NCBI GenBank assembly: GCA_947460235.1
Contig: CANHGK010000020.1
Span: 1-41,987, forward strand
Direction of reading: 5' to 3'
Source of the DNA: Paenibacillaceae bacterium
GTDB lineage: Bacteria; Bacillota; Bacilli; Paenibacillales; CANHGK01
Length of the DNA: 41,987 nucleotides
Shown here: positions 1 to 41,987 of the stretch, piece after piece
How the letters are laid out: each line of letters begins with the position of its first letter
Numbering within the stretch: the stretch's first letter is position 1
The notes under the pieces: model-generated
What the model was told of the DNA's origin: nothing
Seen by the model: only the letters and a program-made list of their open reading frames with translations
The model's database searches: none
Translations under genes and position numbers: made by a program

Positions 1-143
1 AACACCGACAGCAACACCGACAGCAATACCGACAGCAACACCGACAGCAACACCGACAGCAACACCGACAGCAACACCGACAGCAACACCGACAGCAACA
101 CCGACAGCAACACCGACAGCAACACCGACAGCAACACCGACAC
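1..143. repeat. 12-bp tandem repeat coding for Thr-Pro-Thr-Ala
   Basis: Eleven copies of the 12-bp unit aacaccgacagc run from base 1 to 132, followed by a partial copy. One unit (25-36) has a single C-to-T change, which turns a Thr codon into Ile. The array is open at the window edge, so its full length is unknown. Read in frame 2 it encodes Thr-Pro-Thr-Ala repeats that form the linker in front of the FN3 and CBM25 domains. Near-perfect nucleotide identity suggests recent expansion by slippage or unequal recombination; each 12-bp step keeps the frame. Confidence 0.95.
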
Positions 144-1030
144 CAGACGTATTGGCACCAGTTATTCCAACACAACTTTCGGTTGCGTACAAATCCGACC
201 AAACCATTAAATTGACCTGGAAAGCTAATGATATAAGTGATGGAGGAGTTACCTACCAAGTAGAGCGGGATGGAATTTTGTTTGCGACGACCGGAATGAA
301 TACGTTTTTTGATACATCACTTCAAGCTGGGAAAAGTTATTCATATCGTGTACGGGCATATGATTCAGTTGGAAATTTCTCTGGATATACTAATTTCCTA
401 ACGGTTACAACGATGGTATCGGCATCCAAAGAATTTACGATTTATTACAAATCAGGCTTTGCAACGCCGAGTATCCAATATAGAATTGACAATGGCACTT
501 GGTCAGCACTCCCTGGTATGATGATGAGTCCTGCTGAAGTTGATGGGTATTTCAAAATTACAATTCCGGCTGGATCAGCTACAAATTTGGAGGCTTGTTT
601 TACCAATGGATCGAATCTAGTCGATTGTAATAACGGGTTAAATTACAAAATTAATTCAGGCGTATTTACAATTGAGTCAACTGGAATTGATGTTCCTGGA
701 AAAATTGTAATAGGTGCTCCGAGCAATAAAATTACAACACCTGTGGGTGGTGATTTCACTGCTCCGACAAAACCAGGTACCCCAACAGAGATGGAAATCG
801 GATATAATTATATTGCGTTGAAATGGACAGCTTCCGTAGATGATACAGCAGTAAGTTCTTACTTGATTTACCGTGATGGTGTAAAGATTGCAGAAATAAA
901 ATCGAATCAATATACAGATATCGGATTGCAATTAGACACCTATTATTCGTACCGAATCAAAGCGGTGGATATTGCAGGAAATCAATCACGATATAGTAAT
1001 GGCATCACAAGAAAAACCAAAGATCTCTAA
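2..1030 (+). CDS. Secreted carbohydrate-active protein, C-terminal part (TPTA linker, FN3, CBM25, FN3)
   Basis: The gene is cut by the window start; frame 2 is open from the first bases. The visible 342 residues begin with about 45 residues of Thr-Pro-Thr-Ala linker. A fibronectin type III domain follows (about 55-138, with typical YSYRVRAYDSVGNFS text), then a CBM25-like starch-binding module (about 143-230, key text YYKSGFATPSIQYRIDNGTW and a GY..I..G..NLEACFTNGSN core), and a second FN3 domain (about 253-342, YYSYRIKAVDIAGNQS). CBM25 modules are known to bind starch and related alpha-glucans and usually sit behind an amylase or pullulanase catalytic domain, so the missing N-terminal part is probably a secreted alpha-glucan hydrolase. 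That last step is inference. The TTG at 152 is an internal codon, not a start. Confidence 0.8.
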   Translation, partial: TPTATPTAIPTATPTATPTATPTATPTATPTATPTATPTATPTATPTPDVLAPVIPTQLSVAYKSDQTIKLTWKANDISDGGVTYQVERDGILFATTGMNTFFDTSLQAGKSYSYRVRAYDSVGNFSGYTNFLTVTTMVSASKEFTIYYKSGFATPSIQYRIDNGTWSALPGMMMSPAEVDGYFKITIPAGSATNLEACFTNGSNLVDCNNGLNYKINSGVFTIESTGIDVPGKIVIGAPSNKITTPVGGDFTAPTKPGTPTEMEIGYNYIALKWTASVDDTAVSSYLIYRDGVKIAEIKSNQYTDIGLQLDTYYSYRIKAVDIAGNQSRYSNGITRKTKDL

Positions 1031-1054
1031 TGTGTAAGTTTGGAGGCGAATCGA

Positions 1055-1771
1055 ATGAAACCTTTGATGAAACAGGAATGGCATCATTTATTGTTTGCGC
1101 ATTGGCCTGTTGACGCAGCGTTGATTAATTCGTTATTGCCTCCGGGGATGAAAGCGCAAATCGCGGAAGGTACGGCATGGATTTCTGTCGTACCTTTTTC
1201 CATGCGCAATATTCGTTTTGTAGGTACGCCCGCAATTCCAGGAGCCTCAGCGTTATTGGAGTTAAATGTTCGTACATATGTTCAAGTTGGATCAGTATCA
1301 GGTGTGTATTTCTTTTCGTTGGATGCAAATCATCGTTTGGCAGTATGGTTTGCAAAGCGTTTTTTTTATTTGAATTATCGAAACGCGTCAATGGTGATGG
1401 AACCGGCGGAAGATGGGTTCCGGTTTCGGTCGCAAGTACTTTCGTTAAATGAAAGCAAAGGTGCGTTTCAAGCACAATATGTGCCTAAAAACGATCAAAA
1501 ACCATCCGAGATGGATGGTTTGGCGAATTGGTTAACGAATCGGGATACGTTACTAACGTCAACTGTACAAGGGGAAATCTTTGAGGGGCGCGTGTTCCAT
1601 CCGAAGTGGGAACTTACTGATGCAACATTGTCTATTGAAGTAATGACGGTAGACGTAGGGCACGGAATAGAAATAAAAAACAAACCCGCACTCATTCAAT
1701 ATGCTGAAAAGGTACAAGTCATTACGACAGGTATAAGAAGGTTGATATTATCAACCGATCGCTTCTACTGA
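1055..1771 (+). CDS. YqjF-like DUF2071 family protein
   Basis: Product of 238 residues resembling the DUF2071 family (B. subtilis YqjF), whose biochemical role is not established. Recognisable family text includes HLLFAHWPVDAALINSLLPPGM near the N terminus, a WISVVPF segment, a NVRTYV segment and a VYFFSLDANHRLAVWFAKRFF block. No signal peptide or membrane segment is seen, so it is likely cytoplasmic. I chose ATG 1055 because TGGAGG lies at 1041-1046, eight bases upstream; a TTG at 1040 in the same frame would sit on top of that site. The 3' end overlaps the convergent TetR gene by 21 bases. It lies 24 bases after the FN3/CBM25 gene, but a functional link is not suggested. Confidence 0.8.
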   Translation: MKPLMKQEWHHLLFAHWPVDAALINSLLPPGMKAQIAEGTAWISVVPFSMRNIRFVGTPAIPGASALLELNVRTYVQVGSVSGVYFFSLDANHRLAVWFAKRFFYLNYRNASMVMEPAEDGFRFRSQVLSLNESKGAFQAQYVPKNDQKPSEMDGLANWLTNRDTLLTSTVQGEIFEGRVFHPKWELTDATLSIEVMTVDVGHGIEIKNKPALIQYAEKVQVITTGIRRLILSTDRFY

Positions 1772-2353
1772 TGTTTTTGAAATTCCTCGAATAAACCAAT
1801 CTAACGCATGTGTTACGTGATCCAATTGGGAGTTTTGAGACGGATGCATTGCCCAAGCCATTACTGCACCGTAGTATGCTTGCGAAAAAGCTTCCGCCAA
1901 CTCATGTGAAGACATATCTGTAATGATTTCTCCGCGTTTTTGACCGGACTGAATTAAGGGTTGTAGAACGTTCGCGGTTTCGATCAACGATTGCTGATGT
2001 CGTTCTAACGTTTTTTCGTGGGCCATAATACTTTGAAATAATGTTCGAGCTAATTTTTTATTTAATTGATTTTTTGTTGCGAGATGGGCGCCAATTTGAA
2101 GTATTTTCGAGATTGTTGGTTCAGACTGATCATATGAAAGATTGTGCAATTCATGAGATACCCAGTCGAGATGCAACTCTAACATCAATGATTCTTTATT
2201 ATCGAAGTAATTGAAAAAAGTACCTTTGGCAACGCCGGCGAGTTCAGTGATGTCAGCAATTGTAGCAGACTCATATCCTTTTTCAGTGAATAGTTGCTTC
2301 GCTGCATTACAGATCCGTGCTTTTGTTTGGAGTTTTTTTTGTTCACGCTTCAA
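1751..2353 (-). CDS. TetR family transcriptional regulator
   Basis: A 200-residue TetR-type repressor. The N-terminal helix-turn-helix region reads ARICNAAKQLFTEKGYESAT followed by IADITELAGVAKGTFFNYFDNKESL, a textbook TetR DNA-binding domain. The remaining 140 residues form the variable helical ligand-binding and dimerisation region, so the ligand cannot be told. Start: a GTG at 2362 overlaps the AAAGGAG site itself (2368-2362), so TTG 2353, eight bases further on, is preferred. The gene converges on the YqjF-like gene with a 21-base overlap and no terminator between them. A near-palindrome upstream (2384-2402) could be its own operator. The target gene is unknown; TetR proteins often regulate neighbours, but nothing here proves it. 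Confidence 0.88.
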   Translation of the reverse strand: MKREQKKLQTKARICNAAKQLFTEKGYESATIADITELAGVAKGTFFNYFDNKESLMLELHLDWVSHELHNLSYDQSEPTISKILQIGAHLATKNQLNKKLARTLFQSIMAHEKTLERHQQSLIETANVLQPLIQSGQKRGEIITDMSSHELAEAFSQAYYGAVMAWAMHPSQNSQLDHVTHALDWFIRGISKTSVEAIG

Positions 2354-2383
2354 CGCGGACACTCCTTTCGTGTTGAATAAATT

Positions 2384-2402
2384 ATGTAATATTAGTGTAC
2401 AT
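2384..2402. promoter_or_regulatory. Possible TetR operator (inverted repeat ATGTA-N9-TACAT)
   Basis: Perfect 5-bp arms ATGTA (2384-2388) and TACAT (2398-2402) separated by nine bases lie about 31 bases upstream of the proposed TetR start, in an AT-rich stretch where its promoter must be. TetR regulators commonly bind 15-20 bp palindromes at this place. Short arms make this a weak call. Confidence 0.3.
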
Positions 2403-2440
2403 AAAATAGAGTAAATTTACCAGTCGATCTTCGGTTATTT

Positions 2441-2489
2441 GGAAAAAAATCCCCGAATCTTGTCGATTACCGACATGTTTCAGGGATTT
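2441..2489 (-). terminator. Rho-independent terminator of the PilZ gene
   Basis: On the minus strand, just after the stop codon at 2495, an AATCCCTGAA/TTCGGGGATT stem forms with an inner TGTCG/CGACA stem and is followed by a run of seven T. It closes the riboswitch-PilZ transcript before the TetR promoter region. Confidence 0.8.
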
Positions 2490-2494
2490 ATGAG

Positions 2495-3067
2495 TTAATT
2501 TAAATTTAATTGTCGACTTAAAATGAAGAATTGAAGTCTTGTTGCGTCTTCGGAGTTAATCGAAACGATCTCAACGCCGTAACGAAATTCTCCATTCAAC
2601 TCGGATTCGTTTTTAATTAAAATTTTTGGCGTAATCGCTAAATCAGCGTATTGAATCATCGCGTTATAGGTTTGATTCACTTTCAAAAATGATTCATTAC
2701 ATAACATCCCGAGACCACTACGGCTCAAATCCACGATTTGTGCATCCACGATTTCAAGGTCGTTGAAAACAATGGCGTGCATGTTCACTTCGTAACGCGG
2801 ATGTTGCCGGCGTTCCGTCATGGGAAGGTCAAACATTTTTTGTAATGGAACATCAGGTTTGGTCGGGAAAAGATATACGGATTGTTGATGAATTTGAATG
2901 ACACGCGTTTCAAACCGTCGTTTTGCATAAAAACAGGTGATGGTGTCGCCGATTTCGAAATTAATGTTTGTATTGCAATTGACATTGATCAGATCTCGCT
3001 TGATTGTTGCTAATTCGGCTTCTACGAGCGCCCCGTTGTGTAATAATTGAATGTAATGCATTTCCAT
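2495..3067 (-). CDS. PilZ-domain c-di-GMP receptor, YcgR/DgrA-like
   Basis: A 190-residue two-domain protein. Residues about 1-83 resemble the N-terminal YcgR-type domain; residues about 85-190 form a PilZ domain. Both c-di-GMP binding motifs are intact: RxxxR (R87-QHP-R91) and DxSxxG (D113-LSRS-G118). The family binds c-di-GMP and, in YcgR or B. subtilis DgrA/MotI, slows the flagellar motor; whether this protein does so is inference because no motility genes are in view. Start ATG 3067 follows AAGGGGGA by five bases; a second ATG at 3061 is also possible. A TTG at 3139 in the same frame falls inside the riboswitch and is rejected. The gene has its own promoter, c-di-GMP-I riboswitch and terminator, so it is monocistronic. 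Confidence 0.88.
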   Translation of the reverse strand: MEMHYIQLLHNGALVEAELATIKRDLINVNCNTNINFEIGDTITCFYAKRRFETRVIQIHQQSVYLFPTKPDVPLQKMFDLPMTERRQHPRYEVNMHAIVFNDLEIVDAQIVDLSRSGLGMLCNESFLKVNQTYNAMIQYADLAITPKILIKNESELNGEFRYGVEIVSINSEDATRLQFFILSRQLNLN

Positions 3068-3113
3068 CCATCCCCCTTGTAATGTGAAAAAATCGGATGT
3101 CTGGGGTAAAACG

Positions 3114-3130
3114 CAAAAAAACCCATCTCC
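3114..3130 (-). terminator. Possible riboswitch expression-platform terminator (3' arm and T run)
   Basis: On the minus strand GGAGATGGG is followed by seven T. Its AGATGG (3128-3123) can pair with CCATCT (3175-3170), which lies in the terminal loop of the aptamer's extended P3 arm. That stem crosses the aptamer P1 pairing, so the two should exclude each other. The stem is short (6-7 bp) and its loop long, so the assignment is tentative. Confidence 0.4.
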
Positions 3131-3132
3131 AT

Positions 3133-3246
3133 TCGGCAACTGGCTGGCATATTCGGAACTTCGCTTGGCAGATGGAGGTGTGCCAATCAGGTCCGTAATT
3201 TAGCCCCTATAGTTTTGCGTCCCAAGTTTTCACTTGGTTTGCCCTT
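3133..3246 (-). promoter_or_regulatory. Cyclic di-GMP-I (GEMM-I) riboswitch aptamer
   Basis: Reading the minus strand, the element starts GGGCAAACC, then has the P2 hairpin CCAAGT-GAAA-ACTTGG with the conserved GAAA tetraloop, the invariant GGACGCAAAA segment, a GGGGCTAAA segment, an extended second arm containing the perfect stem TTGGCA/TGCCAA, and ends GCCAGCCAGTTGCCGA. GGCAA (5') and TTGCC (3') form P1. This matches the GEMM-I consensus and order. It lies in the leader of a PilZ-domain gene, itself a c-di-GMP receptor, which supports the call. The aptamer ends about 65 bases before the start codon. Confidence 0.92.
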
Positions 3247-3303
3247 ATCGTGATACTAGTGGATTATTCAATCTACTAATGTATGCGTTTTCAAGGTAAC
3301 TTT

Positions 3304-3331
3304 ATTATAGCACGTTAAAGCGTTGATGCAA
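3304..3331 (-). promoter_or_regulatory. Promoter of the riboswitch-PilZ transcript
   Basis: Minus strand: -35 TTGCAT (3331-3326), 16-base spacer, perfect -10 TATAAT (3309-3304). Transcription would start near 3297, about 50 bases before the aptamer. Confidence 0.7.
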
Positions 3332-3353
3332 TAGGGAATTTTCGTTTGTTCTC

Positions 3354-3382
3354 TTGAAATAGCGGTGAAAATACGGTATCGT
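3354..3382 (+). promoter_or_regulatory. Candidate promoter of the biotin operon
   Basis: Plus strand: TTGAAA (3354-3359), 17-base spacer, TATCGT (3377-3382), 55 bases before the bioD start. Four of six -10 bases match the SigA consensus. It is divergent from the PilZ promoter. No clear BirA operator (paired TTGTTAAC/GTTAACAA arms) was found over it. Confidence 0.45.
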
Positions 3383-3436
3383 GAAACCGTTATACAATAA
3401 TTTTGAAGTTGCTGAAGATGTAGGATGGTAGTCTGA

Positions 3437-4168
3437 ATGAATGTACGTTTGAATCAATTCCTTGATCGAATTGCCAATCAAGGCGTATGTATTACTGGCA
3501 CGGATACAGAAGTAGGGAAAACTTGGTTTGCTGGTTCGTATGCATACATATTGAAACAAGAGGGATTTCCGGTCTCGGTGTTTAAAGCGGTCCAGAGTGG
3601 TGTTGCGGACAATCAACTGACGGATGCCCATATATTGAAAGTGTTAAGTGAAGACGATGCACACGTTTGTGAGATTTGTCCGAATTCTTTTCAGGCACCA
3701 GTTGCCCCAGTAGTTGCTGCACGCCGAGAAGGGCGTATACTTCATTATGAATCAGCGATTGAACAGATCAGACGCCGCTTGTCCTTCGGACAACCGTTAC
3801 TAATTGAAGGTGCTGGTGGGATCAGTGTGCAACTTGGGGATGATTTTGATCTCGCTAGGATTGCGAACTTTTTAAAAATACCGATTTTGATCGTTGCAAG
3901 AAGTAGTCTTGGAACCGTTAATCATACGGTACTTACCATCGAATATGCACGAATGAAAGGGTTGGAGGTACTCGGTGTCGTGATGAATGATCAGACTCGG
4001 GAAGATCCAGCGTTTATCATAGAAAATATTAATATGATTGAGCAGATGACTGGTGTTCCAGTCGTCGCGGTTATGCCGTACGTTCAAAACAAATGGGAAT
4101 ACCGGGAACAATTAGTACAGTTGTACAGGCAGGATGGACCGGTTTATGAAATGGGGGAAGTTACATGA
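3437..4168 (+). CDS. bioD: Dethiobiotin synthetase BioD
   Basis: Converts 7,8-diaminopelargonate, CO2 and ATP to dethiobiotin, the step before BioB. The 243-residue protein shows the family's P-loop GTDTEVGKT (residues 21-29), the conserved FKAVQSG segment, the LIEGAGGISVQL block and the LGVVMND segment of the dethiobiotin synthetase fold. ATG 3437 follows AGGATGG by eight bases. It opens a five-gene operon: its stop overlaps the bioB start as ATGA. Length is normal for the family. The gene order D-B-F-H-C differs from the A-D-F-H-C-B order of the B. cereus group, and bioA is missing. Confidence 0.95.
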   Translation: MNVRLNQFLDRIANQGVCITGTDTEVGKTWFAGSYAYILKQEGFPVSVFKAVQSGVADNQLTDAHILKVLSEDDAHVCEICPNSFQAPVAPVVAARREGRILHYESAIEQIRRRLSFGQPLLIEGAGGISVQLGDDFDLARIANFLKIPILIVARSSLGTVNHTVLTIEYARMKGLEVLGVVMNDQTREDPAFIIENINMIEQMTGVPVVAVMPYVQNKWEYREQLVQLYRQDGPVYEMGEVT

Positions 4169-5163
4169 TCGCAACAACACAAACTTTTGATTGGCGTGCA
4201 ATCGCGGATCAAGCTATTAAAGGTGAAGCAATTTCCAAGGAAGCGGCACTTGCTGTATTGGAAGCGGACGACGATGAAATTCTAGCAATTATGAATGAAG
4301 CGTTCCGTGTTCGTCGCACGTTTTTTGGTAAAAAAGTGAAATTGAATTTGATCATTAATGCGAAAAGTGGCTTGTGTCCTGAAGATTGCGGATATTGTTC
4401 ACAATCGATCATTTCAACGGCACCAGTGTCGAAATATCCTTTGCTCGAAAAAGATGTACTTGTCGATGGTGCTCGCAAAGCGCTTGAATTAAAAGCAGGA
4501 ACCTATTGTATCGTCGCGAGCGGTCGTGGTCCAACGAGTCGTGAACTTGACCAAGTCGTCGCAGCAGTTGAAGAAATTAAATCGACAATGCCACTTAAAA
4601 TATGTGCATGCTTAGGTGTTCTTTCTACTGAACAAGCATCCAAATTGAAAGATGCTGGCGTTGAGCGTTATAACCATAACTTGAATACAAGCAAGGAAAA
4701 CTTCGCAAATATTACGACGACGCACACGTACGAAGATCGTGTAGATACCGTTGAGAAAGTAAAAGCGGCGGGTATGTCACCATGTTCCGGAATGATTATC
4801 GGAATGGGTGAGTCCAACGAAGATATCGTCAATGTTGCGTTTTCGCTTCGTGCGATCGATGCAGATTCAATTCCGGTGAACTTTTTGAATTCGATCAAAG
4901 GTACGCCGTTAGAGAATAATAAATTTTTGACTCCGATCAAATGTTTGAAAGTACTCGCAATGATGCGTTTTGTCAATCCTACGAAGGAAATTCGCGCATC
5001 TGGCGGTCGTGAAGTGAATTTAAGATCGCTCCAACCGATGACATTATATGCGGCAAACTCCGTATTTGTCGGTGATTATTTGACAACAGAAGGACAAGAA
5101 GTGACCGACGACCATAAAATGATTGAAGATCTCGGATTCGAGATTGAGTTATGCGCACTGTGA
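4165..5163 (+). CDS. bioB: Biotin synthase BioB
   Basis: Radical SAM enzyme that inserts sulfur into dethiobiotin to make biotin. The 332-residue protein has the radical SAM cluster motif C71-PED-C75-GY-C78, the family's YNHNLNTS segment, the SGMIIGMGE motif and a late ASGGREVNLR segment carrying the conserved Arg of the auxiliary iron-sulfur cluster. It overlaps bioD by four bases (ATGA), so translation is coupled, and its stop overlaps the proposed bioF start as TGATG. Full length; no oddities. Confidence 0.97.
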   Translation: MIATTQTFDWRAIADQAIKGEAISKEAALAVLEADDDEILAIMNEAFRVRRTFFGKKVKLNLIINAKSGLCPEDCGYCSQSIISTAPVSKYPLLEKDVLVDGARKALELKAGTYCIVASGRGPTSRELDQVVAAVEEIKSTMPLKICACLGVLSTEQASKLKDAGVERYNHNLNTSKENFANITTTHTYEDRVDTVEKVKAAGMSPCSGMIIGMGESNEDIVNVAFSLRAIDADSIPVNFLNSIKGTPLENNKFLTPIKCLKVLAMMRFVNPTKEIRASGGREVNLRSLQPMTLYAANSVFVGDYLTTEGQEVTDDHKMIEDLGFEIELCAL

Positions 5164-6380
5164 TGAATTGGGAAGATTTTGACCAGGGACATGCGGACTT
5201 GCGTAGGCAAGGGAATTGGCGTTCGTTCGTTCCGACAACCGTAGGTGCAGATGGGTTTTTACAACGGAATGGACGACAATTGTTGAATGTTGCGTCGAAT
5301 GACTATTTAGGATTGCGGTGTGCGTTCGATCAGCAATGGTTGAACGCAGCAACTGCACAACTGGCTGAAGTCGATGAATGCCCAATGACCGGTGCGGGAG
5401 CTTCTCGCCTTGTTGTTGGGCATGATTTTTTTCTGGAGCAATTAGAAGCGCGATTTGCTGCATTTAAAGGCAAGGACAGAGTATTGTTTTTTGCGTCAGG
5501 GTATGCGGCGAATGTGGGGATGCTAAGTTCACTCATCAGTCGCGGGGATACGGTGTTTGCAGATAAGTACATACATGCGAGTTTGTATGACGGAATTCAT
5601 TTAAGTCGTGCAAAATTGCACCGTTATGAGCATTTGGCGTTGGATCAATTGGATTCATTGCTAAAGAATATACCTACCGGTCGTGGACGACGCTGGATCA
5701 TCACCGACGCTGTATTTAGTATGGATGGGACGATTGCCCCAATGAAAGAACTGGTTGATCTCGCCGAACAGTATGGTGCGCAATTGATCGTAGATGAGGC
5801 GCACGCGGGCGGTCTGTTTGGTACGAACGGTGAAGGTCTCGTTCATGAACTTGGTTTGCAGAAGCGGGTGGCCGTGATCATGGGAACATTTAGCAAAGCG
5901 TATGGCGCATACGGGGCCTATGTTGCTGCAGATGGACCGGTGATCGATCAGATGATTCAGCAGGCACGAAGTTTGATTTATTCAACGGGGTTACCGAACG
6001 TGTTGTGGGCGAGCGTGGCGCTGCAATGGGAACGTGTTCGGACGGAGCGATGGCGAGCAAAACAAGTGATGGATGTAGCGGGACATTTTGCAATGAAACT
6101 TCTTTCGAATGGAATATCACTTGGCCAATGGGGAACGTCGATCCACGGATTATCTCATGCGACGACTCCGATTGTGCCAGTTTTGGTCGGTTCGAATGAA
6201 CAATCACTTAATTTTTCAGATCGGCTACGTGAACTTGGTGTCTCAGCAATTGCGATTAGGCCGCCGACTGTGCCGGAAGGAATGGCTAGAATTCGATTTT
6301 CTTGGAGCGCTGCACATACGCTTGAACAGGCTGCAGATGTTGCAAGTAAGGTTAAACAAGTGTTTGATGAGATGAATTAA
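5163..6380 (+). CDS. bioF: 8-amino-7-oxononanoate synthase BioF
   Basis: PLP-dependent alpha-oxoamine synthase joining pimeloyl-ACP (or -CoA) with L-alanine to give 8-amino-7-oxononanoate. Visible marks are ASNDYLGL near the N terminus, GAGASRLVVG, FASGYAANVG, the DEAHAGGLFG aspartate loop and the Schiff-base lysine K245 in GTFSKAYGAYG. Two starts are possible: ATG 5151, 12 bases inside bioB, and ATG 5163, which overlaps the bioB stop as TGATG. Neither has a good ribosome site; I take 5163 (405 residues) because stop-start coupling explains initiation. It is followed 13 bases later by bioH. Confidence 0.95.
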   Translation: MNWEDFDQGHADLRRQGNWRSFVPTTVGADGFLQRNGRQLLNVASNDYLGLRCAFDQQWLNAATAQLAEVDECPMTGAGASRLVVGHDFFLEQLEARFAAFKGKDRVLFFASGYAANVGMLSSLISRGDTVFADKYIHASLYDGIHLSRAKLHRYEHLALDQLDSLLKNIPTGRGRRWIITDAVFSMDGTIAPMKELVDLAEQYGAQLIVDEAHAGGLFGTNGEGLVHELGLQKRVAVIMGTFSKAYGAYGAYVAADGPVIDQMIQQARSLIYSTGLPNVLWASVALQWERVRTERWRAKQVMDVAGHFAMKLLSNGISLGQWGTSIHGLSHATTPIVPVLVGSNEQSLNFSDRLRELGVSAIAIRPPTVPEGMARIRFSWSAAHTLEQAADVASKVKQVFDEMN

Positions 6381-6393
6381 AGGAGGCGAAACC

Positions 6394-7176
6394 ATGCTGC
6401 GTCGTACCCGTTTTTTATGGATCAATGGATGGGCAACGACTGGTGAGGTATGGGCGCCTCTTTTTTCTGAAATGGCGTGGGCTCAGCACGAAGTCGTCGA
6501 AATCGGAGAATGGTTTTCTCAGGCTAAAGGTGAATTAGACCAGGTTGTTTCATGGGCAGTTCAGTCGATTGAAAGACACGCACAAACGGCTAAAGAAGCG
6601 AATGAATCGTGGGCACTCGTTGGTTGGTCGCTTGGAGGAGTACTGGCTCAACGTGCGATTGCTGAATTTAAAAATATTGACGCGGATTTTTGCGGCCTTT
6701 TTTTGATTGGTGCAACAACGAACTTTATTGCTGCCCCTCCGACTTCGGGATGGCCGGCAGCAGTTGTGCGTAGAATGCAAACTCAACTGTTGAAATCGGA
6801 GCAACATACCGATGTCGTATTACATCATTTTTTTGAGAGAGCCTATGAGAGAGAAGCCGAGCAAGAGATTGCATCAACGTTGTCCAACATCATAAACATT
6901 TGGCGTCCCGAGGGTCTCCATCTTGGTTTGGAAGCCTTGGTAACTTGGGATACACTTGAGATATTCGAGCAATTACAACGAAATAGAATCCCTATGTTTT
7001 GGTTGCATGGGCTAAAGGATTCCATTTGTCCGCAGGGCGCAATAAATCGAAGTGAGTCAATGAAGGGCGTTGTGACCACGTGGGAATCAGCAGGTCATGC
7101 ACCTTTTTTAGAAGCTCCTCGTTTAGTATCGAAATGGTTCGGCGAGTCGCTAGGAGGTATGCATGAGAAACGATAA
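6394..7176 (+). CDS. bioH: BioH-like pimeloyl-ACP methyl ester esterase (alpha/beta hydrolase)
   Basis: A 260-residue alpha/beta hydrolase. The nucleophile elbow is GWSLGG with Ser79; the likely acid is Asp209 (HGLKDSICP) and the base His235 (SAGHAPF). Its place between bioF and bioC, with a 14-base overlap into bioC, points to the BioH role: removing the methyl group from pimeloyl-ACP methyl ester at the end of the BioC-BioH route. The sequence alone shows only the hydrolase fold; the role comes from context and from the same pairing in the B. cereus group operon. AAAGGAGG at 6379-6386 sets ATG 6394. Confidence 0.88.
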   Translation: MLRRTRFLWINGWATTGEVWAPLFSEMAWAQHEVVEIGEWFSQAKGELDQVVSWAVQSIERHAQTAKEANESWALVGWSLGGVLAQRAIAEFKNIDADFCGLFLIGATTNFIAAPPTSGWPAAVVRRMQTQLLKSEQHTDVVLHHFFERAYEREAEQEIASTLSNIINIWRPEGLHLGLEALVTWDTLEIFEQLQRNRIPMFWLHGLKDSICPQGAINRSESMKGVVTTWESAGHAPFLEAPRLVSKWFGESLGGMHEKR

Positions 7177-8011
7177 ACAAATCCTGAGCAAGCATTTTTC
7201 AAAATATGCAACGACATATGATGAAGTGGCCACCGTTCAACATCGATTGCAAGCGGCGCTATGGGATCGTTGGATTGGCGAAATGATCGACGAGGAAAGC
7301 ACCAGAAAAATAAAAGATGTGTTAGATCTTGGTTGTGGACCGGGTACGCATGCTGCAAAAATTCTCGGCGCATTGCCGTCATCATTATATGTTGGAATCG
7401 ATATCTCAGAAAACATGTTGTTACACGCAAAAGAGCGGATTGGTGAGGAATTCAGTCGTCGTGTGCGATGGGAGCAAGTTGACGCAGAGCAATGGAATTG
7501 GCCCGTCGAACGTTTCGATGTGATTCATTCGAATGCGGTGATGCAATGGTTTAATGATCCTGACGCGGCGATTATTTCTATTGTTGATGCAATTCAATTA
7601 AACGGTTGGTTTATTGGTACGGTGTTTACGCAAGGGACATTTAAGGAATTAAAACAAGCGATTTCGGATGTGAATTCATTACAACAGATCACGTTGAGCA
7701 GTGGTCCGATATTACGAAGTGTTGCAGCTTGGAATGAAAGTTTTGACGTGTTAAGGGGAATGGGGCATGTTGTTCAAACCGAAATCTTTTGTGAACAGCA
7801 AATGTATGCAGATTTACGAGGGATGTTAAAACAGATTCAGCAAATGGGTGCAACCGACGCTTCCGAAGAGGTTGATGCATTAACGGGATGGACCCCTAAG
7901 CGAATGCGGCAAGTCGAGGACGTGTATCGACGTGAACACGGTACAAATGATGGGATTCGTGCAACGTATGAAGCATTATGTTTTTGGATTCAAAAACGGA
8001 TTGAAACATAA
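7163..8011 (+). CDS. bioC: Malonyl-ACP O-methyltransferase BioC
   Basis: SAM-dependent methyltransferase that methylates malonyl-ACP so fatty acid synthesis can build the pimeloyl chain. The 282-residue protein begins KHFSKYATTYDEVATVQ, as BioC proteins do, and carries SAM motif I VLDLGCGPGT (53-62), the acidic GIDISENML loop and the HSNAVMQWFNDPD segment. ATG 7163 follows TAGGAGGT by four to five bases and overlaps bioH. It closes the operon and is followed by a strong hairpin terminator. Confidence 0.94.
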   Translation: MRNDKQILSKHFSKYATTYDEVATVQHRLQAALWDRWIGEMIDEESTRKIKDVLDLGCGPGTHAAKILGALPSSLYVGIDISENMLLHAKERIGEEFSRRVRWEQVDAEQWNWPVERFDVIHSNAVMQWFNDPDAAIISIVDAIQLNGWFIGTVFTQGTFKELKQAISDVNSLQQITLSSGPILRSVAAWNESFDVLRGMGHVVQTEIFCEQQMYADLRGMLKQIQQMGATDASEEVDALTGWTPKRMRQVEDVYRREHGTNDGIRATYEALCFWIQKRIET

Positions 8012-8057
8012 AAACGCTGGTGATGTACCAATGGGAATTGGCGCATACCAGCGTTTT
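8011..8057. terminator. Bidirectional terminator between bioC and the subtilase
   Basis: Perfect 11-bp stem AAAACGCTGGT (8011-8021) and ACCAGCGTTTT (8047-8057). It begins at the bioC stop and ends eight bases before the stop of the convergent subtilase; the A/T flanks give a T run on both strands. Confidence 0.85.
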
Positions 8058-8064
8058 GTATTGT

Positions 8065-9585
8065 TTATTTTAATTTGAAAGTTTTGGTTGCCGTGCCGGA
8101 TGTGTAACCTGGTTTCTTAAATGTAATGGTTAACGCATAATCGCCCACTGGAGTATGTCTGCTTGTGAAGAAATTAAAATTCGCAGTTCCGGTTGCATCA
8201 ACAGGAGTTGTAGCGGTTAATTTAGCATAGCCTTTGATTTCAAGTGTTAATGTTGCAATTGCACCTGGAAGTGCCGCTTTATTCAGCTTCGCTTTGGTGG
8301 TAATACCAACCGTTTCGCCGCGATAATAAATATCATATTTCGTTGCGATAGAAGCAGTAATGCCATTTGTTATCGGTAATGGCGTTGTTGTTGTGACTGG
8401 CGCGATCGGTGTTGCAGTCGGTTCTGGTGTTGAAGTTGGAATCGGCGTAGCAGATTGTGGTGCGGTTGGCGCCTGAATTAATCCGAATCCATATTGCGTA
8501 TCACGTCCAGCGGATCCTAGATCTTTCGAGGTTTGTTGAATTTTCAATCTAAGTTGTTCTGCTGATAATGTTGGATACGCTTGTTTCCATAACGCTGCAA
8601 TTCCTGAAGCATATGGTGTCGCCATCGAGGTGCCACTCATTGAAGCATACTGATTATTAATATACGTGCTTAGAATGACCACACCTGGCGCTGCTAGTTC
8701 TACTTTTGAACCAGTCGATGAAAAACTTGCGCGTCTCAACGAAGAATCAACGGCGGCTACAGCAATTGCAGATGGATATTTTGCAGGATATTCTACCGTA
8801 TCACCTGTACCCAAACTGTTTCCGGAGTTCCCTGCTGCCGTCATAACTAAGATTCCTGCTGAATATGCGCGGTCAATGGCTTGTTGCATACTTAACGTTC
8901 CAGAAGGAGCACCTAAACTCATGTTAATGACATTCATTCCGTTCGAAATTGCCCAGTCAATTCCTGCGACAACATCGGATAAATATCCAGAACCATCATT
9001 GCCAAGAACTTTGACGGCATACAAGCTTGCATCCGGAGCGACACCAACTACACCGAGATTATTGTTCTTCGCACCGATGATTCCAGCGACATGTGTTCCG
9101 TGACCTTGGTCATCATTATAGTTAGTCGTATAACTAACGAAGGAAGTTCCCCCGCTCACCACTAAATCTTCATGCGTTGCGATACCTGTATCAATGACCG
9201 CAACTTTCACACCTTTGCCAGTATACGCATTACTCCAAGCAGTCGGTGCTTGCACTGCGGCAAGTCCCCAATCTTGGGTTTGTGTGTTTACTTTCATTTT
9301 GAAATCATCTTCGAGACAAGTCACATTTGAATTCGATTTTAATTTGTCAATTGCAGATTGAGTGAGTGTCAACGTTTCCAGCGGTAAATTCTTATGTTTT
9401 CGTTTTATTGCTCCGCCATATGAAAAAACGGTAGAGTCATCCAATGGACCTTTCAAACATACGACAATCGTTCTTGACGTGTTACTTGTTGTTGCTGCGG
9501 ATTGAGCGGTTACACCAGTCACTGGAAATAACAAAGAGAGCGTAAGTATGGAGGCAATTCCTAGTTTATAAAGTCTGTTCATCAT
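8065..9585 (-). CDS. Secreted subtilisin-like serine protease with C-terminal domain
   Basis: A 506-residue S8 peptidase. Residues 1-27 form a signal peptide (LGIASILTLSLLFPVTGVTAQ). Residues about 38-98 look like an I9 inhibitor propeptide. The catalytic domain (about 105-365) has Asp132 in VIDTG, His162 in GHGTHVAG, oxyanion Asn252 in AAGNSG and Ser319 in GTSMATP, so it should be active. A Thr/Pro-rich linker (about 378-405, TPEPTATPIAP) leads to a roughly 95-residue C-terminal beta domain of bacterial Ig-like appearance. The start is ATG 9585, after GAGAGGATGAT; the next codon is also ATG. It is probably exported to the surface or medium. The Thr-Pro linker recalls those of the two other secreted proteins in the window. 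Confidence 0.93.
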   Translation of the reverse strand: MMNRLYKLGIASILTLSLLFPVTGVTAQSAATTSNTSRTIVVCLKGPLDDSTVFSYGGAIKRKHKNLPLETLTLTQSAIDKLKSNSNVTCLEDDFKMKVNTQTQDWGLAAVQAPTAWSNAYTGKGVKVAVIDTGIATHEDLVVSGGTSFVSYTTNYNDDQGHGTHVAGIIGAKNNNLGVVGVAPDASLYAVKVLGNDGSGYLSDVVAGIDWAISNGMNVINMSLGAPSGTLSMQQAIDRAYSAGILVMTAAGNSGNSLGTGDTVEYPAKYPSAIAVAAVDSSLRRASFSSTGSKVELAAPGVVILSTYINNQYASMSGTSMATPYASGIAALWKQAYPTLSAEQLRLKIQQTSKDLGSAGRDTQYGFGLIQAPTAPQSATPIPTSTPEPTATPIAPVTTTTPLPITNGITASIATKYDIYYRGETVGITTKAKLNKAALPGAIATLTLEIKGYAKLTATTPVDATGTANFNFFTSRHTPVGDYALTITFKKPGYTSGTATKTFKLK

Positions 9586-9680
9586 AGATCATCCTCTCGC
9601 TTATTGCGTGGTAAATTAAGTATATCATTCGTGGGACAAATTGTGATTACAGAGGGTCTAACTTGAAAAATTAATAAGAA

Positions 9681-11012
9681 TTAATTTACGTTTTTCATGA
9701 CTTTTTCTGCAGCTGTTAAAGTGTCCAGTATGTCTTGATCTGTGTGAGCTAGGGTGAGAAACCATGCCTCATATTTGCTCGGTGCCAAAAGAATACCCTC
9801 TTCAAGCATTCCTCTGAAAAACTTTGCAAACATCTCACCGTCAGCTGCTTGAGCCTCATCATAATTGGATATATGCGAAACCCCGAAATGGGTGGAGAAC
9901 GCAGCGCCGATCTGATTAATTAGTAGTGGAATCGAGTACTTCGTTGCTAGTTCACGTAATCCCTGCACGAGTTTATCAGAGAGTCCCTTCATTTTTTCAT
10001 AGGTTCCGCTTTCTGACAGAATATCTAAACAAGCTATTCCCGTTCGGATTGATGCAGGATTTCCTGCCATCGTTCCAGCTTGATAAACTGGACCTAAAGG
10101 TGCAACTTTTTCCATAATTTCTTGTTTTCCACCGTAGGCCCCGATTGGTAATCCGCCTCCGATAATTTTACCGAGCGCTGTCAGATCCGGACGAATTGCA
10201 TCGTGATCAGGGAAAAATGGAGCATTTTGTGCTCCGCCAAAATGGAACCGAAATGCAGTGATCACTTCATCGAAAATCACAAGCGCACCATGCTTACGGG
10301 CGATTGCACAAACTTGTTCAAGATAACCTTCGTGCGGCATTACCATACCAAAATTGCCAACAATCGGTTCGAGCAACAGCGCCGCGACTTGATCGCCCCA
10401 TACACGAAACGCCTCTTCCATTGCTTGCACATTGTTGAAGGGGACTGTAATGACATCTTGAGCCAATCCAGTTGGAATACCTGCGCTATCCGGAATCCCG
10501 AGTGTTGCTGGGCCTGAACCTGCAGCAACTAACACCAAATCGGCATGACCGTGATAACAACCTGCACATTTTATGATTTTGTTTCTTCCCGTGTATCCGC
10601 GCGCAACGCGAATGGTCGTCATCACAGCTTCTGTACCGGAATTGGTAAAACGTATGCGCTCCATGGACGGAATAGCCCCGCGAATTTGACGAGCAAAATC
10701 AATCTCCCAAAATGTTGGGACACCATACAATGTACCGTGCGTCGCTGCAGTAGTTATTGCTTCGATAAGTTTAGGATGAGCATGTCCGACAATTAAAGGG
10801 CCGTATGCAGCGAGATAGTCAATGTACTTTTTGTCATCAACATCCCATAAATAGGATCCTTCTGCCCGATTGAAAAACACGGGTGATCCTCCACCAACGG
10901 CCTTAAAAGAACGGGAGGGGCTATTAACCCCTCCAATAATCACTTCGTTTGCTGAATGATATAGACGCTCCGATTCCACACCAGCAATGCCTATGAGTGG
11001 TACATAATTCAT
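9681..11012 (-). CDS. hemL: Glutamate-1-semialdehyde 2,1-aminomutase
   Basis: PLP enzyme moving the amino group of glutamate-1-semialdehyde to give 5-aminolevulinate, the first committed tetrapyrrole precursor. The 443 residues show the family texts [52 protein letters not shown] and [16 protein letters not shown] with the PLP lysine K282. It is a class III aminotransferase, the same superfamily as BioA, but the GVNSPSR and GKIIGGGLP text is HemL. ATG 11012 overlaps the stop of the LCP gene (ATGA) and follows AGGAGGCG, so the two are co-transcribed. The other hem genes are not here, so this may be the separate GsaB-type copy found in Bacilli; that is inference. Confidence 0.94.
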
Positions 11013-11953
11013 TTTGAAAACGCCTCCTGAACGAAGCTTTTCAATTGTTCAGGATCGGCATCAAGAACCGCAGCGCCACGTTTTGTCGTTTCTTTTAGGA
11101 GCGTCATCGGCGGGATTTGAATGCCGGTAATGGTATCATCTTTTGCTTGATACGCCAGACTAGTCAGTTGCAACAATTGAGAAAATTCCATATTTGTTTC
11201 TACATAAGGAGAAACGACGGTTAGCATCTGAGGTAATTTCATAATTCCAGTTGTTGTTCGTAATTGATCAGCAAGTGCTTTCAAAAACGTTCGCTGACGT
11301 TCTGTTCGAGCAAAATCAGAACGCGCATCATGCCGGAAGCGCACATATTGCAATGCTTGTTCACCGTTCAAGTTTTGCAAACCCTTCTTGAGATGGATAT
11401 CGAAGCGATTACCGTCCGCGTTGTCCACATAATTCATATCTTTTTCGACTTCGATTGGCACACCGCCAAGCGAATTTACGAGCGCAATAAATCCTTGGAA
11501 ATCAGTATAGACATAATATTGAATTGGAATTCCTAGTAAATTACCTACTGTTTCCATGGCTAGTTTTGGACCGCCAATTGACAATGCAGTGTTCACGCGA
11601 TCATGACCATGACCAGGAATCGCCACCCATGTATCTCGCATGACGGAAAATAAAACGCCTTTTTTGGTTGAGGGGTCTATTGAAGCGACGAGCAACGTAT
11701 CGGAACGAGGGATTTCACCTTTTTTCAGTCCGCGCGCATCTCCGCCCATGACGAGAACATTCACGCGACTATTGCCATCCCATTCCGGTGGTTGAAAATT
11801 GACAGCTTGTTCTTTCATTCCTTGAAAACGATCACTTAGCGAGTCCGAATTAATATTAATTGAGAAGCGGTACACACTATAAGAGAAGTACGCCATATAA
11901 ACCAAAACTGCCGCGAATAAAACGATGATTAGCCATTTGACGGCTTTTGTCAC
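11009..11953 (-). CDS. LytR-CpsA-Psr (LCP) family cell-wall ligase
   Basis: A 314-residue membrane-anchored LCP protein. One N-terminal transmembrane segment (about 5-27) puts the LCP domain outside. Family marks are [53 protein letters not shown] and the late [22 protein letters not shown] block with its conserved arginines. LCP enzymes move teichoic acid or other polymers from undecaprenyl carriers to peptidoglycan or surface proteins. I chose GTG 11953, eight bases after GAGG; a GTG at 11962 overlaps that site. It overlaps hemL by four bases and is divergent from the ABC exporter. Confidence 0.93.
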
Positions 11954-11977
11954 CGAAAACACCTCTTTTCAGAAAGT

Positions 11978-12006
11978 TAGTAGGGAACTTGCTTGAGTGT
12001 TGCAAC
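11978..12006 (-). promoter_or_regulatory. Candidate promoter of the LCP-hemL transcript
   Basis: Minus strand: TTGCAA, a 17-base spacer and TACTAA, ending about 25 bases before the proposed GTG start. It lies in the 104-base divergent gap in front of the ABC exporter. Confidence 0.4.
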
Positions 12007-12057
12007 TATTTTTGATAGGTTGAGTGAGTATCAGTTCTTTTATTATAAGGGGGCGGC

Positions 12058-13083
12058 ATGGGCATGAGCAAACCTGCAATACGGGTTGAGCAGCTGAAAA
12101 AAGAATTTCGTGTGACCAAACCGCGCGAAGGGTTACGCGGAGCAGTGATCGATTTATTTAATCGCCGTGAGCAGTCGGTAGTTGCGGTTCATGATATTGA
12201 TTTATTGATTCCGCAAGGCGAAATATGTGGCTATATCGGTGAAAATGGTGCAGGCAAATCGACGACGATCAAAATGCTTTGCGGCATTCTTGTTCCGACT
12301 TCTGGGACGATCGAAGTAAACGGTTATGTACCTTTTAAAGATCGCGAAAAATTCGTGCAGGAAATCGGTGTTGTTTTTGGTCAACGCAGTCAATTGTGGT
12401 GGGATCTTGGCGTAATTGAATCGTTTCGATTGTTACGAAAAGTGTATCGTGTCGGTGAAAATGATTTTCAAAAGCGACTCAATGAATTGGTTGATCGATT
12501 GGCGCTTGGTGATTTATTAAATCGTCCGGTGCGCAAATTAAGTCTTGGTCAACGGATGCGTTGCGAGTTGGCAGCTTCATTATTGCATCAACCGAAAATA
12601 TTGTTTTTGGATGAACCGACGATTGGACTCGATATTTTGGTGAAATCATCGATTCGTTCTTTTTTGATGGAAATGAATCGCGAACATGGAACGACAATTA
12701 TGCTCACGACTCACGACTTACAAGACATCGAAGCACTTTGTTCGCGCGTGGTCATGCTCGACGAAGGGAAAATAATTTATGATGGATCGCTTGACCAATT
12801 GAAAGAACAATTCGGCGGCGGACGATCGGTTCAAGTGCAATTCGAACATAATACATTAGTAGAAAATGTGTTCGAATCGACAAGCGGACTTTCGGCAACT
12901 TGGTCAAAACCGGAGGCGCAACTTGATGATGGCAAAACGCTGCGTGTTACGCTTGACGATGTAAACGTACCGATTTCGGAGATTCTCGAACGTGTTGTAA
13001 AATTGGCTGGCATTCGTGATATTGCCATTTTGGAACCTAATACGGAAGATATCGTACGCGAAATTTACCGTAAAGGAGTGTGA
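12058..13083 (+). CDS. ABC transporter ATPase (ABC-2 exporter)
   Basis: A 341-residue ATPase. Walker A is GENGAGKST (61-69), the Q-loop lies in GVVFGQRSQLWWDL, the signature is LSLGQRMR, Walker B ILFLDEPTIGLD and the switch histidine is in LTTHD. The roughly 90 residues after the ATPase core are typical of the COG4586 group, whose ATPases pair with two ABC-2 permeases, exactly as found here. Substrate unknown. ATG 12058 follows AAGGGGGCGG; ATG 12064 is an alternative. The stop overlaps the reading frame of the next gene, so the three genes form one operon. Confidence 0.92.
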   Translation: MGMSKPAIRVEQLKKEFRVTKPREGLRGAVIDLFNRREQSVVAVHDIDLLIPQGEICGYIGENGAGKSTTIKMLCGILVPTSGTIEVNGYVPFKDREKFVQEIGVVFGQRSQLWWDLGVIESFRLLRKVYRVGENDFQKRLNELVDRLALGDLLNRPVRKLSLGQRMRCELAASLLHQPKILFLDEPTIGLDILVKSSIRSFLMEMNREHGTTIMLTTHDLQDIEALCSRVVMLDEGKIIYDGSLDQLKEQFGGGRSVQVQFEHNTLVENVFESTSGLSATWSKPEAQLDDGKTLRVTLDDVNVPISEILERVVKLAGIRDIAILEPNTEDIVREIYRKGV

Positions 13084-13088
13084 GCGAC

Positions 13089-13883
13089 ATGTGGGGTGCT
13101 TATGGTGAATTGATCCGCTTACGTTTCCTGATTATGTTAACCTATCGGGTAAATTACTATTCAGGAATTGTTATTTATGCGATCAATATTGGTGCAAACT
13201 ATTTCCTATGGAAAGCGATCTATGGATCGAATACACAACTTGCGGACATGACGATCGCGCAAATGACGACCTATCTTGCAATTGCATGGATGGCTCGGTC
13301 GTTTTACTTTAATAATCTGGATCGTGAAATGTCCACCGAAATTCGTGATGGTAGTCTTGCAATACAAATGGTGCGGCCATACAACTATTTGATGGTTAAA
13401 ATGATGCAAGGATTCGGCGAAGGATTGTCGAGGTTCGTCTTGTTTTCGGTGCCAGGAATGATTGTTGCGTCCTTATTATTTCCGGTTCAACTCACGAAAG
13501 ATCCGCTCCATTGGGTGTTTTTTTTGGGAATGGTCTTTCTCAGTTTTTTATTAAATTCCATGATCAATTTAATCGCGGGATTAATGACATTTTATTTGGA
13601 ACAGATTGAAGGACTTCTTCGTTTGAAGCGAGTAATTGTCGATTTGTTTAGCGGGTTACTTGTACCATTAAGTTTTTTTCCAGGCGCAGCAAAGTCAGTG
13701 TTGGAGTGGTTACCGTTTCAAGCAATTACGTATTTGCCAGCATCTTATTTGGCAGGAAAAACAATTAATGTTTCTGCAGGTCATGTTTTTTTGGTCCAAT
13801 TGTTGTGGGTGACTGGATTGATGGTGCCGCTCGTATGGATTTGGCATTCGGCGAGACAGCGATTATTTGTGCAGGGGGGTTGA
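13089..13883 (+). CDS. ABC-2 type permease, first subunit
   Basis: A 264-residue polytopic protein with about six hydrophobic segments, resembling the COG4587 permeases found with COG4586 ATPases. Visible text includes the N-terminal YRVNYYSGIVIYAINIGANY, TTYLAIAWMARSFYF and REMSTEIRDGSLAIQMVRPYNYL, which resembles the conserved cytoplasmic segment of ABC-2 subunits. ATG 13089 has GGAG about ten bases upstream; a GTG at 13080 is only two bases from that site and overlaps the ATPase stop. It is followed six bases later by the second permease. Confidence 0.87.
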   Translation: MWGAYGELIRLRFLIMLTYRVNYYSGIVIYAINIGANYFLWKAIYGSNTQLADMTIAQMTTYLAIAWMARSFYFNNLDREMSTEIRDGSLAIQMVRPYNYLMVKMMQGFGEGLSRFVLFSVPGMIVASLLFPVQLTKDPLHWVFFLGMVFLSFLLNSMINLIAGLMTFYLEQIEGLLRLKRVIVDLFSGLLVPLSFFPGAAKSVLEWLPFQAITYLPASYLAGKTINVSAGHVFLVQLLWVTGLMVPLVWIWHSARQRLFVQGG

Positions 13884-13889
13884 GCGTAG

Positions 13890-14666
13890 ATGCGATTTGA
13901 TTTGTTCTTTGAATATTTTCGAATCTATATTCAGACGCGAATGATGTACCGCATCGACTTCTGGGTGGAAATTGTGACAGATATGATGTTCCAAATGGTC
14001 AATCTTGCCGTGATTGTTGTTGCATATAAACTTACGCCGACGATTCTTGGTTGGTCGCAAGCAGAATTGTTTTTTGTATACGGGTTTTTCATGGTTCCCT
14101 ATTCGTTTTTCACGACGTTTTTTAATTTGTGGAATTTTGCAGATCGCTACATTGTCAAAGGCGAGTTTGACCGCGTATTGACAAGACCGATGAATTCGAT
14201 TGTCCAATTAAGTTTTGAAAATCTCGATCCAAGTTCTCTCGCGGGCGCGGTCACAGGCGTTGTGATAATGTACTTTTCGGCCCAAACGATCGGAATACAA
14301 TGGCAATTACTTGATCTTGTTGCGTTTTTCGTTTCTGTCGTTGGCGGGATTTTGATTTATGCGGGAATTTATTTGTTTATGATTTCGCTTTCCTTTTTTA
14401 CTGATGCACAAACGGGAATTATGCCGCTAATTTGGAATATTCAAAACTACGGAAAGTTTCCGATGGATATTTATAACAAGATGATCCGAGTGTTACTCAC
14501 ATGGGTTGTGCCGTTCGCATTTGTTGGGGTATATCCCGCAGCATTTTTCCTGCGGAGGGATGGTTTGAGTTTGTGGTTGACACCTGTGATCGGGTTGATT
14601 ATATTAAGTATCGCATTAGTTATCTGGCGATTTGGTGAACGTTCATATCGCGGTGCGGGATCATAA
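13890..14666 (+). CDS. ABC-2 type permease, second subunit
   Basis: A 258-residue polytopic protein with about six membrane segments, like the COG3694 partners of this transporter type. It opens with an amphipathic EYFRIYIQTRMMYRIDFWVE helix, has the cytoplasmic ADRYIVKGEFDRVLTRPMNSI segment parallel to that in the first permease, and ends with a hydrophobic helix. Together with the ATPase and first permease it should form a heterodimeric exporter. Nothing nearby names the cargo. A terminator follows at once. Confidence 0.87.
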   Translation: MRFDLFFEYFRIYIQTRMMYRIDFWVEIVTDMMFQMVNLAVIVVAYKLTPTILGWSQAELFFVYGFFMVPYSFFTTFFNLWNFADRYIVKGEFDRVLTRPMNSIVQLSFENLDPSSLAGAVTGVVIMYFSAQTIGIQWQLLDLVAFFVSVVGGILIYAGIYLFMISLSFFTDAQTGIMPLIWNIQNYGKFPMDIYNKMIRVLLTWVVPFAFVGVYPAAFFLRRDGLSLWLTPVIGLIILSIALVIWRFGERSYRGAGS

Positions 14667-14673
14667 TCACTTT

Positions 14674-14697
14674 AAGGGGGCTTAGGCCTCCTTTTTT
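14674..14697 (+). terminator. Terminator of the ABC exporter operon
   Basis: Stem AAGGGGGC/GCCTCCTT (one wobble pair) with loop TTAG, followed by TTTTTT, starting eight bases after the stop codon. Confidence 0.85.
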
Positions 14698-14761
14698 ATT
14701 CAAGGATATGTCCAACTTATGAATATTCTATCAATCGTTTGCACAAAATTTTCTGACATGA

Positions 14762-14790
14762 TTGACGAGAAGCGCCTGTATACGTAAAAT
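14762..14790 (+). promoter_or_regulatory. Promoter of the phosphatase/surface-protein operon
   Basis: TTGACG (14762-14767), 17-base spacer, TAAAAT (14785-14790), 45 bases before the start of the next gene and after the ABC terminator. Five of six bases match in each box. Confidence 0.7.
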
Positions 14791-14835
14791 TTAAACTAGA
14801 ACAAGTGGATAAAATAAAAAGGATTGGATGATGAA

Positions 14836-15708
14836 ATGAACGTCACAGAACTTTTTCAGACCTCCGCTTGGTTAGATATTGAACCAGAACGTTTATTTGA
14901 AAGTAGTTTAATTATTTCTGGAATCTTCGCATTGTTTTATGTACTACGTTTATCACCAATTGCCCCTTGGAAATCACCCGTTTTCTCAAGCTCCTTCCGC
15001 AAAAGTTGGTTGGCAGCTACATTTCTCTCACTTTTCATTTCGCTTATTACTGGGTTGTACGCAGGTACTTCATTAGTATCTCTTTCAGATCAACAATTTC
15101 AAGTGCAACAGATTCGAGAAGTTTGTTTTTTGGATGACCCACATACATTCGGTGCATTAACAGAGCAAGGTAGAATTACCTTTGAAAGTGGTCAATGGAA
15201 ATTGACTGGAGAAGATGTTTGTTCATCAAAGCTAGATGGTACTAAAGACGTTTCATATGCCTCAATTACAGGTGCGATCCTAAATAAATTCGATCATCCA
15301 AAGAATCAAGATCAATTGGTTGTTACTTCTGACAATGGATTTTGGTACACATCAAATCACGGAAAAACGTTTACCATATTTGCACAGGAATTTTTGAAGC
15401 AACATCTAGCGAAACCCTTATTTGCAAAGTTTTCACCAGATGGTTTCATATGGATTGCGATATCAACATCAGATGGACATCCAATGTTAGTTCGTTGGAA
15501 TGTTGCAACTAATAAAGGGTTCCCATTATATTTACCACCTAATATCATTGATCCACTAAAAGATGTTGCGTTTTTAGCAGATGAAGGCAATACGGTGATC
15601 ATCGCTACAACAGCAAATGATTTATATATTACGAACGACCATGCCGACGATTGGTATAAATTGATTTCTAAAGGTAAAACAATAAATGATCCGGACATCC
15701 AATTTTGA
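14836..15708 (+). CDS. Membrane-anchored protein of unknown function with sialidase/BNR-like repeats
   Basis: I do not recognise the family. The 290-residue product has two hydrophobic segments (about 22-38 and 58-80), which would place the remaining 210 residues outside the membrane. That part has at least two Asp-box-like repeats: FWYTSNHGKTF and LYITNDHADDWYKL, spaced about 100 residues apart, and a GFIWIAISTSDGHPMLVRW segment, suggesting a partial beta-propeller or BNR fold. Two cysteines (in REVCFLDD and EDVCSSK) may form a disulfide. ATG 14836 is chosen over TTG 14824 because GGATGAT fits it better. It is nine bases upstream of a PHP tyrosine phosphatase and probably co-transcribed with it and with the large secreted repeat protein. 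It could sense or chaperone surface polymer; that is a guess. Confidence 0.65.
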   Translation: MNVTELFQTSAWLDIEPERLFESSLIISGIFALFYVLRLSPIAPWKSPVFSSSFRKSWLAATFLSLFISLITGLYAGTSLVSLSDQQFQVQQIREVCFLDDPHTFGALTEQGRITFESGQWKLTGEDVCSSKLDGTKDVSYASITGAILNKFDHPKNQDQLVVTSDNGFWYTSNHGKTFTIFAQEFLKQHLAKPLFAKFSPDGFIWIAISTSDGHPMLVRWNVATNKGFPLYLPPNIIDPLKDVAFLADEGNTVIIATTANDLYITNDHADDWYKLISKGKTINDPDIQF

Positions 15709-15717
15709 GGTGAACTT

Positions 15718-16479
15718 ATGATTGACATGCATTGCCACTTATTGCCTGGGATTGACGACGGTGCAAAAGACCTAGATATGAGTTTAGAATTAGCTAAACA
15801 AGCGGTTGAAGAAGGCATTCATACAGTAATCGTAACACCTCATCATAATAATGATCGATTTTGGACGCCTTCTGAAATTGTGATTCCTGCGGTGGAGCAA
15901 TTGCAAATGCGTTTCATTGAGGCGGGAATTACTCTTCAAATTTTACCGGGTCAAGAAATTCATGTGAATGATGCATTTTTCGAAGCGCTTGATCAAGGGA
16001 CATTTCAAACGCTAGGGGATTCAAATTATTTATTGCTTGAATTTCCATCGATATCATATCCGCATAACATCGATGAAATTTTTCATGAACTGAAGATAAA
16101 AGGGTATCGAGTGATCATTGCGCACCCTGAACGAAATCGAGCGTTGTGGGGTCAAACGAACTTGTTGCAAGATTGGGTTGATCAAGGAGTTTCATTGCAA
16201 GTTACTTCACATAGTGTTTCCGGTCTGTTTGGTAAGAAGCCGCAACAAGAAGCGCTGGATTGGATCGAAAAAGGGTTTGTTCATCTTGTCGCAAGTGATG
16301 CACATCATCCGAAATCAAGATCGTTAAGAATGAAAGATGCATTTCAAGTGATTGAACAAAAGTATGGTAAGAAGGTTGTTGATTGTCTCATCAAAAACGG
16401 TGAGAGTCTTTTATTGAATGAGTCATTTGTTGAATTAACAGCTGATTTTTTTAAGAAAAAACGTTTCCTATTCTGGTAG
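15718..16479 (+). CDS. PHP-type protein-tyrosine phosphatase, YwqE/CpsB-like
   Basis: A 253-residue metal-dependent phosphatase of the PHP superfamily. All motif blocks are seen: MHCHLLPGIDDG at the N terminus, VTPHHNN, LPGQEIHVND, IIAHPERN and LVASDAHHP near the C terminus, which hold the trinuclear metal site. In B. subtilis YwqE and streptococcal CpsB this enzyme removes phosphate from the tyrosine kinase that controls capsule or exopolysaccharide synthesis. Here no BY-kinase or glycosyltransferase is adjacent; instead it sits between an unknown membrane protein and a secreted SLH-like protein. AGGTGA precedes ATG 15718. The stop is nine bases from the next start, so the genes are one operon. 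Confidence 0.9.
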   Translation: MIDMHCHLLPGIDDGAKDLDMSLELAKQAVEEGIHTVIVTPHHNNDRFWTPSEIVIPAVEQLQMRFIEAGITLQILPGQEIHVNDAFFEALDQGTFQTLGDSNYLLLEFPSISYPHNIDEIFHELKIKGYRVIIAHPERNRALWGQTNLLQDWVDQGVSLQVTSHSVSGLFGKKPQQEALDWIEKGFVHLVASDAHHPKSRSLRMKDAFQVIEQKYGKKVVDCLIKNGESLLLNESFVELTADFFKKKRFLFW

Positions 16480-16488
16480 GAGTTGAAC

Positions 16489-20628
<4,140 letters not shown>

Positions 20629-20642
20629 TTGTACGGTTAATT

Positions 20643-20705
20643 GGGAGTCCATGATCAATGTCGAAAAAACGGCATTTAGTGGATTCCCCTTGTTTGTTTT
20701 TTTTG
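20643..20705 (+). terminator. Terminator of the surface-protein operon
   Basis: Long stem GGGAGTCCA/TGGATTCCC with an inner AATGTCG/CGGCATT stem around an A6 loop (20643-20689), followed by a T-rich tract. It begins 14 bases after the stop codon. Confidence 0.8.
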
Positions 20706-20713
20706 CTTTTACT

Positions 20714-20742
20714 TTCTTGTTTGAATACGAACGTGTTACAAT
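20714..20742 (+). promoter_or_regulatory. Weak candidate promoter of zwf
   Basis: TACAAT (20737-20742) is a good -10 box; the -35 position holds only TTCTTG with a 17-base spacer. It lies after the preceding terminator and 36 bases before the zwf start, where a promoter is needed. Confidence 0.35.
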
Positions 20743-20778
20743 GTGATTTAGTGAATTTAAAAGAAGGACGGTGTCAAC

Positions 20779-22287
20779 GTGGCTCGACAACTGACCGAAG
20801 GCGGTCTAATCGGAATGTTTGGCGCAACGGGCGATTTGGCGAAACGCAAATTGTTTCCGGCGCTTTTTGCGTTATATGCACAAGGATTGATGGGAGGTCG
20901 TTTCGCGATCGTCGGTTTTGCTCGCAGACCTTTGACGGTTGAGCAATTCCGTACACATGTTGCAGATTCCATTCGTGAATTTGGACGCAAAGCAATCATT
21001 TCGGATGAAAAAATCAATTCGTTTATTCAACATATTTCTTACTGTTCATTAGATAGTGAGCAGTTGGAATCTTATTTGGAACATAAAGCGACACTTGAGT
21101 CGATGGAGAAGAAATTCCAATGTGAAGGCAATCGTTTATTCTACCTAGCCCTTGCTCCGCATTTATTTGGAACGGTTTGTGGCAATTTGCGTGAGAGCGG
21201 ATGGTTGAATATTGATGGTTGGAAACGCGTAATTATTGAAAAGCCATTCGGTTATGACAGAGAAACGGCCGTTGAAATGAATGCTGCGGTGCAAACTGTT
21301 TTTGAGGAAGATGAAGTATATCGGATCGACCACTATCTCGGTAAGGAAATGGTACAACAAATTCCGTATTTGCGTTTTGCAAATCCGATGTTTGAACCAT
21401 TTTGGAATCGTGATTATGTAAGCAATGTTCAATTAACGTTTGCTGAGACGGTTGGCGTCGAAGAGCGTGGTGAATATTATGAGAAATCCGGCGCGATGCG
21501 AGATATGGGCCAAAACCATATGTTACAAGTGCTTTCTGTGGTAGGAATGGAACGTCCAACTGGTTTGACAGCAAATGCTGTTCGTGATCAGAAAGTAAAA
21601 GTACTACGCTCGTTACGAATAAATAAAAACGTGGATACCGTTTCTCGCGAAGTGGTACGTGGACAATATAGTTCCGGTGAATCACGCGGACACAAGATGC
21701 CAGCATACCGCACGGAAAAAAATGTTGACCCGCAATCATCGACGGAATCTTTTTTTGCTGCCCGCGTCTTTGTAGATACACCGCGTTGGAAAGATGTTCC
21801 GTTTTTTATTCGCACAGGAAAACGTATGCCGCGGAAAGTAACAGAGATTGTGTTGGAATTGAAGAAATTGCCTGAGGTTTGGCGCACGGCTGCTCGTGAC
21901 GAAGCGATTCCTGGTGTAGCTGGTCCTTTGTTACTTCGGATTCAGATTCAACCGGAAGAGAAGATTTCGATGGGGATTTATATGCGTGATGCGCTGCAAG
22001 TAGGGGCGTTTCGGGAGTCTCAAATGGTCTGGAAAGCGGAATATCCTGCAAACCGTGAACTGGATGAGGCATATGAGCGTTTGTTTTGGGATGCATTAAA
22101 TGGTGATTCAATGTATTTTGCTCGTTGGGACGAAGTGGAAAGCGCATGGAACTGGGTTGATCCGATCGAGAAAACGTGGCAATCACTTGGTTCAAATGGT
22201 TTGGAGTTTTATCCTGCAGGCAGCTGGGGACCATCGGCAGCAGATGCGTTAATCGCGTTAGACGGATTTGAATGGTGGACAAACTAA
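20779..22287 (+). CDS. zwf: Glucose-6-phosphate 1-dehydrogenase
   Basis: Oxidises glucose 6-phosphate to 6-phosphogluconolactone with NADP, the entry to the oxidative pentose phosphate pathway. The 502-residue protein has the dinucleotide motif GATGDLAKRK (15-24), EKPFG and the active-site peptide RIDHYLGKE (182-190) with its substrate-binding lysine and catalytic histidine region, plus AVRDQKVKVLRSL and FFIRTGKRM. GTG 20779 is preceded by AGAAGGA about ten bases upstream. It leads an apparent operon with a cyclase-family hydrolase (25 bases on) and prfC. 6-Phosphogluconate dehydrogenase and lactonase are not in the window. Confidence 0.95.
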   Translation: MARQLTEGGLIGMFGATGDLAKRKLFPALFALYAQGLMGGRFAIVGFARRPLTVEQFRTHVADSIREFGRKAIISDEKINSFIQHISYCSLDSEQLESYLEHKATLESMEKKFQCEGNRLFYLALAPHLFGTVCGNLRESGWLNIDGWKRVIIEKPFGYDRETAVEMNAAVQTVFEEDEVYRIDHYLGKEMVQQIPYLRFANPMFEPFWNRDYVSNVQLTFAETVGVEERGEYYEKSGAMRDMGQNHMLQVLSVVGMERPTGLTANAVRDQKVKVLRSLRINKNVDTVSREVVRGQYSSGESRGHKMPAYRTEKNVDPQSSTESFFAARVFVDTPRWKDVPFFIRTGKRMPRKVTEIVLELKKLPEVWRTAARDEAIPGVAGPLLLRIQIQPEEKISMGIYMRDALQVGAFRESQMVWKAEYPANRELDEAYERLFWDALNGDSMYFARWDEVESAWNWVDPIEKTWQSLGSNGLEFYPAGSWGPSAADALIALDGFEWWTN

Positions 22288-22312
22288 TCCCGACTCGGTT
22301 GGAGGTACAACA

Positions 22313-22945
22313 ATGGCAATTCAAATTCAGCAAATATATGATATCACGGCTCCGGTGCATCCGGGGATGATGGTATATAAGAATAAAGAAGCGAAACAAC
22401 CCAAGTTTATGTGTGTGCAAGATTTTACGACAGCTTCTTGTTACGAATCACGAATTGATATCGATGTGCACACGGGTACACATATGGATGCGCCGTTGCA
22501 TATGATTCCTAATGGAGCAACGATCGAAACGATTAACATTGAACAACTTTGTGGTCCTGCTCGTTTGGTTGATCTGACACATGTTGAAGATCGAATCACC
22601 AAAGCGGATTTGGAAACTTGCGGCGTACAGGCGGGCGAGTGGCTTGTTCTTAAAACGAAAAACTCATTAAAAGAAGAATTTGATTTTCAATTTATTTTTT
22701 TAGCTGCGGATGCCGCAACATGGTGCGTTGAACAAGGGATTAAAGGTGTTGCGATCGATGCATTAGGTGTTGAACGAGATCAACCTGGATATCCTACCCA
22801 TAAGACATTATTTAACGGTGGGGTTATCATCGTCGAGGGTATACGTGCAGCAGATGTTCCTGCTGGGGAATACACGCTCATTTTGGCACCACTTCGATTG
22901 GTTGGTACGGAAGCATCACCGCTACGTGCGTTGTTATTGAAATAA
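22313..22945 (+). CDS. Cyclase-family metal-dependent hydrolase (kynurenine formamidase-like)
   Basis: A 210-residue member of the PF04199 cyclase/arylformamidase family. The metal-site motif is intact: H53-TGT-H57-M-D59-APLH63 (HxGTHxDxPxH). Other family texts are YDITAPVHPGMMVY at the N terminus, GVAIDALGVE and the late HKTLFNGGVIIVEGI block. Members hydrolyse N-formylkynurenine or cyclic amides and others have unknown substrates; no tryptophan-degradation genes lie nearby, so the substrate is not assigned. GGAGG at 22301-22305 fixes ATG 22313; the same frame extends to 22268 inside zwf but that start has no ribosome site. It is probably co-transcribed with zwf and prfC. Confidence 0.87.
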   Translation: MAIQIQQIYDITAPVHPGMMVYKNKEAKQPKFMCVQDFTTASCYESRIDIDVHTGTHMDAPLHMIPNGATIETINIEQLCGPARLVDLTHVEDRITKADLETCGVQAGEWLVLKTKNSLKEEFDFQFIFLAADAATWCVEQGIKGVAIDALGVERDQPGYPTHKTLFNGGVIIVEGIRAADVPAGEYTLILAPLRLVGTEASPLRALLLK

Positions 22946-22963
22946 GAGGGGAAATACAAAGAT

Positions 22964-24661
22964 ATGAGTACGAATGAATCCTTAATGCCGGCGTGGGCGG
23001 ATGAAGTCCAGCGCCGGCGTACTTTTGCCATTATTTCGCATCCGGATGCCGGAAAAACGACATTGACAGAAAAATTATTGCTTTTTGGTGGTGCAATCCG
23101 AATGGCCGGAACGGTCAAAGGTCGGAAAGTGGGTAAATTTGCCACGTCAGACTGGATGGAAATAGAAAAGCAACGCGGAATTTCCGTAACATCATCCGTA
23201 ATGCAATTTGATTACGACGGATTTCGTGTGAACATTTTGGATACGCCTGGTCATCAAGATTTTAGTGAAGATACGTATCGCACATTGATGGCTGCGGATG
23301 CTGCAGTCATGTTAATTGACTGTGCCAAGGGGGTAGAGGCGCAAACGATTAAACTGTTCCAAGTTTGTCGTAAGCGTAATATTCCGATTTTTACATTTGT
23401 AAATAAATTGGATCGTGAAGGTCGTTCGCCGTTCGATTTGCTCGAAGAGTTAGAGAGCGTTCTTGGTATTCGTTCATGCCCAATCAACTGGCCGATTGGT
23501 ATGGGGAAAGAGTTTTTCGGTGTTTATGACCGTAAATTTAAACAAGTTGAGCGATTCGAATCAGAAAAGTCAGCAGTGCAATTAGCTGAAATTTCCGCAA
23601 TTGAAGCGGAAGCGGCGGAAGGTACTGAAGATGAAGAAAAAGTAGCTAAAGTTGTTGCTCGCGTGAAAAATCAAGTTGCAGTGATTCCGGTCAAAGGATG
23701 GGACGATCCGCAATGGAAAGCTTTTTTGCCAGAGCACCAAATCAACCAACTTCAAGAAGAACTTGAATTACTCGATGTCGCTGGTGATCAATTCGATATG
23801 GATAAAGTTTTGAACGGTGAGTTGACGCCTGTATTTTTTGGCAGTGCGGTGAATAATTTCGGTGTGCAGACTTTCCTAGAACATTTCCTCAAACTTGCGC
23901 CCGCACCACAAGTGAAAACATCAACGCAAGGCCAAGATGTGCAACCAACCGACGAGGCATTTAGCGGTTTCGTTTTCAAAATCCAAGCGAATATGAATCC
24001 AGCGCACCGTGACCGCGTCGCCTTTTTACGAGTTGTATCTGGAAAGTTCGAACGTGGAATGTCAGTGAAACATGCACGACTAGGAAAAGATATTAAGTTA
24101 AATCAACCGACGCAATTTTTGGCGCAAGATCGCCAAATCGTAGAAAATGCATTTGCAGGAGATATTATTGGCTTATTTGATCCTGGTGTGTTCCGCATTG
24201 GTGATACGTTGCATTCTGGAAATAAACCGATTGCTTATGAAGAATTGCCTACATTTTCTCCAGAGTTGTTCTGTAAAGTTAGTGTCAAAAATGCGCTTAA
24301 ACATAAACAATACCAAAAAGGAATCGACCAGTTGACCGAAGAGGGGACGATTCAAGTATTTCGAACGATGGATCGTTTAGAAGAACCGATTATCGGTGTC
24401 GTTGGTCAATTGCAATTTGAAGTATTTGAATATCGAATGCGTAATGAGTACGGTGTGGAATTACTTTTGCAACGTCTGCCTTTCAGTATGGCGCGTTGGA
24501 TTACTGGCGCAGATCCAGAACCATCCAAATTCCGAATTCATTCCATGCTCGTTAAAGACAAACGAGGTTATTCTGTTGCGCTCTTCGAAAGTGAGTACTC
24601 CATGTACACTGCCCGCGAAAAATATCCCGATGCACAATTTTTAAGTGTGTCCCCATTATAA
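22964..24661 (+). CDS. prfC: Peptide chain release factor 3
   Basis: Translational GTPase that removes RF1/RF2 from the ribosome after peptide release. G-domain motifs are clear: G1 SHPDAGKTT (25-33), a WMEIEKQRGISV segment with the G2 threonine region, G3 DTPGHQDF and G4 NKLD. The C-terminal FRTMDRLEEPIIGVVGQLQFEV block is characteristic of RF3. At 565 residues it is longer than the usual 525-530: an acidic, Glu/Ala-rich insertion of about 40 residues sits around residues 195-240, near the end of the G domain. AGAGGGGAA precedes ATG 22964. B. subtilis lacks prfC, but it is patchy across Firmicutes. A strong terminator follows. Confidence 0.95.
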   Translation: MSTNESLMPAWADEVQRRRTFAIISHPDAGKTTLTEKLLLFGGAIRMAGTVKGRKVGKFATSDWMEIEKQRGISVTSSVMQFDYDGFRVNILDTPGHQDFSEDTYRTLMAADAAVMLIDCAKGVEAQTIKLFQVCRKRNIPIFTFVNKLDREGRSPFDLLEELESVLGIRSCPINWPIGMGKEFFGVYDRKFKQVERFESEKSAVQLAEISAIEAEAAEGTEDEEKVAKVVARVKNQVAVIPVKGWDDPQWKAFLPEHQINQLQEELELLDVAGDQFDMDKVLNGELTPVFFGSAVNNFGVQTFLEHFLKLAPAPQVKTSTQGQDVQPTDEAFSGFVFKIQANMNPAHRDRVAFLRVVSGKFERGMSVKHARLGKDIKLNQPTQFLAQDRQIVENAFAGDIIGLFDPGVFRIGDTLHSGNKPIAYEELPTFSPELFCKVSVKNALKHKQYQKGIDQLTEEGTIQVFRTMDRLEEPIIGVVGQLQFEVFEYRMRNEYGVELLLQRLPFSMARWITGADPEPSKFRIHSMLVKDKRGYSVALFESEYSMYTAREKYPDAQFLSVSPL

Positions 24662-24671
24662 AGAATTGGTT

Positions 24672-24710
24672 AAAAGCACTTGATCGTCTTGTCGATCAAG
24701 TGCTTTTTTT
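24672..24710 (+). terminator. Terminator of the zwf-prfC operon
   Basis: Perfect stem AAGCACTTGATCG/CGATCAAGTGCTT around a TCTTGT loop, followed by seven T, 13 bases after the prfC stop. Confidence 0.93.
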
Positions 24711-24806
24711 ATGGAAAAATCAGAAATTCAAAGGAGATTTAGAGGATTTGACGAAAATATAGTTAATCTAACCAAAGTATGCCGTTTCGTAATGGAGGGA
24801 AATTTG

Positions 24807-27362
24807 TTGCAGAAGAAAACTGGGATGTCCATAGGATTGAAAATCTTTCTTGGTATATTTGTTGTAGTGATGGCAGGAGTAATTGTTATATCCTATTTAT
24901 CATTTTCATTTTCGAAATCAACTATTAAAGATCAAGTATCAAAAGCGACGCAACAAACGATTGATCAAATCAAAGGAAAACTTGATCTTGTTCTCGGGGT
25001 ATATGATTCGATAGGGTTACAAGTACTTAAAAATAGTGGTTTGCGTGATGATCTTGAATATGTCTCAGTCGCAGGTCGCGATCATGCGGAACAGGTTACA
25101 TATGGAGAACGGATCAAAAGTTTATTATCAGGCTATCGTGATTCAAATGAATTTTTGGTTGGCGTTCGTCTCGTGCAAAATCAACCCTTTTCTATTGATA
25201 AAGATAATTTAGAGCTTGATTATGCAAACATGTATACGAGTCGCCCGACTAATAATATTTATTTAACAAATGAAAATTTTTCGAATATTCAAGAGATGAT
25301 TGCAAAAAAAGGCGAAACCGTGTTTACCGGTACGTATCAAAACGGATTTTATACCAAGGCAGGTGTTGAAACACAGCGAATTACGACTGGACCAACATTT
25401 GTAATGGGGAAAATAGTAAACAATTTATTGCATCCAGAAGCCACGTATTTGTTGATGCTTGAAATTAGTTTGAAATCGATTGGTAAAATTATAAAAGATG
25501 CGCAGTTGGGCGAATCTTCAGAAGTGATCGTATTGGACAGGGAAAATCATGTTGTCTATTCAAATGACATGAACTTACTCGGTAAAGCAAGTCCGATTCA
25601 AATCGATGAGGAATTCAAAGACAAAACATCGGGTGCCTTCTTCAAGGAATTTGAAGATGGACAAGAACATATGGTTGTGTTTAATACGTCAAAAGAGTAT
25701 GGATGGAAAGTAATCGGACATTTACCAACAAAAGTGTTATATAAAGATATCGATACGACCTTACAATTATCGATCACGACATCGATCGTAATGTTTTTGA
25801 TCGTGCTTTTCTCACTCATTTTATTACGGCGCTTTGTTTCGACACACCAAAGATTACAAGTCTATTCCAATCAGTTGGAGCAAACATCATTTGAACTAAA
25901 AGAAAAGAATGATGCACTAACGCAAAAAACAGATGAGGTTGTCCAACAATCGGAATTGCTTTCTTCGCAAAATGACCAACTTGGACGTCAATCACGTGAA
26001 TTGGAACGAAAAAATAAAGAACTCGCTAAACAATCCGCGGAATTGGAAACGAAAAATGATGAGTTGCATCAATTAAATCAAGTAAAAGATAAAATTTTGG
26101 CAAACACGTCTCATGAACTTCGAACACCATTGAACGGGATCATCGGGATTGCGGAATCGCTAATTGATGGTGTTGCTGGAAAAATCACAGAGAAGATGCA
26201 ACAAAATTTACAAATCGTCGTGATGAGCGGCCGACGATTGTCTGCGTTGGTGAATGATATTTTGGATTTTTCGAAGTTGAAGTCGAACAAATTTGTGTTG
26301 AGTCGTCGAGCGGTCTCTGCAAGTGATTTGGTGAACTTGGTGATTTTGCTTTCTAAACCACTTATCGCAGATAAACCAGTTGAACTTCGGAATGATTTGG
26401 GAAAAGCGTTGCCACTTATTGATGTGGATGAAAATCGATTCCAACAAATCATTCACAATTTGATTTCGAACGCCATTAAATTTACGGAAAAAGGTCAAGT
26501 TCGGGTGTCTGGATTAGTAGAAGGTACGAAGTTGGCAATTACGGTTCATGATACAGGGATGGGTATACCACAAGATAAACTTGAAGATATTTTCAAATCG
26601 TTCGAACAAGTCGATGGCTCAATATCGCGGAAATATGGCGGAACCGGATTAGGATTAGCGGTTACGAAACAATTGGTTGAATTACATGGTGGAGAAATTA
26701 ATGTCAATTCTCAAGAAGGAAAAGGATCTTCCTTTACGATCACGTTGCCAATCGCATTGGAGGCTACTGAAGAAAATCCTGAAGTTCGGTCAACCATTCA
26801 GAAACGACTTGCCGAAACGCAATTGGCTTTATCTGAATCGACCAAAATATCGGATCGTCAAATGAAAATACAAATCGATACGTCTGGCGATGTGAATGTG
26901 CTCATTGTTGATGATGAACCGATTAACTTACAAGTATTAACGAACCAACTTTCAACGTTTGATTTTGGATTAACGACCGCTACCAATGGTATTGAGGCGT
27001 TGGCATTGGTAAAATCCGGTAAGAAATTTGATATCATTTTACTGGATGTCATGATGCCAGAAATGTCGGGATACGAAGTATGCCAATTGATCCGCAAAAC
27101 ATATACGTTGCAGGAGTTGCCGATTATTTTGCTGACCGCAAAAAATCAGACAGAAGACTTGTTAATGGGGTTTAATTCAGGAGCGAATGATTATTTGGTC
27201 AAACCGTTTTCGAAACAAGAATTGATTGTTCGAATGAATATGCACTTGAAACTTGCGAAATCATCGCGTCAATTAAAAGCGATGAAAGAACGAATCGAAA
27301 CTCAAAGTCAAACATATGCGAATGAAATTGAAATACTGAAAGAAAAATTAGAAAAGCGATGA
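24807..27362 (+). CDS. Membrane-bound hybrid histidine kinase (dCache-like sensor, HisKA, HATPase, REC)
   Basis: An 851-residue hybrid sensor kinase. A first membrane helix (about 10-30) and a second (about 321-343) enclose a roughly 290-residue outside domain of dCache type. There is no clear HAMP domain: the second helix runs into a long Gln/Glu-rich coiled coil (about 350-425). HisKA follows with phospho-acceptor His436 (SHELRTPLNGIIG), then the ATPase with N box NLISNAIKFTEKG, G1 DTGMGIP and G2 GGTGLGLAV. A receiver domain (about 695-815) carries Asp747 in LLDVMMPEMSG, and a short coiled coil ends the protein. The frame is open from ATG 24711, but that codon lies at the end of a terminator; GGAGGGA at 24794-24800 points to TTG 24807. 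It is 29 bases ahead of a CheA-like protein. Ligand unknown. Confidence 0.88.
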   Translation: MQKKTGMSIGLKIFLGIFVVVMAGVIVISYLSFSFSKSTIKDQVSKATQQTIDQIKGKLDLVLGVYDSIGLQVLKNSGLRDDLEYVSVAGRDHAEQVTYGERIKSLLSGYRDSNEFLVGVRLVQNQPFSIDKDNLELDYANMYTSRPTNNIYLTNENFSNIQEMIAKKGETVFTGTYQNGFYTKAGVETQRITTGPTFVMGKIVNNLLHPEATYLLMLEISLKSIGKIIKDAQLGESSEVIVLDRENHVVYSNDMNLLGKASPIQIDEEFKDKTSGAFFKEFEDGQEHMVVFNTSKEYGWKVIGHLPTKVLYKDIDTTLQLSITTSIVMFLIVLFSLILLRRFVSTHQRLQVYSNQLEQTSFELKEKNDALTQKTDEVVQQSELLSSQNDQLGRQSRELERKNKELAKQSAELETKNDELHQLNQVKDKILANTSHELRTPLNGIIGIAESLIDGVAGKITEKMQQNLQIVVMSGRRLSALVNDILDFSKLKSNKFVLSRRAVSASDLVNLVILLSKPLIADKPVELRNDLGKALPLIDVDENRFQQIIHNLISNAIKFTEKGQVRVSGLVEGTKLAITVHDTGMGIPQDKLEDIFKSFEQVDGSISRKYGGTGLGLAVTKQLVELHGGEINVNSQEGKGSSFTITLPIALEATEENPEVRSTIQKRLAETQLALSESTKISDRQMKIQIDTSGDVNVLIVDDEPINLQVLTNQLSTFDFGLTTATNGIEALALVKSGKKFDIILLDVMMPEMSGYEVCQLIRKTYTLQELPIILLTAKNQTEDLLMGFNSGANDYLVKPFSKQELIVRMNMHLKLAKSSRQLKAMKERIETQSQTYANEIEILKEKLEKR

Positions 27363-27391
27363 CTCATGTGTTTCTTGAGAGGAGGTAGAGC

Positions 27392-30241
27392 ATGCCAGGT
27401 TTTGAACGATCCAGCCGTCGAAACAAAGTCATCATGAGTATATTTATTATCGCCTGTGCATGTCTTTGCGCAACGTTCATTCAATTGAATGTAGATGAAA
27501 ATGAACGCTCCTTACATGAGCAACAAATTCGAGTCGTAGATCAGGAATTAAACGATTCTGTCCAAATTATGGATGAAAATTTTCTTGGAATCGAACGAGT
27601 CGTAATGGCGTTATCCAAACAAATCGATATCACGCAAATCAATTCGAAAATGGATTTATGGAAATCTTTGTTGCCGGATGCAACGGAGATTCATTTTTAC
27701 ACGCAAACAGACGAACGTGAAAAGGAAGTTGTCGCTGCAATCAGTCAGGGCGGCAAGCCCGTTTGGTTCTTTGATCAAAATCAATTGACATTCTCCAAAT
27801 TGATCACGGGGTCGAATCAAAGTGTTGTAGCAGTGATCGATTTTAACTCGCGAATGATCGACCTACTGACAAATAGAAAAAATGAAAGTATTCATTTGGC
27901 ACAAACAAATGACGAAATGATAAAACTTCTTGATGTAACGAAAGAATATCGAAATAAACAGTCGACGATCACCGGATGGTATTTTGTCAAAGAAATTGTG
28001 CCGACGGGTCCATCGAAATTAGCAGTTATTAACATGAATCCTACCTCAGCGTATGTTTGGATGTTTATTTTAATTGTATTACCAATGATGTTGATTTATT
28101 TATGGCGTTTCGAGAACGGCACGAGTAGTCAACTCAGAAACGATGTACTGGGTGTTACGAAGCGTGCCATGGAGCAAGAAGGCATCGATCAAAGCGCTCA
28201 AGAAAATATGGTTGCAGAAAATCAGCCAATTGAACCAGAGACTATATTAGACGCATCGAAATCTCATGATACGGAAATCCCATTGGAACAACCGATATCG
28301 ATTATCGGAGATGAAGTTGAGGAAATAAACATCCCTCATGGCAAGGGCGAAATGATTTTTATCGTTGATGATGATCATGTGGCATTACGAGTTGCTTCGA
28401 GACAACTTCAATTACATGGATATCGCACGCAAACATTCGATACGTCTGCAGGGTTTCTATCGGGTGTCGAACAATTCGGCGTACCAGATGCAATTCTGTT
28501 GGACGTGATGTTGCCTGATGTGAGCGGGCTGGATTTATGTAAAGTTTTACGTGATCGTTACACACCGATTGAGTTGCCAATTATATTCCTTTCTGGACGT
28601 GGGGAACTCCCGGATATGATTCATGGATTCGATCAGGGAGGGAATGATTATTTAATCAAACCCGTTACAAAAGAAGAGTTACTCGTTCGATTGCGGATAC
28701 AGATCCAATTATCCATGTGGGGTAATGAAATGAAAGAGGCTGTGATTCGTCGAAGTGGATCGATGCGAGCATTGATGGATCATTCGGATCAGGGCTTTAT
28801 GAGTATTGGGCAAGATTTAATTATCTCCGAAGAGTATTCACTTGCTTGCAAAAGAATGTTTAATCGTGAATTAACGGGGTTACCATTTGCGGCGTTACTT
28901 GAACCAAATAATCCAATTGAAGAAGAGTTATTAACTCAAATATTAATCAAATTGTTTGTAGAAACGAATCCGATTTCGCGTGAAATTATGTTAGGGTTAT
29001 TACCCGTATCCATGTTGGTGGATCAACGCGTGTTAAGTTTAACCTACAAAATTTTAGAAGATGAAACCGGTATGCCAATTCGAGTGCTTGTGTTTATTAA
29101 TGATCAAACCGATGCGGAGCGGTTGCGCAAGCGGATCACGGAAGAACAGTATCAGTTAAAAATGGTTGTTAAAGTGGTAACGAAACGGCGTGATTTCACA
29201 GATTTATTGGAGCATTATTTTTCGTTTTGTGATAGTTGGGCGGATGAAATGGTTAGCGACACACAAACGCCTATGTTTATTTTGATGGATCTATATCGAC
29301 AATTCCACACATTTAAAGGGAATTTTTCTCAATATGATATGCATCATTCTGTAAAGCAATTTCATGAGTTCGAACATATCTTGAACGAAATGACGAGACA
29401 GCAATTCACGCATGATGATTTACGACATTTGATGAGTAAATATTCGTTCCGTTTATTCATCCAATCTGATCTTGATGTCATCATTCGGGCGCTAGGCGAA
29501 GAGTTTATGAAGAAAACAGATGATGTTACCATTCAACGCCATCGAATGAAAGAACTCGAGCAGATGGCAATGCAAGAATTAACCGGTGAGCAAAGCCATG
29601 AATTTACAGTTGCGCTGCGATGTTTGTATTATAAACCCTTAAAATCATTGTTGGAACCTTATTCTCCATATGTACAGCAATTGGCTCAGCGGATGGATAA
29701 ATCAGTGCATGCGTTTAAAGTTGATGGCGACGGTACTTTAGTGGATGAATTTGCGTTCGAAGGATTCCTGAATGCAATGGTACACATTTTCCGAAATAGT
29801 GTAGACCATGGGATTGAAACGTACGAAGATCGGATTGAATTCGGGAAAGATGGAAATGCAAAAATCACTTGTAAGGTTTCGGAGCAGCGTGATGGCATAT
29901 TAATCGAAGTGAGAGACGATGGACGTGGGATTAGCCCTTCTAGGGTGAAGCGCCGTGCACTTGATCTGGGATTACTAAGCGAACGAGATTCGAATTTGTG
30001 GAATGATGCACAGATTATTAATTTGATCTTTCACGAACAGTTTACGACTAAAAAAGTAGTAACGGAAATTTCGGGAAGAGGAATTGGGTTGTCAGCAATT
30101 AAGCAAGTTGTTGCTCAAATGGGTGGTCGGATTCATGTGAATTCCTCAACTGGAGATGGGACAACGGTTGCTATTAAATTGCCTTGGGGTGATGGTATCG
30201 TTCCTCAAAATGCGTTGTATATGAAGTTTACTAAAACATAA
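27392..30241 (+). CDS. Membrane-bound CheA-like kinase with REC, PAS-like and HPt domains
   Basis: A 949-residue signalling protein of unusual layout. A helix at about 14-33 and one at 219-240 enclose an outside domain of about 185 residues. Inside come a linker, a receiver (about 321-441, Asp371 in ILLDVMLPDVSG), a PAS-like region (about 456-575, SDQGFMSIGQDLIISEEYS), an HPt-like region with His639 in FHTFKGNF, and a CheA-type ATPase (about 780-935) with N box HIFRNSVDHGIE, DDGRGI and SGRGIGLSAIKQVV. The ATPase is of chemotaxis type, yet there is no C-terminal CheW-like P5 domain and no methyl-accepting protein nearby. GAGGAGGT precedes ATG 27392. It is in one operon with the hybrid kinase and likely passes phosphate among its own REC, HPt and partner receivers; direction of flow is inference. 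Confidence 0.85.
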   Translation: MPGFERSSRRNKVIMSIFIIACACLCATFIQLNVDENERSLHEQQIRVVDQELNDSVQIMDENFLGIERVVMALSKQIDITQINSKMDLWKSLLPDATEIHFYTQTDEREKEVVAAISQGGKPVWFFDQNQLTFSKLITGSNQSVVAVIDFNSRMIDLLTNRKNESIHLAQTNDEMIKLLDVTKEYRNKQSTITGWYFVKEIVPTGPSKLAVINMNPTSAYVWMFILIVLPMMLIYLWRFENGTSSQLRNDVLGVTKRAMEQEGIDQSAQENMVAENQPIEPETILDASKSHDTEIPLEQPISIIGDEVEEINIPHGKGEMIFIVDDDHVALRVASRQLQLHGYRTQTFDTSAGFLSGVEQFGVPDAILLDVMLPDVSGLDLCKVLRDRYTPIELPIIFLSGRGELPDMIHGFDQGGNDYLIKPVTKEELLVRLRIQIQLSMWGNEMKEAVIRRSGSMRALMDHSDQGFMSIGQDLIISEEYSLACKRMFNRELTGLPFAALLEPNNPIEEELLTQILIKLFVETNPISREIMLGLLPVSMLVDQRVLSLTYKILEDETGMPIRVLVFINDQTDAERLRKRITEEQYQLKMVVKVVTKRRDFTDLLEHYFSFCDSWADEMVSDTQTPMFILMDLYRQFHTFKGNFSQYDMHHSVKQFHEFEHILNEMTRQQFTHDDLRHLMSKYSFRLFIQSDLDVIIRALGEEFMKKTDDVTIQRHRMKELEQMAMQELTGEQSHEFTVALRCLYYKPLKSLLEPYSPYVQQLAQRMDKSVHAFKVDGDGTLVDEFAFEGFLNAMVHIFRNSVDHGIETYEDRIEFGKDGNAKITCKVSEQRDGILIEVRDDGRGISPSRVKRRALDLGLLSERDSNLWNDAQIINLIFHEQFTTKKVVTEISGRGIGLSAIKQVVAQMGGRIHVNSSTGDGTTVAIKLPWGDGIVPQNALYMKFTKT

Positions 30242-30256
30242 TGTTAAAATGTTTCG

Positions 30257-30292
30257 AGGGTAAATTGCTGAAGTTGGCAGTTTACCCTTTTG
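30257..30292 (+). terminator. Terminator of the two-kinase operon
   Basis: Stem AGGGTAAA/TTTACCCT with an inner TGC/GCA pairing, then TTTT, starting 15 bases after the stop codon. Confidence 0.8.
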
Positions 30293-30320
30293 AATTTAAA
30301 GTATAACGTTTGGAAACGAA

Positions 30321-30363
30321 GTCTTTTAAAAGACAAAAAAAGTCGATTAATTCGACTTTTTTT
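30321..30363 (-). terminator. Palindrome plus terminator at the 3' end of cheY-like gene
   Basis: The stem AAAAAAAGTCGA/TCGACTTTTTTT (30335-30363) gives T runs on both strands and lies eight bases beyond the CheY-like stop. It is flanked by a perfect 14-bp palindrome GTCTTTTAAAAGAC (30321-30334). The pair probably ends the minus-strand transcript and backs up the plus-strand terminator. Confidence 0.7.
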
Positions 30364-30370
30364 GAAAAAC

Positions 30371-30733
30371 TTATGCACTTAGAACTTGAGTGATCACTTC
30401 GACGACTTTGTCCTCGACGATTGGTTTCACAATGTAGTGCTTTGCACCGCTTTTCAATGCCTCGAATACCATGTGACGTTGCTCTAATGCACTGATCATT
30501 ACAATACGTGCTTCAGGGAAAATTTCAATGATCCGCTTGACGCTTTCAATACCGTTCATGACAGGCATGTTGATGTCCATAGTAACTAAATCAGGCATAT
30601 GTGTAGCGTATGCAGCAAACGCCTCTTTACCGTTCGTTGCTTCACCAACAATTGTGTGGCCGGCTTCTGTGAGGATCGTTTTTAAATTTCTCCGCATGAT
30701 CATGGAATCGTCCACAATTAAAATTCGTGCCAT
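30371..30733 (-). CDS. Stand-alone CheY-type response regulator
   Basis: A 120-residue single-domain receiver. The acidic pair is D8-D9 (LIVDDS), the phospho-acceptor Asp53 (TMDINMPVMNG), the switch Ser81 (MISAL) and the conserved Lys103 (IVKPI). There is no output domain. Sequence is close to CheY of Firmicutes, which binds the flagellar switch, but no flagellar or other chemotaxis genes are in the window. It converges on the operon of two membrane kinases and is a natural candidate to take phosphate from the CheA-like ATPase; that pairing is inferred from proximity. GGAGGTG lies about 11 bases before ATG 30733. Confidence 0.88.
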   Translation of the reverse strand: MARILIVDDSMIMRRNLKTILTEAGHTIVGEATNGKEAFAAYATHMPDLVTMDINMPVMNGIESVKRIIEIFPEARIVMISALEQRHMVFEALKSGAKHYIVKPIVEDKVVEVITQVLSA

Positions 30734-30925
30734 GATTATACCAGCACCTCCGATGACGTGGTACGTTTATTTATAGTTCGTATTTCTGTATAACCATAAT
30801 TCTCTAAAGCCTTTGAAAATTCCTATACACTTTTTTAAAAAAACCAAATATTTTTTTGGAGAACATCTTTTTATTTATATTACCTGTAAATGAGTGGATA
30901 ATCAATTATAATGTCATTCTCTAAC

Positions 30926-30957
30926 TTGACATGAGTTAATCAATCCATCAGTATGCT
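30926..30957 (+). promoter_or_regulatory. Candidate promoter of the DedA operon
   Basis: A perfect TTGACA (30926-30931) is followed after 20 bases by TATGCT; that spacer is longer than normal. A separate TATAAT (30907-30912) nearby lacks a good -35 box. One of the two probably drives DedA, and the choice is open. The rest of the 248-base divergent gap is AT-rich with no other clear signal. Confidence 0.3.
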
Positions 30958-30981
30958 AATTGTAGAAAGGGGTTATTAAAC

Positions 30982-31608
30982 ATGGGACATTTTATTCTTC
31001 AAACATTAGAATGGTTTGGATCTTTTGGATATGCTGGAATCGTTATTGGTTTAGCTATTGAAGTCATTCCTAGTGAGATCGTTTTGGGATTTGCAGGGTA
31101 TTTGGTGCAAAATGGTGATCTGAACTATTGGTTGGCCGTACTAGCAGGTACGATTGGCGGTGTGGTCGCACAATTGATTTTATATGCGTTGGGTCGTTAC
31201 GGCGGCAGACCGTTCGTTGATCGATTTGGGAAGTATTTATTAATTAAACCGAAACATGTTGCACTTGCAGAAACATGGTTCCAGCGATATGGCAATGGTG
31301 TTGTATTTAGCGCACGTTTTATTCCTGTCGTTCGCCATGCAATATCAATTCCTGCGGGAATGGTAAAAATGAATGTGTGGAAATTTACGTTATATACGGC
31401 TGTCGCTGCAGTACCTTGGTCGATGTTTTTCATTTATATTGGAATGAAGCTCGGTCAAAATTGGTCGACGATTAAGGAACAGACGAAAATGTATACATTG
31501 CCAATCATTGCAGGTGCATTTTTGATTGGTATCATCTATATGCTTTTTGTTAGTCGATCAAAAAAGAAAAAACAAACTGGCTCTATGAATGTTGAGGTGG
31601 CGGAATGA
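30982..31608 (+). CDS. DedA family membrane protein
   Basis: A 208-residue integral membrane protein of the DedA (VTT/SNARE-associated) family. Typical marks are IEVIPSEIVLGFAGYL early on, GRYGG after the second hydrophobic block and ARFIPVVRHAISIPAGMVKM in the middle, with a lysine-rich cytoplasmic tail. DedA proteins in bacteria have been shown to move phosphatidylethanolamine or the undecaprenyl phosphate carrier back across the membrane; which lipid this one handles is not visible. GAAAGGGG precedes ATG 30982. It overlaps the next gene as ATGA, so translation is coupled. Confidence 0.92.
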   Translation: MGHFILQTLEWFGSFGYAGIVIGLAIEVIPSEIVLGFAGYLVQNGDLNYWLAVLAGTIGGVVAQLILYALGRYGGRPFVDRFGKYLLIKPKHVALAETWFQRYGNGVVFSARFIPVVRHAISIPAGMVKMNVWKFTLYTAVAAVPWSMFFIYIGMKLGQNWSTIKEQTKMYTLPIIAGAFLIGIIYMLFVSRSKKKKQTGSMNVEVAE

Positions 31609-32228
31609 TTCGGGTATTACAAATTCCGCTAGGCCCGATTGAAACAAATGCTTATATGGTTGCAAACGAAGAAACCAAGAAAGCGATTGTGATTGACCCA
31701 GGTATGCAACCAGCAGAGCTTCTTTTTGAACTTGAAGGGTATGAAGTAGAGGCTATTTTGTTAACGCACGCACATTTTGATCATATTGGCGGCGTTGATG
31801 AAGTGAAACAAAAGTACAATTGCCCGATTTACCTCCATCCGAATGAACATGATTGGCTAAACGATGCGAATAAAAATGGGTCGGCACGCTGGCCTCAAAT
31901 TGGGGCGCCGTTTACGACAACGCCGGCAGATATTTCGTTAAAGAATGGACAAATTCTAAACTTAATTGGCCAGTCTATTGAAGTTCGGCATACACCAGGG
32001 CATTCACCTGGCAGTGTAAGTTTCGTGATGGGTGATGTCGTATTTTGCGGTGATGCATTGTTCCATCGCGGCATTGGTCGTACGGATTTACCGGGAGGAA
32101 GCCAACAACAATTGATTCAAGCCATTCAGCAAAAGTTGATGACATTACCGCCAGATACAATTGCATATCCTGGGCACGGTCGGGAAACGACGATCGGCGA
32201 CGAGAAAAAGTATAATCCATATTTATAA
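31605..32228 (+). CDS. Metallo-beta-lactamase-fold hydrolase (glyoxalase II-like, YqgX type)
   Basis: A 207-residue MBL-fold protein. Metal ligands are in the H55-A-H57-F-D59-H60 motif (THAHFDHIGG), the HTPGHSPGS segment, the VVFCGDALF aspartate and the final AYPGHGRETTIG histidine, so the binuclear site is complete. Length and motif spacing fit the short YqgX/GloB-like group rather than full glyoxalase II, which has an extra C-terminal domain. It may hydrolyse a thioester; the substrate is unassigned. It overlaps DedA by four bases and is followed by an M24 peptidase 22 bases on. Confidence 0.92.
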   Translation: MIRVLQIPLGPIETNAYMVANEETKKAIVIDPGMQPAELLFELEGYEVEAILLTHAHFDHIGGVDEVKQKYNCPIYLHPNEHDWLNDANKNGSARWPQIGAPFTTTPADISLKNGQILNLIGQSIEVRHTPGHSPGSVSFVMGDVVFCGDALFHRGIGRTDLPGGSQQQLIQAIQQKLMTLPPDTIAYPGHGRETTIGDEKKYNPYL

Positions 32229-32250
32229 TTAGATGCAGGAGGGCCTGCTT

Positions 32251-33420
32251 ATGTCTATATACATCGATCGAATAAAAAAAATTCAACTCTGGATGCGCGG
32301 CGAATCCTTGAATGCTTTTGTGGTGACACATCACGTAGATCTGTATTACTTTTGCGGATCGATGCAGGCGGGTGTGTTGTGGATTCCCGTGAGCGGACAA
32401 GCGGTGTTTTATGTGCGCAAAAGTGTATTGCGCGCGAAGGAAGAAGCCAATTGTTTTGTGGAACCAATTTCTGCAGTGAAACCTGCATGGTCCGCGTGGA
32501 GAATGATTGAAACTGGTCGGCCCAAAATTGCGGTTACGTTCGATACCATAACGATGCAACAACTCCAACGGTTACAAAATTGGATGCCTGATTCAGAGTG
32601 GGTCGATGGTTCCATCGGTGTAAAGACGTTGCGCATGATTAAGTCTGATCACGAGGTAGAGGCGATTCGTGCCAACGCTGAATTATTGAATGCTGTGTTC
32701 CTCCAAGTTATTCAAACCGTGCAACCAGGAATGATGGATATTGAGATTTTGGCAAAATTAGAAGATGGATTACGCAGCGGCGGACATACTGGATTGCTCC
32801 GTGTGCGGGCTTCCAATTCAGAAATTGTGACTGGAACGGTCGGTTCAGGAGCAGCGATTGCAATCCCAAGTTCATTTGATGGTCCGGCAGGCGGTGAAGG
32901 GTTACATCCTTCATTTCCGAAAGGAGCAGGTCGGCATGTATGGGCGGAAAATGAGCCGCTGCTTGTGGATATCGGTTGCAGTTTGAATGGTTATGTAATT
33001 GATCAGACACGCACGATCATTTCCGGTCAAATGTCCTTTGAAATGAAACGTGCTTATGATATTGCAGAACAAATCTTGTTCGAAACCGAGGAATTACTCA
33101 AACCAGGTGCAATTCCCGAAGTGCTATATCAACGAGCACTATTACGTGCGTCGGAAGCTGGGTTTGAAAATCACTTTATGGGGTTTGCAGCAGATCAAGC
33201 GAAATTTCTTGGTCACGGTATCGGTTTGGAGATTGATGAATGGCCAGTACTAGCGAAGGGTTTCAAAGATCCGCTCCAAGCTGGGATGGTCATTGCGATC
33301 GAACCGAAGTTTACGTTTCCGGGACTAGGAGTTGTCGGTATCGAGGATACGTATTTGATTACTGAGGATGGGTTTGAAAGACTTACAGTCACACCACAAA
33401 AATTATTTATTGTGAAGTGA
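32251..33420 (+). CDS. M24 family metallopeptidase (Xaa-Pro peptidase-like)
   Basis: A 389-residue creatinase-fold peptidase. Residues about 1-130 form the creatinase N-terminal domain (ITMQQLQRLQNWM, DGSIGVKTLRMIKSDHEVEAI). The catalytic domain has all five metal ligands: the two Asp of LVDIGCSLNGYVIDQTRT, His in LGHGIGLEIDE, Glu in VIAIEPKF and Glu in GIEDTYLI. It should cleave the residue before proline in peptides or be a related Xaa-Pro enzyme. AGGAGGG at 32237-32243 fixes ATG 32251; ATG 32233 in the same frame overlaps that site. It ends the DedA operon; no clear terminator was seen after it. Confidence 0.9.
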   Translation: MSIYIDRIKKIQLWMRGESLNAFVVTHHVDLYYFCGSMQAGVLWIPVSGQAVFYVRKSVLRAKEEANCFVEPISAVKPAWSAWRMIETGRPKIAVTFDTITMQQLQRLQNWMPDSEWVDGSIGVKTLRMIKSDHEVEAIRANAELLNAVFLQVIQTVQPGMMDIEILAKLEDGLRSGGHTGLLRVRASNSEIVTGTVGSGAAIAIPSSFDGPAGGEGLHPSFPKGAGRHVWAENEPLLVDIGCSLNGYVIDQTRTIISGQMSFEMKRAYDIAEQILFETEELLKPGAIPEVLYQRALLRASEAGFENHFMGFAADQAKFLGHGIGLEIDEWPVLAKGFKDPLQAGMVIAIEPKFTFPGLGVVGIEDTYLITEDGFERLTVTPQKLFIVK

Positions 33421-33450
33421 TTGGACAGTAACATACATTTTTAGTAGGAT
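33421..33450 (+). promoter_or_regulatory. Weak candidate promoter ahead of the gatCAB region
   Basis: TTGGAC (33421-33426), 18-base spacer, TAGGAT (33445-33450), directly after the M24 peptidase stop and 61 bases before the next gene. Both boxes are imperfect; the 90-base gap is AT-rich and holds no obvious terminator, so read-through from upstream is also possible. Confidence 0.3.
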
Positions 33451-33510
33451 AAAAAAATAGATCGGTTTTATAAAATTTTGGTTTTAATGGTTTGATGGGA
33501 GGGGTCCGGG

Positions 33511-33891
33511 ATGTCTTTCAAACTCGGTCAACGTGTCATTATTATCTTTGATACATTGGAGCAACATTTACCCGTAGGTGAGTATGCTTTCGTGATTGCT
33601 TTTGAACGCAATGCGGATACTGTCTTTGATTATGTTGTGCGAATTCCGAAGTTGAATCGCAATGTAGGCGTAACGAAGCATGATATCGAAACAGAAGATT
33701 ACATCTTCAAGATGGAAGCAGAACGGGTTATTGAAGATGCACTGATTGATTTTGCATTGGTTACTAAGAATAAATCATTGTTCTGTCATGTTGTTGGCTT
33801 GGAGGAGGAGTTTGCCGAACAAGTCGTAACGCCAGAGCAGATGAGTCAGGAAGAATTTATTCGGCAAGTTAATTTGAAAGCGTGGATCTAA
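33511..33891 (+). CDS. Small protein of unknown function upstream of gatC
   Basis: I do not recognise this 126-residue protein. It is soluble-looking, acidic and without a signal peptide or membrane segment. The N-terminal half is beta-rich (KLGQRVIIIFDTLEQHLPVG, YVVRIPKLNRNVGVTKHDIE) and resembles a small barrel; the C-terminal half is charged and helical and contains one cysteine (LFCHVVG). A strong GGGAGGGG site precedes ATG 33511, which supports a real gene. A hairpin terminator separates it from gatC, 55 bases on. It may be a conserved local partner of the gene cluster, but no function is claimed. Confidence 0.75.
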   Translation: MSFKLGQRVIIIFDTLEQHLPVGEYAFVIAFERNADTVFDYVVRIPKLNRNVGVTKHDIETEDYIFKMEAERVIEDALIDFALVTKNKSLFCHVVGLEEEFAEQVVTPEQMSQEEFIRQVNLKAWI

Positions 33892-33893
33892 TT

Positions 33894-33920
33894 GCCGAGG
33901 GGGGATCTCCCTCGGTTTTT
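33894..33920 (+). terminator. Terminator or attenuator between the small gene and gatC
   Basis: Stem CCGAGGG/CCCTCGG with loop GGGATCT, followed by TTTTT, right after the stop at 33891 and 27 bases before gatC. No separate promoter is clear between it and gatC, so it may only dampen read-through. Confidence 0.75.
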
Positions 33921-33946
33921 AAATGATGGAATGGAGGCAGGAAATT

Positions 33947-34249
33947 ATGAGTATTACACTTGGAAATGTTGAACACGTTGCCAAATTGGCAAAACTGCAA
34001 TTATCGCATGAAGACAAAGAAAATATGGTCGAACAGCTTAATAACATTTTGGCGTTTGCGGACGCATTAAGTACGGTAGAAACTGATCACGTTGCTCCAA
34101 CGAGTCATGTACTGCCCATTTCGAATGTTATGCGTGCAGACGCACCAAAAGAGTCAGTTTCATTACAACTTGCATTGCAAAATGCGCCAGATGCGGATGA
34201 AGGTCAATTCCGTGTTCCGGCAGTTTTGGATACAGGATCGGAGGCGTAA
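33947..34249 (+). CDS. gatC: Asp-tRNA(Asn)/Glu-tRNA(Gln) amidotransferase subunit C
   Basis: A 100-residue GatC that wraps around and stabilises the GatA-GatB interface. Typical text: [16 protein letters not shown], the [18 protein letters not shown] block and the late [13 protein letters not shown] and [10 protein letters not shown] segments. GGAGG at 33933-33937 fixes ATG 33947; ATG 33923 in the same frame is part of the terminator tail. It is two bases from gatA. Confidence 0.95.
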
Positions 34250-34251
34250 TC

Positions 34252-35739
34252 GTGAGTCTGTTAAAACAATCCATTCTGAGTATTAATAAAAAATTAGCTG
34301 CTCGTGAAGTGTCTGCCGTTGAACTTGTTAACGCTTCGTATGATCGAATTGCATCTACGGACAGTCAGGTACAGGCGTTTTTGACGTTAACAAAAGAACA
34401 AGCTACTGCTCGCGCGACGATTTTGGATGCAGTATTGTCGGGCGGGGAAGGCAATGCTGTGCTTGCGGCGAATCCTTTGTTCGGGATTCCAATGGGCATT
34501 AAAGATAATATTGTAACCAAGGGCGTGCGTACAACTTGTGCGAGTAAGTTTTTAGAAAATTATACTGCCATATATGATGCGACAGTCATCTCGAAATTGA
34601 ATGCTTCAAATGCCGTGATGGTTGGAAAATTAAACATGGATGAGTTCGCAATGGGCAGTTCAAATGAGAACTCTGCCTTTTTTCCGACCCGCAACCCATG
34701 GGATCTAACGGCTGTTCCGGGAGGGTCGAGCGGGGCTTCGGCTGCTTCCGTAGCGGCGGGTCAAGTTTCATTTTCATTGGGTTCAGATACTGGAGGATCG
34801 ATTCGTCAACCGGCATCCTATTGCGGCGTCGTTGGCGTGAAACCGACGTATGGTCGTGTTTCACGATATGGTCTTGTTGCGTTTGCCTCGTCGCTTGACC
34901 AAATTGGGCCGCTTACCAATTCCGTAGAAGATGCTGCGGTCGTACTAGAATCGATTTGTGGACATGACGCAATGGATTCAACATCTGCAGAAGTTAGTAC
35001 ACCACGCTTTCGTGATGCATTAACCGGAGATATTAAAGGACTAAAAATTGGTGTTGTTTCCGAGTGGATCGGTCATGGTGTTGAAGTTGGTGTGCGTGAC
35101 GCGATTAATACTGCGTTAAAAGAGTTGGAAGCGGCGGGCGCGATTGTTGAGGAAGTTCATTTGCCTCATAGCGAACATGTTTTAGGTACCTATTATTTGT
35201 TGGCTTCTTCAGAAGCTTCTTCGAACTTAGCTCGTTTTGATGGCGTGCGCTATGGTGTGCGTGCACAAGGCGTAAAAGATTTGAATGAGTTATATGTGCG
35301 TTCGCGAAGTGAAGGATTTGGCCCAGAAGTTCAGCGAAGAATTATGCTTGGAACGTATGCGCTGAGTACTGGTTATTATGATGCGTACTATTTAAAAGCA
35401 CAAAAAGTTCGTACGTTAATCAAACAGGATTTTGATCGATTATTTGAAACGTATGATTTGATTGTTGGACCGACAGCGCCGACGGTTGCATTTTCGTTGG
35501 GTGCACAATTTGAAGATCCCAAAACGATGTATTTGAATGATATTTGCACCATTCCAGTGAACCTTGCAGGATTACCAGCGATTAGCTTACCATGTGGATT
35601 TTCGAAAGAGATGCCTGTTGGTTTGCAAATGATCGCTAAACCGTTCGACGAAGCGACAATGCTGCGTGCGGCGCATGCATATGAACAACGGACTACGCAC
35701 CATAATGTTCTGCCTGCATGGAAAGGAGGCAACGTGTAA
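34252..35739 (+). CDS. gatA: Asp-tRNA(Asn)/Glu-tRNA(Gln) amidotransferase subunit A
   Basis: Amidase-signature subunit releasing ammonia from glutamine for the amidation of Glu-tRNA(Gln) or Asp-tRNA(Asn). The 495-residue protein has the Ser-Ser-Lys triad Lys84 ([10 protein letters not shown]), cis-Ser159 ([11 protein letters not shown]) and Ser183 ([12 protein letters not shown]). It starts at GTG 34252 after CGGAGG. Its stop overlaps the gatB start as TAATG, so gatC-A-B is translated as a unit. Organisms with this complex usually lack glutaminyl-tRNA synthetase. Confidence 0.97.
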
Positions 35740-37193
35740 TGAGTGAGACATTGACACAAAAACCGTTTGAGACCGTTGTCGGACTAGAAGTTCACGTTGA
35801 ATTGCATACGAAGACAAAAATTTTCTGTGGCTGCTCGACTTCATTTGGGGCACCGGCTAATACAAATACATGTCCAATCTGTCTCGGTCATCCAGGTGTG
35901 CTCCCAGTCCTAAACAAACAAGCGTTGGAATATGCGATGAAAGCGGCGATTGCCCTGAACTGCGAAATTGGTTCAATCAGCAAATTTGACCGTAAAAACT
36001 ACTTCTATCCGGATTCACCGAAAGCGTACCAAATCTCTCAATACGATCAACCGGTCGGCTTGAATGGTTGGATCGATATCGAAGTAAATGGTGCGACAAA
36101 ACGCATCGGTATCACACGGATTCACCTAGAAGAAGATGCGGGGAAACTCACGCACGAATCGAGTGGGTTTTCATCATTAGTGGATTTTAACCGTGTAGGT
36201 ACACCGCTTATCGAAATCGTTTCGGAGCCGGAATTGCGGTCCCCCGAAGAAGCAAAACTATATTTAGAAAAGTTACGTTCAATTCTACTGTATTGCGATG
36301 TGTCCGACGTAAAAATGGAGGAAGGCTCGCTTCGTTGTGACGCTAACATTAGCTTGCGTCCGTGGGGACAAGAAAAGTTGGGAACACGGACCGAGTTAAA
36401 AAACATGAATTCGTTCCGCGGTGTTCAACGTGGATTGGAGTATGAAGAGTGGCGGCAAGCGGATGTATTACTTTCTGGCGGCAAAATCGTTCAAGAAACA
36501 CTTCGTTGGGATGATGCAAAAGGCATCACCATTTCTATGCGAAGCAAGGAAGAGGCACATGATTATCGATATTTCCCCGACCCAGATTTGGTGACAATCC
36601 ATATCGACCAAGCGTGGAAAGAACGTGTTCAAGCCTCAATCCCTGAGTTGCCGGATGCTCGCAAAGCCCGTTATCAATCTCAATATGAATTATCTCCCTA
36701 TGATGCGGATGTATTAACCTCCACAATGATCCTTGCAGACTTTTTTGAAGAAAGTTTGAAACATACCAAGGATTCTAAATCTGCGGCAAACTGGATTATG
36801 GGGGATTTACTCGGATATTTGAATCAACACGGCAAAGAATTAACCGATATATCGCTTACTGGCGCAATGCTTGGTGAAATGATTGGCTTAATCGAAAACG
36901 GTACAATTAGTTCGAAGATCGCGAAAACCGTCTTCAAATCAATGATTGAGAGTGGTAAACCGCCGAAAACGATCGTTGAAGAACAAGGTCTTGTTCAAAT
37001 TAGCGACGAAGGTGCAATAAAAGCAGTCGTTGAAAAAATTGTCGCAGCAAATCCACAGTCGGTCGCTGATTTCAAAGCAGGGAAAGACCGTGCCATTGGC
37101 TTCCTTGTCGGGCAAGTGATGAAGGAAACAAAAGGGAAGGCGAATCCAGGGCTCGTCAATCAACTTATTGCAGATGCGCTCACAAATTCTTAA
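35739..37193 (+). CDS. gatB: Asp-tRNA(Asn)/Glu-tRNA(Gln) amidotransferase subunit B
   Basis: Kinase-like subunit that activates the tRNA-bound Glu/Asp and receives ammonia from GatA. The 484 residues open with [20 protein letters not shown] and have the CGCSTSFG...CPICLGHPG cysteine-rich zinc region, [32 protein letters not shown] and [16 protein letters not shown], with a YqeY-type tail domain. AAAGGAGG at 35722-35729 fixes ATG 35739; the ATG at 35718 in the same frame precedes that site. No terminator follows before the next gene, 16 bases on. Confidence 0.97.
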
Positions 37194-37209
37194 CTACAAA
37201 GGTGAAAAT

Positions 37210-38226
37210 ATGATGAAAAAAGTTAAGTTTCTCAGTATGTTGTCGAGTATCACCTTTGTAATTGCTACAATGTGCATTCCGTTTTCTGTTTTTGCAGCAG
37301 ATGTTTCAACACAAGACAAATCGGTTTTGGCAAAAATGGATATTCAAAATGCCGGGTTTGAAGAAATCTCTTCAGATACGGTCAAAGAACCATTATTAAA
37401 TTGGACATATGATTTTTATTACAAAGATGATAAGTACAGTACGCTGACGGTGGACAAGAATGAACATCATTCCGGTAAAAATAGCGTTCGATTGGATAGT
37501 ATACAACCAAACGATGCACGTATGTTCCAAGAGTTTACTGCTGAACCAGACTCGTTATATCGCTTAACTGCGTGGGTAAAAACAAAAAACATCGGAACAG
37601 CTCAAATTGGTGCAAACTTATCGGTTCGAGATATTCCATTTACTCCATCCGATCTTAAAGGAAATACCACGGAATGGAAGAAACTTACGACGTATATCAT
37701 GACTGGAAAAGACATTCATTCCATCAAAATGTCATTTGGTATCGGTGGTTACGGAAGTTTGAATACTGGAACTGCATGGTTTGATGATATTGTTGCAGAA
37801 AAAGTCGATCAAATGCCTGCGGATGGGCCATTTATTAGTTTGAACCCACCACAAGTAGATGGCATCGCGAATGGACAATCCCAAGATGGTTCAGCTGAAT
37901 CCACATCTCAACCGAATACGACAATGATTTATGCGATCACATTTATCGTGATGGCCGGACTTGTTTTCCTCGTTTATCGAATGTCAGTCAAAGGTGAACA
38001 AAAAGTTGTGGATAATAACGGAGAATTGAACGAAGAACTGATAGTACCTGATGAGGCAATTGTTCCAGAGAAAATTGTTCCAGAGAAAATTGAAGTTCCA
38101 GCTAAATCTACTGTTCCAGTCAAATCTTCTACATCGGATAAAATAAAATCACAGGTAAAAACAGGTGAATCAACGAACGTAATTAAAAAAAATGCGAAGA
38201 AAGAATTTTATCAAGAAGAAAATTGA
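37210..38226 (+). CDS. Exported, membrane-anchored jelly-roll protein
   Basis: A 338-residue protein of unassigned function. Residues 1-29 form a signal peptide ending in FAADV. A jelly-roll domain of CBM4/9-like appearance spans about 40-200 (NAGFEEIS, HHSGKNSVRLDSI, YRLTAWVKTKNI, TAWFDDI); it is related in pattern to the paired domains of the 1379-residue surface protein. A Ser/Gln-rich spacer leads to one membrane helix (about 237-258) and a basic cytoplasmic tail with the short repeat PEKI-VPEKI and many Lys/Ser. ATG 37210 follows AAAGGTG. It is tied to the next gene (19 bases to the ATG) and follows gatB without a terminator. A role in binding surface glycan is plausible only. Confidence 0.75.
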   Translation: MMKKVKFLSMLSSITFVIATMCIPFSVFAADVSTQDKSVLAKMDIQNAGFEEISSDTVKEPLLNWTYDFYYKDDKYSTLTVDKNEHHSGKNSVRLDSIQPNDARMFQEFTAEPDSLYRLTAWVKTKNIGTAQIGANLSVRDIPFTPSDLKGNTTEWKKLTTYIMTGKDIHSIKMSFGIGGYGSLNTGTAWFDDIVAEKVDQMPADGPFISLNPPQVDGIANGQSQDGSAESTSQPNTTMIYAITFIVMAGLVFLVYRMSVKGEQKVVDNNGELNEELIVPDEAIVPEKIVPEKIEVPAKSTVPVKSSTSDKIKSQVKTGESTNVIKKNAKKEFYQEEN

Positions 38227-38244
38227 TTGCGAGGGATTAGTAAA

Positions 38245-40227
38245 ATGATTTTGCTCGGATTAATTTACATTGCAGCATTTGCATACGGAAGTTTCCTAAT
38301 TTCGAATCGTTTATTTACCACCTGGACACTGGGACAACGCGTATGGCTTGCTGGCGGAATTAGTTTATTGCTGATGATGTGGACTGTAGTTCCCTTTGCA
38401 TTTTTCGTTGGTTTCAGCCTAACGGCTCATTTATTGGCATTTTTATTTATGGCAGGGACTACCGCTGCGATTTTGAAGTGGGTGAAACCTCAAGTAGTCC
38501 TTTTGAAACCCAAAACAGATAAAGTTGACTTGGTAGGGCTTGAGTCTGAACGGAAATCTTGGTGGACGGCGGGGCGTATCAGTTTTGCTTTTGGGATTTC
38601 ATTGTTGATAATTTTCGGAATTTTATTTTATACGCATATAATTCCTGAACAAGATGGAGCAATTCATACTGGGCAATCGACCTATGGGGATCTGAATTTA
38701 CATTTGGGAATCGCGAGTTCAATCGCAGTTCAGCAAAAATTTCCGCCAGATTACAGTATTTATCCTGATCATAAACTAGCGTACCCCTTTTTCGTTGATT
38801 CATTAGCGAGTACGTTTATGATCTTCGGATTTAGTATACGATGGGCATTTTGGATTACGAGCATGTGGTTTATGACGGTGCTTGTGAGCGGATTTTTAAT
38901 ATGGGCCTATGATCTGCTAAAAAATAGAATTTCTTTGATTATTGCGGGATTGCTTCTATTTTTGAACGGTGGTTTTGGATTTATTTATTTTCTTGATAAT
39001 TTCAAAGAAAATAATGGCCAAAATTTCACGCGTATTTTTTCAGCCTTTTATGAGACGCCGACGAATTTGGTAGGCAACGGAATTCATTGGACAAACTTGA
39101 TTTGCGATATGTTTATTCCGCAACGAACATTTATGGCTGGTTGGACGTTTTTGTTCATCGTACTTGTGTTGATATACCGTGCAGTTGTTCAAAATGATCG
39201 TAGGTTGTTTGTAATTGCAGGGATTATTTGCGGATTGTTACCGATGGTTCACACGCATACCTATTTGGCGATCGGATTAATGTGTTGCGCATGGTTGTTT
39301 GCTTTTTGGGGAGATGCGAAAGATAAGTGGCAGTACTACTTCAATTGGATGAGTTTTGCTATTCCAGCATTACTTCTTGCGTTGCCTCAATTACTATATT
39401 GGACAGTACCACAAACCACAGAAGGTCATTTCCTCAAATGGCACATGGACTGGGTCAATAATAACGATATTTGGATATGGTTCTGGGTTAAGAATGTTGG
39501 AATCATATTTCTATTTCTTGTTCCTGCATTTTTTGCAATCCCTTCAAAATTACGCAAGTGGTATTCGGGTGCGATTGTTGTATTCGTAGTATCAGAATTC
39601 GTTCAATTTCAACCAAATGAATACGATAACAATAAGTTATTATTAGTTTGGTATGCATGGAGTGTCATAATTGTTACGGTATTTATCGTGGGTGTTTATC
39701 AACAATTGGTAGCGCTAAAATTTCGTCAAATTACGCTAGCGATCGTTATATTTCTCGGCATTTTTTCTGGTGTTTTGACTGTTGGTCGAGAGTTCAAGTC
39801 GGACTTTGAATTATATAGCGCGCCAATGTACAAGATGTCCAAGTGGGTCGAACAAAAAACAGACAAAGATGCATTGTTTTTAACCGGAGATTTCCATAAT
39901 AATCCCATATCCAGTTTATCTGGAAGAAATATTTATCTTGGTACAGGATCATTTTTGTATTTCCATGGATTTAACACCCAAGATCGGTCAAACGAAGTAT
40001 TCAATCTATTTACCAATCCGAATCAATTTGAACGATCTGCACCTCAAATCAAAATTGATTATGTGTTATTTAGTGATATGGAGCGCGGTCAATTCAAGAT
40101 TGATGATGTTTATTTTAAGCAACATTATCCAGTTGCTTTCGAAGAGCAGGGTGTTCGAGTATATGCGATTTCGGATCGAGCAAAACTGCGTCTCTCTGGA
40201 ACCGGTAACCAAGCGTTAAGTAACTAA
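38245..40227 (+). CDS. Polytopic membrane protein, GT-C glycosyltransferase-like
   Basis: A 660-residue protein with at least ten membrane segments. The first large outside loop carries an acidic motif GDLNLHLGIASSIA followed by FPPDYSIYPDHKLAYPF; a D-x-x-x-H loop at this place is typical of GT-C enzymes, which take sugars from polyprenyl-phosphate carriers. Further loops have FIPQRTFMAGW, VHTHTYLAIG and EYDNNKLLLVWYAW. The last 130 residues lie outside and are soluble (WVEQKTDKDALFLTGDFHNN). No exact family is claimed. ATG 38245 has GAGGG ten bases upstream; TTG 38227 overlaps it. It is encoded with a jelly-roll membrane protein, so the two may act together on the cell surface. A strong terminator follows. 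Confidence 0.72.
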   Translation: MILLGLIYIAAFAYGSFLISNRLFTTWTLGQRVWLAGGISLLLMMWTVVPFAFFVGFSLTAHLLAFLFMAGTTAAILKWVKPQVVLLKPKTDKVDLVGLESERKSWWTAGRISFAFGISLLIIFGILFYTHIIPEQDGAIHTGQSTYGDLNLHLGIASSIAVQQKFPPDYSIYPDHKLAYPFFVDSLASTFMIFGFSIRWAFWITSMWFMTVLVSGFLIWAYDLLKNRISLIIAGLLLFLNGGFGFIYFLDNFKENNGQNFTRIFSAFYETPTNLVGNGIHWTNLICDMFIPQRTFMAGWTFLFIVLVLIYRAVVQNDRRLFVIAGIICGLLPMVHTHTYLAIGLMCCAWLFAFWGDAKDKWQYYFNWMSFAIPALLLALPQLLYWTVPQTTEGHFLKWHMDWVNNNDIWIWFWVKNVGIIFLFLVPAFFAIPSKLRKWYSGAIVVFVVSEFVQFQPNEYDNNKLLLVWYAWSVIIVTVFIVGVYQQLVALKFRQITLAIVIFLGIFSGVLTVGREFKSDFELYSAPMYKMSKWVEQKTDKDALFLTGDFHNNPISSLSGRNIYLGTGSFLYFHGFNTQDRSNEVFNLFTNPNQFERSAPQIKIDYVLFSDMERGQFKIDDVYFKQHYPVAFEEQGVRVYAISDRAKLRLSGTGNQALSN

Positions 40228-40266
40228 AAAATGGGCTTTTCGCATTTTGCGAAAGGCCCATTTTTA
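40228..40266. terminator. Bidirectional terminator between the GT-C-like gene and ygzB
   Basis: Stem AAATGGGC/GCCCATTT plus an inner TTTCGC/GCGAAA stem, with A and T runs at both ends, directly between the converging genes (stops at 40227 and 40281). Confidence 0.92.
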
Positions 40267-40280
40267 TTTTGAAATTATAA

Positions 40281-40646
40281 TTAATTTTGATGATCATCGG
40301 TGGGGGATTCTGGGAATTCGGTGGCCAGTTTACGGTCAAGTGTGATCCGGGTCCTGCAAAACATACAACGATCTGATTTTCCTAGCATTTTCGTTGTGCG
40401 ACCGCATTCTGGACATTCCAATTGATAGGATTGATTGGATAACATCCCTGCCCAAAAATAAACGGCCATACTCCCCATCATGACAAGTCCTCCGAGCAAC
40501 ATAAAAATTGCTGCCATAATTCTTCCTGCGAGGCCCCATTGCAAAACAACACCAAGCAATCCCAAAATCATAAGACCCATACCACCAAGCATTAACCATA
40601 AACCCCATAATCGAAATGCATAGATTTTTGCCATTCGAAATATCAT
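40281..40646 (-). CDS. ygzB: UPF0295 family membrane protein YgzB
   Basis: A 121-residue protein of the UPF0295/DUF2614 family (B. subtilis YgzB), function unknown. Two membrane segments (about 16-36 and 43-66, FMLLGGLVMMGSMAVYFWAGML) are followed by a cytoplasmic zinc ribbon with two CxxC knuckles (CPECGRTTKMLGKSDRCMFC). AGGAGGG lies seven bases before ATG 40646. It is divergent from ygxA and the pair stands directly before an rRNA operon, as in B. subtilis. Confidence 0.9.
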   Translation of the reverse strand: MIFRMAKIYAFRLWGLWLMLGGMGLMILGLLGVVLQWGLAGRIMAAIFMLLGGLVMMGSMAVYFWAGMLSNQSYQLECPECGRTTKMLGKSDRCMFCRTRITLDRKLATEFPESPTDDHQN

Positions 40647-40749
40647 GTTTTATCCCTCCTAGTTATCGTGATGCAGGAAAATTTCGCGTTTTTGTCGAAG
40701 TTATTTCAACAATGTAAATTAAAAAATAGAACAGGAGCTAACAAAAAGA

Positions 40750-41643
40750 ATGGAATGGATGGAGAGCAACAATGCAGCACAAGCGATAATGCGTCGAATA
40801 GAAAAAGAAAATGCTGCAGATACAATTTGGATCGTTTTGGAACCATCTTCAACGGGTGCACCGGGTGAAGGTGAAGATGCGGATGTACTCTTTCTCGTTA
40901 ATACAAATTCCACAGCTCACTATCGTTCCATTAAAAATTATAGTGCAGAAGGACAACGCATTCAAGAACGCTGGATATCTCAGCAAGAAATTGAAAACGC
41001 GCTGGCGACTGGCCATCCCCAACGGTTGGTTCAGTGGGTGGAACGAGGTGGAATTCATATGGATGTTGAATCAGTCGGTGAAAAATTAAGAGATAATTGG
41101 AAAACGTTCCCTGGAAAATATCGTTCTCAGCAATTACTAACAGAATTTTCTCAAGTCGTTCAAAAATTTCATGCGACGAAACGCTTTATGGATACCGGAT
41201 ACACACTTGATGCGTTCAGTTGCATGTTGAACACAATGGTTCACTGGGCGCGAATTGTCATCATTGAAAAAGGAATGCATCCTGAGATTCTCGTTTGGGA
41301 ACAAGTTCGTCATTATAATGTCGGTGTTTATAAGTTATATGAGGAATTATTAACGAGTTCAGAAACGATTGACCAACGCGTGAAGTTGGTTTTGTTGGCT
41401 GCAGAGTTTTCAATGATGAGTAAAATGAAAAACAGCTGCGAATTACTGTTAAATGTGCTTGCATCCCGTGAGGAACCTTGGTCTATTGATGAGATTGCCA
41501 ACCATGAGGATTTGGTTACTATTCAAGCAGATTGGTCTTTATTATTAACAAGGTTAGCAAAACGAAATATGGTCCGTGAAGTTAATGTATTTTTAACCGA
41601 TGATGTGGAAATTACTGAAACCAGATATTTAAAAGGTGCATGA
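40750..41643 (+). CDS. ygxA: YgxA-like nucleotidyltransferase-related protein
   Basis: A 297-residue soluble protein resembling B. subtilis YgxA, annotated as nucleotidyltransferase-like with no proven function. The N-terminal part has a GEGEDADVLFLVN segment that recalls the D-x-D strand of nucleotidyltransferases, though the usual GS motif upstream is replaced by PSSTGAPGEG. The C-terminal two thirds are helical. The identity rests on this resemblance and on position: divergent from ygzB and next to an rRNA leader, the order known from B. subtilis. GGAG lies 12 bases before ATG 40750, a rather long gap; ATG 40759 is an alternative. Confidence 0.82.
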   Translation: MEWMESNNAAQAIMRRIEKENAADTIWIVLEPSSTGAPGEGEDADVLFLVNTNSTAHYRSIKNYSAEGQRIQERWISQQEIENALATGHPQRLVQWVERGGIHMDVESVGEKLRDNWKTFPGKYRSQQLLTEFSQVVQKFHATKRFMDTGYTLDAFSCMLNTMVHWARIVIIEKGMHPEILVWEQVRHYNVGVYKLYEELLTSSETIDQRVKLVLLAAEFSMMSKMKNSCELLLNVLASREEPWSIDEIANHEDLVTIQADWSLLLTRLAKRNMVREVNVFLTDDVEITETRYLKGA

Positions 41644-41649
41644 AAATCT

Positions 41650-41682
41650 GACCGTTATTGCTGAAGTTTAGCGATAACGGTC
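41650..41682 (+). terminator. Hairpin terminator after ygxA
   Basis: Stem GACCGTTAT/ATAACGGTC with inner TGCT/AGCG pairing (one wobble), followed by the weak T tract ttgtt, seven bases after the ygxA stop. Confidence 0.7.
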
Positions 41683-41769
41683 TTGTTAATTAAGAATGCG
41701 GATATGAATCATTCGGATATGCCCTTTTCAGACCATATAAATAATTAACTAAAATATCAATTTCGATTG

Positions 41770-41832
41770 AAAAATCGCAAAATATAAACTTTAAAAATAC
41801 ACTTGCATCTGACTTGTGGGTCGTGATATATT
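41770..41832 (+). promoter_or_regulatory. rRNA operon promoter with AT-rich upstream element
   Basis: TTGCAT (41803-41808), 18-base spacer and TATATT (41827-41832), with a strongly A/T-rich tract at 41770-41800 that could serve as an UP element. It lies downstream of the ygxA terminator and upstream of an rRNA-type leader. The spacer is one base longer than ideal; GATATA at 41825 would give 16. Confidence 0.65.
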
Positions 41833-41839
41833 GTTTAAG

Positions 41840-41987
41840 TCGCTTCTGAGACACGCAAAAACAACTGAGAAGAACGACATCGCACATTGAAAACTGAACA
41901 CTGAATGTAAGAGAGAAACGATGAGATCGTAGCGGAGATCATCGAGCAATAAAAACGCTAGCGAGAGCTTAAAGGTCTTAGGACCTT
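41840..41987 (+). other. Leader of an rRNA operon (pre-16S), truncated by the window end
   Basis: After the promoter comes the text CACATTGAAAACTGAACACT (41883-41902), very like the boxA-containing leader before and within Bacillales rRNA operons (TTTGAAAACTGAACA). Two hairpins follow: CGATGA/TCATCG (41919-41944) and AAGGTC-TTAG-GACCTT (41972-41987). No protein frame of note is present in 41644-41987. The 16S rRNA gene itself would begin just past the window and is not seen. Confidence 0.72.

Follow-up and report, generated by a model that had tools for sequence, protein, structure and literature searches.

CheA is generally viewed as a kinase that acts through CheW and receptor arrays. Besides CheA, the closest described systems are the HisKA hybrid kinases of the TorS and ArcB type and the CheC/CheX phosphatases of CheY. 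The window analysed here, a stretch of 41,987 nucleotides from a Paenibacillaceae bacterium (contig CANHGK010000020.1, assembly GCA_947460235.1), encodes a membrane protein with a CheA-type ATPase behind its own sensor region. This kinase is probably a member of a chemoreceptor-independent pathway that runs from a sensor-bearing CheA-like kinase to CheY, with CheX in many relatives, the phosphotransfer being read from sequence. No published description of the PAS-HPt-P3-P4 kinase family was found in a search that left most subscription journals outside, where an earlier description is possible, and the family is apparently undescribed.

Domain layout of the kinase

The features of the locus are listed in Table 1. 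The reading frame is open for 949 codons. Hydropathy agreed with the original prediction, made from the sequence alone, of a membrane anchor formed by two helices around an outside domain; Pfam matched nothing in this domain, and none of the proteins compared was related to it. The REC and PAS-like regions of that prediction were also recovered, REC by Pfam and PAS by AF2 models and fold matches, and the 83-member family alignment placed Asp371 and His639 where they had been proposed.

Table 1. Features of the kinase locus, in positions of the window.
Feature	Position	Strand	Evidence
Hybrid kinase, weak dCache match, HisKA-HATPase-REC	24711..27362	+	Pfam; 29 bases separate its end from the kinase
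Membrane CheA-like kinase, 949 aa: TM-outside domain-TM-REC-PAS-HPt-P3-P4	27392..30241	+	ORF, domain searches, model, hydropathy
TM helix 1, about residues 12-32	27425..27487	+	Hydropathy maximum
Predicted outside sensor domain, about residues 33-216 (~185 residues)	27488..28039	+	No family match
TM helix 2, about residues 217-239	28040..28108	+	Hydropathy
REC, residues 322-434, phospho-acceptor D371	28355..28693	+	Pfam PF00072, E 2.2e-22; Z 22.5 vs VicR REC
PAS domain, residues 467-572	28790..29107	+	AF2 models; PAS folds by Foldseek and VIA
CheA-P1-type HPt, residues 599-702; H639 (29306-29308), E661	29186..29497	+	Family profile vs 1tqg; paralog Hpt matches
Short P3-like helical hairpin, residues 716-747	29537..29632	+	AF2 model; P3-P4 alignment to 4xiv and 1b3q
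CheA P4-type ATPase, residues 748-935	29633..30196	+	Pfam, NCBIfam, PDB sequence comparison, family profile; Z 23.2 vs 1i58
Single-domain CheY of the partner lineage; gene convergent with the kinase gene	30371..30733	-	55-67% identity to most of its top matches among kinase-adjacent receivers of other genomes; CheY tree

The ATPase carries the motifs HIFRNSVDHGIE and SGRGIGLSA. Its proposed CheA type was borne out by the NCBIfam CheA model (residues 748-936, E 1.5e-46), by PDB sequence comparison and by the structural match of the modelled P4 to CheA P4 (Z 23.2); the modelled P3-P4 matched CheA-289 with Z 22, and Pfam HATPase_c covered residues 796-931 (E 1.1e-18). Against the curated NCBIfam CheA cut-offs the kinase scored 159 of 950 and 114 of 793 bits, which is below both. 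Modelled by AF2, residues 300-949 (mean pLDDT 91.2) showed the order REC, long helix, PAS, helical bundle with H639, two-helix hairpin and ATPase. A second AF2 model had a PAS fold (pLDDT 93.7), with matches to the PAS of DosP (Z up to 11.4) and also to FixL and CitA.

Pfam gave no match for PAS, HPt or HisKA in the kinase itself; several paralogs exceeded the Pfam Hpt cut-off (31.6-32.1 bits vs 24.6). The profile of the 83 members matched CheA P3-P4 (4xiv) at E 1.5e-60 and, separately, CheA P1 (1tqg) over the FHTFKGNF segment at E 8.7e-8, consistent with the HPt-like character proposed for that segment. P3 (PF02895) had no Pfam match in the family; profile and structure nonetheless align P3-P4 with 4xiv and 1b3q. 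HPt chains were absent from the structure-search match lists of the model because REC, PAS and P4 fill those lists, and the HPt assignment rests on sequence profiles and a predicted helical bundle. Pfam found no CheW/P5 domain (PF01584) in the kinase or its paralogs, and just 14 residues follow P4, as expected from the proposed lack of a C-terminal CheW-like domain.

A kinase family separate from CheA

Two P3-P4 trees were built with CheAs of Bacillota, Pseudomonadota, Bacteroidota, Cyanobacteriota and Desulfobacterota, the second adding those of Azospirillum, Novosphingobium, Sinorhizobium, Pseudomonas (Chp-like), Persicobacter, Desulfolutivibrio and one cyanobacterium. In both, a 100/100 branch separates the family from all sampled CheAs, as would be expected of the distinct signalling class first suggested. 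The family is not CheA by three criteria: P5, the curated cut-off and the clade. The candidate assignment of the kinase as a true CheA was rejected by the P5 search, which found none, and by the trees. The original prediction also saw in the protein a chemotaxis kinase converted to a membrane sensor; the CheA-type HPt and ATPase without P5 stand, but the direction of change does not follow, since both trees are unrooted and P5 loss by the family, P5 gain by CheA or a common P1-P3-P4 ancestor are all possible.

The kinase has the family pattern of contiguous PAS, HPt, P3-like hairpin and P4. H639, E661, N802 and the glycines G844, G895, G897 and G899 are kept in 83/83 aligned members, H798 in 82/83 and K642 in 80/83, with R in the remainder. 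H639 and E661 are 22 residues apart, as are phospho-histidine and partner glutamate in CheA P1. An adjoining REC is present in 13/83 rows of the alignment, and D371 is kept in all 13.

The class proved far broader than first seen, with 25 copies of the PAS-HPt-P3-P4 module in the 2.72-Mb genome and relatives in several phyla. Of these copies 21 are intact and four are degenerate (L015:1384-3279, L010:4308-7043, L027:3511-7308 and L027:8111-11791). All four degenerate paralogs retain a REC match but lack the HPt histidine as well as the ATPase boxes; no copy is missing just one. This joint loss suggests that the two probably act together. If copies were independent, one arrangement in 12650 would be expected to show the pattern, a figure to be read with the tandem position of two of the four, which makes fewer loss events likely than independence assumes. 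The four dead members also suggest that some copies act without catalysis.

The sensor parts of the 25 copies are varied and include dCache, HAMP, 7TMR-DISM, TPR, REC alone and a whole HisKA-HATPase-REC kinase; three copies end in a CheX domain. Double kinases of about 1230-1290 aa, with HisKA-HATPase-REC-PAS-HPt-P4 in one chain, occur at L009, L010, L011, L012 and L027 and often adjoin another hybrid kinase. The genome also holds three true CheAs, all with P5, and none of its six CheW domains falls in the PAS-HPt-P3-P4 family.

A collection scan with a five-sequence subset gave the cross-phylum relatives, in Bacillota, Desulfobacterota, Campylobacterota, Calditrichota and Zixibacteria. Named relatives belong to Paenibacillus, Cohnella, Brevibacillus, Desulfosporosinus, Syntrophomonas, Sporomusa, Clostridium and Solidesulfovibrio, and those from MAGs to Campylobacteraceae, Calditrichales and Zixibacteria. 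Matches to the A2 profile, some of them to the PAS part only, were found in 8/41 genomes of relatives, 38/395 of the order, 21/399 of the class and 18/398 of the phylum, with the own genome included in each count. Copy numbers in the order survey were taken from the top five candidates per genome, and all candidates were scored in the survey of relatives. The PAS domain of the family also precedes GGDEF-HD domains (L078, L079, L096-L100) and is thus a module common to the family and c-di-GMP-type enzymes. L164:1495-7437 and its Brevibacillus relatives are proteins of about 1980 aa with TPR-like, GAF and PAS-HPt-P4 parts, followed by a convergent single-domain CheY as in the window. A candidate relative only is WP_151125625.1 of an Ideonella plasmid (L232:2906-5296), named just "Hpt domain-containing protein"; it is a distant match to part of PAS-HPt-P3-P4 at about 25% identity, but its gene adjoins an annotated methyl-accepting chemotaxis protein.

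CheY, CheX and hybrid-kinase genes

The adjacent partner CheY gene, the link to CheX and the paired upstream hybrid kinase had been left out of the original prediction. The CheY of the window shows 53-67% identity to the forty proteins that match it best among kinase loci, nearly all of them partner receivers, and it groups with 25 partner receivers (SH-aLRT 89) in a tree of 120 columns that is weakly supported overall. Its gene is convergent in the own genome and lies outside the kinase operon. By raw count, a receiver gene adjoins the kinase in 61/78 loci of named genomes, 54 of them downstream, and none is adjacent in the other 17. Many partner receivers are extended by some 110 residues; in one of them this tail has weak similarity to STAS (E 0.011). 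Among the 395 genomes of the order, CheY of the window type occurs in 17 and the kinase in 38, and all 17 genomes with this CheY also hold the kinase, a co-occurrence to which adjacency and shared descent contribute.

Only two CheYs of the partner lineage are present in the genome vs 21 intact kinases. The second (L193:6751-7113, contig C29) stands alone between purE-like and guaA-like genes. A third CheY, 47% identical, has its gene roughly 2 kb away from fliM and is likely to be the one used in chemotaxis.

CheX was found in 48/78 kinase loci, fused to the kinase in 42 and as a separate neighbouring gene in six; the window kinase itself has none. At a Paenibacillus silviterrae locus (L112:8738-10204), a fusion of a class III nucleotide cyclase with CheX follows the kinase and receiver gene. 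The hybrid kinase directly upstream in the window is the probable operon mate of the CheA-like kinase, and similar pairs or fusions occur at other paralog loci. Elsewhere in the window, positions 16483-20628 encode a protein of 1381 aa that combines an S-layer homology domain with carbohydrate-binding domains of the CBM_4_9 type.

Proposed pathway and comparison with known systems

In the pathway proposed here, the input region, that is, the TM-flanked outside domain with the internal REC and PAS, would set the ATPase activity of P4, and P4 would phosphorylate, within the dimer, H639 of the CheA-P1-type HPt. The phosphoryl group would then pass from H639 to a CheY-type receiver, most likely the adjacent CheY and/or its paralog on contig C29, and both CheYs may serve many of the intact sister kinases, 21 in all. 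Signalling would be terminated in most relatives by CheX, fused or separately encoded, through dephosphorylation of CheY. A second signal probably enters through the internal REC and the upstream hybrid kinase; REC input from such a HisKA kinase is suggested by the sister proteins in which HisKA-HATPase-REC is fused in front of PAS-HPt-P4. The pathway is favoured by the CheA-like matches and order of HPt, P3 and P4, the near-invariant catalytic residues, the joint loss in the degenerate copies, the receiver and CheX neighbours, the co-occurrence of CheY and kinase, the difference of both partner CheYs from the CheY near FliM and the lack of CheW; the convergent position of the CheY gene, the short and weakly supported CheY tree, the four dead copies and the 17 loci with no adjacent receiver count against it.

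The same upstream hybrid kinase and sister fusions would fit a phosphorelay intermediate, in which the HPt is mainly charged by a receiver (its own REC, fed by the HisKA hybrid) and passes phosphate to CheY while P4 modulates. This is unlikely, as the catalytic boxes of P4 are essentially invariant in the 83 members and are lost along with the HPt histidine, and few rows have an adjoining REC. It is less probable still that the internal REC is the main target, in a closed or inhibitory loop where HPt phosphate goes to D371 and no CheY is dedicated to the kinase: an intact REC with D371 does lie in the same chain, but most family members have no REC yet have an adjacent CheY-type gene, and CheY of the window type was never found without the kinase among the 395 genomes. 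A chemotaxis kinase still working in receptor arrays, coupled by a route other than P5, is very improbable: it would fit the CheA-like P1, P3 and P4 and the presence of FliM and three CheAs with CheW in the genome, but the kinase has its own TM sensor, the window region has no CheW domain or gene, the clade is separate from CheA and the partner CheY is distinct from the one near FliM.

The sensor-to-CheY pathway may extend further. We tentatively suggest a second, receptor-array-free "chemosensory" system in which some twenty separately anchored CheA-like kinases converge on two single-domain CheYs; if so, many stimuli would be integrated at CheY and not in a receptor-CheW-CheA array. The family keeps the catalytic core and phospho-acceptor of CheA, coupled directly to ordinary sensor domains and with CheX and CheY as partners, and offers a natural case against which to judge what P5 and arrays contribute. 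It bears on the origin of CheA and predicts partners for many genes that now have generic names only.

Judged from sequence, the family most likely works like a CheA. It shares with CheA (P1-P2-P3-P4-P5) an HPt with H, K(+3) and E(+22), a P3-like hairpin, the same domain order, a P4 with the HxxRNxxDHGIE N-box and a CheY-type partner. Unlike CheA, it has a TM sensor and PAS in front, the HPt directly before P3-P4 with no P2 detected, a shorter P3, no P5/CheW, a separate clade and often a C-terminal CheX. The HisKA hybrid kinases of the TorS and ArcB type resemble the window kinase in combining a membrane sensor with a REC and an HPt in a single protein; the window kinase differs in its CheA-type ATPase, in having no HisKA and in an HPt that precedes the ATPase and is presumably its direct substrate. 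As in the CheC/CheX phosphatases of CheY, the C-terminal domain of many relatives scores above the Pfam CheX cut-off, and the ExxN..xGN motif is present in 38/54 CheX domains, but in this family the fused CheX occupies the position that P5 has in CheA.
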